A stretch of DNA of 64,000 nt, from the NCBI GenBank assembly GCA_016462645.1, contig JAEMSX010000001.1, forward strand, positions 127,999-191,998, in the 5' to 3' direction. The notes beneath the pieces were generated by a model, which saw nothing but the letters and a program-made list of their open reading frames with translations, made no database searches and was not told where the DNA came from. The translations under genes were made by a program, and so were the position numbers. Below, piece after piece: positions 1-64,000 of the stretch. Within the stretch, counting starts at the first letter, position 1. Each line of letters opens with the position of its first letter. This stretch comes from Thermoleophilaceae bacterium (GTDB lineage Bacteria; Actinomycetota; Thermoleophilia; Solirubrobacterales; JACPNS01).

Positions 1-1272
1 CGCGATCACGAGCTCGGGCTGGAGCTTCTCCGAGAACGTCGTGAACCCGCGCAGGTCAGAGAACAGCAGCGTCGCCACCACGCGCTTGCCGCCGAGTTTG
101 TTCCCGTCGCCGGCCTCATCGAGAACTTGGTCAACGACGCTGTCGGGGGCGAAGCGGGCGAACTCATTGCGCACGCGTTCCCTTTCAAAAGCGGCCGAGA
201 GGAAGTTCACTCCCAGCGAGGCGACCATCGAAAGGGCCAGCGCGATCAGCGGATATGTGACCGGCAGGATGTAGCCGAGGTTGAAGACGTAGATCACCAA
301 CAGCACATAGAAGATCGCGCCGCCCAAACAGATCAGGAAGGCTTCGCGTGGATCGACCCGCAGATTCAGCAGCGGCTCTGCGAAGCCGAAAAGCAGGATC
401 AGCAGCAGCACCACAAACCACGGTGACTTGCTCATCGGGAAGACATTGAGGATCGTTGCGATCGCGTTCGCGTGAATCTCCGGGCCGGCCATGGCTTTCG
501 AGCTCGAGGTGCGGTGGACATCGTGCAAGGTCTCGTTCGTCGCACCGACGACCACGATCTTCCCCTTGACCGCACGCTTGTTGAAGTGACCGGTGTAGAC
601 CGCCGAGAACGGCACCTGCTGGATTCGTCCCTCCCCGCCGATGAAGTTGATCCATGCCGACTTGTGCGGGAAGTTCTCCTTGCCGGGCATGGTGCCGGTG
701 GCGCGCGTGACCGCCGCAACCGAAAGCGTCGGGATCCCGCCGCGCATCCGATTGAACCGCCTGATCACCCCGTCAGTGTCGGTGGCGAGGATCGAGTTTC
801 CGACGGTCGCGTTCATCGCTTTGACGTTGTCGTTGCCGCCCATCACCGGGGTCTCGCCGGTCCTGGGATCGGTCTCGGACGTCGCGAGCACGACGTTTCC
901 GGCATTCGTGATCGACTCGGCGAGCACGTAGTCGTCGTTCTCGTACGGCGGCAGGCTCGGCTCCGAGTACATGATGTCCTCGACGATCACCTTCGCGCCG
1001 GCTTTGGAAAGATTGTCGATCACCGTCGCCTGAACCGACCGACGGAACGGCCAGCGCAGCCGCAGCTCCGAGAACGTCTCATCGTCGATCGAGACCAGCA
1101 CGACGTTCTTGGCCTCCTGACTGGGGAGATTTCCGCGGATGTCGAAACGCTGGTCGACGGTCGAGAGCTCAAGCGTCTTCATACCGCCCGCCGCCCAGAG
1201 CAGGATCACGAGCGCGGTCGTCAGGGCGCTGAGCGCGAACAGCCATGCGTACTTGCGCTTACCCGAGAGCAC
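1..1272 (-). CDS. CHASE2 domain-containing class III adenylate/guanylate cyclase (C-terminus beyond window)
   Basis: Own minus-strand translation from GTG at 1272: VLSGKRKYAWLFALSALTTALVILLWAAGGMKTLELSTVDQRFDIRG..., CHASE2-like, ending near the window edge with GGKRVVATLLFSDLRGFTTFSEKLQPELVIA (class III cyclase start). Frame has no stop in window, so it is absent from the ORF track. Confidence 0.85.
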   Translation of the reverse strand, partial: MLSGKRKYAWLFALSALTTALVILLWAAGGMKTLELSTVDQRFDIRGNLPSQEAKNVVLVSIDDETFSELRLRWPFRRSVQATVIDNLSKAGAKVIVEDIMYSEPSLPPYENDDYVLAESITNAGNVVLATSETDPRTGETPVMGGNDNVKAMNATVGNSILATDTDGVIRRFNRMRGGIPTLSVAAVTRATGTMPGKENFPHKSAWINFIGGEGRIQQVPFSAVYTGHFNKRAVKGKIVVVGATNETLHDVHRTSSSKAMAGPEIHANAIATILNVFPMSKSPWFVVLLLILLFGFAEPLLNLRVDPREAFLICLGGAIFYVLLVIYVFNLGYILPVTYPLIALALSMVASLGVNFLSAAFERERVRNEFARFAPDSVVDQVLDEAGDGNKLGGKRVVATLLFSDLRGFTTFSEKLQPELVIA

Positions 1273-1275
1273 GCG

Positions 1276-1528
1276 TCACCGTTTGTAGAAGGTGAAGAAC
1301 GACTTGCCCGCCTTCAGGTTGAAGTTCCTGCTGTGGAATTGATCGAACGCGAGGCCCGAGACGGTGCCGATCCCGCCCTCGGTGTCGGTGTGACTCCGCG
1401 CGATCGTGGCCTGCACCGCGGCAGACGAGTGATCGGGGCAGTACCCGTAGACGCTGCTGCTGCCGGAGCTCGGATTGTCGGAATACCAGACGAACTTGGC
1501 CGACCAGCGCGATCAGCCGAGGTCTCAC
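1276..1528 (-). pseudogene. Degraded third paralogue of the beta-propeller/FecR-like proteins
   Basis: GTG at 1528 overlaps the upstream TGA and encodes a signal-peptide-like start (MRPRLIALVG), then a frame change to KFVWYSDNPSSGSSSVYGYCPDHSSAAVQATIARSHTDTEGGIGTVSGLAFD (aligns with RYAWVGDAFAGTGHIWGR...DIGGLAFD of the 4369-6321 protein) joined directly to QFHSRNFNLKAGKSFFTFYKR* (matches its C-terminus GKNFTLKSGKQFFIFYKRGK). Confidence 0.7.
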
Positions 1529-4368
1529 AAGCAACCCTTCTTCGGCTTCGACTTCTTCTTGTTCAGTTTCTTCAGGCGCTGGCTCTCGGTCAGCGGCTTG
1601 TATTCGACGAAGCGCGTCTCACCGGCCTTCAGGTCAAAGCAGTTGCCGTGTGTCGGCCGCACGTTCACGATCCCGCGATCGACGCGGAAGTAGGTGCCGT
1701 TCTCGTAGTTGGCGACGTACCACTTGGTTCCGCGCACGGTCGCCGACCCACCGCTGCCGCTTGTGCGGAACTTGCCCTTGCCGTTGCCCCAGAGTCCGTT
1801 CTTCTTCTTGCCGCGCTTGGCGATCTGAATTGCTTTGAACGGGTTCGCCGCGAAGCGCGGGTAGGCGCTCGCGGCCGAGGTCGTGGTGTCGATCAGATCG
1901 TCGCGCAACTTCATGATCGCGAGCGGCTGATCGCCCGTGCCCTGGAAGACCTGGAAGATGCCACCCCAGAATTCCGCTTCGTAGGTCGTGCCGTCGGCGT
2001 TCGCAAGCGTGAGCTTCGCGGTTCCCTTGCGCGCGTCGACGATCGTGCCGACCGGGACGAGCAGCGCCTCGCTGAGCGGGATGTACTTGTCGCTGCCGGG
2101 CAACTTGACGAAGACGTCGCCCGTCGCAGGCTCGAGGTTTGCGGACTTGCGGATGAACGGCGTACCCAGCGATTCGACCTGCGTCGGCGCGTAGGTCACG
2201 GCAACCGAGGCAGAGCTGACGCGCTCGGCGTCATCGGTGCAGGTGACGGTGATCGTGTTCGTGCCTTCCACGAGCGCGATCGTGGCGCCGTCGGCGCGCG
2301 AGCATTCGAGTTCACTGTCCACGTCGTCGGTCGCCGAGTACCGGAGGACGGTCTGGGCGATATCCGTCCTCGCTCCGTCGGTCGGCGCCGTGATCGAGAT
2401 CTCCGGGGCCGCTGCGTCGTAGCTGACCGTGACCGACCTGGCCGCCTGGTGGCCACCGTGGTCGGTGCAGCTGACGACGATCAGGTTCGGGCCCGGGGAC
2501 AGGGGCACCGTGGCGCCGTCTGACAGGTTGCAGGCAGGATCGTTGTCGGTGTCGTCGCTCGTCGAGTAGCTCAGCGTGACCGCCGGCGCCGTGACGAGCG
2601 CGCCGTCGAGCGGCGCGCCGATCTCAATCTGCGGCGCGTCGGAGTCATAGGTGACGACGGTGGAGTCTTCGCCGACGTTGCCGGCCCCGTCGGTGCAGTG
2701 CACCGTGATCAGGTTGCTGCCGATGTCCAGCGGCAGGACCGCGCCGTTGCCGTAGTCACAAGACGGCTCGGCCGAAAAATTGTCCGTGACCGAGTAGGCG
2801 AGCGTGATGCTCGAGCTGTCGACGACCGTTCCGCTGACCGGCTCGCTGATCGTCACGTTCGGCGCCTCGGTGTCAGGGGGCACGTAGGTGAAGGAGACGG
2901 AATCCTGTCCGGAGTTGCCCGCATCGTCCTCGCAGCTCACGGTGATCGTGTTGTCGCCTTCGTCAAGCGGGATCTGCGCCTCATCGGCGAGATTGCAGGT
3001 CGGCGAGAGGTCGCGGTCATCGCTGACCGTGTAGTGCAGCGTCGCGGGAGAGCTGGAGAGCGTGGCTTCGGCAGTCGGTGCAGTGATCGTCACGTCCGGC
3101 GGTGTGGTGTCGGGCGGGATCACGTTGATCGGCTGCTGGTAGGTGACGCTGCGGCCGTTCTGCGTGGTCACGCGATACGACAATTCGTCGGCACCGAGCG
3201 ATTCGACGCCCGGGTAGTAGTCGATCGATGCGTAGTCGCCGCTCGCATACGCGTTTCCGAGCGCCGGCGCGCCGATGACCTCGAACTCCAGCGTGGCCGA
3301 GCTGTCTGCGTCGGTGCAGTTCGGGATTATCGAGAGCGGCTCTCCGGCAACGGCGTCAATCGCATCGCTCGGCGTGCAGGTCGGCGCCGCGTTCAGCACG
3401 AGATCGCGCGCGAACGGCGTGGTCGTGCTCGCGAGGAAGAACTTGTTCGTGCCCGGTAGCTGCGCGAGCGACGCGTTCGTGCCCAGGCTCGGGTCGGCCG
3501 TCGTGCCGAGCAGACGGTAGGTCTTCAAGCTGAAGATGTCGACGGAGTCGACCTTGGCGGCGAACAGGCGATTGGTCGCCGAGTCGACCGCAAGTGAGAC
3601 GTAGTCGCCCGGCGTGGCCGATTGAAACGAGCCGGCGAGGCCGTCGATGTTGGCCGTGTAGCCACGCACCTTGGCAAGACCGTCGATCGCGGAGTAGATG
3701 TTTCCGTTCGTCGGGTCAACCGTCAGCGGGCCGGGTCCGTTGACGGTGTTCCACTCACTGGGGTCGTAGGTGAACTTGACCCAACCCAGCGAGTTTCCGG
3801 ACGGAGTCTGGCTGAACACGATCAGGCCGCGTTGGCCGGTGCTGTTCCTGACCGAGGCGTACCCGTAGAGGCCGCCGTGCGTGTCGATCGCGACCCCCGC
3901 CGGGTCGTCCACGTCGAATCCGGGGTAGAAGCTGCCGACGTCCAATGCCGTCGAGTAGTTCACCGGGTCGCCTGACGTGCCGTCGTTGGAGCGTGGGTAG
4001 ACGATGATCCGGTTGTTCGACCGGTCGGCGACGAACAACAGGTTCTGACCGGAGGAGAACGCGATACCGCTGATGCTGCCGATCCTTCCCGGTCCGACGT
4101 CGTCGCTTCCGTCGATCGTCGCGAGCTCGGTGGTGCTGGTGGGGTCGGCCTGGTCAAATCCGCGCAGGATGTCCTCGCCTGCGAGCCGATCGACAAACCA
4201 GACGTACTTGCCGCTGCCGCCGGTGCCTTCTGCCTGAGCCGGGCCGATGCTCGTGAACGCCGACCCGTCGCGCGCGCCATTGTTCTGGAACACCGCTGCC
4301 GATGCCGCCACCGGAAGCGCCACCAGCGCCGCGCAGATCAGCCCAATGAGTGTCAGTCGATAGCGCAT
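1525..4368 (-). CDS. Secreted beta-propeller protein with four HYR-like Ig repeats and C-terminal FecR-like domain
   Basis: 947 aa; signal peptide MRYRLTLIGLICAALVALPVAASA; repeated ..TPPDVTITAPT...CEDDAGN... units; C-terminal GSATVRGTKWYVANY. Confidence 0.8.
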   Translation of the reverse strand: MRYRLTLIGLICAALVALPVAASAAVFQNNGARDGSAFTSIGPAQAEGTGGSGKYVWFVDRLAGEDILRGFDQADPTSTTELATIDGSDDVGPGRIGSISGIAFSSGQNLLFVADRSNNRIIVYPRSNDGTSGDPVNYSTALDVGSFYPGFDVDDPAGVAIDTHGGLYGYASVRNSTGQRGLIVFSQTPSGNSLGWVKFTYDPSEWNTVNGPGPLTVDPTNGNIYSAIDGLAKVRGYTANIDGLAGSFQSATPGDYVSLAVDSATNRLFAAKVDSVDIFSLKTYRLLGTTADPSLGTNASLAQLPGTNKFFLASTTTPFARDLVLNAAPTCTPSDAIDAVAGEPLSIIPNCTDADSSATLEFEVIGAPALGNAYASGDYASIDYYPGVESLGADELSYRVTTQNGRSVTYQQPINVIPPDTTPPDVTITAPTAEATLSSSPATLHYTVSDDRDLSPTCNLADEAQIPLDEGDNTITVSCEDDAGNSGQDSVSFTYVPPDTEAPNVTISEPVSGTVVDSSSITLAYSVTDNFSAEPSCDYGNGAVLPLDIGSNLITVHCTDGAGNVGEDSTVVTYDSDAPQIEIGAPLDGALVTAPAVTLSYSTSDDTDNDPACNLSDGATVPLSPGPNLIVVSCTDHGGHQAARSVTVSYDAAAPEISITAPTDGARTDIAQTVLRYSATDDVDSELECSRADGATIALVEGTNTITVTCTDDAERVSSASVAVTYAPTQVESLGTPFIRKSANLEPATGDVFVKLPGSDKYIPLSEALLVPVGTIVDARKGTAKLTLANADGTTYEAEFWGGIFQVFQGTGDQPLAIMKLRDDLIDTTTSAASAYPRFAANPFKAIQIAKRGKKKNGLWGNGKGKFRTSGSGGSATVRGTKWYVANYENGTYFRVDRGIVNVRPTHGNCFDLKAGETRFVEYKPLTESQRLKKLNKKKSKPKKGCL

Positions 4369-6321
4369 TTACTTCCCCCGTTTGTAAAAGATGAAGAACT
4401 GCTTGCCGCTCTTGAGCGTGAAGTTCTTGCCGCGGATCGGGTCGATCGTGACCGCGCCGCGCTGGACCTTGAAGAGTGAGCCGTACGTGTAGTTGGCGAC
4501 GTACCAACGCGTGCCGCGGACCGTCGCCGAGCCGCCCTTGCCGGACGTGCGGTACTTGCCCTTGGCGTCGCCCCAGAGGCCGTTCTTCTTCTTGCCGCGC
4601 TTGCGCGAGGTCCACGCCTTGAAGCCGGACGGAGTCGCGACCGCGCTGGCGATCGAGGTGGTCGCCTGCGCCACGAGATCGTCGCGCAGCTTCAGGGTGG
4701 CGAGTGGCTTGTCGCCCTTTCCCTGGATGACCTGGAAGATGCCGTCCCAGAAGACGCCGTCGTAGAGCGTCCCGTCGGCGTTCGCGAAGGTCAGATGCGC
4801 CTTGCCGTCGCGTGCGTCGATCACCGTGCCGATCGGGATCAGCGTGTCCTCGGTCAGCGGCACGAACTTGTCGCTGCCGGGCAGCTTGATGAAGACGTTG
4901 CCGCTGGTGAGGCTGAGGTTGGCCGTCTTGCGCACGACCGGCACCTCCGCGGAACCGACAATCCTGACCGGCTGGTTGTAGACGACGCTGCGCCCGTTGG
5001 CGGTCATCACGCGATAGCGGAGGTTGTCCGTGCCGGGCGTCGTGCCGGCGTTGAAGGTCAGCGTGGTGCGCTCTGCGTTCGGGGTGATCGTGCCCAGCGC
5101 CGGCGGGGTGTCGCGGTGGAACTCCTTGACCGGCGCGCCGTCGGCGTCGGTGCAGCTGAGCGGGATCTGCGTGCTCGATCCCGGCGCGACCTGCAGCTCC
5201 GGCGAAACAGTGCACGTCGGCGGGGCGGCAAGCGTGTAGGCGGCGACCGGCGGGTTGTCGGCGTCCGCCGTCGAGACCGTCGTGTTCAGGACGACGTAGA
5301 GCTTGCGGCTGATCGGATCGACGTCGATGTCGATGATCGACAGGCCCGGCTGATTCTTGAAGCTCGACTCTTCAAAGCGTCCGAGCTTGTTCCCGGTGTC
5401 GAGGCTGTAGACGTCGATGTAGTTGCTCGTCGCCGCATACAGGAGGTGGCTCGGGGAGTCGACTGCGACTGATCGCGACTGCTGTCCGACGCCCGATCCG
5501 ATCGAGCGGATCCAGCCGCCGTCGGGATCAAACTCCTGGACGGTGTCGTCCTCGAGGTCCGTGACGAAGACATGGCCGTCGGCGGGGTTGACTGCGATGT
5601 CGGTCGGGAGCGTGTCGTCGGTGTTCCAGTTGAACCCGAAGTCGCCCTCCCAGTCAAGACTCGGGTCGATCGAGACGCCGTCGCCGTAGACGTAGCTGAA
5701 GATCTGCACGCGGGCGTTGAAGTAGTCGACCACGTAGAGGCGGTCGTTGAACGTGCTGTAGACCATGTCGCCTGCTCCGCCGATGGTGTTGAACTGACCA
5801 GCACCGCTGCCCGCACCCGGGGAGCCGCTGGTCACCGGACCGGGAGCCTGAGCCGGCTTCGTGTAGTCGACCGCCTCGGCCGGGGCGTCGTTCCCGGTCA
5901 GGTGGAATGCGAGCACGCGGTAGTTGGCCGAATCCGAGAAGAAGATGACCTGGCGGGTCGGATCGAAAGCGAGGCCGCCGATGTCGCTCGAGTAGTCGCC
6001 GGTGGGGTCGGTGTAGAGACTGCTGATCGTCTGGTCGGGCACGGCGGAGCCGGCGGCGGGAGTCCTGCCCCAGATGTGCCCGGTCCCTGCGAACGCGTCA
6101 CCGACCCAGGCGTACCTGCCCGTCTGGGTGAGTGAGCGCTCGGCCATCACCGAGAGCTGGTTGTCGAAGCCTTTGTTGTCGCCATAGGTGCAGCCGTTGT
6201 CGTTGTCGCCGCAATAGATCACATCGCGAGTGACTCCGGCGAATGCCGAGACCGAGAGCAACGCAACTGCAGAAAGGGTGAGTAGACAAGAGAGCACGGC
6301 GCGGCCGAGCACGCTTTGCAT
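4369..6321 (-). CDS. Secreted beta-propeller (NHL-like) protein with C-terminal FecR-like domain
   Basis: 650 aa; signal peptide; NHL/propeller-like repeats; C-terminus GSATVRGTRWYVANY...; stop abuts next ATG. Confidence 0.8.
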   Translation of the reverse strand: MQSVLGRAVLSCLLTLSAVALLSVSAFAGVTRDVIYCGDNDNGCTYGDNKGFDNQLSVMAERSLTQTGRYAWVGDAFAGTGHIWGRTPAAGSAVPDQTISSLYTDPTGDYSSDIGGLAFDPTRQVIFFSDSANYRVLAFHLTGNDAPAEAVDYTKPAQAPGPVTSGSPGAGSGAGQFNTIGGAGDMVYSTFNDRLYVVDYFNARVQIFSYVYGDGVSIDPSLDWEGDFGFNWNTDDTLPTDIAVNPADGHVFVTDLEDDTVQEFDPDGGWIRSIGSGVGQQSRSVAVDSPSHLLYAATSNYIDVYSLDTGNKLGRFEESSFKNQPGLSIIDIDVDPISRKLYVVLNTTVSTADADNPPVAAYTLAAPPTCTVSPELQVAPGSSTQIPLSCTDADGAPVKEFHRDTPPALGTITPNAERTTLTFNAGTTPGTDNLRYRVMTANGRSVVYNQPVRIVGSAEVPVVRKTANLSLTSGNVFIKLPGSDKFVPLTEDTLIPIGTVIDARDGKAHLTFANADGTLYDGVFWDGIFQVIQGKGDKPLATLKLRDDLVAQATTSIASAVATPSGFKAWTSRKRGKKKNGLWGDAKGKYRTSGKGGSATVRGTRWYVANYTYGSLFKVQRGAVTIDPIRGKNFTLKSGKQFFIFYKRGK

Positions 6322-6327
6322 AAGGCA

Positions 6328-6333
6328 AACCTA
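6328..6333 (-). promoter_or_regulatory. Candidate leaderless -10 box TAGGTT, 6 nt upstream of ATG at 6321
   Basis: Minus strand reads TAGGTT tgcctt ATG. Confidence 0.5.
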
Positions 6334-6461
6334 CCGATCCGTAGATGGCCGTGGTATCCCCTCCGAACAAAGTTCACGGTGCGCATTTAGACGTGTGTAC
6401 AACCATGTACACAGCCTTTTCACAGCTTTTCCAGAACGATCTGACCTACGATCCCCAAACC

Positions 6462-7475
6462 ATGACTTGGCTCGTGACCGGCGGCGCCGGATACATCGGC
6501 TCGCACATCGTCGAGTCCTTCATGCATGCCGGCACTCCGGTCGCCGTGTTCGACGACCTGTCGACGGGCTACCGCAGCTTTGTTCCAGACGACGTCCCAC
6601 TGGTCAAAGGATCGATCACCGACCCGGAAGCAGTCGGCCGCGCGCTCGACGAGCACGCGATCACCGGAATCGTCCACCTCGCAGGTTGGAAGTACGCCGG
6701 CGTCTCGGTTCAGCGCCCGCTCCACTTCTACGGCGAGAACGTCACCGGGATGCAGGTGTTGCTCGCGCAGGCCTCCGAGCGCGGTGTCAATCGCTTCGTC
6801 CTCAGCTCAAGCGCCTCCTGGTACGGAACGCCTGATGCGGAGATCGTGACCGAGGACGCGCCGCCCCGGCCCGAGAGTCCGTACGGCGAGACCAAGGTGA
6901 TCAGCGAGTGGCTGCTGCGCGACCTCGCGCGCATCAATCCCGATTTGCGCCAGACTTCGCTGCGCTATTTCAACGTCGTCGGTTCTGGTCCGCCGGAGCT
7001 CGCCGATCACTCGCCGCACAACCTCTTTCCGAAGGTCTTCCGCGCGGTCACGGCAGGCGAGCAGCCGGTCGTGTTCGGCGATGGCTACCCAACGCCCGAC
7101 GGCAGCTGCGTGCGCGACTATGTGCATGTCGTCGATCTGGCCGACGCCCACGTGACCGCCGCCCGCTTGCTTGATGAGGGCGGCAACTGCGCGCCGGCGT
7201 ACAACGTCGGCCGCGGTGAGGGCTCCTCGGTGTTCGAGGTGCTCGACGCGATTCGCTCGGTCACGGGAATTGACTTCGAGAACGATGTCCAGCCGCGCCG
7301 CCCGGGGGACCCGGCAAGAATCGTCGGCTCGGCCGAGCTGATTGCCCGCGACATGGACTGGCGCGCGGAGTTCGGGCTTGACGCGATGGCGTCGAGCGCA
7401 TGGGCCGCATGGCAGCGCCAGCTCGAACTCTACGGTGGCCCCCCGCCTGACGGCGGCTTCGGCCTGATTGCCTGA
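6462..7475 (+). CDS. galE: UDP-glucose 4-epimerase-like NAD-dependent epimerase
   Basis: MTWLVTGGAGYIGSHIVESFMHAGTPVAVFDDLSTG; start set at 6462 rather than 6345. Confidence 0.85.
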   Translation: MTWLVTGGAGYIGSHIVESFMHAGTPVAVFDDLSTGYRSFVPDDVPLVKGSITDPEAVGRALDEHAITGIVHLAGWKYAGVSVQRPLHFYGENVTGMQVLLAQASERGVNRFVLSSSASWYGTPDAEIVTEDAPPRPESPYGETKVISEWLLRDLARINPDLRQTSLRYFNVVGSGPPELADHSPHNLFPKVFRAVTAGEQPVVFGDGYPTPDGSCVRDYVHVVDLADAHVTAARLLDEGGNCAPAYNVGRGEGSSVFEVLDAIRSVTGIDFENDVQPRRPGDPARIVGSAELIARDMDWRAEFGLDAMASSAWAAWQRQLELYGGPPPDGGFGLIA

Positions 7476-7516
7476 CAAACCGAGTACCGCACGGTTCCTG
7501 TTTCGGCGCTTAAAGC

Positions 7517-7552
7517 GAATCGGCGATCGCGAGGACGCACGATCGCCGATTC
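7517..7552. terminator. 13-bp perfect inverted repeat between convergent genes
   Basis: GAATCGGCGATCG-cgaggacgca-CGATCGCCGATTC; no U-tract. Confidence 0.5.
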
Positions 7553-7737
7553 TGAAGGGTGGCTGTGACGATCGGGGACATACGAGTCTCAGCTTTCTTA
7601 CCCCATGTGAGCGGTAGGTCTTGATCCGGTGTTGGGGGCAGACTCCCAAGCCGAACGATTAGCTACCACTGGTTCGGTTTTCGACTGTTTGGAGCATTTC
7701 TTTAGCGATAACTGTCCGGTTAGCCAATAAATCCAAC

Positions 7738-8997
7738 TTACGTCCATTCGGGGCGTCGGTCCGCCCTTCTTTCGCGGATATACGGCCTCAGATTCTCCGT
7801 GAGCCAGATCCAGCCGAGGGTCAGCGCGATCATCAGGAACGGCAGCATCGGGATGCGCAGGACGTTGCCGTTGGCGGAAAGAAGGGTCGCGAACGGCAGG
7901 GCGATGACCGGTAGCGCAAGCAGGCGCGCGCCCGACCCCGCGCCTTCCGCCAACAGCTCGGTCAGCCCGAGAATGATCAGCACGACGAGCAGGACCATGA
8001 AGAAGCCGACCAGTCCGCGCGTGACCGCCTGGTAGTTCGGGTCGGTGCGCACCGACAGCGGCAGGATCCACTCGTAGTTCCAGTTCGTGCTCGAGTAGGA
8101 GCCACGGGCGAAGCGGGCGTTCCAGGGAGTGGCGATCGAGTAGGCGCGATCGCCGAGGGCGTCGATCGAATTCGGAAGGTTTCCGGCGTCCTGCTGGATC
8201 CAGGCCTTGGCCTGTTCGGTCGGAATGCCGTCCGGCAGTTGGGTCTGCGCGACCGCGAGCCAGCTGGCGGGGATCAGAACGGCGGCGACAATCAGGAGCG
8301 TTGCGTGCTCGGAGCCGATCCCCCGGAACGCCCACCAGAGGATCAGCGGGACGAGCAACAGCACGGCGGGGTTGAAGAGGATCGCGGCGCCGAGCGTGAA
8401 GCCCGCGCTGATCGTGAGCAGCACGGCCTTTGGTCCACGACCGTCGGGCAGGCGCTCCTTGAGGAGCGTCACCTGCCAGATCCCGAGGATCACCACGAAC
8501 ATCAGCGGGATCTGCGGCGCGAGTCCGCCGGGGAGTTCGATCAGCGCGATCGATGCCGTGACCAGGACCGGCGGCACGAGGGCGGCGTAGCCGAAGAGGA
8601 CGCGGCGGGCCAGGGCGAATGTGAGGAGGGTCGTGAGCGCGACGAGCACGGACTGGACGGCGAGCAGCTCAACGGCGACCTGGTGCGGACTCGCCGCCGC
8701 GCCGCCGGCGGCGGCCACGAGGCCGTGGAGCAGCGCGCCGTATCCGGGGGCGAAGGCCTGGGTCACGTCGTAGGGGTTGACCGCGGCATCGCCGATCGCG
8801 CGGCGGAGGCTCGGCTCGAGCGCCCAGGCATGACCGCTCCCGGAGACGAACTCGAAGCTGTTCGGCAGATCGTGCTCGAACTGCATGAACCAGATCACGC
8901 GCGCGGCGATGCCGATCACAGCGATGAACGCTGCGTAGACCCACAGGCGTGCGGGAGTGGCGCGGTCGAGCGCCGCGGGCGTGGAATCGGATTTCAC
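7738..8997 (-). CDS. Multi-pass membrane glycosyltransferase-like protein (GT39-like)
   Basis: 419 aa, multiple hydrophobic segments, glycosyltransferase-C-like layout. Confidence 0.6.
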   Translation of the reverse strand: MKSDSTPAALDRATPARLWVYAAFIAVIGIAARVIWFMQFEHDLPNSFEFVSGSGHAWALEPSLRRAIGDAAVNPYDVTQAFAPGYGALLHGLVAAAGGAAASPHQVAVELLAVQSVLVALTTLLTFALARRVLFGYAALVPPVLVTASIALIELPGGLAPQIPLMFVVILGIWQVTLLKERLPDGRGPKAVLLTISAGFTLGAAILFNPAVLLLVPLILWWAFRGIGSEHATLLIVAAVLIPASWLAVAQTQLPDGIPTEQAKAWIQQDAGNLPNSIDALGDRAYSIATPWNARFARGSYSSTNWNYEWILPLSVRTDPNYQAVTRGLVGFFMVLLVVLIILGLTELLAEGAGSGARLLALPVIALPFATLLSANGNVLRIPMLPFLMIALTLGWIWLTENLRPYIRERRADRRPEWT

Positions 8998-9050
8998 AAG
9001 GGGGCTATTCGCCGCTGGCCCGCGAACGCTTGCCTCTGCGCCCGCGCCTG

Positions 9051-9119
9051 CACGGGCTTCCTCAGTGTTTGCTTGAGGAAGCGACGGGCTTCCTCAGCAG
9101 AACGATGAGGAAGCCCGTC
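9051..9119. repeat. Tandem overlapping inverted repeats (two GGGCTTCCTCA and two TGAGGAAGC)
   Basis: CACGGGCTTCCTCA gtgtttgct TGAGGAAGC GACGGGCTTCCTCA gcagaacga TGAGGAAGCCCGTC. Confidence 0.8.
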
Positions 9120-9523
9120 GGGCGTGGGCGGAAATTGCGGGTTTCGGGGCGTCGCGAGGCCGCAAATCGCGGGAAAACTACTTGCCGGTCGGTCCGCCGG
9201 TGAGCCCGGAAAGTGGGGGTTTCGTGGCGCTCAAACCGGCTCCCCAAGCGGGATTGCGCGGTAAAATATGGGATGAACCAAAGTGGTTTCTCGGTCGTAC
9301 GTCATTGTCCTTTAAACGATTCCGTCCGACGCACGTGATTGATTGTCGAGTTACCCGCTGATAGCGGTTTTCGAGTCCGCAAAGTGGCGAAAAACGCCCG
9401 GTTTTTAGCCATTGCGGCGGTTGGGCGAGCGATCGCGAACTGCCCTCGAAGAATCTGAAATTGAAGTTGCACAACGCTCGGCCCGGTCACAAGACAGCTG
9501 GCGCTCTGGAGGAGGAGAACAAG

Positions 9524-12454
9524 ATGATGAACCCAACCGAAATGGCCACCCGTGGTCACGTCAGCGCCGCAAGCGGCGCAACCAACCTGAACGGCCATGG
9601 CCGCGGTCTGAAGATCACGCGCCGCTACACCGAAGCCGGTGTCCACCCCTTTGACGCAATCGAGTGGGAGATCCGCGACGCTGTCATCGGTAACCCCGAG
9701 AAGCCTGCCTTCGAGCAGCGCGGTGTCGAGTTCCCCAAGTCCTGGTCGCAGAACGCCACCAACATCGTCGCCCAGAAGTACTTCCGCGGCAAGCTCGGCA
9801 CTCCCGAGCGCGAGAACTCCGTCAAGCAGATGATCTCCCGCGTGTCGGGCACGATCGCCGGCTGGGGCCGCGAGCTTGGTTATTTCGCCTCTGAAGAAGA
9901 CGGCAACGCATTCGAAGACGAGCTGACGCACATCCTCCTCCACCAGATTGCTGCGTTCAACTCGCCGGTGTGGTTCAACGTCGGATTCGAAGAGCGTCCG
10001 CAGTGCTCAGCCTGCTTCATCCTCTCCGTTCAGGACACGATGGAGTCGATCCTCGACTGGAACACGCAGGAAGGCCAGATCTTCCGCGGCGGCTCGGGTT
10101 CAGGAATCAACCTCTCCAACATCCGCGGCTCGATGGAGCACCTGGGCAAGGGCGGCACCGCTTCGGGTCCGGTCAGCTTCATGCGCGGCACCGACGCCTG
10201 GGCCGGCACGATCAAGTCCGGCGGCAAGACCCGCCGCGCGGCCAAGATGGTCGTCCTGGACATCGATCACCCCGACATCAAGGACTTCATCTGGTGCAAG
10301 GCCAAGGAAGAAGACAAGGCTGCTGCCTTGCGCGACGCCGGCTTCGACATGTCGATCGACGGCGACGGCTTCACCTCGATCCAGTACCAGAACGCCAACA
10401 ACTCAGTCCGCGTCTCGGACGAGTTCATGGAGGCGGTCGCCAATGACGGAATGTGGGCCACCAAGTCCCGCGTGACCGGCGAAGTCGTCGAGGAGATGCC
10501 TGCCCGCGAGCTGATGCAGGACCTCGCGGAAGCCGCATGGCGCTGCGCGGACCCGGGCATCCAGTACGACACGATCATCAACAAGTGGCACACCTCGCCG
10601 GCGTCCGGGCGCATCAACGCGTCCAACCCGTGCTCCGAGTACATGCACGTCGATGACTCGGCCTGCAACCTCGCGTCGCTGAACCTGATGAAGTTCCGCC
10701 GCGCCGACGGCACCTTCGACACGCCGCAGTACGAGCACGCGATCGACATCGTGCTGCTCGCCCAGGAGATCGTCGTCGGACCGTCGAGCTACCCGACCGA
10801 GAAGATCGGCAAGAACGCCCGCGCGTTCCGTCAGCTCGGTCTTGGCTACGCGAACCTCGGCGCTCTGCTGATGAGCAACGGACTCGCTTACGACTCCGAC
10901 CGGGGCCGCGCCGACGCTGCCGCGATCACCGCTCTGATGACCGGTCGCGCCTACCGCCAGTCAGCACTGATCGCCGAGGCGATCGGCGTGCACGAGGCAT
11001 ACCCGCCCAACGCCGACGCTCAGCTGAACGTGATGCAGATGCACCGAGAAGCTGCTTACGAGATCCCTGACGAAGCCCTTGAGGACGCGCCGCTCCTGGA
11101 AGCCGCGCGTCGCTCATGGGACGAAGCAGTCCAGCTCGGCGCAGAGCACGGCTACCGCAACGCCCAGGCCACGGTGCTCGCACCGACCGGCACGATCTCC
11201 TTCCTGATGGACTGCGACACGACCGGCATCGAGCCGGACTTCTCGCTGGTCAAGTTCAAGGAGCTCGTCGGCGGCGGCAACATGACGATCGTCAACCAGA
11301 CGGTGCCGCTCGCGCTGGAGACCCTGGGTTACGACTCAGCGGTGATCGACCAGATCGTCGCCTACATCGCTGAGAACAACACCATCGTCGAGGCACCGGG
11401 CCTGAAGGACGAGCACCTCGACGTGTTCGACGTGGCCGTCGGTGAGCGCGCGATCAGCCACATGGGTCACATCAAGATGATGGCCGCGGCTCAGCCGTTC
11501 CTCTCGGGCGCGATCAGCAAGACGGTCAACATGCCCAACACGGCAACGATCGAGGACATCGCCGAGGCCTACATCGAGGGCTGGAACCACGGCCTCAAGG
11601 CGCTCGCGATCTACCGCGACGGATCGAAGACCGCGCAGGCGCTTCGCACCGACGCCCAGGAAGGCGCCGACGCCGAGGGCAACGTCGTGATGAGCGAGGA
11701 AGAGTTCGAGAAGGCGCTCGAGGGTGCGCGTGCAGAGGGTGCTGTCGAAGCAGGCAAGATCCCGCACCGTCGCCGCATGCCGGTCGAGCGTCAGTCGCTC
11801 ACCCACAAGTTCTCGATCGCCGGACACGAGGGCTACATCACCGCCGGTCAGTACGACGACGGAACCCCGGGCGAGATCTTCCTCACCGACATCGGCAAGG
11901 AAGGCTCGACGCTCCGCGGAATGATGAACGCGTTCGCCACGTCGATCTCGGTCGGCCTGCAGTACGGCGTCCCGCTCGAGACATTCGTCGACAAGTTCTC
12001 GTACATGCGCTTCGAGCCCGAAGGCATGACCAAGAACAAGGAGATCCCGTTCGCCAAGTCGATGCCCGACTACATCATGCGCTGGCTCGCATCGCGTTAC
12101 TGCGATGAGGACCTCCAGGAGGAGCTCGGCATCATGACCGACGCTGTCCGCGCGAAGAAGACGGCTGAAGAGGCCGGAATCGATCTTCGTGGCGACACTG
12201 CTGGACCTGTTGCTCCGACCAACGGAAATGGAAATGGGAACGGCAACGGCGCAACCGCCAAGGCTCCGGAGGTCACGAAGATCGAGACCAAGCCTGCAGC
12301 CGAAGCAATCGTCGTCGATCAGCCCACCGCGGCCCCGGCGCGCCTGTCCGGCCTGGACCTCGGTCCGGCCTGCGGTCAGTGCGGCGGAATGATGCAGCGC
12401 ACCGGTTCTTGCTACACCTGCTCGAGTTGCGGCAACAACACTGGTTGCGGCTGA
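9524..12454 (+). CDS. nrdJ: Vitamin B12-dependent (class II) ribonucleotide reductase
   Basis: 977 aa from ATG 9524 with GGAGGAGG Shine-Dalgarno; FNSPVWFNVGF, NPCSE, C-terminal Cys motif CGQCGGMMQRTGSCYTCSSCG. Confidence 0.93.
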   Translation: MMNPTEMATRGHVSAASGATNLNGHGRGLKITRRYTEAGVHPFDAIEWEIRDAVIGNPEKPAFEQRGVEFPKSWSQNATNIVAQKYFRGKLGTPERENSVKQMISRVSGTIAGWGRELGYFASEEDGNAFEDELTHILLHQIAAFNSPVWFNVGFEERPQCSACFILSVQDTMESILDWNTQEGQIFRGGSGSGINLSNIRGSMEHLGKGGTASGPVSFMRGTDAWAGTIKSGGKTRRAAKMVVLDIDHPDIKDFIWCKAKEEDKAAALRDAGFDMSIDGDGFTSIQYQNANNSVRVSDEFMEAVANDGMWATKSRVTGEVVEEMPARELMQDLAEAAWRCADPGIQYDTIINKWHTSPASGRINASNPCSEYMHVDDSACNLASLNLMKFRRADGTFDTPQYEHAIDIVLLAQEIVVGPSSYPTEKIGKNARAFRQLGLGYANLGALLMSNGLAYDSDRGRADAAAITALMTGRAYRQSALIAEAIGVHEAYPPNADAQLNVMQMHREAAYEIPDEALEDAPLLEAARRSWDEAVQLGAEHGYRNAQATVLAPTGTISFLMDCDTTGIEPDFSLVKFKELVGGGNMTIVNQTVPLALETLGYDSAVIDQIVAYIAENNTIVEAPGLKDEHLDVFDVAVGERAISHMGHIKMMAAAQPFLSGAISKTVNMPNTATIEDIAEAYIEGWNHGLKALAIYRDGSKTAQALRTDAQEGADAEGNVVMSEEEFEKALEGARAEGAVEAGKIPHRRRMPVERQSLTHKFSIAGHEGYITAGQYDDGTPGEIFLTDIGKEGSTLRGMMNAFATSISVGLQYGVPLETFVDKFSYMRFEPEGMTKNKEIPFAKSMPDYIMRWLASRYCDEDLQEELGIMTDAVRAKKTAEEAGIDLRGDTAGPVAPTNGNGNGNGNGATAKAPEVTKIETKPAAEAIVVDQPTAAPARLSGLDLGPACGQCGGMMQRTGSCYTCSSCGNNTGCG

Positions 12455-12479
12455 TCCTCAGCGGCAGACCCGAAGTCTG

Positions 12480-12519
12480 AAAAAGGCGCCCTCTGTCAGC
12501 TGACCGGGGGCGCCTTTTT
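12480..12519 (+). terminator. Rho-independent terminator of nrdJ
   Basis: AAAAAGGCGCCC...GGGCGCCTTTTT. Confidence 0.9.
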
Positions 12520-12619
12520 CGTTGCCGCATCAGGTGTTTGGGCGTACACGGCGAAATTCCACCAACAGGCGCTCAAGGCGCTGGCGTCAGCCTGCCGATC
12601 TTCCACCTGAACCCCCCGA

Positions 12620-14815
12620 ATGAATTCCTCCGCATCTCCGCAGTCCTCACGTCGCGTAGACCCTTGGCTCGTCGCGATCGTGCTGGTTTCTGCGGCCGCC
12701 GGCGCGCTGACCGTGGCGCGGGCGCGCAACTGGGGCCTGATGACCGACGAACTGCTCTACACGGGCATGGCGCGGTCGATCGCCCACTCGGTCATCCCGT
12801 TGCCGCAGGTACGCGGCGAGTCGGTCCCGGTCAACCAGGTGCTCTTCCCGACGCTGATCGCGCCGATCGTCGGGTCGATCTCGATGCCGGCCGCGTATCC
12901 CGTGATCGCCGCACTGAACGCGATCGTCATCGCCACCGCCGCGATCCCCGTCTACCTCCTCACCAACTTCGTGACCGCCAACCGCACGGCCGCGCGCTGG
13001 GTCGCCGCCTGCACAGTGGCGACGCCGTGGATCGCATTCGCCTCCAAGGCCATCCCCGACCCGCTCGCCTACGTCGCGGTGCTCTGGACCGCCTACGCGA
13101 TGGTCCGAACCGCCGCCAGCAGGCCAAAACCGCTCAAGGGCGATCTGCTCGTGCTCCTGGCGATCGCGCTCAGTTACCTCGCGCGCAACCAGTTCATTCT
13201 GCTCGTCGGTGTCTGGGTCGGCGTGGTCGTGTTCTCGCGCGTCGCGGAAACGCTCGCCGAGCTCTCCTGGCGCGACCTCCCCAAGCGACTGCTCGCCCTG
13301 CTCAAGGACCGCCCGCTTCCGTTCGTCACCTTCGTCGTCGTGATCCTGGTCGTGAAGCTCCAGCCAAGCTGGCTGCTCGGGATCTACACCGTCACCACCG
13401 ACGGCACCCGCGGCGGCTCGGCGCCGAGCGGAATCGTCCACGCCTTCTTCAACCACGCCAGCATCGTCGCGCTCGGCGTGGCCGGTCTTCCGCTGATCCT
13501 CGGCCTCCCGTGGCTCGTCGTCGCGCTCGCCCGCGTGAAGGACCGGGTGCAGAACGACGCGGCAGTCGTGATCCTGCTGCTCTCCTGCGCGGTCCTCTAC
13601 GTCGGCGCGAGCTTCGATCTGCGCTTCGCGCCGTCCGATCAGGTGATCGAGCGCTATGTCTTCTACATCGCGCCGCTGCTGCTGGTCGCGATGGCCGCGT
13701 TCTTCAGCAAGCCGCCCAAGAGCGCAGTCGCTTTCCTGGTGCCCGCGATTGCCGGGCTGCTGTTGCTCAACGTCAGCCAGCCCTACGGACTCGACTCGCC
13801 GCTCGGCTTCGTCGTCAACTCCGGCATCGCCCCCACACAGATCACGTTCGTCGCCTGGCAGAACGTCGCGGACGCGATCGGCACATCGATCTTCGGGATC
13901 GTCGCCGTGCTGATGATCGTGTTGGCGGGCGCGGTGTGGTGGCTGCTCGGCTCGGGCCACGAGTCGATCGCGCGTAACGGGTCGTTCGCGCTGCTGCTGG
14001 TCGTGTTGCTCGCGTCGTCGGCCTACACGGTGCCGAAGATCGTCGACACTCAGAACGACGCGGTCGATTCCGCGTTCGGAGATCGCAGCAACGACGAGAA
14101 GGCCTGGTTGGACCGGCTCGTCGGCGACTCGACCGCATCGCTTGTCTTCACGCGACGCGTCGACGTGAACGAGCAGTCGGGGAGCGAGTCCAGATCGGCC
14201 GCCCCCAACCCGGGAGCTTCCGAGCGCGCAATCGATCTCGCCTTCTGGAACGGTTCGATCAGCGCGGTCTACGTGCCCGTCGGGGGCAACCCTCGCGCCT
14301 ACTCACCGCTCCCCGGCGCGGCCTGGACGATGAAGCCCGACTGGGAGACGGGTGCGCTCAACCGCCGGCCCGAGGACAAGTCACGCGTTCTCGCACAGGC
14401 CGAATCCAATCCGTTCTTCGCGCCTCAGCACGCCGGCGAGCCGGCCTTGGACTCCGGCTATCTCGTCTACGCCACCGGCGCGAAGGCGACCGCCGCCTGG
14501 GCAACCAGGGGCCTGACCCTGAACGGCTGGGTGCCGCCGGAAGGTGCGACGCTGCGCGTCTGGGCGCCGAGGGACGCGACCGGGACCTCGGCGGTGGCGA
14601 TCGATCTCTGGATCGCAACGAACGGTCGGTCGGCGGGGCTCGATGGATTCAAGGTCGCCGGCGCGCAGGACCTCAAGACCGTTCGCGAAGGCGATCAGGC
14701 CCGTTACGCGTGGGACGCCAGGATCCCCGCGGGCGGGCACGTCGACTTCAGGCTGATCCCCGGGGCCGGCAGCGCCCACGTGGAGAAGATCAGCGGTAGG
14801 TCCCCTCCGGGTTAG
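12620..14815 (+). CDS. Large membrane protein, glycosyltransferase 39/GT-C-like
   Basis: 731 aa, many TM segments then soluble C-terminal domain. Confidence 0.6.
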   Translation: MNSSASPQSSRRVDPWLVAIVLVSAAAGALTVARARNWGLMTDELLYTGMARSIAHSVIPLPQVRGESVPVNQVLFPTLIAPIVGSISMPAAYPVIAALNAIVIATAAIPVYLLTNFVTANRTAARWVAACTVATPWIAFASKAIPDPLAYVAVLWTAYAMVRTAASRPKPLKGDLLVLLAIALSYLARNQFILLVGVWVGVVVFSRVAETLAELSWRDLPKRLLALLKDRPLPFVTFVVVILVVKLQPSWLLGIYTVTTDGTRGGSAPSGIVHAFFNHASIVALGVAGLPLILGLPWLVVALARVKDRVQNDAAVVILLLSCAVLYVGASFDLRFAPSDQVIERYVFYIAPLLLVAMAAFFSKPPKSAVAFLVPAIAGLLLLNVSQPYGLDSPLGFVVNSGIAPTQITFVAWQNVADAIGTSIFGIVAVLMIVLAGAVWWLLGSGHESIARNGSFALLLVVLLASSAYTVPKIVDTQNDAVDSAFGDRSNDEKAWLDRLVGDSTASLVFTRRVDVNEQSGSESRSAAPNPGASERAIDLAFWNGSISAVYVPVGGNPRAYSPLPGAAWTMKPDWETGALNRRPEDKSRVLAQAESNPFFAPQHAGEPALDSGYLVYATGAKATAAWATRGLTLNGWVPPEGATLRVWAPRDATGTSAVAIDLWIATNGRSAGLDGFKVAGAQDLKTVREGDQARYAWDARIPAGGHVDFRLIPGAGSAHVEKISGRSPPG

Positions 14816-15740
14816 CCATGAAAACACCGCTCACGTTCACGCGTCCGGCGTGTGAGCATCCGCTCGCGCCCATCTTCAGCTGCTCATCCGACGGCGGGTT
14901 CAGCACCATCAGCTCCGGCAGCGTGACCATCGTCAGACCGCTCTTGCGGATCGCCGGGATGATCTTGCGCTTCAGGGCCTCGATCGTCGCGGTCGGGCCG
15001 TCGTGGAAGAGGATGTTCGCGCCAGGTCCGAGCCCGTCGATTGCGTTCTTCGCGATCGTCTGCCAGGGCTTCGCCAGACCATCCTGGGAGTCGGCGCTCC
15101 AGAGCATCTCGGCGTATCCGAGTTTGCGCGTCGTGTTCTCGGTGGCAGGATTGCGCGCGCCGTAGGGCGGGCGCATGAACATGTTGTCCTGGTCGACCTG
15201 AGTCTTGAAGACTTCCTGCGTGTCGTTGAGCTGAGCCTTCAGGTCGGACGTGCTGAGCGTCGTGTAGTCCGAGTGGTCCCAGGAGTGGTTGCCGATCGGG
15301 CCGTATGCGGCGTGCAGCTTGAGTCCGGGGACATCAGCCTGGGCGTTCTTGCCGAGATCGAAGAACGTCGCGGGGATGCCCTCCTCCTTGAGCAGCTTGA
15401 CCAGCTGGGGCGTCGTGGCCGAGGGGCCGTCGTCAAAGCTGAGCGCGGCGTACTTCTTCGTTCCGGCGCAGAAGACCGGCAGCTTCGACTTGACGATGCG
15501 CTTCATGGCGGCCTTCTGCTCGCTCGGCGAGATGTAGATCGCCTCAGAGTTGGCGATATCCAGCGCCATTGCGGTGGGAACGGTCGAAACCTCGATCAGT
15601 GGCCGTTCGACATCTGTGTGCGCCGAAGACGTCGCCATCGCGAAAACCATCGAAAGCAGCACAAAACCCCCGCAAACCAGCACCGCTAAGCGGAGTTTGG
15701 GGTTGGGCCTACGACGTTTGTCCATCTTCCTTGCAGCCAC
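14790..15740 (-). CDS. Polysaccharide deacetylase (NodB homology)
   Basis: ALSFDDGPSATTPQLVKLL, GNHSWDHSDY, MRPPYGARN. Confidence 0.9.
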   Translation of the reverse strand: MAARKMDKRRRPNPKLRLAVLVCGGFVLLSMVFAMATSSAHTDVERPLIEVSTVPTAMALDIANSEAIYISPSEQKAAMKRIVKSKLPVFCAGTKKYAALSFDDGPSATTPQLVKLLKEEGIPATFFDLGKNAQADVPGLKLHAAYGPIGNHSWDHSDYTTLSTSDLKAQLNDTQEVFKTQVDQDNMFMRPPYGARNPATENTTRKLGYAEMLWSADSQDGLAKPWQTIAKNAIDGLGPGANILFHDGPTATIEALKRKIIPAIRKSGLTMVTLPELMVLNPPSDEQLKMGASGCSHAGRVNVSGVFMANPEGTYR

Positions 15741-15880
15741 GCAACATCGATCCTACGTTGATCTTGACCGAGATTAGGGCAACGATCCCAGGCACATGCC
15801 GACAGGGAGTATGCATCCTGATCAAGGTCAGACATCCTGATCGGATGTATCGCGAACTTCTAGCCCCCGTTCTCTGAGCT

Positions 15881-16152
15881 GCTCGGGAGCTGGAACGCCA
15901 GTCCCGACTGCGGAGGCCGGGACAGGCGGGAAGAGCCCACCCAGGTGGGCTCTTTCTCGTTAAGGGACGATCGGGAGCTGGGCTGCGCCGGATCCCCGAC
16001 TGCGGAGGCCGGGACAGGCGGGAAGAGCCCACCCAGGTGGGCTCTTTCTCGTTAAGGGACGATCGGGAGCTGGGCTGCGCCGGATCCCCGACTGCGGAGG
16101 CCGGGACAGGCGGGAAGAGCCCACCCAGGTGGGCTCTTTCTCGTTAAGGGAC
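15881..16152 (+). repeat. Three tandem ~92 bp repeats, each ending in GAGCCCACC-CA-GGTGGGCTCTTTCTCG hairpin
   Basis: Copy 1 15881-15968 (5' part diverged, 4 nt shorter); copies 2 (15969-16060) and 3 (16061-16152) identical. Confidence 0.95.
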
Positions 16153-16171
16153 GAGTCAGCCCTCTGTACGC

Positions 16172-16594
16172 CTAGCCCTCGACCGGCACCACGCGGGGCT
16201 GACCCTCGCGGTGGCTTCCGTCACGACCGACGTAACCGCCCGCAGACCCGAAGACGATGTACGTCGCCTCGGTATCCCCGACATTCGCCACACTGCGCTG
16301 CGTCGCGGCTTCAACACGGATCACTCCGCCAGGTCCAAGCGTGACCGACTCCTCGTCGTTCTCGCCCATCGTGAAGCGCAGCGTGCCTTCATGCACGAAA
16401 TAGACCTCTTCCTGACGCTCATGCCAGTGCGCACCGGTTCCGACCTTCGCCGGAAGCACGATCGCGTTCACGCCCATCTCGGTCACGCCGAGCTCCGTGC
16501 GCACCTTGCGAAAGCCCGGACCTTCGCCCATGCCGTCGAGATTGCCGGCCTTCCAGCCCTTGCCCTCGGTCACTTCAACCTGAAGATCGCTCAT
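16172..16594 (-). CDS. Cupin domain protein
   Basis: 140 aa, GTGAHWHERQEEVYFVHEGTLRFTMG. Confidence 0.85.
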   Translation of the reverse strand: MSDLQVEVTEGKGWKAGNLDGMGEGPGFRKVRTELGVTEMGVNAIVLPAKVGTGAHWHERQEEVYFVHEGTLRFTMGENDEESVTLGPGGVIRVEAATQRSVANVGDTEATYIVFGSAGGYVGRDGSHREGQPRVVPVEG

Positions 16595-16638
16595 TTCTTC
16601 CCCTGATCAATGATCCGCTGGCTACAGTCGCCAGCTCT

Positions 16639-17634
16639 GTGGATGTCAAGTCTGTCACGGTCGCAGTACCGGTGCTCAACGGCGGTGAGCGCTTTCGTGA
16701 GTTGCTCAGCGCGCTCGCGGGGCAACGCAATGCCAAAGGCGTCGAGTACGAACTCCTGATCGTCGATTCAGGCTCGACCGACGGTTCGGTCGAAGCCGCG
16801 CGCGAAGCCGGCGCGCGCGTGATCGAGATCGACAAGTCCACCTTCCAGCACGGTCGCACTCGCAACATGGCGGTGGCCGAGGCCAAGGGAGAGGTCGTCG
16901 CGCTGCTGACCGACGACTCGGTTCCGGCCAGTGACAGCTGGCTCGACTCGATCGTCGAGGGCTTCGCGGTTGCCGACGATGTGGCGCTCGTCTGGGGTCC
17001 GCAGTTCACGCTGCCCGATCACCCCCACTACGTGCGGCGCGAACAGGACGAGCACTTCGCGCTCTGGGGCAAGGACGATCGCATCGAGATCCAGCGCATC
17101 GGCGAGGGCGCCGAGGGGCTGGCCGAGTACGAGGCGAACCAGGGCTTCTTCGCCTACTTCTCCGACGCAAACGGAGCGGTCGCCAAGTGGGCCTGGAAGG
17201 ACCACCCGTACCGCGAGGTTCCCTACGCCGAAGATCAGCTGATCGCGCGCGAGATGCTCGAAGCCGGCTTCGCCAAGGTGTTCCACGCCGGCGCCGCGGT
17301 CGAGCACTCGCACAACTTCGGCGTGATCGGCTCGATGAAGCGATCGTTCGACGACTACCGCGGGCTGCTTGAGGTGCTGGGTTTCCGGTCCTCGATCGGC
17401 GTGCGCTCGGGAGCGCGTGCCGTGATCGGCCTGACCAGGCGCGACCGCGCGCTGCTCCGATTTGAAGGCGCGCACGGCAGCGCGCTGCTGCTCGGCACGC
17501 TCACCAGCCTGCGCCATCACACGCTGCGCATCATCGCCGAGTTCCTGGCCGCGCGCGCCGACCGACTGCCGGACTGGCTCACGCGACGGCTCTCGAAGGA
17601 AGGCCGTCCGGGCGTCAACCCCGTATCGCTCTGA
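16639..17634 (+). CDS. Family 2 glycosyltransferase (rhamnosyltransferase-like)
   Basis: VTVAVPVLNGG...LLIVDSGSTDGS...HGRTRNMAV. Confidence 0.85.
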   Translation: MDVKSVTVAVPVLNGGERFRELLSALAGQRNAKGVEYELLIVDSGSTDGSVEAAREAGARVIEIDKSTFQHGRTRNMAVAEAKGEVVALLTDDSVPASDSWLDSIVEGFAVADDVALVWGPQFTLPDHPHYVRREQDEHFALWGKDDRIEIQRIGEGAEGLAEYEANQGFFAYFSDANGAVAKWAWKDHPYREVPYAEDQLIAREMLEAGFAKVFHAGAAVEHSHNFGVIGSMKRSFDDYRGLLEVLGFRSSIGVRSGARAVIGLTRRDRALLRFEGAHGSALLLGTLTSLRHHTLRIIAEFLAARADRLPDWLTRRLSKEGRPGVNPVSL

Positions 17635-17662
17635 CAGCGCACCCCGCTGGTAGGGTTTTTTC

Positions 17663-18577
17663 GTGGCCGAGGTAAGCGCAGAGGCGACCGAAACCGCCCC
17701 CCAGGAGGGCGCAGTTTTGAATGGGTCAAGTCCCGATCAGTCGCCCCCGGCGCCGCCCGCCCCGCCGGCAATCGCCGACGAGGCCGTGGCCGCAGCAGAG
17801 CGCATCGCCTTCCTCGCGCTCGCCAGCGAGCTCGCCCGCGGTCGCAACGTCCTCGTGATCGATGACGGAGCGAGCGCACTCGCCGGGATCGCCGCCCATC
17901 TCGACTCGACCGAGATCGGCGCGCTCGACACTCCGGCCGACGGCGCATACGACCTGGTCGTGGCCGATCTGATCGTGGCCGACGACGGCGCGGCCTTCGG
18001 CGTGCCGCAACTCGCGCGGATCGTCGGCGCTGAGGCCGGCGTCGCGCTGCTGCGCGTGCCCAACCGGCCAGAGTTCGCGCCCCTGCTGGACGCCTTCACC
18101 GCGACCTTCGCGCGCACCCTCACGCTGCGCCAGCACAACTGGGTCGCGTCCGCGCTGCTCGACGACGCAATGTTCGCCAACGACGACCCCTCGCGCGCGG
18201 TCGCCGCATCGGTGCGCAAGATGGCCGCAGCCCAGCCGGGCGATGAGCTCTATCAAGTAGTGATCGGCGCGCACGGCGCCTTCCCGGACTTCCGCCCGCA
18301 GCTCGCGATGACCCGCAGCGTCGTGTTGCGCGAGATGATCGCCGAGCTGCAGATCACGCGTGAGCGCGCCGAGGCCGAACTCGTCGACGCGAAGGCCGAG
18401 AACGTCGATCAGGCCGCCCGCATCCGTGAACTCGAGGAAGAACTCGCCTGGTACGACGAGCACAACCTCGCGGTTCGCGCCACTGTCGAGGCCAAGCCCT
18501 GGGCGATGAACCTGTTGTCGCTCTGGAGCTCGATCGTCTCGATCACCAGCCGCGCGCGCAACGTCCTGCGCGGATAG
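17663..18577 (+). CDS. Hypothetical protein: degenerate Rossmann/methyltransferase-like N-terminus plus coiled coil
   Basis: 304 aa; coiled coil REMIAELQITRERAEAELVDAKAENVDQAARIRELEEEL; TAGGGT 6 nt upstream of GTG. Confidence 0.65.
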   Translation: MAEVSAEATETAPQEGAVLNGSSPDQSPPAPPAPPAIADEAVAAAERIAFLALASELARGRNVLVIDDGASALAGIAAHLDSTEIGALDTPADGAYDLVVADLIVADDGAAFGVPQLARIVGAEAGVALLRVPNRPEFAPLLDAFTATFARTLTLRQHNWVASALLDDAMFANDDPSRAVAASVRKMAAAQPGDELYQVVIGAHGAFPDFRPQLAMTRSVVLREMIAELQITRERAEAELVDAKAENVDQAARIRELEEELAWYDEHNLAVRATVEAKPWAMNLLSLWSSIVSITSRARNVLRG

Positions 18578-18586
18578 GCGCTGCCG

Positions 18587-20680
18587 ATGATCTCCGTCGT
18601 CATCCCCGTGCTCAACGGGGCAGAGTTTCTGGACGAAGTGCTCGGCGCGGTGACCGGCCAGGTGATCGACGAGCCGTTCGAGGTGCTCGTGATCGACTCC
18701 GGTTCGACCGACGGCTCACTCGAGATCGTCGCGTCGCACCCGGGAGTGCGACTGATCGAGATCGACAAGTCGGAGTTCGGTCACGGGCGCACGCGCAACC
18801 TCGGCGTGCAGAACACGACCGGCGAGTTGATCGCTTTTCTCACCCAGGATGCGACGCCGGCGAGCGAGCACTGGCTCTCGGCCTACCGCGACGCCTTTCG
18901 GCTGGCGGACAACGTCGGCGCAGCGTTCGGTCCGCATCTGCCGCGGACGGGCGTCAGTCCGATCATGGCCCGCCTGCTGCGCGACCACTTTCACCAGTTC
19001 GGCGGTGCGGATGGTCAGCCGGTGCTGCAGGGCGCAGATGGTCCGATCTTCCTCTCGAACTCCAACTCATGCATCGCGCGCGCAGCCTGGGAGCAGACGC
19101 CGTTCCGCGACATCGCCTACGCCGAGGATCAGGCGTTCGGCGTGGACATCCTGCGCGGCGGTTGGCTGAAGGCCTACGTGCCGGGCGCGGCCGCGCTGCA
19201 CTCCCACGACTACGGCATGGCCGAATCGTTCAAGCGCTACTTCGATGAGTACCGCGGCCTCAACGACAGCGTCGGCGAACGCACCGAGGCCTCTGCGAGC
19301 AAGGCCTTCGAGATCATCGCGAGCTCGGTCGCCGAGGACCAGAAGTACCTTGAGGAGCTTGGCCAGCCTGCCTGGCGGCGCGCGGTCTGGGGCGCGCGCA
19401 GCGCGGTTTACCACACCGGTCGCGTGGGATTTGGTGGATTGGGCGCGCGGGCGAACCGGCTTCCGGCGCGCGTTCGTGAGGCGCTTTCTTTTGAGGGACG
19501 GGGCGACGGCGTGAGCGTCGAGATCCCGCCCTCTGGTCGCCTGCCGTTCGAGGATGTGCTTGAGGTCGAGCGCGAGGGCGTCGTGCCGCTGGTGCCCGGT
19601 GACGGACTGGGCAAGCCGATGCACGTCGCGTGGGTCGTTCCTCCGTTCGGCATCGGCGGCGGCGGCCACACCACGATCTTCCGGATGGTGCGGGCGCTCG
19701 AGCAGGCCGGGCACCGCTGCTCGATCTGGGTCCATGACCCGATCGGAGTGGACGGCAGCGCGGCGGGCACGATGCGCAAGCGCATCTCCGATCACTACTT
19801 CCGGATCGACGCGCCGGTGCACACCGGCTTTGAGGACTGGCGCGGCGCCGACGTTGCGATCGCGACCGGCTGGGACACGGTTTACAGAGTCGTGCGCCTG
19901 GAGGACTGCGTGGCGCGCGCCTACTTCGTGCAGGACCACGAGCCCGAGTTCTACGCCAATTCCTCGAAGGCGCTGTTTGCCGAGCGCAGCTACAAGTTCG
20001 GACTGCCGTGCATCTGCGCGAGCCCGTGGCTTGCCGAGATCGTGCGCGAACGCTACGGCGCCACCGCGACGCCGTTCATGCTCGGCGTCGACGCCGATGA
20101 GTACTCGCCGATCGGCACGCCGCGCCGAACCGACACCATTGCGTTCTACGCGCGCACGTTCACGGAGCGCCGAGCGGTGGAGCTCGGACTGTTGGCACTG
20201 GAAGAGGTGCAGCGCCAGCGTCCGCACACGCGGATCGCGTTGTACGGAACCCACGCGATGGTGCACGTGCCGTTCACGTATGAGCACATCGGCGTCGTCA
20301 GCCCGGCGCGGCTGCAGCGGCTCTACAGCGAGGCGACCGTCGGCCTCAGCCTGTCGCTCACGAACTATTCGCTGATCCCGCAGGAGATGATGGCCTGCGG
20401 TCTGCCGGTCGTGGAGCTTGCCGGGCGCGCCTGCGAGGGGGTCTTCGGCGACGATGGCCGCGTGATCTCGTTGGCGCAGCCTGACCCGGTCGACATCGCG
20501 AACCACATCTTGGAACTGCTCGACGATCCCGCTCGCGCCGCAGCGCAGTCAGACGCCGGCCTCGCCTTCGCCCGCGAACACACCTGGGACGTCGCAACCG
20601 CCACAGTCGTCGGAGCCCTGGAGAAACTCCACGCCGAGTCGTCCCCACCCCAACCCTGGGCCGCCGGCTCCCTCATCTAA
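18587..20680 (+). CDS. Bifunctional GT2-GT4 glycosyltransferase fusion
   Basis: N-terminal IPVLNGAEFL...DSGSTDGS (GT2); C-terminal HVAWVVPPFGIGGGGHTTIFRMVRAL... (GT-B, WsaF-like style). Confidence 0.8.
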   Translation: MISVVIPVLNGAEFLDEVLGAVTGQVIDEPFEVLVIDSGSTDGSLEIVASHPGVRLIEIDKSEFGHGRTRNLGVQNTTGELIAFLTQDATPASEHWLSAYRDAFRLADNVGAAFGPHLPRTGVSPIMARLLRDHFHQFGGADGQPVLQGADGPIFLSNSNSCIARAAWEQTPFRDIAYAEDQAFGVDILRGGWLKAYVPGAAALHSHDYGMAESFKRYFDEYRGLNDSVGERTEASASKAFEIIASSVAEDQKYLEELGQPAWRRAVWGARSAVYHTGRVGFGGLGARANRLPARVREALSFEGRGDGVSVEIPPSGRLPFEDVLEVEREGVVPLVPGDGLGKPMHVAWVVPPFGIGGGGHTTIFRMVRALEQAGHRCSIWVHDPIGVDGSAAGTMRKRISDHYFRIDAPVHTGFEDWRGADVAIATGWDTVYRVVRLEDCVARAYFVQDHEPEFYANSSKALFAERSYKFGLPCICASPWLAEIVRERYGATATPFMLGVDADEYSPIGTPRRTDTIAFYARTFTERRAVELGLLALEEVQRQRPHTRIALYGTHAMVHVPFTYEHIGVVSPARLQRLYSEATVGLSLSLTNYSLIPQEMMACGLPVVELAGRACEGVFGDDGRVISLAQPDPVDIANHILELLDDPARAAAQSDAGLAFAREHTWDVATATVVGALEKLHAESSPPQPWAAGSLI

Positions 20681-20699
20681 CGGTTCTAAGCCAAAAACT

Positions 20700-20746
20700 G
20701 CCCCAACGTACGACGTGCCACACCTCGGCACGTCGTACGTTGGGGC
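20700..20746. terminator. 20-bp perfect inverted repeat between convergent genes
   Basis: GCCCCAACGTACGACGTGCC-acacctc-GGCACGTCGTACGTTGGGGC. Confidence 0.8.
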
Positions 20747-20760
20747 GGAGAATGACTTGG

Positions 20761-21555
20761 CTATGGGGTTGAGCGTTTTCGCCAGAGTTTGATGGCGCGG
20801 TAGATCAGGACGATGACGCGGCTGAGGAGTTGGTTCACTGCGACGGCGATCGGGTGGCCATTGCCGTTCTCGCGCGCGTTCTGGGCGTGTTCCTTGAACT
20901 GCGTCTCGAAGCCGGTGATGCTCAAGGATCCCTCGCCCATGCGGAAGCGCGCAACGGGCTCGCGCACGAAGGCCGGCGCGCCGCGGCGACCCAGCCGCAA
21001 CCACAGGTCGTAGTCGGCGCTGTACTTGAAGCGCACGTCGAGCGCCCCGATCTCCTGCAAAACAGACCGCCGCACAAAGGTTGCCGGCGACGAAACGAAG
21101 TTGTTCGTCAAGTGCAACCGAAACGAATAGTGCCGAAGCAAGAAGTCCTTGTAGGCCGTCACAAAACGACGAGATTCACGCCCCTCTTCGCCGATAATCC
21201 CGCAACGCCCCACAACCCATTCAGCGTCGGGCGAAGCCTCATAAGCAGCAGCGACCGCCGCCAGCGCCCCAGGCTCATACAAGTCGTCGGCGTTCAGCCA
21301 ACCAATCAACTCACCGGTCGCCATCCCCACGCCCTTGTTGAACGCATCCGACAGCCCATCGTCGGGCTCGCTCACGAATCTCAACCGCCCAGCTGCGGCT
21401 TCTTCCTCGAGGAGTTCGAGGGTTCCATCGGTCGAACCCCCATCGACCACGACGTGCTCCAGCGGATAGTCCTGCCCCTGAATACTCGCCAACGTCTCCC
21501 GAATAGTCGAGATCGCATTGAAAGTCGGGGTGACGATTGTGAAGCTGGTCGCCAC
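20761..21555 (-). CDS. Family 2 glycosyltransferase
   Basis: FTIVTPTFNAISTIRETLASI...HVVVDGGSTDGT...WLNADDLY. Confidence 0.88.
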   Translation of the reverse strand: MATSFTIVTPTFNAISTIRETLASIQGQDYPLEHVVVDGGSTDGTLELLEEEAAAGRLRFVSEPDDGLSDAFNKGVGMATGELIGWLNADDLYEPGALAAVAAAYEASPDAEWVVGRCGIIGEEGRESRRFVTAYKDFLLRHYSFRLHLTNNFVSSPATFVRRSVLQEIGALDVRFKYSADYDLWLRLGRRGAPAFVREPVARFRMGEGSLSITGFETQFKEHAQNARENGNGHPIAVAVNQLLSRVIVLIYRAIKLWRKRSTP

Positions 21556-21566
21556 CCCGATCTCTC

Positions 21567-22580
21567 CTACTGCTCGAGTGTGCCGCTGGCCTTTTGGCGT
21601 TCGACGTCTTCGACGTCGGCGTCGACCATCATGTCGACGAGACCTTCAAACGTGACCTTCGGCTTCCAACCGAGCTTCTGCTCGGCGCGCGACGGGTCAC
21701 CGATCAACAGGTCGACCTCGGTCGGGCGGAAGTAGCGCGGATCGACCTCGACGTACTCCTCGTAGTTCAGCCCGACGCGTGAGAACGCGCGATCGACGAA
21801 CTCGCGAACCGTGTGCGTCTCGCCAGTGGCGATCACGTAGTCGGCCGGCTCATCCTGCTGGAGCATCAGCCATTGCGCCTCGACGTAGTCGCCGGCAAAA
21901 CCCCAGTCGCGCTTGGCCTCGAGGTTGCCGAGGTAGAGCTTGTCCTGAACGCCGGCCTTGATGCGCGCGACGGCGCGGGTGATCTTGCGCGTCACGAACG
22001 TCTCGCCACGGCGCGGCGATTCGTGGTTGAAGAGAATGCCGTTGCTGGCGTGCAGTCCGTAGCCCTCGCGGTAGTTGACCACGATCCAGTACGCGTAGAG
22101 CTTCGCCACGGCATACGGGCTGCGCGGGTAGAAGGGCGTGTCCTCGTTCTGCGGTACGGCCTGGACCAGCCCGTAGAGCTCGCTTGAAGACGCCTGGTAG
22201 AACCGCGCGGGGACCTCGGTCTCGCGGATCGCCTCAAGCAGGCGCAGGGCGCCGAGACCGGTGACTTCACCGGTGTACTCAGGGATCTCGAAGGAGACCT
22301 TGACGTGGGACTGTGCTGCAAGGTTGTAGATCTCATCCGGCGCGACCTTCTCGAGCACGCGATTCAGCGACGAAGCGTCGTTCAGGTCGCCGTAGTGCAG
22401 GTGGAGGTCGGTGGTCTGCTTGAACGGATCCGAGTAGATGTGGTCGATCCGCTGCGTGTTGATGGAGCTCGACCGGCGGATGAGGCCGTGGACCTCATAC
22501 CCCTTCTCAAGGAGCAGGTCGGCGAGGTAGCTGCCGTCCTGGCCGGTGATTCCGGTGATAAGTGCCTTTTTTGTAGCCAT
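21567..22580 (-). CDS. gmd: GDP-mannose 4,6-dehydratase
   Basis: [49 protein letters not shown]; start set at 22580. Confidence 0.92.
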
Positions 22581-22586
22581 AAGTGG

Positions 22587-22596
22587 AGCGTACAAT
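22587..22596. promoter_or_regulatory. Candidate bidirectional promoter: overlapping -10 boxes (minus TACGCT, plus TACAAT)
   Basis: AGCGTACAAT; minus box 6 nt from ATG 22580; plus box 7 nt from ATC 22604. Confidence 0.5.
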
Positions 22597-22603
22597 TGCA
22601 CAC

Positions 22604-23596
22604 ATCGCCGACGCGACCGAAAACCACGCCGCCGACGCGGCACCGCGTCGTGCGCTGATCACGGGAATCGGCGGCCAGGACGGGAGCTATCTCACCGAGA
22701 TTCTGCTTGCACGCGGCTACACCGTCAGCGGCGTCGTCGAACGCGACCCGGCGATCAGGCGCTCGAACCTCACCGCCGTGCAGGACCAGATCGATCTGCA
22801 CACGATCGACCTGACCGACCGCGACGCAGTCGACGCCCTGGTCTCGGGCTGCGCTCCGCATGAGATCTACAACCTCGCTGCGCCTTCGTTCGTGCCGGCA
22901 TCCTGGGACGACCCGACCGCGACGCTCGATTTCATGAGCGGATCGACCGTGCGCCTGCTGGACGCGATCGTGCGTCTGACGCCGGAGACGCGCTACTTCC
23001 AGGCCAGCTCAAGTGAAATCTTCCGCGGCACCGATCAGTCGCCGCAGAACGAGGAGACGACGCCGCGGCCGATCTCACCGTACGGAGTGGGCAAGCTCGC
23101 GGGCCACGGCCTGGTCAACTCATTCCGCGTCGAGCACGGGGTCTTCGCCTGTTCGGGCATCCTCTTCAACCACGAATCGCCGCGCCGACCGGTCGACTTC
23201 GTGACGCGCAAGATCGTCAACGGCGCGGCAAGGATCAAACGCGGCGAACTCGACAAGCTGCAGCTCGGCGACCTCTCGGCCAAGCGCGACTGGGGCTACG
23301 CCCCGGACTACGTCGAGGCGATGTGGAAGATGCTGCAGGTCGAGGAGCCCGACGACTACGTGCTCGCGACCGGCAAGCTGCACACCGTCGAGCAGCTCGT
23401 CGAGGCGGCCTTCGCGGAGTTCGACCTCGACCCGAAGGAATACGTCGTGACCGACCCGAACTTCTTGCGCAAGGCCGACGAGGCGCTGCTCGTCGGCGAT
23501 CCGACCCGCGCGGCCGAGAAGCTCGGCTGGAGCGCGACGACCTCGTTCGAAGAGATGATTGCGATCATGGCCGCGGCGGAGCTGGCGGGCGACTGA
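22604..23596 (+). CDS. Second GDP-mannose 4,6-dehydratase-like SDR (N-terminus uncertain: GTG 22583 or non-canonical ATC 22604)
   Basis: [39 protein letters not shown]...[19 protein letters not shown]...[18 protein letters not shown]. Confidence 0.8.
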
Positions 23597-23601
23597 GCGC
23601 G

Positions 23602-24726
23602 ATGCGCGTCGGCCTGAACCTCCTCTACCTGGTGCCCGAGGAGGTCGGCGGCTCGGAGATCTACGCGCGCGAGCTGATCGCGGCGCTCGCCGCTGAAGAG
23701 CCCGACTGGGAGTTCGTGGTCTTCTGCGGGCGCGAAGCGTCGGCGGTGCTTCCGGATGACTCGTGGCCGAGCAATGTGCGTGTGCGCGAACTCGGCTTCA
23801 ACGCGCGCAACAAGCCGGCGCGCCTGGCCTGGGAGCTGCTCGCGCTGCCGCGCGCCGCGAAGCGGGAGAAGATCGAGCTGATGCACAGCCTCGGCCAGAC
23901 CACGCCATGGTGGGGCTGCGGGACGCGCGTCGTGACGATCCTCGATCTGATTTATCACCACTATCCGGCGACGTTTCCCAGGGCGGCACAGCGCGGCCTC
24001 GAGTTCGTGATCCCGCGCGGCGCGCGGCGCGCCGACAGGATCGTCGCAATCTCTGCGGCCACCGCGGACGACCTCGCCGCGAGTTACGGAATCGACCGCG
24101 CGAAGATCGACGTGACGCTGCTCGGCGCGGGATTCGCTGAAGCCCCGCGCATCAGCTCGCGCGCGGAGATCGCAGAGACAATCGGTCTGCCGGCGGGGGA
24201 GTTTGCACTCAGCGTCGCCTCCGGACACGAACACAAGAACATCCCGCGACTGCTCAAGGCCTTCGCGTCGCTCGGCGCGGGCCGCAGGCTCGTCGTGGTC
24301 GGACGCTCGGGCCTCGAAGACGAGCAGCTCGCGGCGACAGCGACGGAACTTGGAATCGCCGATCGCGTGATCTTCACCGGCTGGGTCGATGAAGCAACGC
24401 TCGAAGGCCTCTACCGCGAGGCCGAGCTGTTCGTCTATCCCACCCTGATGGAGGGCTTCGGGCTGCCCGTGCTCGAGGCGATGCACCGGGGCCTGCCGGT
24501 GGCGTGCTCGAACGTCTCGTCGCTCCCGGAAGTCGCCGGCGACGCCGCTCTGACGTTCAACCCGCTCGACGAATCTGCGATCGCGGAAGCCCTCGAACGC
24601 CTCTTCACCGATGCCGATCTGCGCGCCGAACTCACGGTCCTCGGGCGCGCCCAGGCCGCCCGGTTCACGTGGCAACGCTGCGCCGAGGACACGCTCTCGA
24701 GCTACCGAATCGCGCTCGCTCAGTGA
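23602..24726 (+). CDS. GT4 family glycosyltransferase
   Basis: [26 protein letters not shown]...[18 protein letters not shown]. Confidence 0.9.
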   Translation: MRVGLNLLYLVPEEVGGSEIYARELIAALAAEEPDWEFVVFCGREASAVLPDDSWPSNVRVRELGFNARNKPARLAWELLALPRAAKREKIELMHSLGQTTPWWGCGTRVVTILDLIYHHYPATFPRAAQRGLEFVIPRGARRADRIVAISAATADDLAASYGIDRAKIDVTLLGAGFAEAPRISSRAEIAETIGLPAGEFALSVASGHEHKNIPRLLKAFASLGAGRRLVVVGRSGLEDEQLAATATELGIADRVIFTGWVDEATLEGLYREAELFVYPTLMEGFGLPVLEAMHRGLPVACSNVSSLPEVAGDAALTFNPLDESAIAEALERLFTDADLRAELTVLGRAQAARFTWQRCAEDTLSSYRIALAQ

Positions 24727-24793
24727 GTGTTCTCACCTAGACGCTGCGGATAGTCTTTGCGGCGCTCTTCACCCCGATGCGCACCCCGATTCT

Positions 24794-27244
24794 TTGACAT
24801 ACGTCCTCTCGGCATTCGTCTTCCCGATCGCAGCTCTCGCGGTGCTGTTCGGGCTCGGCCTGCTCGTCTCAGCCGCTGGAGGCAACCGTGTGCGCCCAGA
24901 GCTGATCGCGCCGCTCGGGCTCGGCGCAGTCATCGTGCTCGGCCAGTACACCGCCTGGGCCGGTATCGGCACACCGCTGAACGTGATCCTGATGCTCGCG
25001 CTCGCGATCGCCGGTTATGCACTGCTCGTGCGCAAGGGCGCGGAGTTCTGGCCCGAAGGCGGCGAAGTACGCAGCTGGCTCTACTGGTTTGTTCCCGGCA
25101 TCCTGGCCGGCGGCTTCGTGCTCGCGACGATCGTGTTTCTCGGCAAGGCGTCGATGGCCGGCTTCCTGCTCGACACGACTTCGTCAGTGCAGATGCTCGG
25201 CGGCGACATGGCCCTGAAGGGCAGCGACAACTTCAACTCGATCGCGATCACCGACGCGTCGACGGCGATGACCAAGGGCTACTTCGGAGCGACCTCGTAC
25301 CCCTTCGGATCCCAGGTCGCCCTCGCACTGCTGAGCACGCTGACCGGCATCGGAACGCTGTGGATCTACACGCCGTTCATGGGCTTGATGGTCGCGCTCA
25401 CCGCATTCGGGCTCTACCGCATTGCTCGCCTGCTCAAGCTCGAGCCGGGCTGGGCCGCGATCGCCGCCTTCACCGCGGCGGTTCCCGCGATCGTCTACTC
25501 GAACGCGCTCCAGGGGGCGATCAAGGAGATCGTCTTCATCCCGCTGCTGATCGTGCTGGCGCTGTTGCTGATCGACCCGTTGCTGCGTTCGACGCCGCGC
25601 TCGCTCGCCGTCACCGGTGCGATCCTCGCGACCGGAGCGATCGGCGCGATCGGCCTCGCCGCGCTGGCGTGGATCGCTCCGCTGGCGCTCGCAGCGCTGC
25701 TCGCCCAGACGACGTGGTTCCGCGGCGAGTGGGATCTGACGCAGACTCTGAAGGCCCTCGGCATCTCCATCGCAGCGCTGGTGGTCGCGCTGATCCCGAA
25801 GCTCGGCGGAATCGCCGGATCATTGACCTTGGCCAAGGGACTCTCCCAGACCAACGCGAAGCTTGCGGCCGACCCCGGAAACCTGCTCGGTCCGATTCAC
25901 AAGGTTCAGGCGTTCGGCGTGTGGCTGGGCAACGGGCACCGGGTCGCGCCGGACCTTCCGAATCAGACTTTCGCGATTCTTGGCGTGGTCGTGGCGGCCG
26001 CCGCGCTCGGCGCGCTGGCGCTGGTCGCGCGGCGCATGTGGACGCGCGTTGCCTGGGTCTCGATCATGATCGTGCTCTGGTATGTGCTGACCTGGCGCGG
26101 AACGATGTGGCTCGACTCGAAGCTCGTGACGATCGCCAGTTCGATGGTGATGGTCATCGCGATCTTCGGCGCCGCGCAGTTGACGTTCGACTTCGCCGGC
26201 GAGAACTGGCCGAAGGGCAAGCAGTGGAAGCGGCGATGGAACGCCTTGCCCTCATACGCCGTCGCGGCCGTGATCGTGCTCGGGGTCGTGGCCTCCGCCG
26301 GGATCCAGTACCTCGGCACGGGCATGCTGCCAACCGATCGCTACAAGGAACTCGAGACCGTCAACACCAGGTTCGCCGGCCAGGGCCCGGCGTTTGTTCC
26401 GGACTTCGACGAGAACGCGCTCTACGTGCTCCGCGACATCGGCGCGGCTGGTCCCGGGAACGTGTTCACGAACCCGAACTTCGCCTCCTACCGCGACAAC
26501 ACTCTCGTCGGCTACGGGCACTCGGCCGACATCGACAACATCGCCAATCGCGCGTACACGGAGAGCAAGCTGGTGATCCAGCGCCGCGGTCCCCAGCGCA
26601 GCCGCCCGGGAGCCGACTACGACCTCGTTCTGACCACCGGCTACTACGACGTCTTCCGCAAGAACGACGTGAAAGTCGTCGAGCACCTGAATCTGGGCAA
26701 CCGCGTGCTGGCCAACACGGTGCCGCGCTGCGAGAAGGTCAAGGCGCTCGCCGCCAAGGCGAAGCAGGACGACTCCCTCAAGTTGGTCGCCGCCCGCTCG
26801 GCCGTGGAGTCGACTCCGATCGGACTCAAGCAGATCGGCTTCTCCGGACCGCTCGCGGCCACGGGGCGGCTCGGCGGGATCACGGGCGCAGGAGACATGC
26901 AGTTCACCGCCGATGTGAAGCCCGGCCAGAAGCTGTGGTGGGTCGGCAACGTCAGTCGCAGCCTTGAAGTGATCGTTGACGGCAAGCCGTACGGCGAGGT
27001 TCCGTTCTCGCTCGGCGGCGACGGCAATGTTTCTGGTCCGGTCACGCTGCCGGTCGGCCAGCACACGATCGTGCTGCGCCGCGGATCCGGCCGCCTGACG
27101 CCCGGCGGGCGACTCGGGTCGACCGTCAGTCTGCTCACGCTTTCGTCGCCGGAGACTTCCAGGCTCGTCGAGATCGACCCGGACAAGGCCGAGCAGGAAC
27201 TCTGCGGTTCACAGTCCGACTGGATCGAACTCGTTCAGAAGTAG
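24794..27244 (+). CDS. Large multi-pass membrane protein of the polysaccharide cluster
   Basis: Many TM helices, C-terminal soluble region; TTG 24794 preferred over 24611. Confidence 0.6.
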   Translation: MTYVLSAFVFPIAALAVLFGLGLLVSAAGGNRVRPELIAPLGLGAVIVLGQYTAWAGIGTPLNVILMLALAIAGYALLVRKGAEFWPEGGEVRSWLYWFVPGILAGGFVLATIVFLGKASMAGFLLDTTSSVQMLGGDMALKGSDNFNSIAITDASTAMTKGYFGATSYPFGSQVALALLSTLTGIGTLWIYTPFMGLMVALTAFGLYRIARLLKLEPGWAAIAAFTAAVPAIVYSNALQGAIKEIVFIPLLIVLALLLIDPLLRSTPRSLAVTGAILATGAIGAIGLAALAWIAPLALAALLAQTTWFRGEWDLTQTLKALGISIAALVVALIPKLGGIAGSLTLAKGLSQTNAKLAADPGNLLGPIHKVQAFGVWLGNGHRVAPDLPNQTFAILGVVVAAAALGALALVARRMWTRVAWVSIMIVLWYVLTWRGTMWLDSKLVTIASSMVMVIAIFGAAQLTFDFAGENWPKGKQWKRRWNALPSYAVAAVIVLGVVASAGIQYLGTGMLPTDRYKELETVNTRFAGQGPAFVPDFDENALYVLRDIGAAGPGNVFTNPNFASYRDNTLVGYGHSADIDNIANRAYTESKLVIQRRGPQRSRPGADYDLVLTTGYYDVFRKNDVKVVEHLNLGNRVLANTVPRCEKVKALAAKAKQDDSLKLVAARSAVESTPIGLKQIGFSGPLAATGRLGGITGAGDMQFTADVKPGQKLWWVGNVSRSLEVIVDGKPYGEVPFSLGGDGNVSGPVTLPVGQHTIVLRRGSGRLTPGGRLGSTVSLLTLSSPETSRLVEIDPDKAEQELCGSQSDWIELVQK

Positions 27245-27256
27245 ACCGACTGCGCG

Positions 27257-28444
27257 CTAACGCGAGTCGCGGCCGTGCATGCCGACGATGCTCATGAAGA
27301 ATGAGGTGAAGATGACCTGCATTCCGAGCACGACGAGCGTCATCGAGAAGACCAGCAGACTCTGATCGTTCAGCGAGCCGAGGTCGTGCTGGATCCAGCT
27401 GACGACGATCACGGTGGTGATGATCGCGCCGATCAGCGCCACGAAGAAACCGGCGAGGAGGCCGTGTTCAAGGCGGATGCGCCCCTCGAACCGCTCGTGC
27501 AGTTCGTCCTCTTCATTCAGGTGGTACACGCCGTAGGCCTTGGCCGAGAGCCCGAGGCTGATGATCTGCGATCCGATGATCGTTGTGAACGCGCCGGCCG
27601 TCATCGCGTGCAGGTCCCACGAGCGGCCGAAGAGATCGAAGCCGGTCAGCACGACGAGCATCATCAGCGCGCCGAGCGCGGCAAGGATGATTCCCGGCGC
27701 CAGGAAGAGGTGGGTCGGGCTGTGGATCAGCAGGAAGCGCAGGTGGCGCCAGCCGTCAGAGAAGGTGTTGAGCTTGCTGTCGCCGATGCGCGGGTGGTAG
27801 TCGATGTCGATCTCGGCGACCTTCAGGCCGGCCTTCGATGAGCGCAACACCATCTCGCTGGCGAACTCCATGCCGGGGGTGCGCAGCTTCAGTCGGTCGA
27901 GCGCGTCGCGGCGGAATGCGCGCATGCCGCAATGGGCGTCCTTCACGCCCGAGCGGAAGAAGATGTTGAGCACGCGCGTGAGGATCGGGTTGCCGACGTA
28001 CTGGTGCAGCCACGGCATCGCGCCGGGCTGGATGTTGCCCATGCGGTTCCCGATCACCATCTCGTTGCCCTCGTCGAGCAGCGCGACGAACTCGTCGATC
28101 TTGGAGAAGTCGTAGGTGTCATCGGCGTCGCCCATGACGATGTAGTTGCCCTTGGCGGCGGCGAATCCGGCGAGGTAGGCGCTGCCGTATCCGGGGCGCG
28201 ACTCATGCACGACGCGCGCGCCGGCCGCTTCCGCGATCTCCGGCGACCCGTCGGTTGATCCGTTGTCAGAGACGACGACCTCACCGACGACGCCCATCTT
28301 CTCGAAAGCCTTGATCGCCTTCTCGACACAGATGCCGACGCCCTCGGCTTCATTGAGACAGGGGATCACGACCGAGACATCGATCGATTCCGTGGGCGGA
28401 CGCTCTGCAACCGCTGTGCTGGTGAGTTCGGTGGGTGAATTCAC
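27257..28444 (-). CDS. Membrane-anchored family 2 glycosyltransferase (polyprenyl-P sugar synthase-like)
   Basis: DVSVVIPCLNEAEGVGICVEKAIKAFEKM...DADDTYDF; C-terminal TM segments. Confidence 0.85.
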   Translation of the reverse strand: MNSPTELTSTAVAERPPTESIDVSVVIPCLNEAEGVGICVEKAIKAFEKMGVVGEVVVSDNGSTDGSPEIAEAAGARVVHESRPGYGSAYLAGFAAAKGNYIVMGDADDTYDFSKIDEFVALLDEGNEMVIGNRMGNIQPGAMPWLHQYVGNPILTRVLNIFFRSGVKDAHCGMRAFRRDALDRLKLRTPGMEFASEMVLRSSKAGLKVAEIDIDYHPRIGDSKLNTFSDGWRHLRFLLIHSPTHLFLAPGIILAALGALMMLVVLTGFDLFGRSWDLHAMTAGAFTTIIGSQIISLGLSAKAYGVYHLNEEDELHERFEGRIRLEHGLLAGFFVALIGAIITTVIVVSWIQHDLGSLNDQSLLVFSMTLVVLGMQVIFTSFFMSIVGMHGRDSR

Positions 28445-28544
28445 AAATGACCTCGTCGACTGAACTACCCGACGAAAGGGAGAAAGTTTCGGAAACGAGG
28501 GTAGTTGATGACACTCCCGGCGCTCAACATAAGCTCACGCATCG

Positions 28545-29702
28545 ATGAAGGTGGCGATCCTCTACGACTGCATGTTTCCCTACACGGTGGGCGGCGGCGA
28601 GCGCTGGTACGTCAACGTCGCCGAGCGGCTCTCCGAGGAGCATGAGGTCACGTACGTGACGCTCAAGCAGTGGGACGCCGATCACACCCCGGACGTGCCG
28701 TTCCGAGTCGTCACCGTGGCGCCCGGGATGGAGCTCTACACCGAGGACGGCCGCCGCCGGATCGGACCCCCGCTGCGCTACGGGTTCGGCGTCTTCAAGT
28801 ACCTCTTGCGCCACGGCGGTGAGTACGACATCGTGCACAGCTCGGCGTTTCCGTACTTCTCCGTGATCGGGGCGAAGGCTGCGCTGGTCTTTCATCGCCG
28901 CACGAAGCTGGTCGTTGACTGGCTCGAGGTCTGGTCACTGGACTACTGGAAGGGGTACCTCGGCGGGATCGGAGGGCGCGTCGGCTTTGCGATCCAGCAG
29001 TTCTGCGCGCGGCTCCCGGACTACAGCTTCGCGATCTCCAAGCTCCATGCGGACCGGCTCCCGGGACGGGACGTCACGGTCAACACCGGACTGGTCGGGG
29101 AAATGGTTGACGCGCGCCGCCCGGACAAGCCGGCGCCCGCCCCCGATCCGCCACGCGCGGTCTTCGCCGGGCGGCACATCCCCGAGAAGAACGTCGTCGC
29201 GCTGCCGGCGGCGATCGCGCACGCGCGCGAGTCGTTGCCGGGGCTGACATTGACCGTCTTTGGCGACGGACCCGAGCGCGAGCGACTGATTGCTGAGATC
29301 GAGCGGGCCGGACTTGCAGATGTGATTGACGCGCCCGGGTTTGTCGATGCCGACGTGGTCCATGAAGCTCTGCGTACCGCGAGCTGCATGGTGCTGCCGT
29401 CGATTCGCGAGGGCTACGGACTGGTGGTGATCGAGGCCGTCGCCCAGGGCACCCCTTCGGTCGTCGTCGCCGGGCCCGACAACGCTGCGGCCGAGTTCAT
29501 CGACGAGGGCGTGAACGGATTCGTCGCGGCCTCGGCGTCGCCGCAAGCGCTCGGCGATGCGATTGTCCGCGCCGTTCACGGCGGGGACGAGCTGCGCGAG
29601 TCGAGTTTCGACTGGTACGACGAGCACAACGAGCTGCTGTCGATCGACGACTCGATCGTGAAGATCAAAGCGGCGTACGCGGAGCTTGTCCCGAATGGCT
29701 GA
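28545..29702 (+). CDS. GT4 family glycosyltransferase
   Basis: MKVAILYDCMFPYTVGGGERWYVNVAERL...LPSIREGYGLVVIEAVAQGTPSVV. Confidence 0.9.
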   Translation: MKVAILYDCMFPYTVGGGERWYVNVAERLSEEHEVTYVTLKQWDADHTPDVPFRVVTVAPGMELYTEDGRRRIGPPLRYGFGVFKYLLRHGGEYDIVHSSAFPYFSVIGAKAALVFHRRTKLVVDWLEVWSLDYWKGYLGGIGGRVGFAIQQFCARLPDYSFAISKLHADRLPGRDVTVNTGLVGEMVDARRPDKPAPAPDPPRAVFAGRHIPEKNVVALPAAIAHARESLPGLTLTVFGDGPERERLIAEIERAGLADVIDAPGFVDADVVHEALRTASCMVLPSIREGYGLVVIEAVAQGTPSVVVAGPDNAAAEFIDEGVNGFVAASASPQALGDAIVRAVHGGDELRESSFDWYDEHNELLSIDDSIVKIKAAYAELVPNG

Positions 29703-30807
29703 TCGACCGGAGTTCACGATCGTCGACCTGCGCTCCGGTCGCGGGCTCGGCGGTCACTGCTTTGACTACCTCGTCGCACTGAAGGCAGCGTTCGCCGATC
29801 GGGAGATCGCGATCATCGCGCCTTTCGTCGGCCCCGACGCCGCGCCGAACAATCGTTTGACCGTGTATGTGCGCGGCTTCTTCGCGTACCGCCGAGCGAT
29901 CGCGGACCGTGGCATCGGCCTGGTGCACAACTCAAGTCTGAACGACTACATCTGCCTCGCGCTGGCGGCGCTGCTGACCAGACCGTCGCGGCGCGGATTC
30001 TGCATGATGATGCTCTACCGCGATCCCTCGATCAGCTCGTTCGGCGCGGGTTCGGAGCGGCTCAATCGCGCGACGATCTGGCTGATCTCGAAGATGATCC
30101 GCGGCGGCGTCCTGCGGCCGATGTCCGATTCGCCACTGGTGCTCGAGCACTGGCTGGAGGCTACGGCGACCAGCGCCGGGTACGTCGTGCCGACGCCCCC
30201 GCTGCCGACGGCCGAGGGCGACGAGCAGGAGGTCGGATCCACCCTCGTGCTCCCCGCGGGCGCGAGTCCGCTGTTCGTGATCCCTGGACGCATGCGCGCC
30301 GAGAAAGGCGCCGCGAGCTACGCCGTCGTTGTCGAGGCGGTGCTCGAGGGATTCCCCGCGGGCGTGATCGTCCTGCAGGCCGCGGCCGATGACGAGGTCT
30401 CCGCCGAAGCGCTGGCGACGCTGCGCAAGAAGTTCGGCGATAACCCGCGGCTCGTCCTGCTCGAGGGCCACCTCTCCGCGGATGACTACCGCACGCTGCT
30501 CGCGGCTGCCGATGTCGCCGTGCTGCCGTACGACACCGCCGCGTACGGCGCCGGTTCGAGCGGGGTGGTCGGGGACGCGCTCGCGTCGGGCGCGATCGTT
30601 GTGGCATCGCCGATCGAATGGATCAGGCTCGAGCACGGTGACGACCCGCGCGTCGTGCTCCTCGATGACCCCGGCTCCGTTGAATCCGTCGGCGCCGCGC
30701 TCAAGGACGCCACAACGCGCAGCGAGAACGCCGCGCCCGCCAGCGACTCGTCAGCCGAGTTTGCCGCTCGCTGGAACGAAGCCGTCAGCAGGGCGATCGG
30801 CGACTAG
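29695..30807 (+). CDS. GT-B-like glycosyltransferase, paralogue of 43054-44199
   Basis: PGRMRAEKGAASYAVVVEAVL...VAVLPYDTAAYGAGSSGVVGDALASGAIVVASPI. Confidence 0.7.
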   Translation: MADRPEFTIVDLRSGRGLGGHCFDYLVALKAAFADREIAIIAPFVGPDAAPNNRLTVYVRGFFAYRRAIADRGIGLVHNSSLNDYICLALAALLTRPSRRGFCMMMLYRDPSISSFGAGSERLNRATIWLISKMIRGGVLRPMSDSPLVLEHWLEATATSAGYVVPTPPLPTAEGDEQEVGSTLVLPAGASPLFVIPGRMRAEKGAASYAVVVEAVLEGFPAGVIVLQAAADDEVSAEALATLRKKFGDNPRLVLLEGHLSADDYRTLLAAADVAVLPYDTAAYGAGSSGVVGDALASGAIVVASPIEWIRLEHGDDPRVVLLDDPGSVESVGAALKDATTRSENAAPASDSSAEFAARWNEAVSRAIGD

Positions 30808-32270
30808 CCGCCCGAAAGCCGCGGCCCGAGCAACGGGATGCGATCAGTCAGCTCCGGCGGGAACACACGCAGGAAGAGGCCGGCGATCACGTAGACCGCG
30901 GTTCCGAGGATCGCCGCGATCAGTCCGGGCAGGTGCAGCAGCGCTACCGCGCATCCGAGGCCGCCGGCCACCAGCGCGGATACGAACCAGCTGAGCTTCG
31001 GCAGCGCCTCGCGATCGATCTGTGCGGTCACGAAGAGATAGCCCGACGCAATCAGAGCCTCGCCGAAGACGATGCCGAGCGCGGCGCCGCTGGCACCCCA
31101 CTCGGTGGCCGCAAACCAGGTGGCGATCACGCTCACCGTCGCGCCGATCAATGTGATGCGTACGAGCTCGCGATGCCGGCCCGACGCGAGCAGCACAAAG
31201 CTTCCGGTCCCGAGCACGAAGGTCGCCGGAAAAGCGAGGCTGATCAGCGCAATCAGGTCGGTCGCCTCCACGTACTTGTCACCGCCGAGAACGGCGGAGA
31301 CGAACGTCGCCCCGGTCACGAGCGCGACGGTGCATGCGAGGCCCGCAGCGACCGCCGTCTGCATGAGTCTGCGAATTGCGTAAACCATCCGCTGGATGTC
31401 GTCCTTGGAACTCGTCACGAGCAGCGGGAACGCGCCGCCTGCGGCGACCATCCAGCCGCCGAGCAGTACGGCGTAGATCCGGAATGCCAGCGCGAACTGT
31501 CCGGCGTCGTACTCGGTCAGCACGCGCGCGCTGACGATCTGCGCGAGGAAGGGATACATCGTGCCGATGCTCGCCGCGACGGCGAAAGTGCCAACGTCCG
31601 CAAACAGCGTGCGCATCGCCTGCGGATCCCAGGCCGGTTTCAGGGGCGCGAGCCTGCGCGCGCGGACTCCGAAGGCAAATGCGATGACGATCGAAACCGG
31701 CAGCATCGTCGCAATGATCACGCCGACGTTCCCCGTGACTACGGCTGCAGCGATCAGCAGCGTCGACCACAGTGCCTGGCGGATCACATCAAGCGCGGCG
31801 AGCGCGTTGAGGTCATAGGTCGCCTGCAGCGGTACTGCGTAGGACGACTGCAGCGACTGCGTCGGAATCGCGAGGGCGGCGAAGAACAAGCCGACGATCA
31901 GCGCCGTCGAGTAGTCCGCCGCAAAACCGAACAGCACGATCATCGTGCCGGCGACGAAACTGAAGAGCAGTCGCAGAGTGATCAGCGCGCGGAACGCACG
32001 GTCGCGTGCCTTGCCTTCGAGCGCCGCGTACTCGCGCACGCCCAGCGCGAGCAGTCCGAAGTCTGAGATCCCCAGCGCGACCGTGACCAGCGACATCGCC
32101 GTGGCGAAGTGACCGAAGTCCTCGGGGCCGATCGAGCGCGAGATGACCGAGGTCGAGGCAACGCCGAGGATCGTCGCGAAGCCGTACCCGACCGCGCGCC
32201 AGACTCCGCCGCCGACGATTCTCTTGCCGATGTTGTCGTCGGCCCGGACGGGCGCTGATTCCGAGTTCAT
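30804..32270 (-). CDS. Polysaccharide flippase (Wzx/MATE-like)
   Basis: 488 aa, ~12 TM; RIVGGGVWRAVGYGFATILGVASTSVISRSIGPEDFGHFATAMSLV. Confidence 0.85.
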   Translation of the reverse strand: MNSESAPVRADDNIGKRIVGGGVWRAVGYGFATILGVASTSVISRSIGPEDFGHFATAMSLVTVALGISDFGLLALGVREYAALEGKARDRAFRALITLRLLFSFVAGTMIVLFGFAADYSTALIVGLFFAALAIPTQSLQSSYAVPLQATYDLNALAALDVIRQALWSTLLIAAAVVTGNVGVIIATMLPVSIVIAFAFGVRARRLAPLKPAWDPQAMRTLFADVGTFAVAASIGTMYPFLAQIVSARVLTEYDAGQFALAFRIYAVLLGGWMVAAGGAFPLLVTSSKDDIQRMVYAIRRLMQTAVAAGLACTVALVTGATFVSAVLGGDKYVEATDLIALISLAFPATFVLGTGSFVLLASGRHRELVRITLIGATVSVIATWFAATEWGASGAALGIVFGEALIASGYLFVTAQIDREALPKLSWFVSALVAGGLGCAVALLHLPGLIAAILGTAVYVIAGLFLRVFPPELTDRIPLLGPRLSGG

Positions 32271-33409
32271 CTGCCGAGCACCTGCTCGTACGCGTCGATC
32301 GTCAACTGCGCCGCGCGCTCCCAGGAGAACTCGGCGGCGCGCTCGCGTCCGGCCGCAGCCAGCTGCTCGCGCCGCGCCGGATCCGCCAGCAGGTCGTCGA
32401 TCGTCGTCGCGATCGAATCGACGCTGAACGGATCGAAGTAGACCGCCGCGTCACCGCCGACCTCCGGCATCGAAGAGGTGTTTGAAGTCGCGACCGGGAG
32501 TCCATGCTCCATCGCTTCAAGCACCGGAAGCCCGAACCCTTCAGCGAGCGACGGGAAGGCCAGTAGCGTCGAGGCGGCGTAGAGACCGTCGAGATCGGCG
32601 TCATCGATCCAGCCCAGCAGATGCACACGCTCTTTGAGACCGAGCGACTCGATCTGCGCCAGCAGCTCGTCCTCGGCCCCGGTTGCGTATCCGGGCAGCA
32701 CGAGCGCCGGCGCGGGGTCGGCCTTCAAGCGCGCGACGGCCTCGAGCAGGCGACCGAGATTCTTGTGGCCGCGGCGCGCTGACGTGGCGAGGATCAGCGG
32801 CGCGTCGCCAAGACCGAGACGGCTGCGCAGCTCGGCCTCGGGTGTCGGCGGTCCCGGTGTACGCGCCGCAATCGGCACGACCGCGATCTTCTCGCGCGGA
32901 ACGCCGAGGTGCTCGACGATCTCGTCAGCGGATGCCTCTGAAAGGGTCACGACGCGCTCAGCGGTGTTCGCCCCGATCGGCACGAGCACGGACTGGCCGG
33001 CGCGCATCACCGCCGAGTGCGACTCGGGGTGGGTTGCGTACATCACGTCATGCGTCGAGGTGACCTGCGGCACGCCGCAGAAGCGCGGGCCGGTCATCGC
33101 GAAGTTGTGCAGCAGGTCGAGCTTGTGGCGCCGGGCCGCCGCGGGAAGGATCGTCTGCTCGCCGAGCACACGAAGCAGTCTGCCGGTACTGGGCACCGGA
33201 AGCGTGACGGGCTGCGCGCCGAGCCCGCGGACTTCGTCCGCGCTGATTCCGCCGCTGCCGATGAATGCGAGCAGTTCCCAGTCGGGCCGCAGCGCGTGCA
33301 GTGCCGGGATCAACATGCGCGCGTACGTCTCCGTGCCGCCGGTCTCGCCGGGCACGAGGTAAAGCAGGTTCAGACCGATGCGCGGTGCGTGCCGCGGCGT
33401 CGGGGTCAT
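32267..33409 (-). CDS. GT4 family glycosyltransferase
   Basis: [24 protein letters not shown]...[26 protein letters not shown]. Confidence 0.9.
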
Positions 33410-34416
33410 CGCTCGTTCGCTGCGGCCTCGGCTGCGGCGCGACGATCGACGTCGGAGTCGACCCACTCGCGGTTCTCGCGGAACCATTCAACGGTGCGCG
33501 CGATGCCATCGTCAAATCCGACAGATGCCTCGAATCCGAAAGCCTCGGCGGCGCGCGTGGTGTCGAGCATGCGCCGTGGCTGTCCTCCGGGCTTGGACGT
33601 GTTCCAGTTCAGCGGGCCGCTGTAGCCGGTGGCCTTGGCGATCAGCTCGGCGAGGTCCTTGATCGTGATCTCGAAGCCGGCGCCGAGGTTGATCGGGTCG
33701 GCCTCGTCGTAGCGCTCGGTCGCGAGCAGAATCGCGCGGGCGCATTCGTCGACGTAGAGAAACTCGCGGCTCGGGGAGCCGTCGCCCCAGAGCTCGACGG
33801 CCTCGCCGCGCTCTTCGGCCTCGATCATCTTGCGGATCATCGCCGGAATCACGTGCGAGCTCTCGAGGTCGAAGTTGTCGCGCGGTCCGTAGAGATTGAC
33901 CGGCATCAGGAAGATCGTGTCCATCCCGTACTGCTCGCGGTAGCCCTGAAGACCGGCGAGCAGCGCCTTCTTTGCGATTCCGTAAGGAGCGTTGGTCTCT
34001 TCGGGGTAGCCGTTCCAGAGTTCTTCCTCACGGAACGGGACCGGCGTGAACTTCGGGTAGGAGCAGATCGTCCCGAGCTGCACGAACTTCGACGTGCCGC
34101 TCTTTCTTGCCTGCTCGAGCATCAGCGCGCCCATCATCAAGTTGTCGTACCAGTAGGCGCCGGGGTTGTGACTGTTGGCGCCGATCCCTCCGACGCGCGC
34201 GGCGAGGTGGATCACGATCTCCGGCTCGGCGTCGTTGTAGAGGCGCTCGACGGCCTCGGATGTGACCAGGTCGTAGTCCACGCGGCGCGGAACGACAACA
34301 TCGGCGCCGAGCGCTTCGAGGCGGTCGACGACGTGCGAACCGAGAAATCCCGCGCCGCCGCTGACGACGATGCGCTTGCCGGAATAGAACTCGGGGGTCG
34401 GTTGAGTGACGGTCAC
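33406..34416 (-). CDS. fcl: GDP-L-fucose synthase-like epimerase/reductase
   Basis: [31 protein letters not shown]...[43 protein letters not shown] 34416. Confidence 0.85.
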
Positions 34417-34426
34417 GCGCTGAATC

Positions 34427-35527
34427 TTATTGCGTCGATGTCTTCGCGAGCAGCGCCCTGTAGACAGCGACGGTCGCATCCGCGCAGGCCTGCCAGGTGA
34501 AAGTCGCGGCGTGGGCCAGCCCGCGCTCGATCATCTCCCCGCGCAGCTCCGGGGATCCGAGGACACGCGCAAGGGTCTCCGCGATCTGCTCCGGGTCGTC
34601 AGGGTCGATCACTTCTGCGGCGTCGCCGATCGCCTCCGCGAGGCTCGTGTTGTCCGTGCTGATCACCGGGGTGCCGCAGGCCATCGCCTCGAGCGGTGGG
34701 AAGCCGAAGCCCTCGTAGCGCGACGGAAACACGAGGCACTCCGCGCCGCGATAGAGCGCGATCAGCTCGTCATCCGTGACCCGACCGAGCAGATGAATCC
34801 GCCCCGAGGCGGTCGAGCGTTCGATGCGCTGGATCAGCTCGTCATCGTGCCAGCCGCGCGCGCCGACGATCACGAGGTGCTCGGCGCGCGCGGACCCGAG
34901 CAGCTCGAATGCCTCGATCGCAGCGGCGAGGTTCTTTCGCGGCTGCAGGGTGCCGACCGTGAGCACGTACGGCTCGCCCACTCCGAGTGCGGCGATGGCG
35001 TCGGCGTCGGCCGCGGCCGCCTCTGGCGTGAAGCGCGAGTCAAGCCCCAGCGGGACCGTCGTGATCCGTGCCGGATCGAGGTCAAGCGCTGCGATCAGGC
35101 GCCCGCGTGAATACTCGGACGAAGTGATCACGTGCGCGCCGCTGGCGATCGCCCGCGGCAGGCGCTTGTGCAGCTGAGCGACGTTTGCGCGGGTGAGCCA
35201 CTCGGGATGCTCCCAGCCGATCGCATCGTGAAGCGTCACGACCATCGGCACGACGCAGCTGGGCGGCACGAGCTGAGACGGACAGTGGAGAATCTCTGCG
35301 CCGCTCGCGGCCACGCGCTGCGGCAACACGCGCGGCAGGTACCAGAGCTCACGCGCCAGGCCGCGGGCGATCACGCCGAGGCTGCTCGTCGGCACCCGTC
35401 CTTCATGTTCGAGCCGCACGAGTTCAACGCCCGGCTCGGCTTCGAGCCGCGGCAACAGCTGCTCAATCGCGCGCGCCGTTCCCCCGCGGTCGAGTTGAAG
35501 TGCGGTCAGTTCGATCGCCACGCGCAT
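34427..35527 (-). CDS. GT4 family glycosyltransferase
   Basis: [25 protein letters not shown]...[23 protein letters not shown]. Confidence 0.9.
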
Positions 35528-35586
35528 AGGCGCACAGTATTTCGCCTGCCCGGGCGGCTCCCGAGGCGCGATTAGAGTCTGCCGCC

Positions 35587-36789
35587 ATGAAGATCGCGCT
35601 ACTCCACGGATACGTCGGCGGCCCGGCCGGCGGCGGCGGCGGGATTCGCCAGATGCTCGAGCTCGCACGCGGGCTCAAGGAAAAGGGCCATGAGCCGGTC
35701 ATCTGCTCGTACCAATTCGAGCCGGGCACGGTCGACCCGGTGCTGGAATCCGCCTTCGAGTACCGCTCGGTGCACACCGGGAAGATCGAGCACCCGGTGG
35801 GAACACCGGCGATGCTCAAGGTCAAGTGGATCGAGATGGCAAAGCTCGCCAACCTGATCCCGCGCGATGTCGACGTCGTCAACGTGCACGAGAGCCCGGC
35901 GCACATGGCCGGCTACTACGCCCACCTGCGCCGCCGGCTACCGATCGTCTGGACCCGTAACGACCCGCAGCTCTACGAGATGGTCCTGATGCCGGAAGAG
36001 TCGTGGATGCCGTCCAGCGGCAGGCTGATGGACACGGCCTTTCGCGTCGCCGGACTGACCGACCGCGCCGCCGCGCGCGCGATGTCCGCGATCTGCGTGC
36101 TCGACGAGCGCAACGCGCGGCTGGTCAAACGCGCATACGGACGCGATGCCAAGGTGATCCGCAGCGGCGCGGCCCCGCGCTTCTTCAACGCCCCGACCCG
36201 CGCCGAGGCGCGCGCAGAGCTCGGGATCGATCCCGACGAGTTCGCGGTGCTGAGCGTCGGCATCCTGCTTCCGCATCGTCGTCACAAGGACACCGTGCGA
36301 GCCGTCGCGATGCTCAGCCCAGAAGGGCGCAAGCCCCATCTGCGAATCATCGGTTCGGACCACCTCAGCCCCGAGACCGGCGCCGAGATGCGCGAGTTCG
36401 TCGCGCAGAGCGGAATCGAGGACCGCGTCGAGCAGATCCAGACGGCCGTGCCCGACGATCAGCTTCTGGCGCACTTCGCGGCGGCCGACGCGTTCGTCTT
36501 CGCCAACGAGAAACAGACCTGGGGCCTCGCCCCGCTCGAGGCGATCGCCGCCGGCACGCCGGTCGTGGTCTCCCGCGGCGCAGGAGTGCACGAGGTGCTC
36601 GACGGACGCAAGGGCGTGCAGCTCGTCGACGCTCGCGCGCCGGAGCAGATCGCGGCGGCCCTGGAGCGCATTCGCAGCTCCCCCGAGGACCAGGACGTGA
36701 CCGAGACACGTGAGTGGAGCCGTCAGGAGTTCAGCTCGTCGGCCTTCTCCGGCCGCATGGCCGACCTCTTTGCCAGTGTCGTCGGCTAG
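35587..36789 (+). CDS. GT4 family glycosyltransferase
   Basis: MKIALLHGYVGGPAGGGGGIRQMLELARGL...WGLAPLEAIAAGTPVVV. Confidence 0.88.
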   Translation: MKIALLHGYVGGPAGGGGGIRQMLELARGLKEKGHEPVICSYQFEPGTVDPVLESAFEYRSVHTGKIEHPVGTPAMLKVKWIEMAKLANLIPRDVDVVNVHESPAHMAGYYAHLRRRLPIVWTRNDPQLYEMVLMPEESWMPSSGRLMDTAFRVAGLTDRAAARAMSAICVLDERNARLVKRAYGRDAKVIRSGAAPRFFNAPTRAEARAELGIDPDEFAVLSVGILLPHRRHKDTVRAVAMLSPEGRKPHLRIIGSDHLSPETGAEMREFVAQSGIEDRVEQIQTAVPDDQLLAHFAAADAFVFANEKQTWGLAPLEAIAAGTPVVVSRGAGVHEVLDGRKGVQLVDARAPEQIAAALERIRSSPEDQDVTETREWSRQEFSSSAFSGRMADLFASVVG

Positions 36790-37745
36790 TTCGCTTCGCG
36801 CACGCGCCGGCGCCAGAACTCAGCGAGGTCCGTGAGCGTCTGCTCAAGCGAGTAGTGCGGCTGCCAGCCGGTGGCATCGCTGAGCGCGGTGCGATCGCCG
36901 ACAACGACAGGCTGATCGACGGCGCGCAATCGCGCCTCGTCGGTCACGATCGCGACGTCGATCCCGAATGCGTCAATCAGCCCTTCGAGCAGCAGGCGCA
37001 TCGTCACGCCGCTGCCCGAGCAGACGTTGTAGATCGAACCGCTCTCGCCGGCGCGGGCGAGCGCGCGGTATGCGCTCACGACATCGCGGACGTCGAGATA
37101 GTCACGCTCGACGTCGAGCGTGCCGGTCGCGATCTCCCCTGAACCGCCGGCGAGCTCGATGCGCGCGAGTTGCTCGGCCCAGTCCGAAAGCGCGTAGGCG
37201 CCGACGTGGCCCGGTCCGGTGTGCTGGAAGGCACGCGCGATCACCGCGTCGCCGCCGCTCGCTGCGTGCGCGAGGAGCACATTCTCGGCCGCAACCTTGG
37301 TCTCGCCGTAGGGCGTGAGCGGCCGCAGTGGCTGCGCCTCGCCGATCGGCTGTTCATCGGGAGTGGTGCGGCCGTAGACAAATGCCGAGCTGGCGAAGAC
37401 GATCCGGATCGCGGGATCGATCGCGGACACGGCGTCGGCCACGGCCTGCGTGCCGCCGACGTTCACACGCTCCAGCTCTTCGATCGACGGTGTCGTGACG
37501 GTGTCCACGATCGCCGCAAGGTGGAAGACGCTGCTCGGACGAACCTGCTCGATCAGCGCAGTGAGCGCCTCCCGGTCGGCGACGTCGAACGCATGACCCT
37601 CGGTGCCGGGCGGCGTCGCGCCCGATCGCGTCAGCGCGTGCACGCTCCGGCCCTCCTCGAGCAGTTGCGCGCAGAGGTGAGTTCCGGCGAACCCGGCTGC
37701 TCCTGTGACCAGGACGGTGCCGGAATCAGCCGTCGTAGAAGTCAC
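36786..37745 (-). CDS. NAD-dependent epimerase/reductase, GDP-6-deoxy-D-mannose reductase (Rmd)-like
   Basis: VLVTGAAGFAGTHLCAQLLEEG...SSAFVYG...LTPYGETKVAAE...RDYLDVRDVVSAY. Confidence 0.7.
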   Translation of the reverse strand: MTSTTADSGTVLVTGAAGFAGTHLCAQLLEEGRSVHALTRSGATPPGTEGHAFDVADREALTALIEQVRPSSVFHLAAIVDTVTTPSIEELERVNVGGTQAVADAVSAIDPAIRIVFASSAFVYGRTTPDEQPIGEAQPLRPLTPYGETKVAAENVLLAHAASGGDAVIARAFQHTGPGHVGAYALSDWAEQLARIELAGGSGEIATGTLDVERDYLDVRDVVSAYRALARAGESGSIYNVCSGSGVTMRLLLEGLIDAFGIDVAIVTDEARLRAVDQPVVVGDRTALSDATGWQPHYSLEQTLTDLAEFWRRRVREAN

Positions 37746-39015
37746 GGAAGGCTTGGGCTATGTGCGCGATCTGACCGTCGGTCAGGCTCGGGTGATTGCC
37801 GATGAAGAGTCCGCGTTCACCGACGCGTGTGGCGACTTCGAGCGACCCGACCTTGCGGTGATCGTTGTTGCTGAAGGCGGGCTGAAGCGCGAGGTTGCCG
37901 GCGACGATCGGGCGCGTCGCGATGTTGCGTGCCTCGAGGTGGTTGGTCAGCGCGACGCGCTGCTCAGGGCTGTCGGTGATGACCGAGAAACCGAACCAGG
38001 TGCTGCGACCACCCTCCTGCTCATTGATCAGACGCAGGCGATCGCTGTAGGGATGCAGCGCCTCGGCCAGACGATGCGCGTTGACGCGGCGCGCGTCGTT
38101 GAAACTTGAGAGCTTCTTCAGCTGCGCGAGACCGAAGGCCGCCTGCGTCTCCATCGGTCGCAGGTTGTAGCCGACGTTCACGAACAGGAAACGTGGGTCG
38201 ATCTCCGGGTTCGCCGACTCGAGCTCCGGGCGGTTGGACATGTCGCGCGACCAGCCGTGCGCGCGGAGCGAACGCGCGAGGTCGTTGAGCACGGGATCGT
38301 CGGTCACGACCATCCCACCCTCGATCGTCGTGATGTGGTGCGAGAAGTAGAAGCTGTAGGTGCCGAAGTCACCGAACGAGCCGACCTTGCGGCCGCCGAT
38401 CTCGGTGCCGAGCGACTCGCAGGTGTCCTCGACCACCCAGAGGCCGTGCTCGCGAGCGCGCTGCATCAGCGGCTCCATGTCGACCGGGTTTCCGAGCAGG
38501 TGCACGGGAAAGACTGCGCGAGTGCGGTCCGAAAGCGCTTCGTCGATGCTCTCGGGGCGCATGTTCAGCGTGTCCTCATCGATGTCCACGAAGACCGGGA
38601 CGCAGCCGAGCTGGAGGATCGGCGCGATCGTGGTGGACCAGGCGATCGCCGGAACGATGATTTCGTCGCCGGGCTTGAGGTGCCCGTCCAGCACTTTCTG
38701 CGCGAGCACGGAGATCGCCAGCAGATTGGCCGACGACCCGCTGTTGACCATGATCGCGTGGCGGCTGCCCATCGCTTCGGCGAAGGCCGCCTCGAACTCG
38801 CGTACGCGGTCGCCCATCGTGACGTTCTGGCTGAGCAGCGCCGCAACGGCACCGGTCACTTCGTCGGCGCCGTAGAGCGGAACCGAGAGCGGGCAGTCCT
38901 CATCGGCCGGCGGAGCCTCGAGCTCGAAGTACTCCTCGATCAGCGCGTCGATTTCCTGCTCGATGGCGGAACGGCGCGCGGATCCGGCTGCTGTGTCTGC
39001 GTTCGGCGAAGTCAT
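37726..39015 (-). CDS. DegT/ColD-like PLP-dependent 3-dehydratase (GDP-4-keto-6-deoxymannose 3-dehydratase-like)
   Basis: SFYFSHHITTIEGGMV (His in place of the Schiff-base Lys), GYNLRPMETQAAFGLAQLKKL, AGNLALQPAF; lacks the Cys-rich insert of RfbH/E1. Confidence 0.8.
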   Translation of the reverse strand: MTSPNADTAAGSARRSAIEQEIDALIEEYFELEAPPADEDCPLSVPLYGADEVTGAVAALLSQNVTMGDRVREFEAAFAEAMGSRHAIMVNSGSSANLLAISVLAQKVLDGHLKPGDEIIVPAIAWSTTIAPILQLGCVPVFVDIDEDTLNMRPESIDEALSDRTRAVFPVHLLGNPVDMEPLMQRAREHGLWVVEDTCESLGTEIGGRKVGSFGDFGTYSFYFSHHITTIEGGMVVTDDPVLNDLARSLRAHGWSRDMSNRPELESANPEIDPRFLFVNVGYNLRPMETQAAFGLAQLKKLSSFNDARRVNAHRLAEALHPYSDRLRLINEQEGGRSTWFGFSVITDSPEQRVALTNHLEARNIATRPIVAGNLALQPAFSNNDHRKVGSLEVATRVGERGLFIGNHPSLTDGQIAHIAQAFRDFYDG

Positions 39016-39057
39016 GGCTGGCCAGTCTAACTATGGAGGCGTCAGTAGGCTGGAAAG

Positions 39058-40317
39058 ATGCGCGTCCTCATGGTCACCCCGGAGCAGCCGTCCCAGCGGC
39101 ATCTCAACGGCGGCGCGACCAGGCAGTTCCAACTTGCGCGGCGACTCGTGGAACTCGGCCACGAGGTCACGGTGATCGCCCCCTTCCTGGCTCCGATGAG
39201 CGAGTCGACGAGCGACCTCGAAGCCGCCGGAATGCGCGTCGTCGGGCATGAGCGCTCGCAGTCCAGGCTGCGCGAGATCGCGTCCGCGGTCATCCGTGAA
39301 CCGAGCCTGATCGTCGCCCCGTTCCGGCTCTCGACCAACGAGCACGTCTCGAACGTGTTCTGGACCCAGATCCGCGGATTGGTGCAGACCGAGCTCGACC
39401 AGGGCGGCTACGACCTTGTCGCGATCGAGCACGCGGTGAACTGGATCGGGAACATCGACACCGATCTGCCCGTTGCGCTCACCATGCACGAGGTCGAGAG
39501 CCCGCAGTACTTCGCCAAGGCGGAGCGGATCGGCGGCGTCAAGGGCTTCGCGCGCAAAGTGAACGGTCGCCGCATCCGTGCAAGCGAGCGGCGCTGGGTA
39601 CCCAAGTACGACGCCGTGATCACGATGTCCGAGGAGGAATCGGAGCTGCTGCGCACCGTCGTTCCCGACGCCCCGCCGACGTACGCGGTCGGCAACGGTG
39701 CTCTGCCCAAGGCCTTTCAACTGCCGGACGTCACGCCCGACGGCCAGCGCGTGCTCTTCACGGGCACGATGGCCTACACACCGAACCGCATCAGCGCGGA
39801 TTGGCTCGCGCGTGAGGTCTGGCCGATCGTCCTGAAGTCCAACCCCGATGCGACGCTCGAGATCGTGGGCCGCGGCGTCAGCGCGGAGACGATCGCGCTC
39901 GGCGATCTCGAAGGCGTGAGCGTGATCGCCGACGCGCCCGACATCATTCCCCACCTCTCGGCCGCCGACGTCTGCGCGATCCCGATGCTCGAAGGCGGCG
40001 GCACGCGGCTCAAACTCGCCGACGCGATGGCGGCGGCGCGCGGAATCGTCGCGACGACCAACGGTGCGACCGGGGTCAACCTGACAGACGGTCGCGAGCT
40101 GCTGATCGCCGATTCGGTTGAGGATTTCGCCGACGCGATTCTGGCGCTGCTGCGCGATCGGGAGCGTCGCACCGGGATCGGTCGCGCGGCGCGCAAGCGC
40201 GCCAGCGAGCTGCTCAACTGGGACACTCTGGGCGAGGACCTGGCGCTCGACTACATGGCGATCGCGGCCGTCCACGCCCGGACCAGCGCGGTTGCGGCGG
40301 TGCCGTCCAGCGCTTGA
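39058..40317 (+). CDS. GT4 family glycosyltransferase
   Basis: MRVLMVTPEQPSQRHLNGGATRQFQLARRL...PMLEGGGTRLKLADAMAAARGIVATT. Confidence 0.9.
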   Translation: MRVLMVTPEQPSQRHLNGGATRQFQLARRLVELGHEVTVIAPFLAPMSESTSDLEAAGMRVVGHERSQSRLREIASAVIREPSLIVAPFRLSTNEHVSNVFWTQIRGLVQTELDQGGYDLVAIEHAVNWIGNIDTDLPVALTMHEVESPQYFAKAERIGGVKGFARKVNGRRIRASERRWVPKYDAVITMSEEESELLRTVVPDAPPTYAVGNGALPKAFQLPDVTPDGQRVLFTGTMAYTPNRISADWLAREVWPIVLKSNPDATLEIVGRGVSAETIALGDLEGVSVIADAPDIIPHLSAADVCAIPMLEGGGTRLKLADAMAAARGIVATTNGATGVNLTDGRELLIADSVEDFADAILALLRDRERRTGIGRAARKRASELLNWDTLGEDLALDYMAIAAVHARTSAVAAVPSSA

Positions 40318-40338
40318 TCGCTTGGTACCGTCGCGGCG

Positions 40339-41064
40339 ATGCGATACCAGTCAAACCGCGTTCAGGGCGAGCGCGAGCGCGGGATGGAAGTCAATCTCGA
40401 GCACGACGCCCAACTGCACGAATACGAGGCGATCGCCGACGAAGTCGCTTCGCACAAGCCCGAACTGACGCTCGACTGGGGCTGTGGCTGGGGACAGGTG
40501 AGCGCCTTGCTGATCGAGCGCGGCCTCACGATCAAGTCCTACGACTACGACGGTGACGACGCCCCGGAGGCCGAAGTGCCGCTGGAGAAATACCCCGAGA
40601 TCCCGGTCTACCTCTCGGGCGAGCCGAGCAAGCTCCCGTACGACGATGAGACTTTCGATGTGGTCCTCTCCTGCGGCGTCCTGGAGCACGTCTTCGACCC
40701 CGAGGCATCGCTCGACGAGATCAACCGCATTCTCAAGCCGGGCGGCAGGGCGATGATCTACAAGCTTCCAAACCGCCGCTCGTATCTCGAATGGGTCGCA
40801 CGCAAGCTCGGCTGGTACTACCACGGCAAGGAGGAGCTGGACACGCTCTACACGCTCCCCGAAGCCGAGGCGATCGTCCGCAGGCACGGCTTCGAGGTCG
40901 AGCGCTCGCAGCTCGCGAACATGCTGCCGCTCACGTCAGGCGGTTCTGTCGTCAACCGCATTTCCGGCGTGTTCTGGCGCGTCAACACGCTGCTCGCGAA
41001 GATCCCGGTCCTCAACCTGCTGGCGACCAACGTCGAAGTCATCGCGGTCAAGCCGGCGCGCTAG
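40339..41064 (+). CDS. Class I SAM-dependent methyltransferase
   Basis: LTLDWGCGWGQVSALLIERG...FDVVLSCGVLEHVFDPEASLDEINRILKPGG. Confidence 0.88.
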   Translation: MRYQSNRVQGERERGMEVNLEHDAQLHEYEAIADEVASHKPELTLDWGCGWGQVSALLIERGLTIKSYDYDGDDAPEAEVPLEKYPEIPVYLSGEPSKLPYDDETFDVVLSCGVLEHVFDPEASLDEINRILKPGGRAMIYKLPNRRSYLEWVARKLGWYYHGKEELDTLYTLPEAEAIVRRHGFEVERSQLANMLPLTSGGSVVNRISGVFWRVNTLLAKIPVLNLLATNVEVIAVKPAR

Positions 41065-41106
41065 GTCGTGCCGGGCAACCGGCACCTGACCTAGGATCCA
41101 AGGACT

Positions 41107-41826
41107 ATGGCGCGCAATCTGGCGATCGTTCCGTCCTACAACGAAGAGGCCACCGTTGCCGCGGTGGTCGAGCGCATCCGGGCGGAAGCACCGGACTTCG
41201 ACGTGCTCGTGGTCGACGACGGCTCGACCGACGAAACGACCCTCCGCGCCCGCGAGGCCGGCGCCGACGTCGCGCGCCTGCCGTTCAACCTCGGCATCGG
41301 TGGGACGGTCCAGACCGGCTATCGCTACGCGCTTGCCGGTGGCTACGAATACGCCGTGCAAGTCGACGGCGACGGCCAGCATGATCCTGCGGAAATCAAG
41401 AAGCTCGTCGCCCGGATTCACGCCGATCCGCCCGTCGAGATGGTCTACGGCACGCGCTTCGCGGAGGGCACCGGCTTCCAGTCGACTTCTGCGCGCCGCT
41501 TCGGGATCAGGCTGTTTGCCCTGGTGCTCTCAGCTGTCACCGGCTCGAAGGTCACAGACCCCACCTCGGGATTCCGGCTCTGCGACCGGCGCGCGATCGC
41601 GCTGTTCGCAGACAACTACCCGATCGATTACCCCGAGGTCGAGGCGATCCTGCTGATGCATCGCAATCAGCTGAAGTCTGCCGAGGTCCCCGTCGTGATG
41701 CACGAGCGCGGGGGCGGAAGCTCCTCGATCACGGTGCTGCGCAGCGGCTACTACATGATGAAAGTGCTGCTCGCCGTGTTCGTCGGCCTGTTCCGCAAGC
41801 CGATCGAAGTCGAGGCCGCTGCCTGA
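41107..41826 (+). CDS. Family 2 glycosyltransferase (dolichol-P-mannose synthase-like)
   Basis: LAIVPSYNEEATVAAVVERI...DDGSTDET...QVDGDGQHDPAEI. Confidence 0.9.
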   Translation: MARNLAIVPSYNEEATVAAVVERIRAEAPDFDVLVVDDGSTDETTLRAREAGADVARLPFNLGIGGTVQTGYRYALAGGYEYAVQVDGDGQHDPAEIKKLVARIHADPPVEMVYGTRFAEGTGFQSTSARRFGIRLFALVLSAVTGSKVTDPTSGFRLCDRRAIALFADNYPIDYPEVEAILLMHRNQLKSAEVPVVMHERGGGSSSITVLRSGYYMMKVLLAVFVGLFRKPIEVEAAA

Positions 41827-42278
41827 TGGCCGTGCTGTTCGCAATCCAGGGCCTGAGCTCGCGGCTCCAGCTCGTCTCGATCATCGTCACCGCGGCCCTG
41901 CTGATCTTCGTCTTCGAGCTGATCCGTCGTCGCAAGCTGATGGAGCGCTACTCACTGCTCTGGCTGCTCGCCGCCGTCGTGCTGCTCGTGCTTGCGATCT
42001 TCGATGACCTGCTGGCGAACTTTGCGTCCGCAGTCGGCATCGCGACACCTTCGAACGCGCTGTTCGCGGCGGCGATCGGATTCCTGATCCTGCTCGTGCT
42101 GCACTTCTCGACTTCGATCTCGCGCCTGACCGACGAATCGAAGGTGCTCGCGCAGCGCCTCGCGCTTGCCGAGGAACGGTTGCACCGGCTCGACGGCTCG
42201 CCCGACGAAGACGCCGTCGAAGCCGAGCGCCGAGAGCTCGCGGCCGAACCGCCGCTGAGCGAACATCACCCGTCATGA
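41826..42278 (+). CDS. DUF2304-like small membrane protein
   Basis: 150 aa, ~3 TM, translationally coupled to a GT2, characteristic IFVFELIRRRKLMERYSLLWL. Confidence 0.75.
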   Translation: MAVLFAIQGLSSRLQLVSIIVTAALLIFVFELIRRRKLMERYSLLWLLAAVVLLVLAIFDDLLANFASAVGIATPSNALFAAAIGFLILLVLHFSTSISRLTDESKVLAQRLALAEERLHRLDGSPDEDAVEAERRELAAEPPLSEHHPS

Positions 42279-43042
42279 ACCTGCCGCGGCGGCGCGAGAT
42301 CGTCGGCACGCAGGTGTCGATCACCGACTACGCCGAAGTCCTTGACAGCTTCGATGCGGCGATCGCCGGCGACGAGCGAATCTTCGTTTGCTGCGCCCCC
42401 GCCAGCACGTTGATGTTCGCGCGGCGCGACGAACGGCTGCAGCAGGCGCTGGCTGCCGCGCAGATCGTGACGCCCGACGGAATGGGCGTGGTCTACGCAG
42501 CGCGACTGCTCGGCGAGTCGATCGGCGATCGTGTCTATGGACCGGACCTGATGCTCGCTCAACTCGAACGCGCCGCCGCGGCGGGCACGCCGACCTTCCT
42601 CGTCGGCGGCCACGACCAAGCTGCGCTCGATCTGTTGCAGGAGACGCTGATCGATCGGTTCCCGGGGCTCAGCATCGTGGGCGGCGTCTCCCCGCCGCAT
42701 CGCGAGCCGACACCCGATGAGCGGACCGCGACGATCGACGCGATCAACGCATCGGGAGCGCAGATCGTCTGGGTCGGCCTGGGCAGCCCGAAACAGGAGC
42801 TCTGGATGATGGATCACCGCGACGCGCTGGCGGCGCCGGTGCTCTGCGGAGTCGGGGCGGCGTTCGACTTCCTGATCGGCCGCGTCGAGCAGGCGCCGCG
42901 CTGGATGCAGTCGCGCGGGCTCGAGTGGCTCTACCGCGTGTTCAAAGAGCCGCGGCGCCTCGGGCATCGCTATCTGATCACGCTGCCGGCGTTCGCGGCC
43001 GGCGTCGTCAGCCAGCGTCTGCGCGGCGCTTCGGCTGAGTAG
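42275..43042 (+). CDS. WecG/TagA/CpsF family glycosyltransferase
   Basis: VTPDGMGVVYAARLLG...RVYGPDLM...FLVGG...VWVGLGSPKQELWM. Confidence 0.9.
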   Translation: MNLPRRREIVGTQVSITDYAEVLDSFDAAIAGDERIFVCCAPASTLMFARRDERLQQALAAAQIVTPDGMGVVYAARLLGESIGDRVYGPDLMLAQLERAAAAGTPTFLVGGHDQAALDLLQETLIDRFPGLSIVGGVSPPHREPTPDERTATIDAINASGAQIVWVGLGSPKQELWMMDHRDALAAPVLCGVGAAFDFLIGRVEQAPRWMQSRGLEWLYRVFKEPRRLGHRYLITLPAFAAGVVSQRLRGASAE

Positions 43043-43053
43043 TCTGCTGCGCA

Positions 43054-44199
43054 ATGGAAGCCGAAGTTTCCGCAGCCCGTCGCGTCGTGCTCGTAGACCT
43101 GATGTCGAGTGTCGAGGCCGGTGGCCACACCGAGGAGCAGCTGGTCACTCTCACCGAAGTCTTCAAGGATTCCGATCTGACGGTGATCGCCCCGTACCTC
43201 CAGGGCCGGCCTGAGGAACCGCGCGAGCGCCTCGGCGGCATCGTGACGAGCTTTCGTGCGTTTCGTCGCGCGCTCAAGAAGCCTGCGGGCAGCCGCTCAG
43301 TGCTTGTCGCGCCATCGCCGAACGCGATCGATTTCGTCACCTGCTGGTGCGCCGCCGCAACGCTGCGCCCGCGCGAGCGTTCGGCCTGCCTGATGGTGCT
43401 CCGCCGCGATCCGATCACGATCGCCCGCAACAGGCACCCGCTGCTCGGCAAGGCCTTCGCCCGGTTGGTGGCGCACATGATGCGCCGGCACATGATTTAT
43501 CTGGCGGCCGATTCGCAGATCGTCCTTGACACGTGGCTCGAACTTGTGCCCGGCAGCAGCGGCTCGGTCGTTGGGGTCACGGTGCTGCCCGACCCGCCCG
43601 AGGGCTCCACGCAGCTGACGCTCGTTGAACCGGCGGGGCCGCTCGTCGCGCTCACCGGCGACATGCGCGACGACAAAGGCGCCATGCACTATCCCTCGAT
43701 CGCCGAAGCCGTGCTCGCGGAGTTTCCCGACGGGGCGATCGCGATTCAGACTTCGGACTCCGACGCCGCGGCCGCAACCGCGACCGCGGTGCTTGAGCAA
43801 CGCTTCGCGAGCGAGGCACGCGTGCAGCTGATCTCCGACTACCTCAGCACCGACGAGTACGCACAGCTGATGCACGCCACCGACATCTTCGTGCTCCCCT
43901 ACGACCCGGTCGCCTACGGCGGCGGCTCGAGCGGAATCGTCACCGACGCGCTGGCATCGGGCGGCCTCGTCGTCAGCACGCCGCTGCCCTGGGCGCGTTC
44001 GGAGTTCGCGGACGAGCCGAGCGTCGTGTGGATCGACGATCCCTCCGACATGCAGCAGCTGCGAGCCGCGCTGCGCGAAGCCCAGAATCGTTCCGCGAGC
44101 AGCAGTCACTCGCGCCAGAAATCGCTTGAGCGCTTTGCCGCCAGCTGGCAGGATGCCGCGAGCGCGGCCGAAAAGGACGCCGAGCTCAGATCTCGTTAG
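43054..44199 (+). CDS. GT-B-like glycosyltransferase, paralogue of 29695-30807
   Basis: TGDMRDDKGAMHYPSIAEAVL...IFVLPYDPVAYGGGSSGIVTDALASGGLVVSTPL. Confidence 0.7.
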   Translation: MEAEVSAARRVVLVDLMSSVEAGGHTEEQLVTLTEVFKDSDLTVIAPYLQGRPEEPRERLGGIVTSFRAFRRALKKPAGSRSVLVAPSPNAIDFVTCWCAAATLRPRERSACLMVLRRDPITIARNRHPLLGKAFARLVAHMMRRHMIYLAADSQIVLDTWLELVPGSSGSVVGVTVLPDPPEGSTQLTLVEPAGPLVALTGDMRDDKGAMHYPSIAEAVLAEFPDGAIAIQTSDSDAAAATATAVLEQRFASEARVQLISDYLSTDEYAQLMHATDIFVLPYDPVAYGGGSSGIVTDALASGGLVVSTPLPWARSEFADEPSVVWIDDPSDMQQLRAALREAQNRSASSSHSRQKSLERFAASWQDAASAAEKDAELRSR

Positions 44200-44212
44200 G
44201 CTTGCGCTTCGC

Positions 44213-45289
44213 GTGACTGAAAAGCTAAAAGGACTGATTCTCTCCGGCGGCAAAGGCACCCGCCTGCAGCCGATCACGCACACCTCGGCCAAGCAACTCG
44301 TGCCGGTCGCCAACAAGCCGGTGCTGTTCTACGGCATCGAAGCGATGGTCGCCGCCGGGATCGAGGAGATCGGGATCATCATCGCCCCCGAAACCGGCGA
44401 CGAGATCCGCGAGGTGACCGGCGACGGCTCGCAGTTCGGCGCGAAGATCACCTACCTGCCGCAGGCTGAGCCGCTGGGTCTTGCGCACGCCGTGCTGACC
44501 GCCGAACCGTTCATCGGCGACGCGCCGTTCGTGATGTACCTCGGCGACAACCTGCTGCGCGACGGCATCGTCTCGCTTGCCGAGCAGTTCCAGTCCTCAA
44601 ACCCCGACGCGCTGATCCTCCTGACCAAGGTTCCCGACCCCGAGCACTACGGCGTCGCCGAACTCCACGACGGCAAGGTCGTCGCGCTCGCGGAGAAGCC
44701 GCCCGAGCCGAAGACCGACCTCGCGCTCGTCGGCGTCTACATGTTCACGCAGGCGATCTTCGACGCCGCCAAGGCGATCAAGCCGTCCGCCCGCGGCGAG
44801 CTTGAGATCACCGACGCGATTCAGTACCTGGTGGACCAGGGCAAGAACGTCGAGCCGCATCTCGTTGACGGCTGGTGGAAGGACACCGGCCGCCTCGACG
44901 ACATGCTCCAGGCCAACCGCCTGGTCCTCGAGGACCTCCAGCCGGTCCAGGACGGTGAACTGATCGACACCCAGATTGAAGGCCGGGTCGTGATCGAGGC
45001 CGGCGCGAAGCTCGAGCGCTGCGTCGTGCGCGGCCCCGCCGTGATCGGCGCCGGCGCACGACTGACCGACGCATACATCGGGCCCTACACCTCGATCGAC
45101 AAGGGCGTTGTGATTGAGCGCTCTGAGGTCGAGTACTCGATCATCCTCGAAGGCTCGAAGATCGCCGACCTCGGCGCCCGCCTCGAGGCCAGCCTGATCG
45201 GCAAGCATTCGCAGGTCGTCCGCACGGACGGCATGCCGCGCACATTTCGCATGCTCGTCGGCGACAAGTGCGAGATCTCGCTCGTATGA
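44213..45289 (+). CDS. rmlA: Glucose-1-phosphate thymidylyltransferase (long form with beta-helix C-terminus)
   Basis: KGLILSGGKGTRLQPITHTSAKQLVPVANKPVLFYGIE...GWWKDTG. Confidence 0.9.
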   Translation: MTEKLKGLILSGGKGTRLQPITHTSAKQLVPVANKPVLFYGIEAMVAAGIEEIGIIIAPETGDEIREVTGDGSQFGAKITYLPQAEPLGLAHAVLTAEPFIGDAPFVMYLGDNLLRDGIVSLAEQFQSSNPDALILLTKVPDPEHYGVAELHDGKVVALAEKPPEPKTDLALVGVYMFTQAIFDAAKAIKPSARGELEITDAIQYLVDQGKNVEPHLVDGWWKDTGRLDDMLQANRLVLEDLQPVQDGELIDTQIEGRVVIEAGAKLERCVVRGPAVIGAGARLTDAYIGPYTSIDKGVVIERSEVEYSIILEGSKIADLGARLEASLIGKHSQVVRTDGMPRTFRMLVGDKCEISLV

Positions 45290-46188
45290 AGATCGCGATC
45301 ACAGGTGCTGGCGGGATGCTCGGCCAGGACATGGTCGCCGCGGCCGATGAGGTGCATCACGAAGTCGCCGCCTACACGCGCGCCGATCTCGATGTCACCG
45401 ATGAGCGCGCGGTCTTTGCCGCCTTCGAGCGCGATCTGCCCGCGTTGGTGATCAACTGCGCCGCGTACACCGATGTCGACGGCGCCGAGACCGACGAGCT
45501 GAACGCCTTCATGATCAACGAGGACGGCGCGCGCAACGTCGCGGCAGCCGCCGCCTCGATCGGCGCGCGCGTGATCCAGATCAGCACCGACTACGTCTTC
45601 GACGGCACCAAGCGCGAGCCGTACGTGGAGAGCGACCCGACCGGCCCGATCGGCGTCTACGGCCGCAGCAAGCTCGCCGGTGAGATCGCTGTGGCAGAGG
45701 CCAACCCGCGCCACCTGATCGTGCGCACGTCCTGGCTCTACGGCCTGGGCGGGAAGAACTTCGTCGAGACGATGCTGTCGCTGGCGGCGGAGCGCAGCGA
45801 GCTTCTGGTCGTCAACGACCAGATCGGTTGCCCGACCTACACGCGTCAGCTCGCCGACGCCGTGATCGAGTTCGCCGACTATCAGCGTCTCGGGATCATG
45901 CACCTCTGCGGCGGCGAAGCCTGCTCCTGGTACGACTTCGCGCGCGAGATCTTCCGTCAGAGCCAGGTCGAGGTGATGGTGCTCTCGGGCACCACGGAAA
46001 TGCTGGCGCGCCCCGCGCCGCGTCCGGTCTACTCGGCGATGGTCAGCGAGCGCGAGGACGCCCCCTCCCTCCCACGCTGGGACCACGGCCTGCACGCCTA
46101 CCTGGTTGCGCGCGCGGCGCTGCACACTCAGGAGACCGAAGCCCTCGACCCGAATCAGGAACTGGAACCCAAGGAGACCGGTCAATGA
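45286..46188 (+). CDS. rmlD: dTDP-4-dehydrorhamnose reductase
   Basis: MKIAITGAGGMLGQDMV...NCAAYTDVDGAE...ISTDYVFDG...YGRSKLAGE. Confidence 0.92.
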   Translation: MKIAITGAGGMLGQDMVAAADEVHHEVAAYTRADLDVTDERAVFAAFERDLPALVINCAAYTDVDGAETDELNAFMINEDGARNVAAAAASIGARVIQISTDYVFDGTKREPYVESDPTGPIGVYGRSKLAGEIAVAEANPRHLIVRTSWLYGLGGKNFVETMLSLAAERSELLVVNDQIGCPTYTRQLADAVIEFADYQRLGIMHLCGGEACSWYDFAREIFRQSQVEVMVLSGTTEMLARPAPRPVYSAMVSEREDAPSLPRWDHGLHAYLVARAALHTQETEALDPNQELEPKETGQ

Positions 46189-47189
46189 AGCTTCTCGTCA
46201 CCGGCGGTGCCGGATTCATCGGCAGCAACTTCGTCCGTCACGTCCTGCGCGAGCACCCGGAAGATCAGGTCGTCGTGCTCGACAAACTGACCTACGCGGG
46301 CCGCATGGAAAACCTCGCCGACCACGAGGACAATCCCAACTTCAGCTTCATCCAAGGCGCCATCGAGGACCGCGAGGTCGTCGCCCAGGCAGTCGAAGGC
46401 GTCGACGCGATCATCAACTTCGCCGCCGAGAGCCACGTCGACCGCTCGATCGAAGAACCCGATGCGTTCATCACCACCGACGTCTTCGGCACGCAGGTGC
46501 TGCTTGAGGCTGCGCGCGAGCAGGAGATCGGCCGCTACCTGCAGATCTCAACCGATGAGGTGTATGGCTCGATCGACGAGGGAACGTTCACGGAGGAGTC
46601 CCCGATCGACCCCTCCTCTCCGTACTCGGCGAGCAAGGCCGGCGGCGACATGCTCGTCCAGGCCTACCACCGCACGTACGGTCTGCCGGCGCTGATCACC
46701 CGCGCCAGCAACAACTACGGCCCGTACCACTACCCCGAGAAGCTGATCCCGCTCTGCGTGCTCAACGCGTTCGCCGGAATCAAGCTGCCGGTGTACGGCG
46801 ACGGCATGCAGGTGCGCAACTGGCTGTATGTGGAGGACCACTGCACCGGCATCTACACGGCGCTGACGAAGGGCAACGTGGGCGAGGTCTACAACATCGG
46901 CGGACCGGACGAGTGCCCGAACATCGAGGTCGTCAAGCGCATCGTCGAACTCACGGGCAACGACGAGTCGCTGATCGAATACGTCAAGGATCGCCCCGGA
47001 CACGACGTGCGTTACTCGCTCTCGTCGGCGAAGATCCGCGCGCTCGGCTGGGAACCGAAGACGCACTTCGCCGAGGGGCTCGAAGAGACGGTGCAGTGGT
47101 ACCGCGACAACGAGTGGTGGTGGGGACCGATTCGCTCGGGCGAGTATCTCGAGTTCTACAAGCGCCAGTACGGCCAAGCGCTTCAATAA
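46185..47189 (+). CDS. rmlB: dTDP-glucose 4,6-dehydratase
   Basis: MKLLVTGGAGFIGSNFVRHVLREHPEDQVVVLDKLTYAGRMENL...ESHVDRSI...STDEVYGS. Confidence 0.95.
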   Translation: MKLLVTGGAGFIGSNFVRHVLREHPEDQVVVLDKLTYAGRMENLADHEDNPNFSFIQGAIEDREVVAQAVEGVDAIINFAAESHVDRSIEEPDAFITTDVFGTQVLLEAAREQEIGRYLQISTDEVYGSIDEGTFTEESPIDPSSPYSASKAGGDMLVQAYHRTYGLPALITRASNNYGPYHYPEKLIPLCVLNAFAGIKLPVYGDGMQVRNWLYVEDHCTGIYTALTKGNVGEVYNIGGPDECPNIEVVKRIVELTGNDESLIEYVKDRPGHDVRYSLSSAKIRALGWEPKTHFAEGLEETVQWYRDNEWWWGPIRSGEYLEFYKRQYGQALQ

Positions 47190-47279
47190 GCACTGCGCTG
47201 ACGCAGAAATTGCACTGCATATGCCGCGCCGATCGGTTGCGTAGGCTGTGTGACCTATGAGTGACGGAGCACACAGAAG

Positions 47280-47957
47280 GTGAGCGAGACCAGCGATCTT
47301 CTCGGCAGTCTCCCACTCTTCGAGACGCTGAACAAGCGCGAGCTCGATGAGCTGGTTGCGGTTGCCGTCCCCCGCTCTTTTGTGCGCGGCGAAGTGATCT
47401 TCCGGGAGGGTTCCCAGGGCGACGTCATGTACGTGATCCGCAAGGGCCGCGTGCTGATCAAGCGCGAACACTCGGGCGGCCGCACGATCGCCCTCACCGA
47501 GATGGGTCCGGGCGATCTCTTCGGCGAACTCGCGATCTTCGACAAGGAGGCGCGCTCGGCGACTGCCGAGTGCATCGAGCTCACGAACGTCGTTGCGCTC
47601 ACCTCCGGCGACGTCACGCGCGTGCTCACGCGCAACCCCGAGATCGCGGTGAAGCTCCTGCAGCAGCTCAGCAAGCGCCTCCGCGCGGCAAACTCGCGCA
47701 TCGGTGACCAGTACTTCCAGTCCACCGAGGGTCGGATCGTCAACGTCGTGCTCGGGCTGGCCGAGCAGCAGAACGGAAGTGTCATGGCTGGCAGCTTCGT
47801 GCGCGCCAACCAGTCCGAGATCGCCCAGCTTGCCAGCACGTCGCGCGAGACGGTCAGCCGCTTCCTCGCCAACTGCCAGCGCGCAGATTTGCTCACCACG
47901 TACCGTGGTAGATTGCAGCTCCGCGACCCCGAAGGCATGCGCCGGATGGTCGTGTGA
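47280..47957 (+). CDS. Crp/Fnr family transcriptional regulator
   Basis: cNMP-binding fold (GDLFGELAIFDKEARSATAE) and HTH (QSEIAQLASTSRETVSRFLANCQ). Confidence 0.9.
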   Translation: MSETSDLLGSLPLFETLNKRELDELVAVAVPRSFVRGEVIFREGSQGDVMYVIRKGRVLIKREHSGGRTIALTEMGPGDLFGELAIFDKEARSATAECIELTNVVALTSGDVTRVLTRNPEIAVKLLQQLSKRLRAANSRIGDQYFQSTEGRIVNVVLGLAEQQNGSVMAGSFVRANQSEIAQLASTSRETVSRFLANCQRADLLTTYRGRLQLRDPEGMRRMVV

Positions 47958-47967
47958 GGACACCAAC

Positions 47968-48366
47968 TTGTACGTACTGAACTTCTACTCCCCGCTCTTC
48001 GCCGACCAGTTGCGCCACGGGCGCAAGCAGGCGACGATCCGCTTGGGCGACAAGTCGCACAAGTACAAGAAGGGCCACGTCGTCCTCGTCACGCTCGGCA
48101 TGGAGAACAATCCGCGCGAGAAGATCTTCGAGGCAGTGATCGACTCCGTCACGGTGAAGAAGGTCTACGACCTCACCCCGCGTGAGATCGAGATGGACAA
48201 CCCGGAATTCCGCTTGCTCGAAGACGAGCTGCGATTCCTGGAGCAGATCTACAACCGTGACATCTCCACCGAGGACCTGGTCACGGTCGTGCGCTTCTCA
48301 GCGATCATCGAGAAGCCGCAGGGCATCGCCGAGTCTTACGGCACCTCGCCCGGCCAGCTCAACTAG
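47968..48366 (+). CDS. Small protein, possibly ASCH-like
   Basis: LYVLNFYSPLFADQLRHGRKQATIRLGDKSHKYKKGHVVLVTLG; TTG start. Confidence 0.5.
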   Translation: MYVLNFYSPLFADQLRHGRKQATIRLGDKSHKYKKGHVVLVTLGMENNPREKIFEAVIDSVTVKKVYDLTPREIEMDNPEFRLLEDELRFLEQIYNRDISTEDLVTVVRFSAIIEKPQGIAESYGTSPGQLN

Positions 48367-48375
48367 GGAGCCGCC

Positions 48376-49008
48376 GTGAACCTCCACATCCTGCCGCTGG
48401 CGATCCTGATGGTCGCGGGCACGCAGCTTGTGCTCGCAACTCTGCTCGTGACCGGGAAGCGGCCGGTGCTGGCTTCGCTCGCGTACATCGCCGGGTTTGG
48501 CGCGGCAGTCGCAGTGATCATCATCGGCTCTTACGTCGGAGCAAAGTTGCTGCACGCGGGTCTTGCACCGCACACGACCGACGCCGGCCGCAACAAGTCT
48601 GAAAAGCTGGTCGAGACGTTTTTCGTCGTCGTGCTGGTGCTGCTCTCCGTGCGGGCGTACCTGAATCGCGCAAACTCGAAACCATCCAAACTTCTCGAGA
48701 AAGTCCAGGAGGCCGGGCCGCGCGAAGCATTCAAATACGGCGTCCTCGTGATCGCCGTGGCACCAACCGACATCATCGTTGGCGCGACCGTAGGCCTCGA
48801 TCTCGTGCGAAACAAGGACGCGTTGACCGACGCCCTGCCGTTCTACGGCCTCTGCCTCTTGCTGCTTGCGATCCCGCTCTTGCTCTTTTTCATGCTGGGC
48901 AAGCGAGGACCCTCGGCCATGGCAAAGGTTCGAGAGTTCACCGAGAACCAGTCCTGGGCAGTCACGATCATCGTCTGCGTCGTCTACCTCGCTCTGATTC
49001 TCGCCTGA
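48376..49008 (+). CDS. Multi-pass membrane protein (GAP/LysE-like)
   Basis: 210 aa, ~6 hydrophobic segments. Confidence 0.55.
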   Translation: MNLHILPLAILMVAGTQLVLATLLVTGKRPVLASLAYIAGFGAAVAVIIIGSYVGAKLLHAGLAPHTTDAGRNKSEKLVETFFVVVLVLLSVRAYLNRANSKPSKLLEKVQEAGPREAFKYGVLVIAVAPTDIIVGATVGLDLVRNKDALTDALPFYGLCLLLLAIPLLLFFMLGKRGPSAMAKVREFTENQSWAVTIIVCVVYLALILA

Positions 49009-49048
49009 GCCGCGGGCGGCCAACGCTCGCTATCATTCGCCTCAGTCT

Positions 49049-49075
49049 TTGGCACTCCGACCATCCGAGTGCCAA
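49049..49075 (+). promoter_or_regulatory. CIRCE element (HrcA operator) of groESL
   Basis: TTGGCACTC-cgaccatcc-GAGTGCCAA, 9-bp perfect inverted repeat with N9. Confidence 0.9.
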
Positions 49076-49157
49076 AATCCCGTGTAAAACCCCTTGAACA
49101 AGCCGTTTCTGCCAGATTTTTCAATCGAAGTGGCAAAAGCGCAAAGGAAAGACAGAT

Positions 49158-49448
49158 ATGGCTCTCAAGCCCTTGGGCGATCGCCTGATCGTCAAAGCAT
49201 CCGAGGAAGATGAAGTAACCGCGAGCGGCATCGTGCTGCCCGACACCGCCAAGGAGAAGCAGTCCCGTGGCACCGTTGTTGCCGTCGGCGAAGGCACCTG
49301 GGACGAGGACGGCGAGAAGCGCATTCCGCTCGACGTCGCTGAGGGCGATGAGGTCCTCTACAGCAAGTACGGCGGCACCGAAGTGACCGTTGAAGGCGAA
49401 GAGCTGCTGGTTCTTCGCGAGAGCGACGTTCTCGCAAAAGTCGTCTAG
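49158..49448 (+). CDS. groES: Co-chaperonin GroES
   Basis: [44 protein letters not shown]. Confidence 0.97.
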
Positions 49449-49470
49449 TCCACCCCCACGAAAGCATTGA

Positions 49471-51140
<1,670 letters not shown>

Positions 51141-51152
51141 TAGTTCGAGAGA

Positions 51153-51187
51153 GCCCTCGGTGCCAATTGGCGCCGGGGGCTTTTTTG
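51153..51187 (+). terminator. Terminator of groEL
   Basis: GCCCTCGGTGCC-aatt-GGCGCCGGGGGCTTTTTT. Confidence 0.9.
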
Positions 51188-51273
51188 TAACCCTTTCGGG
51201 TCTTGCCTTTGAAGCAGAGCTTGTTTACACTTTTGCTTTGCCCTCGGTCTCCGTCCCTCGAAAGGCTCATCCC

Positions 51274-52284
51274 ATCAAACGCTCGATCTGGATCCCGGCC
51301 CTCGCGGCTGTCTTGTGCCTGGGCCATATGGCGCTGACCACCGCCGCAATCGCGGCGGGCCCTTCAGTCGCCATCTACTCGCCCGCGGCGGCGGACCCAG
51401 CCGACCCGATCGCAGACGCGATCATGCCGTCGATCTACGGGTACTGGGAGATCGGACAGAGCGGGAACTTCCATACTGAGTGCAAATGGGACGACGGACC
51501 CATTGGCGGTTGCGGGAGCGCCCACGGTCCGGGCGGCGGATTCACAGGATTTGGCGTCGGCTTTACGGAACCGTTTCACGACGGTCCCCACACGTTCACG
51601 CTCACCGCAATCGATGACGACACGCTCGAATCAACCACCGTCGTTCGAAACTTCTACGTGCTCGGTCCAGAGATCGAAGTTCCGTGGTCCTCATATGACA
51701 TGGACAACAGCGGAACGATCGAAGACACCGAACTCACGCAGCTTGAAACGCCGACCACCGTGGGTTTCAAGGTGCTCGGTGACGAGACCTACGGCATCAC
51801 GTGTCGCTGGGATCTGGCCACACCGGTGCCATGCGCGAGCCCATTCGGGCCGACCACGCTGTCGCCCGGCAAGCACATTTTCTCAGTGCATGCAGAAGGT
51901 GCCTACTACGAGGACCAGCAGTCGACCCAGGTGAACGTCCTCCCACCGCGCGTCATTCCGCCGCCTGCTGTGAAGCCCGGCACAACCCAACACGTGCCGG
52001 GACCCAGCGGGTCAGATCTGCGGTTCAGCAAGTACGGCCTGAACGGATCCATCCGCCTGCCGGTTCTCACAGCGTCGAACTGTCCCGCTCACCTGAAGAT
52101 TCGACTGATCATCCCCGGCCACGCAATCCGCAGAAGCTGGCCCGGATTCCCGTACAGCAATTCCTGCCGGACATATGGATCGGTCGGATTTTCGGGAGCG
52201 TTCAAGCACGCCAAGAAGATCCGCCTGGAAGTCTTGGTGCCACGCGCGAAGAAGCCGATCTACGTGAAGCGGCTCACGCGTTGA
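51274..52284 (+). CDS. Secreted hypothetical protein (start uncertain; TTG 51238 or ATC 51274)
   Basis: Signal peptide KRSIWIPALAAVLCLGHMALTTAAIAAGPS; promoter-like TTGCCT-N17-TACACT upstream; ORF-track start 51160 lies inside groEL terminator. Confidence 0.65.
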   Translation: MKRSIWIPALAAVLCLGHMALTTAAIAAGPSVAIYSPAAADPADPIADAIMPSIYGYWEIGQSGNFHTECKWDDGPIGGCGSAHGPGGGFTGFGVGFTEPFHDGPHTFTLTAIDDDTLESTTVVRNFYVLGPEIEVPWSSYDMDNSGTIEDTELTQLETPTTVGFKVLGDETYGITCRWDLATPVPCASPFGPTTLSPGKHIFSVHAEGAYYEDQQSTQVNVLPPRVIPPPAVKPGTTQHVPGPSGSDLRFSKYGLNGSIRLPVLTASNCPAHLKIRLIIPGHAIRRSWPGFPYSNSCRTYGSVGFSGAFKHAKKIRLEVLVPRAKKPIYVKRLTR

Positions 52285-52328
52285 TGGACATGGGGATGTG
52301 ATTCCCCGCTGCCGATCGGTCCGAATCC
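52284..52328 (+). repeat. Direct repeat copy B: duplicated groEL 3' end
   Basis: ATGGACATGGGGATGTGATTCCCCGCTGCCGATCGGTCCGAATC. Confidence 0.85.
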
Positions 52329-52354
52329 GTTCGGCAGTATCAATTGAAGAGTTG

Positions 52355-52388
52355 GCCCCCGGCACCAAATGGCGCCGGGGGCTTTTTC
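52355..52388 (+). terminator. Terminator similar to that of groEL
   Basis: GCCCCCGGCACC-aaat-GGCGCCGGGGGCTTTTTC. Confidence 0.88.
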
Positions 52389-52495
52389 TTTGGGTTACCC
52401 ATTTGTCCGCAACTTTTGGCTAACCGGACAGTTACTACATCCATAGAACGTTGCTCGTTCAATCAAAGCGTGCTCCCCAGCGACACACAGAGGAG

Positions 52496-52522
52496 ACCCC
52501 CGGCGACGATTGGCGCCGGGGG
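52496..52522 (+). terminator. Third groEL-terminator-like hairpin (no U-tract)
   Basis: ACCCCCGGCGacgattGGCGCCGGGGGC. Confidence 0.55.
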
Positions 52523-52703
52523 CGCTCTCCTCAACTGAAGACAAACCGTGATCAGCGCAAGCAGACCGCAAGGTTGCCGCATCGTGCTGAGACGCGACGC
52601 ACCCTCGTTCCACGGCGCTGGATCGGGGGTGCGCTTTCTTTTGTGAACAAGGCGATTCGCAAGAGAGTGCGAATAGCAACTTGTAACCACTTTCAGGGTT
52701 TTG

Positions 52704-54128
52704 ATGACCATGCTTCGTCCATTTGCTCGCTCTGTCGCGGCGGTTTCGCTCGCTGGTGCACTGATGCTCGGCGCGACGTCAGTCACGCAGAGCGCGACCA
52801 CGAAGTTCGACACCAGCTACCAGAACGCCGGCACGCTCCAGCTGCCCACGATCAAGGGCGTGTACGGCCAGGTCGCCCAGTCCTGCGAGATCAGTGGCAG
52901 GAGCCTCAACATCGCGGGCCGCTTCGGCTACTCCCAGCCCGGCCTGCCCGGTCCCTGGACCACCGAGCAACAGCTCGCGACAGCGTCGATAAAGGTGCGA
53001 CCGCGCCAGAAGATGATGCTCGGAATCGCCGAGGTCAACTGGCGCAAACAGCGCATCCCGACTGACCAGATCGTGCTGGGCAACGACTTTGACAGTCAGG
53101 GCGGCTTCGCGTACGTGACGCGGTCCCAGAGGAAGTCGCTGCGCGCCAAGCTCAAGCTCTTTCGCGTCCTCCCGAGCGGCCGCCGCGACCCGAAGTTCGG
53201 AACCCGGGGATTCATTTCGATCACGATCGCCGGCTTCGACCAGTCGCGCCCCGCAGGCTTTCGCGTGATCGCGCTCGCCGGCGGCAAGGTCGTTGTGCTT
53301 GCCCAGACCTCAGACACTCAGGTCCTGCTCAAGTACGCGAAGGACGGTAAGCCCGACGCCAGCTGGGGCAACAAGGGAGTCGTCGAGCTCGCCGCGCCGA
53401 AGGCCTACACCGCGACGCCGCTCAACGCGCTCGACTCTGCAACCGTGACCTCCGACGGCGGAATGCTCATCAGCGCCAGCAGCCTCCCCGGCAAGCCCGC
53501 CGGCAGCGCGCTCGGTGTGCTCAAGCTGGGCGCAAGCGGCAAACCGGACTCGAAATGGGCGGGCGACGGGCTCTGGACTCCGCCGGCCGCCGGCAAGCCC
53601 AAGCGGATCACCAGCGCCTACACAATCACCGGTCAATCGCTGATGACCACGATTCGCAAGAACGGCGACTACGCGATTCTCTACGCGGACGGCGCGTCAG
53701 TCGACACCGGCACCTACTCCGAGCTGAAGCTCGCCTACGTCGATGAGGACAGCGGTGTCACGACCCTCTTCAACGAAGAGGCGGGGCTCTACTTCAATGG
53801 TGGTGACGGTGGGTTCCCGGACGCTCAGCCCTGGATCCTCCGTGAGAGCAGCGCCGGCACCGTGTTCGCCCACGCCGACAGCTTCTATGACAGCCCTGGC
53901 GGGACGTTCCTGGGACACGCAGCGCGGTTCAGCGCCGACGCGGATGTGCAGGTCAACGATCAGGACATCAGCAACTCGGGATTTGCGACCGGGGCGTTCG
54001 CGGTTGATCCCGCGGCGAAGTACCTCTACTTCTGCGGCTCGCTCGGAGTGACCTCGGTCAAGACCAAGGACGCCAGGAAGCGCGAGCAGCGCAAGACCGT
54101 CGCTGTCCGCCGGATCAAGCTCTTCTAG
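52704..54128 (+). CDS. Secreted delta-60-repeat-like beta-propeller protein
   Basis: Signal peptide LRPFARSVAAVSLAGALMLGATS; DPKFGTRGFISI / DASWGNKGVVEL / DSKWAGDGLW repeats. Confidence 0.7.
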   Translation: MTMLRPFARSVAAVSLAGALMLGATSVTQSATTKFDTSYQNAGTLQLPTIKGVYGQVAQSCEISGRSLNIAGRFGYSQPGLPGPWTTEQQLATASIKVRPRQKMMLGIAEVNWRKQRIPTDQIVLGNDFDSQGGFAYVTRSQRKSLRAKLKLFRVLPSGRRDPKFGTRGFISITIAGFDQSRPAGFRVIALAGGKVVVLAQTSDTQVLLKYAKDGKPDASWGNKGVVELAAPKAYTATPLNALDSATVTSDGGMLISASSLPGKPAGSALGVLKLGASGKPDSKWAGDGLWTPPAAGKPKRITSAYTITGQSLMTTIRKNGDYAILYADGASVDTGTYSELKLAYVDEDSGVTTLFNEEAGLYFNGGDGGFPDAQPWILRESSAGTVFAHADSFYDSPGGTFLGHAARFSADADVQVNDQDISNSGFATGAFAVDPAAKYLYFCGSLGVTSVKTKDARKREQRKTVAVRRIKLF

Positions 54129-55009
54129 CGAGCCGGGAGCACGTCCGGCATCGGCAGCGGTTCCACGCCGAGCGCCGTCAGATCTCCCGTGCCGCGCGGG
54201 CTGAGGATCGAGTCCTGCAGCAGCACGACCTGATCCCACGTGGCGAGCGCGGCCTGCCCGAGGCGCTTCTCCTGCCAGTCGAGCGCCCGGCGGGAGATCC
54301 CCGTGGGCAGATGCAGGAGTGGCTTCTGCGCGCCGAAGTGCCGCATCACGATCTTCAGAATCTGATCCTGGGTGAGCGTGTCCGGCCCCGCGAGCGCGAT
54401 CGGCGCCCCCGGCGTGGCGATGCCTTTGAGCAGCGTGGCGGTGATCGCGTCGGCCGCATCCTCGGCCCAGATCGGCTGGAAGGCGGCTTTGCCCCTGCCG
54501 ATCACCGGCATGACGGGGAGCTTCGCGAGTTCCGACATCAGCTTGATCCACGGATCGTCCGGCGCGTAGATGACGCCGGCTTCAAAGATCACGGCTTCCA
54601 GCTCGGACTGTTTGATCGCCTCGGCCACGCGCGCCTGCATACGGATGAAGCGGCTCGGAGAACTCGGTGACGCGTTGAACGAGCTGACGTACACGAAGCG
54701 CCGCACACCGGCACGCTTGGCCGCGTTGAGCAGCCTGAGCGTGGCCAGGCCGTTGATCTCCTCGATCGTCCCGCGCGGTTGATCGCGTGTTGTGGCGGCA
54801 AGATGGATCACCGTGTCCACTCCGCGCAGCGCGCGGTCCTGCCCAGTGCGGTCGGCGAGGTTGCCCAGCGCAATCTGCACCTGAACGCGGTTGGGGCCCA
54901 GTCTGCGCGGCTCGCGGACCATGCAGCGGACCTGCTCGCCGGCGCCCAGCAGGCGCCCGAGCAGCGGCTTGCCGAGCGTTCCAGTTGCTCCAGTCATGAG
55001 GATCATCAA
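54125..55009 (-). CDS. NAD(P)-binding SDR/NmrA-like protein
   Basis: MILMTGATGTLGKPLLGRLLGAGEQVRCMVREPRR...FVYVSSFN. Confidence 0.85.
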   Translation of the reverse strand: MMILMTGATGTLGKPLLGRLLGAGEQVRCMVREPRRLGPNRVQVQIALGNLADRTGQDRALRGVDTVIHLAATTRDQPRGTIEEINGLATLRLLNAAKRAGVRRFVYVSSFNASPSSPSRFIRMQARVAEAIKQSELEAVIFEAGVIYAPDDPWIKLMSELAKLPVMPVIGRGKAAFQPIWAEDAADAITATLLKGIATPGAPIALAGPDTLTQDQILKIVMRHFGAQKPLLHLPTGISRRALDWQEKRLGQAALATWDQVVLLQDSILSPRGTGDLTALGVEPLPMPDVLPAR

Positions 55010-55088
55010 CGGGAGAATATGGATCGGCGGCGAAGGACTGTCTAAAATGACCGTTCAAGCTTTTGAGACCCCGTTGTAAGGAGCAAAT

Positions 55089-55349
55089 TTGGCTTACGTA
55101 ATTGCAGAACCGTGTATCGACACCAAAGACAACTCCTGCGTCGAAGTGTGTCCCGTCGACTGCATCCACCCGTCACCCGACGAGCCCGGGTACGAGGAGG
55201 CAACGCAGCTGTTCATCAACCCCGACGAGTGCATCGACTGCGACGCATGCGTCGAGGCATGCCCGGTTGACGCCTGCTTTGCAGAAGACCAGCTCCCCGA
55301 GGAGTGGAAGAAGTACGCGGGTCTGAACGCGGAGTACTTCGCTGCCTAG
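55089..55349 (+). CDS. fdxA: Ferredoxin (two-cluster, FdxA-like)
   Basis: DNSCVEVCPVDCIHP...DECIDCDACVEACPVDACF; AAGGAG SD, TTG start. Confidence 0.92.
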   Translation: MAYVIAEPCIDTKDNSCVEVCPVDCIHPSPDEPGYEEATQLFINPDECIDCDACVEACPVDACFAEDQLPEEWKKYAGLNAEYFAA

Positions 55350-55375
55350 CTCCACCAGCTTCCGTATCTGAACAA

Positions 55376-55414
55376 AAAAGAGCCCCGGCGTCCTGCCGGG
55401 GCTCTTTTTTTTAT
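55376..55414 (+). terminator. Terminator after ferredoxin
   Basis: AAAAAAGAGCCCCGGC-gtcct-GCCGGGGCTCTTTTTTTT. Confidence 0.93.
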
Positions 55415-55533
55415 GTATCCCTTGGGGAGAGGGACTGTGTTCTGGGGAGGATGCTGATCGGTTCTTTGGGGGAGTTGATCAGCAAAGTGCCAGCGCGGGC
55501 CGAGACCGCGATGGCGGTGTTAGCTGGGTCGAT

Positions 55534-56085
55534 CTAGAAGTCGAGCGCCTTCTCCACCTGGGACTGAACGTCCTTGATGCGGGTCTCTACTTCGTCGGAG
55601 AGTGATGCGAGACGGTCCTCGAACTCCTTGCGCTGCTTGGTGATCGTGGTCTCGATCTCCTTGCGCTGTGAGTTGTAGGTCTTCTCGATCTCCTTGCGCT
55701 GCTTGCGGAGCTCACGCTCGGCGCGAGTGCGCTGCTTCTTCAGGTCACGCTCGACCTTGTTGGAGAAAGTCTTGCCGCGCTTCTCGAACTTCGTCAACTT
55801 CTTCTCGACGTTGTCCATCGAGGTGTACTTGTCGACGAAGTCGACGACGCCGTCGCGGACTTCAAGAACGATTCCCACCGGCACGAGGGCAGCCTTCTCG
55901 GCGTACGTCTCGAGTGTGTCGGTGTAGGACTCGATGGTCGACTTCGCCTCGGCCTCAGCCTTCTTGGCGGTGGTCTTTGCGGAAGTTGCGGTTGCCTTCG
56001 CCTGCGTCTTCGCAGTAGTGGGCTTGGTGGTCTTGCGGGCCGTGGTCTTGCGTGCGGCCGGCTTCTTTGCGGTGGTGGCAGCCAT
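55534..56085 (-). CDS. Histone H1-like Lys/Ala/Thr N-terminal tail plus coiled-coil protein
   Basis: MAATTAKKPAARKTTARKTTKPTTAKTQAKATATSAKTTAKKAEAEAK...; charged heptads KKQRTRAERELRKQRKEIEKTYNSQRKEIETTITKQRKEFEDRL. Confidence 0.75.
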   Translation of the reverse strand: MAATTAKKPAARKTTARKTTKPTTAKTQAKATATSAKTTAKKAEAEAKSTIESYTDTLETYAEKAALVPVGIVLEVRDGVVDFVDKYTSMDNVEKKLTKFEKRGKTFSNKVERDLKKQRTRAERELRKQRKEIEKTYNSQRKEIETTITKQRKEFEDRLASLSDEVETRIKDVQSQVEKALDF

Positions 56086-56208
56086 TAGCGCCGTCCCTCC
56101 ATAAGTTTGTTAGAAGTAACAATGGACAAACTATATACGGGCGCGCCGGCGGATTGGTTACACGCCACGCCAAAGAAACCCCGAAATAGCGGTTTCAAGG
56201 CAGAAGTT

Positions 56209-56255
56209 GCTGCAAGGTACGTCCTTGCAGCCGCGCAGAGGACGTACCTCGCAGC
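56209..56255. repeat. Three-arm alternative hairpin structure
   Basis: GCTGCAAGG-tacgt-CCTTGCAGC (56209-56231) versus GCTGCAAGGTACGTCCT / AGGACGTACCTCGCAGC (56209-56225 with 56239-56255). Confidence 0.75.
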
Positions 56256-56269
56256 AGAAAAGCGCGTGT

Positions 56270-57118
56270 CTACGCGCCGAGGGCGTCGATCAGGAACTGC
56301 GCGCGGGTCTCGTCGCGGCCGGCGGCCACCGGCTTGTACGGGGCGAGATTGAGCGGGGCGATCAGTTCGGCGTCGTCGCCGAAGATCACTGTGGCTCCGG
56401 CCTCGCGGGCGATCAGCTGCGCGGCCGCTGCATCGATCGAGCGGCAGGGGCGCAGCGAGAGCATTCCGTCGTAGCGGGCGGCCGCCACCTGGCAGAGCGT
56501 CAAGGCAATCGATCCGATCGAGCGGATGCGCTGGACCTTGCCGTCGAACCGACCGAGCAGCTCCGGCGTGAGGAAGATCGGTTTGGTCGATTCGAGCCCG
56601 ACGACCTCGAGCTCATTGCCGGCCTCAGAAGGATCGAGCCTGCGGCCGTCGACTGTCGCGCCGCCGCCCTTGATCGCGATCCATTCCTCATTCGCGCCGA
56701 AGTCGTAGACGTAGCCGTAAACCACGTCAGCCATCGTCTCGCCGGCCGCGACGGCAACAGAAAGACTCCACGACTGCGCCACGCGCTTGGCGTTCAAGGA
56801 GCCGTCGATCGGATCGACGACGACCTTCACGGCCTTCGAACCGAAGTCGACTTCGCCGCGCTCCTCGGAGATCGCATAGAAGTCCGCGCCGGACTTCGAC
56901 AACGCCTCGAGCTCGGCGAACACTGCGTCCTCGGCCACCTCATCGACGATCAGTGTGAAATCGCCGCCGGCACCTTGACCGCTCCCGACCTTGCGGTCCG
57001 CGTAGGTCGGGTACTTGACGAATTCGCGCTTGATCGTCTCGACCATCCGGCGGCACGATGACGTCCAATCCGTTGTCAACGCCAGCTGATTTGTTTCGCT
57101 CAAAGCGCCGGTTTCCAT
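56270..57118 (-). CDS. Inositol monophosphatase family protein
   Basis: DFTLIVDEVAED...ISEERGEVDF...VVDPIDGSLN; start set to ATG 57118. Confidence 0.85.
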   Translation of the reverse strand: METGALSETNQLALTTDWTSSCRRMVETIKREFVKYPTYADRKVGSGQGAGGDFTLIVDEVAEDAVFAELEALSKSGADFYAISEERGEVDFGSKAVKVVVDPIDGSLNAKRVAQSWSLSVAVAAGETMADVVYGYVYDFGANEEWIAIKGGGATVDGRRLDPSEAGNELEVVGLESTKPIFLTPELLGRFDGKVQRIRSIGSIALTLCQVAAARYDGMLSLRPCRSIDAAAAQLIAREAGATVIFGDDAELIAPLNLAPYKPVAAGRDETRAQFLIDALGA

Positions 57119-57124
57119 AACGGC

Positions 57125-57134
57125 ACCGTATCCT
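57125..57134. promoter_or_regulatory. Candidate bidirectional promoter: overlapping -10 boxes (minus TACGGT, plus TATCCT)
   Basis: ACCGTATCCT; 6 nt to minus ATG 57118 and 7 nt to plus GTG 57142. Confidence 0.6.
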
Positions 57135-57141
57135 AGAGATT

Positions 57142-60100
57142 GTGAGCGAATCCCCCGAGCAGACGACATTGGAGCCCACGCTGCCGCTGCCCGAGCAGGT
57201 TCTGGAAGGTCTCAACGAGCCGCAGAAGGTTGCGGTCACGCACCTCGGCGGCCCGCTGCTGATCGTCGCCGGTGCGGGATCGGGCAAGACACGAACCCTC
57301 ACCCGCCGCTTCGAGTGGCTCGTGGCCCAAGGCGTGCCGGCCGATCGCATTCTCGCGCTCACCTACACCAGCGCCGCGGCGACCGAGCTCGCCGAACGCA
57401 TCGAGGAAGCCCTCGGCGACCTGCCCGAGGAGATCAACGCGTCGACGTTCCACTCGCTCTGCATGGACACGCTGCGCGACGAGGCCGCCGCCGCAGGCCT
57501 GAACCCATTCTTCACCGTCGCGCAGGATCCCGACCGCGTCGCGATCATGCTCCGTCGCATCAACGAACTGACATTCGAGCAGACCTCGCTGCGCGGCAAC
57601 CCCGCTGCCGCGCTCGCCAGCCTGCTCGAAGTGATCGACCGCTTGAAGGAAGAGTGCGTCTCCCCGGAGGGCTTCGCCGAGTACGCCAAGGCCGCCCTCG
57701 CCGACGCGGTCGAAGAGGCCGATCGCGACAAGGCGCTGCTGATGCTCGAGCAGGCCGAGCTCTACGCCAAGCACGAGCAGTTCCTCCGCGACGCGTCAGC
57801 ACTCGACTTCGGAGGGATGCAGTTCGAGCTCTACAAGCTGCTGATGAAGAACGAGAAGATCCGCGCGCGCGTGGCCAGGCGCTTCGATCACATTCTTGTG
57901 GACGAGTTCCAGGACACCACGTATGTGCAGCTCGAGATCCTCAAGCTGCTCGCGCAGGACCACCGCAACATCGCGGCCGTGGGCGACGACGACCAGTCGA
58001 TCTACGGCTTTCGCGGCGCATCGGCCGGGAGCATCCTGCACTTCGAGCGCCGCTTCGGCCCCTCCACGCGGATCGAGCTGGAGCTGAACTACCGCTCGGC
58101 CCCGCAGATCATCGACGCGGCGCGCGCGCTGGTGAAGATGATCCCCGACGAGCGGCGCGTGCCCAAGGAGCTCCGCGCCGCCGAGGAGAAGCCCGGCGAG
58201 GTGCTGTTCTGGCACGCCGACTCCGAGGTCGCCGAAGCGCAGGCGATCGTGACCGAGATCGAGCGGCTGATCGCCGACGTCGGCATCGAGCCGCGCGAGA
58301 TCTGCGTGCTGGCACGAGCACGCACCCACATGCAGGTGCTGGCCGACCGCCTCGGCGCTCACGACATCCCGTATCTGTTGACCGAGAGGGACTTCTTCAA
58401 ACGCGCCGAGATCCGCGTGCCGCTGAGCTGGCTGAAGGTGCTCGCGAATCCCACGCTCAACGAAGACGCCTGGCGCATGCTCACCGCGCACCCGATCAAC
58501 CTCGACAGCGCCGACTACGCCGGACTGATGAAGTGGATGCGCCGCGACAAACAGCCGCACGTGGTCGAGGCGATGCGATCCGCCGCGCGCAGCAAGCAGT
58601 TCTCGCCGGAGACGCTCGACAAGATCCGCCAGTTTGTCTCAACCTGGGATTCGCTGAACGCCGAGTTCAATGAGCTCGGCCCGGGCGAGTTCACGATCCG
58701 CCTGATCAATGAGATCGCGATCAAGGGTTCGGTACTGCTTGAGGGCGGCAAGGACGCGCCGGATCGCCTCGCCAACCTGAGCAAGTTTCAGCGCATGGCC
58801 GAGGAGTTCGAGGCCAACTCGCCCGGCGCCAACGGCCGTGAGTTCGCCAACTACGTGACCGGCATGGCCGAGGCGGGATTCGATGAGGCGAGCGAGTCGG
58901 CCGAGCGCGACCCGAACGCCGTGCGATTGATGACGGCCCACGGATCGAAGGGTCTCGAGTTCGAATACGTCTTCGTGCCCGGGATGGTCAGTGGACGCTG
59001 GCCCGGCAAGCGTGGCTCGGACACGGCCGTTCCCGAACTGCTCAAGAACGATCCGATCCCCGCGCCGACGGGCAAGGACCCCAAGCGCGAGGCCCACATC
59101 GAAGAAACCCGCCGCCTCGCTCACGTGGCTATGACCCGCGCCCGCACCCAGCTGGTGCTGAGCTGGTTCGACTCCGACGCGCGCGGCCACAAGGTCAGCG
59201 AGTTCTACTCCGAGGCGATGCTCGCGGTTGATGGCAAGGAGCAGGAGTTTCCCGAGCGTGACTTTGAGACGGCGGACTTCGTCTACGCCGAGATGGAATC
59301 GCTGCGCGCGGACCTGATGGGGTCGATCGCCTCGGCCGGCGCGCAGCTTGGCGAGATGCGACTCGACGCCCACGCCGGCACTCCCGCCGACTTCGCCCGC
59401 TTCGCCGAGCTGCTGAAGCTGAGCGCTCTGGTGCACCGCCTGCGCCACGGCCAGACGATCGCCGACGCCCTGCCCGAGGTCAACTCGATGCTGGTCGGCC
59501 AGATGTCGCCGGCGCAACGCGCTGCCTACGAATCCTCCGAGCTCGACGACCGCCTGCGCATCAGCGAGGAACGCCTCGAGCAACTCGGCCAGAAGATCGG
59601 CGCGATCACCCCGCAGCTGACCAACTTCCTGCCGACGATCAACAACCGCCTGCGCCTCAGCGCATCGGCGATCGGCAGCTACCAGCGCTGCCCCAAGCAG
59701 TACGAGTATGAGAACGTGATGAAGATCCCGACGCCGGACCAGAGCCACCTGCGCCTCGGCATCACGGTCCACAACGTGCTCGAGCGTTTCCACAAGGATC
59801 TTGAGGAGCCGCTCGAACCCGAGGACGCGCGCAAGCGGATCGAGGCGCTGCTCGAACAGTCCGTCGCGACCGGCGGCTGGGGCCGCACCGACGACGACCG
59901 TCAGTTGCTCGAACGCGCCCGCACGATGCTCGCCCGCTACGCCGACAGCGAGTTCGCGCGGCCCGAGGGTCCGGTCAAGACAGAGGCGAGCTTCTCACTG
60001 AAGCTCCCGCCGACCAAGCTGATGGAGACGACGCCCGTCGGCGGCAAGATCCTCGACGGCATCCAGATCAACGGAAAGATCGACCGCATTGACACGCTTG

Positions 60101-60441
60101 CAGACGGCACGCAGCGCGTGATCGACTACAAGACCGGCAACGACAAGAAGGGCGCGGTCGCCCTGCGCAACCAGGTCGCCAAGGAGATCCAGCTTGCGAT
60201 CTACAAGTACGCGGGCGCCCAGGAGCTCGGGATCGACGCGCAGGGGCTCGTCTACTACTTCCTCGAGAACGCCCAGCCCGTGATCGAGGCCGAGGCCACC
60301 GACGAACACGTCAACGAGGTCCGCGCGACGATCGACGAGGTCGCCGACAGAATCATCTCGCTCGACTTCACTCCCGACCCGGAGTACAACAAGTGCCGCA
60401 GCTGCAGCTTCCGGCACGTCTGTCCGGCGACCGAGGCCTGA
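57142..60441 (+). CDS. UvrD-family helicase with C-terminal RecB/AddB-like Fe-S nuclease domain
   Basis: AGAGSGKTRTLTRRF Walker A; VDEFQDTTYVQ; VGDDDQSIYGFRGA; C-terminal QRCPKQYEYEN...GKIDRIDTLADGTQRVIDYKTGN...CRSCSFRHVC. Confidence 0.92.
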   Translation: MSESPEQTTLEPTLPLPEQVLEGLNEPQKVAVTHLGGPLLIVAGAGSGKTRTLTRRFEWLVAQGVPADRILALTYTSAAATELAERIEEALGDLPEEINASTFHSLCMDTLRDEAAAAGLNPFFTVAQDPDRVAIMLRRINELTFEQTSLRGNPAAALASLLEVIDRLKEECVSPEGFAEYAKAALADAVEEADRDKALLMLEQAELYAKHEQFLRDASALDFGGMQFELYKLLMKNEKIRARVARRFDHILVDEFQDTTYVQLEILKLLAQDHRNIAAVGDDDQSIYGFRGASAGSILHFERRFGPSTRIELELNYRSAPQIIDAARALVKMIPDERRVPKELRAAEEKPGEVLFWHADSEVAEAQAIVTEIERLIADVGIEPREICVLARARTHMQVLADRLGAHDIPYLLTERDFFKRAEIRVPLSWLKVLANPTLNEDAWRMLTAHPINLDSADYAGLMKWMRRDKQPHVVEAMRSAARSKQFSPETLDKIRQFVSTWDSLNAEFNELGPGEFTIRLINEIAIKGSVLLEGGKDAPDRLANLSKFQRMAEEFEANSPGANGREFANYVTGMAEAGFDEASESAERDPNAVRLMTAHGSKGLEFEYVFVPGMVSGRWPGKRGSDTAVPELLKNDPIPAPTGKDPKREAHIEETRRLAHVAMTRARTQLVLSWFDSDARGHKVSEFYSEAMLAVDGKEQEFPERDFETADFVYAEMESLRADLMGSIASAGAQLGEMRLDAHAGTPADFARFAELLKLSALVHRLRHGQTIADALPEVNSMLVGQMSPAQRAAYESSELDDRLRISEERLEQLGQKIGAITPQLTNFLPTINNRLRLSASAIGSYQRCPKQYEYENVMKIPTPDQSHLRLGITVHNVLERFHKDLEEPLEPEDARKRIEALLEQSVATGGWGRTDDDRQLLERARTMLARYADSEFARPEGPVKTEASFSLKLPPTKLMETTPVGGKILDGIQINGKIDRIDTLADGTQRVIDYKTGNDKKGAVALRNQVAKEIQLAIYKYAGAQELGIDAQGLVYYFLENAQPVIEAEATDEHVNEVRATIDEVADRIISLDFTPDPEYNKCRSCSFRHVCPATEA

Positions 60442-60452
60442 AAGCGCGCGGC

Positions 60453-61334
60453 CTAGTTGCCTTCCTGCGTACGCAGGTAGCGCTGAATCTCTTTGGCGAT
60501 CGCGTCGCCTGACGGGATCGGGTTGGTGGACTCGTCGTCCGCGTCGGCATCTGCGTTCTCTTCGAGCGTGCGGACGTAGCCGGAGATCTCCTCGTCCTGC
60601 GCGACGGCCGCGGAGACCTGCTCCTTGAAGCGATCGGCGGCGGACTCAAGCTCTGCCGCGTCGACCAGCGCGCCGGTGACGCCCTCGAACGCGCGCACCA
60701 GCGCCAGTGCTGCCGGCGGGTTGGGCGTGGCCGCGACGTAGTGCGGGACCGAGGCCCAGAGGCTGACCGTGCTGAGGCCGGCCTTCGCGCAGGCGTGCTG
60801 GAGCACTCCGGTGATTCCGGTCGGGCCCTCGTAGTTGGCGGTGCGGAAGCCGAGGCCGTCGGTCATTTCGACGTCGGGCGCGATCGCGTTGATCGCCGCG
60901 GTGCGCGTGTGCGGCACGTCGGCAAGCAGCGAGCCGAGCATCACGACTGTCGTGACATCGCACTCCTGGGCGACGGTGATGATCGCGTCACAGAAGGTCT
61001 GCCAGTGCATCGAGGGCTCTTCGCCCTCCAGCAGCAGCACGCCGCCCTCAAGGCCCGCGACATCAGCCTGGTAGAAGACGTTGCGCGGCCACTCGACGAA
61101 GCGCACGTCGCCGTCGATCACGCTGATCTGCGGGCGGTGCGACTGGAAGTCGAAGAAGTGCTCCGGGTCGATCTCGGCGATCTTGCGGCGCTCGCCGGTC
61201 TGGCCGAGATAGCTCACCGCGGCGCTCGCGGCATTGCCCGCGTCGTTCCAGCCCTGGAAGCTGACGACCAGAATCGGTCCGCGCGGAATGTCCGCGCCTG
61301 ACCAGACGATGCTTTCGGCGGCGCCTTCTCTCAT
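60453..61334 (-). CDS. PAC2 (proteasome assembly chaperone-like) family protein
   Basis: ILVVSFQGWNDAGNAASAAVSYL...SLWASVPHYVAATPNPPAALAL. Confidence 0.85.
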   Translation of the reverse strand: MREGAAESIVWSGADIPRGPILVVSFQGWNDAGNAASAAVSYLGQTGERRKIAEIDPEHFFDFQSHRPQISVIDGDVRFVEWPRNVFYQADVAGLEGGVLLLEGEEPSMHWQTFCDAIITVAQECDVTTVVMLGSLLADVPHTRTAAINAIAPDVEMTDGLGFRTANYEGPTGITGVLQHACAKAGLSTVSLWASVPHYVAATPNPPAALALVRAFEGVTGALVDAAELESAADRFKEQVSAAVAQDEEISGYVRTLEENADADADDESTNPIPSGDAIAKEIQRYLRTQEGN

Positions 61335-61416
61335 TGATGTTCAAAGTACTCGGTCTTGACCGGGACGGCCATCGGTCACCGTCATTTGATGAGCGCGCTC
61401 GGCATAGACTGGCGCT

Positions 61417-62274
61417 GTGACAACGATCGCCGAGCTGCAGCCCGACACCGAAGTCAACGGCATCTACGCCTGCACCCGAAAGCAGAAGTTGACCGCACGC
61501 AACGGCTCGCCGTACCTCACGGTCGAGCTGCGCGACGCCAGCGGCAAGATCGGCGGGCGGGCCTTCAACGACGCGAGCTTCCTCGACTCACAGTTCGACC
61601 GCGGCGACATTGTCCGCGTGGCCGGTCGCGTCGAGTCCTTTCAGGAACAGCACCAGATCAACCTGCGCTCGATCAAGCGCGCCGACCCGGCCGAGGTCGG
61701 CGATCTCTCCGACTTTCTTCCCAGCGCCTACCGCGACGTCGATGAGCTTGAGGGCTTCTTCGAGCACCTCGTCACGGAGGTCCATCACCCCGGCTACGCG
61801 CAGCTCCTCAACACCGTGCTCGCCGACCGCGAGCTGCGCGACGCGCTGCGCACCGCGCCGTGCACAATCGGCGGGCACCACGCCTATCTCGGCGGGCTGC
61901 TCGAACACACCGTCGCCGTCGCCACACTGGCCAAGGAAACGTGGGATCTGCACCGCAGGCTCGACAGCGATCTTCTGATCACCGCCGCTCTGCTGCACGA
62001 CATCGGCAAGACGCGCGAGTTCGTCTACGGCGCCGAGATCACCCAGAGTGAGGGCGGCAGGCTGCTCGGGCACCTCGAGCTGGGCGCACAGATCGTCCGC
62101 GAGTACGCGATCAAGTCCGGCGGGCTCGACCGCAGCAGCGAGCTGAAGCTGCTCAACTGCGTCCTCTCTCACCACGGTCCCACCGGCGGGGCATCGACAT
62201 TCGCCAGCGCAGAAGCGCTCGCGCTCTACAGAATCAACGCACTGGATGCAGGAATCAAGGGGTATCTCGAATGA
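61417..62274 (+). CDS. OB-fold plus HD-domain phosphohydrolase (YhaM-like 3'-5' exoribonuclease)
   Basis: OB N-terminus (YLTVELRDASGKIGGRAFND), HD motif (GGLLEHTVAVATLAKE...AALLHDIGKTREF). Confidence 0.85.
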   Translation: MTTIAELQPDTEVNGIYACTRKQKLTARNGSPYLTVELRDASGKIGGRAFNDASFLDSQFDRGDIVRVAGRVESFQEQHQINLRSIKRADPAEVGDLSDFLPSAYRDVDELEGFFEHLVTEVHHPGYAQLLNTVLADRELRDALRTAPCTIGGHHAYLGGLLEHTVAVATLAKETWDLHRRLDSDLLITAALLHDIGKTREFVYGAEITQSEGGRLLGHLELGAQIVREYAIKSGGLDRSSELKLLNCVLSHHGPTGGASTFASAEALALYRINALDAGIKGYLE

Positions 62275-63122
62275 GCAGTGTTTTGATCACCGGCGCAGGG
62301 CGCGGCATCGGCCGCGCGACTTCGCTGCGCCTGGCAAAGGCCGGCTGGGACGTCTACGCCGGTGTGCGCAAGCCCGAAGACGGCGCCGCGCTTGTCGAAG
62401 AGCTGGGCGAAGGCGCCGCTGGATCGATCGTCCCGGTCACGCTCGACGTGACTGATGACGCCTCGATCGCAGCAGCGGCCGCGACGCTCCCCGCGCAGCT
62501 CGACGGCGTGGTCAACAACGCGGGCATCGTGATCGACGGTCCCGTGGAGTCCTTGACGCGCCAGCGCCTGAACGAGCAGTTCGACGTCAACGTCGCCGGC
62601 GCCGTCGCGGTCACCCGCGCCGTGCTGCCGAAGATCCGCGCCGCGAAGGGCCGGGTCGTCTTCATCTCCTCGGTCAGCGGCCGCATCTCCACCCCGTGGA
62701 CCGGCGCCTACAACGCATCGAAGTTCGCGGTCGAGGGCATGGCCGACGCATTGCGCGTTGAACTGCGCCCCTGGAGGATCAAGGTCTCGCTGGTCGAGCC
62801 CGCCAACACCCAGACCGACATGTGGGGCGGCGCGCAGCAGATGTTCGACGACGGGGTGAAGGCGTTGACTCCCGACGAGCACGCGCTTTACAAGGGCCAC
62901 ATGAAAGGCATGCGCCGCACGCTCGGGCTGATGCAGAAGACCGCCGCGCCGGTGGAAGGCGTCGCCGGAACGATCGAGACCGCACTGACGGCCAAGCGGC
63001 CGCGTGCGCGCTACGTCGTCGGGATCCCGGCGAAGGTGCAGGTGATCTCGTCCGGTCTCACGCCGCGACCGATCCTCGACTTCGTGCTTGCCAAGGCGAC
63101 GGGCGTGCCGCGCAAGGCGTGA
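62271..63122 (+). CDS. Short-chain dehydrogenase/reductase
   Basis: VLITGAGRGIGRATSLRLAKAG...NNAG...YNASKFAVEG. Confidence 0.9.
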   Translation: MSSVLITGAGRGIGRATSLRLAKAGWDVYAGVRKPEDGAALVEELGEGAAGSIVPVTLDVTDDASIAAAAATLPAQLDGVVNNAGIVIDGPVESLTRQRLNEQFDVNVAGAVAVTRAVLPKIRAAKGRVVFISSVSGRISTPWTGAYNASKFAVEGMADALRVELRPWRIKVSLVEPANTQTDMWGGAQQMFDDGVKALTPDEHALYKGHMKGMRRTLGLMQKTAAPVEGVAGTIETALTAKRPRARYVVGIPAKVQVISSGLTPRPILDFVLAKATGVPRKA

Positions 63123-63126
63123 CCCG

Positions 63127-63531
63127 CTACGTCGCTCCGAGTTCTGCCTCGGCTTCAGCGTCGGGCTCCGGCCGCAGCGCGCGCCGCGCCATACGAAGCG
63201 CCACATAGAGCGCGAAGGCAACGAACATCAGTTGCAGCACTCGCTGCGGCAGTTCGTTCGCGACAAACGCCGCGAGCACCGTCGCCGGCAACGAGATCAC
63301 TCCGATCCAGATCCCTTCGCGCACAGCAACGTTCCCGTACTTGCTCTGGCGATAGCTGCCGACGATGGCAACTGGGACAATCGCCAGCAGGGACGTCGCG
63401 TTCGCCTCGGCCTGGGTCAGCCCGAAGATGAACACCAGCGAAGGCACGAAGACGACTCCGCCGCCCACGCCGAACAGCCCGGAAACCGTCCCGGCCAGAA
63501 AGCCCACAATGATGATCTCGACGGCCTCCAT
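63127..63531 (-). CDS. Half-size TauE/SafE (TSUP) permease domain protein
   Basis: GFLAGTVSGLFGVGGGVVFVPSLVFIFGLTQAEANATSLLAIVPVAIVG. Confidence 0.85.
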   Translation of the reverse strand: MEAVEIIIVGFLAGTVSGLFGVGGGVVFVPSLVFIFGLTQAEANATSLLAIVPVAIVGSYRQSKYGNVAVREGIWIGVISLPATVLAAFVANELPQRVLQLMFVAFALYVALRMARRALRPEPDAEAEAELGAT

Positions 63532-63932
63532 CACTTCACCAGGTAGAGGACGACGATGAACAACATCAGCACCGCGAACATCCCGCTCAGCAGTCGATCG
63601 GTCAATCGCTGCTGGATCCACGTCCCAAACAGCACGCCGCCGACCGCCGGGATTCCGATCAGCAGGCCTTTGACGACGTCAACGGATCCGAACAGCCCGT
63701 AACTGATCACCGCGTAGCCGGCGATGATCACGATCGCAAGGAGCGACGTTCCGGTCGCCTTCTTCTCGTTGAAGCCGCGCCAGAGCACGAGCAGCGGAAC
63801 CATCACGGTGCCGCCGCCGACGCCGAAGAGCGCACTGAACGCACCGGCCGCAAGGCCGATCACAGTCAGCTGGCCCGCGTCACGACGTGAGGGCGACCAG
63901 CTGGTCAGCTCGTTCTGATCGCCACCGGCCAT
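63531..63932 (-). CDS. Half-size TauE/SafE (TSUP) permease domain protein
   Basis: GLAAGAFSALFGVGGGTVMVPLLVLWRGFNEKKATGTSLLAIVIIAGYAV; TGATG coupling to the next ORF. Confidence 0.85.
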   Translation of the reverse strand: MAGGDQNELTSWSPSRRDAGQLTVIGLAAGAFSALFGVGGGTVMVPLLVLWRGFNEKKATGTSLLAIVIIAGYAVISYGLFGSVDVVKGLLIGIPAVGGVLFGTWIQQRLTDRLLSGMFAVLMLFIVVLYLVK

Positions 63933-63952
63933 TGGTCAGCGATACTAACCCG

Positions 63953-64000
63953 ATGCCTGACGGCCGCGAAACCTCAAACCAGCAGCTTGCGCCACTCGAA
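63953..64000 (+). CDS. Start of a further CDS running off the window (unidentified)
   Basis: ATG CCT GAC GGC CGC GAA ACC..., open to window end; divergent from 63932 with 20 nt between. Confidence 0.35.
   Translation, partial: MPDGRETSNQQLAPLE

What the first reader, a model, noticed from the sequence alone, without database searches (positions are those of the whole stretch)
15881..16152. Three tandem ~92 bp units, each a two/three-hairpin cassette ending in a terminator-like stem: possible tandem small-RNA array
Copies 2 and 3 are identical over 92 bp; copy 1 shares the 3' ~64 bp but differs in the 5' part. Each unit contains GTCCCG/CCCCG-actgcggaggc-CGGGA(C) (loop exposes GCGGAGG) and GAGCCCACC-CA-GGTGGGCTCTTTCTCG. 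The divergent 5' hairpin keeps pairing: CTGG-aacg-CCAG in copy 1, CTGG-gctgcg-CCGG (one G.U) in copies 2-3, which looks like structural conservation. No convincing ORF covers the units and they sit in a 430 bp gap between two minus-strand genes. The exposed GGAGG loops suggest, speculatively, an RNA that binds an anti-SD or a GGA-binding protein. I do not recognise a known RNA family.
Basis: partly seen in the sequence, partly recalled or inferred. Interest (0 to 1): 0.65.

Follow-up and report, generated by a model that had tools for sequence, protein, structure and literature searches.

The report
Duplicated genus-specific small-RNA gene
This stretch holds a conserved, folded, probably regulatory small-RNA gene found in all five available members of one uncultured bacterial genus; it has been copied in tandem in this genome and its nearest relative, and its target is still unknown.

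Summary
The repeat is real: three head-to-tail copies, 92-nt period, copies 2 and 3 identical. Comparison changes the anatomy. A syntenic homologue exists in all four other genomes of the genus (order Solirubrobacterales): one copy in three, two in the closest, three here. The ancestral unit is ~110 nt (15853-15962), longer than described. It forms three hairpins: H1 (15858-15895), H2 with an invariant loop ACUGCGGAGGC, and terminator-like H3. 96.5% of pair cells are standard and seven pairs covary; no shuffle matched the cell counts. Copies 2-3 lack the 5' arm of H1 and the conserved upstream block, yet copy 2 is identical in two species whose flank differs by 12%. There is no Rfam match and no convincing homologue in 227 other genomes of the order or in a class sample. 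The element persists where the neighbouring deacetylase is missing (G001), so it is not that gene's leader. GGA motifs are not enriched and no ANGGA occurs, so a CsrA sponge is not supported, although the genus has CsrA and no detectable FliW. Best reading: a new trans-acting sRNA family with a lineage-specific tandem duplication. Transcription and targets are untested.

The parts
15842..15853 (+). Invariant upstream block CGGATGNATCGC (promoter element or operator; alternatively start of a 10-codon ORF)
   Evidence: Identical but for one base in all five genomes, just upstream of H1; sequence further upstream is only 37% invariant against 73% here. No sigma-70 consensus match.
15853..15962 (+). 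Ancestral sRNA unit (copy 1), ~110 nt, three hairpins
   Evidence: Covariance model R1 127.8 bits; homologues at the same place in all five genomes of the genus; 1 difference in 110 nt against G003 while the flank has 14 in 113.
15858..15895 (+). Hairpin H1: UUCYRG..CCCG / CGGG..CYGGAA with near-invariant loop UUCUCUGAGCUGCU (one substitution, in G004)
   Evidence: 11 pairs, 96.4% of cells paired, one pair changed on both sides, wobble changes at another.
15897..15927 (+). Hairpin H2: GCCAGUCCCG / CGGGACAGGC with invariant loop ACUGCGGAGGC (15907-15917)
   Evidence: 10 pairs, four with compensatory changes (CG/AU, GC/UA, CG/UA, CG/UA); loop invariant in all five genomes and all copies.
15928..15958 (+). 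Hairpin H3: terminator-like stem followed by UUUCUCGUU
   Evidence: 13 pairs, 100% of cells paired, two with compensatory changes (GC/CG, GC/AU). The tail is a modest T tract: the consensus terminator scan did not flag it.
15971..16054 (+). Copy 2: H2 and H3 kept, 5' arm of H1 missing, new segment GGCTGCGCCGGATC
   Evidence: 51.7 bits with R1; 84/84 identical to copy 2 of G003.
16063..16146 (+). Copy 3, identical to copy 2
   Evidence: 100% over 92 nt; 51.7 bits; absent from G003.
14790..15740 (-). Neighbour: polysaccharide deacetylase, divergent from the sRNA unit
   Evidence: Pfam PF01522, 101.8 bits. Absent at the locus in G001, shortened in G003.
16172..16594 (-). Neighbour: cupin-domain protein, convergent with the sRNA unit
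   Evidence: Pfam PF07883, 44.3 bits. Present beside the element in all genomes viewed, 345 nt away in G002.

Best explanation
The locus is a small-RNA gene on the + strand. An RNA of about 110 nt starts near 15853, folds into H1-H2-H3 and ends at H3. It most likely acts in trans: the conserved loops of H1 (CUCUGAGCUGCU) and H2 (ACUGCGGAGGC) would seed pairing with mRNAs, while H3 gives stability and termination. In the ancestor of G000 and G003 the 3' part (end of H1 to H3) was duplicated in tandem, and once more in G000. Copies 2-3 lack the conserved upstream block, so they would be transcribed by read-through of the modest terminator of copy 1, giving a longer RNA with two or three H2 loops, as PrrH arises from prrF1-prrF2. 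Shown: repeat, homology, synteny, covariation, constraint. Inferred: transcription, strand, trans action, pairing, read-through.
For: Homologue in 5/5 genomes of the genus at the same place. Structure: 96.5% of cells paired, 7 pairs and 11 cells with changes on both sides, 0/500 shuffles reach the cell measures; slid partners give 37-57%. Consensus fold z = -8.6 against column shuffles. Single-sequence z = -3.2 to -6.6 for copy-1-type units. Constraint: 1 change in 194 element positions against 14 in 113 flank positions, G000 to G003, Fisher p = 5e-6. Retained where the deacetylase is missing. + strand: T tract after H3, conserved block just upstream of H1, and a near-constant distance from the divergent gene while the distance to the cupin varies.
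Against: No expression data. No recognisable sigma-70 promoter. The reverse strand also folds well (consensus -57.6 against -61.5 kcal/mol) and H2 has A.C cells that would be G.U on the - strand. Exact 12-mers complementary to the H2 loop region recur elsewhere in only three genomes, in unrelated genes, and no ortholog-conserved target was found. Only five genomes support the covariation.
Confidence: 0.6

Rival explanations
1. It is a protein-titrating RNA: H2 loops (GCGGAGG) bind a GGA-recognising protein such as CsrA, and tandem copies raise the number of sites. This would replace FliW, which the genus seems to lack.
For: CsrA in 5/5 genomes of the genus (86.5 bits in G000) and FliW in 0/5. 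The H2 loop with GGA is invariant; copy number rises in one lineage.
Against: GGA count 4-6 per unit against 3.2-3.8 in shuffles (P 0.12-0.42), no ANGGA motif, one loop-exposed GGA per unit. Many other genomes of the order have CsrA without FliW and lack this RNA.
Confidence: 0.1
2. It is a cis element on the - strand: the 3' UTR of the cupin mRNA, or the 5' leader of the deacetylase mRNA, with H2 exposing a C-rich loop (CUCCGCA).
For: H2 pairs slightly better on the - strand; both flanking genes are on the - strand here.
Against: In G001 the deacetylase is replaced by an epimerase on the other strand, yet the element stays. In G002 it lies 345 nt from the cupin. No T tract after the last - strand hairpin.
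Confidence: 0.17
3. It is only a bidirectional terminator between convergent transcripts that has been duplicated, with no regulatory RNA.
For: H3 is nearly symmetrical and lies at the end of the cupin gene; duplicated terminators are unremarkable.
Against: H1 and H2 are as conserved as H3, with long conserved loops that a terminator does not need, and H2 covaries.
Confidence: 0.13

Closest known systems
Tandem sibling sRNAs OmrA/OmrB and PrrF1/PrrF2 (with PrrH)
   Same: Adjacent duplicated sRNAs of similar length; OmrA/OmrB share their ends and differ inside; PrrH arises by read-through of the first terminator (PMC4211561).
   Different: No sequence relation (no Rfam match). Here copies 2-3 seem to lack their own promoter. 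Hfq was not looked for.
NsiR1 array of Nostoc
   Same: sRNA in a tandem array with identical central copies and divergent peripheral copies (PMC9045159).
   Different: NsiR1 is ~60 nt, 12 copies, each with its own promoter, the outermost antisense to the hetF 5' UTR. Here 110/84 nt, three copies, no promoter found for copies 2-3.
LhrC1-5 of Listeria
   Same: Multicopy sRNA with a repeated single-stranded motif in its loops (PMC4132741).
   Different: LhrC exposes UCCC that pairs with Shine-Dalgarno sequences; here the + strand loop exposes GGAGG, which cannot do so.
CsrB/RsmX/RsmZ CsrA-sponge RNAs
   Same: GGA in a hairpin loop; multicopy.
   Different: No ANGGA, no GGA enrichment, one exposed GGA per unit.

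Membership tests
Intergenic structured bacterial sRNA gene | Conserved secondary structure with compensatory changes among homologues | tested here: met
   7 covarying pairs in 34; 0/500 shuffles reach the cell counts
Intergenic structured bacterial sRNA gene | No protein-coding constraint | tested here: met
   A 10-codon ATG..TGA frame over H1 is open in all five genomes, but its changes show no third-position bias (2 of 8 variable positions); no longer frame is shared
Intergenic structured bacterial sRNA gene | Own promoter and intrinsic terminator | tested here: inconclusive
   H3 plus T-rich tail present but not flagged; conserved upstream block without sigma-70 consensus
Intergenic structured bacterial sRNA gene | Discrete transcript | not testable with these tools
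   No RNA data available
Tandem sibling sRNAs | Adjacent homologous copies derived by duplication | tested here: met
   1, 2 and 3 copies in related genomes at one place
Known Rfam families | Match above gathering score | tested here: not met
   None in the window; only weak matches far below gathering score to unrelated families; none in homologues at E<=0.1
CsrA-sponge sRNA | Multiple ANGGA motifs in loops | tested here: not met
   0 ANGGA; GGA at shuffled expectation
CsrA-sponge sRNA | CsrA present in the genome | tested here: met
   PF02599 86.5 bits
cis-regulatory leader of the deacetylase | Always upstream of and co-directional with the regulated gene | tested here: not met
   Deacetylase absent from the locus in G001, element present

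The most novel reading that the evidence does not exclude
A new RNA family that controls CsrA, or another global RNA-binding protein, in actinobacteria that have CsrA but no FliW, with dosage raised by tandem duplication of the binding hairpin: an sRNA-type CsrA antagonist outside the Proteobacteria.
Probability: 0.07. Interest if true: 0.75.

Novelty: new member of a known kind. Interest (0 to 1): 0.42.

Why it matters
A text search for 'Solirubrobacterales' with 'small RNA' in the open-access library found no study of sRNAs in this order. The locus gives a well-bounded candidate with covariation support. It also catches a tandem sRNA duplication in progress (1, 2 and 3 copies in sister species), which allows a direct test of how sibling sRNAs arise and whether promoterless copies are expressed by read-through.

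Tried and rejected
Known RNA family: none. Mobile or dispersed repeat: one locus per genome. Plasmid carriage: no match. Leader peptide or attenuator: a 10-codon frame (M[NHY]R[EI]L[LP][AE]P[VG]L) runs from CGGATG to the TGA in the H1 loop in all five genomes, but there is no third-position bias, no Shine-Dalgarno sequence and no co-directional downstream gene to attenuate. CsrA sponge: motif test negative. Targets by exact complement: H1 complement with one mismatch is at background (counts like the reversed control); H2 complement outside the locus falls in a DNA methyltransferase-like gene, an unrelated protein and the first codons of dnaE in one genome each (gene names read from the translations, not tested). 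More distant homologues: six hits of 24.7-32.8 bits in other families of the order; the four displayed do not keep the invariant H2 loop, and the other two (26.5 and 24.7 bits, L028 and L032) were not displayed.

Full report
Observation. The window holds three head-to-tail units at 15881-16152 with a 92-nt period; the second and third are identical and the first differs in its 5' part. The array occurs once in the genome. The window is C20:127999-191998 of a 2.65-Mb, 82%-complete assembly of 149 contigs. Named matches for three relatives are MAGs titled Actinomycetota (two, groundwater) and uncultured Solirubrobacterales (one).

Homologues. A nucleotide search of 60 relatives found strong matches in all four other genomes of the genus and nothing convincing elsewhere. 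All lie beside the same cupin gene. G001, G002 and G004 have one copy, G003 two, G000 three. The single-copy form is therefore most simply ancestral and the array a lineage-specific expansion. Conservation starts at CGGATGNATCGC, 28-39 nt 5' of the reported start, so the real unit is about 15853-15962.

Structure. An alignment of the five single units gives three hairpins. In a pair count on the named structure, 96.5% of cells are standard pairs, 7 of 34 pairs change on both sides, and no shuffle of 500 reaches the observed cell counts; partners slid by one to three columns fall to 37-57%. H2 has four covarying pairs around the invariant loop ACUGCGGAGGC, H3 two, H1 one plus wobble changes. 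The consensus energy is -61.5 kcal/mol against -30.0 +/- 3.6 for column shuffles. With five related sequences these counts are supportive rather than overwhelming.

Constraint. Between G000 and G003 the copy-1 unit has 1 difference in 110, copy 2 has 0 in 84, and the intergenic flank has 14 in 113 (Fisher p = 5e-6). Copy 2 is thus also conserved, or homogenised, although it lacks the 5' arm of H1 and the upstream block. Its private segment GGCTGCGCCGGAT is identical in both species too, which gene conversion from copy 1 would not explain.

Strand and context. The T tract follows H3 on the + strand (UUUCUCGUU, CUUCUCUUU in homologues). The conserved block sits immediately 5' of H1, and the distance to the divergent deacetylase is steady while the cupin moves up to 345 nt away. 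In G001 the deacetylase is missing from the locus and an epimerase-like gene on the opposite strand ends 165 nt from the element; in G003 the deacetylase is shortened. A leader of the deacetylase is therefore excluded for G001. The - strand folds almost as well, and A.C cells in H2 would be G.U there, so the strand is probable, not proven.

Family and distribution. No Rfam family reaches threshold in the window, and none comes up in homologues at E <= 0.1. The covariance model finds the element in 5/5 genomes of the genus, weak hits (24.7-32.8 bits) in six other genomes of the order, the four displayed of which do not keep the invariant H2 loop, and nothing in the other genera of a 399-genome class sample at E <= 0.001.

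Mechanism. Two long conserved loops on a stable scaffold with a terminator fit a trans-acting base-pairing sRNA. Exact-complement searches gave no conserved target, but such searches are crude. The GGA-protein idea was tested: the genus has CsrA (5/5) and no detectable FliW (0/5), as do many genomes of the order (198/232 with CsrA, 75/232 with FliW), but motif content does not support a sponge. In the literature FliW and BarA-UvrY-driven sRNAs are described as alternative CsrA controls (PMC4682653), so FliW-less CsrA genomes in this order remain an open point.

Comparison. The nearest kinds are tandem sibling sRNAs: OmrA/OmrB and PrrF1/PrrF2 with the read-through product PrrH (PMC4211561), NsiR1 (PMC9045159) and LhrC (PMC4132741). 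No sequence relation was found. The unusual point here is that the extra copies are 5'-truncated and seem promoterless.

Verdict. A real, new, narrowly distributed sRNA candidate of a known kind, with a duplication in progress; moderate interest until expression and a target are known.

Noticed in passing
G000:C78:49361-49516 (L021) and order-wide search: CsrA is widespread in this order (198 of 232 genomes) while FliW is found in 75; the genus of the window has CsrA 5/5 and FliW 0/5. What antagonises CsrA in the FliW-less genomes is open.
   Followed up: partly
window 15845-15877: A 10-codon frame ATG..TGA (M[NHY]R[EI]L[LP][AE]P[VG]L) starts in the conserved upstream block and stops in the H1 loop in all five genomes; no third-position bias, but start and stop are kept.
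   Followed up: yes
window 15745-15790: Block CATNNNTCCTACGTTGATCNTGAC near the deacetylase start is conserved in most homologues and kept in G001 where the deacetylase is absent; it may belong to the sRNA's control region.
   Followed up: partly
L085:1495-1512 (G002 dnaE start): Codons 3-6 of a dnaE-like gene in G002 are exactly complementary (12 nt) to the H2 loop region; not checked in the other genomes.
   Followed up: no
L004/L036 (G001) and L002 (G003): The deacetylase next to the element is missing from the locus in G001 (epimerase-like gene in its place) and seems to lack about 30 internal residues and its C-terminus in G003.
   Followed up: partly
window 15832-15846: CATCCTGATCGGATG: inverted repeat CATCC-N5-GGATG in G000 and G003 just upstream of the unit, operator-like; left arm not kept in the other genomes.
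   Followed up: no
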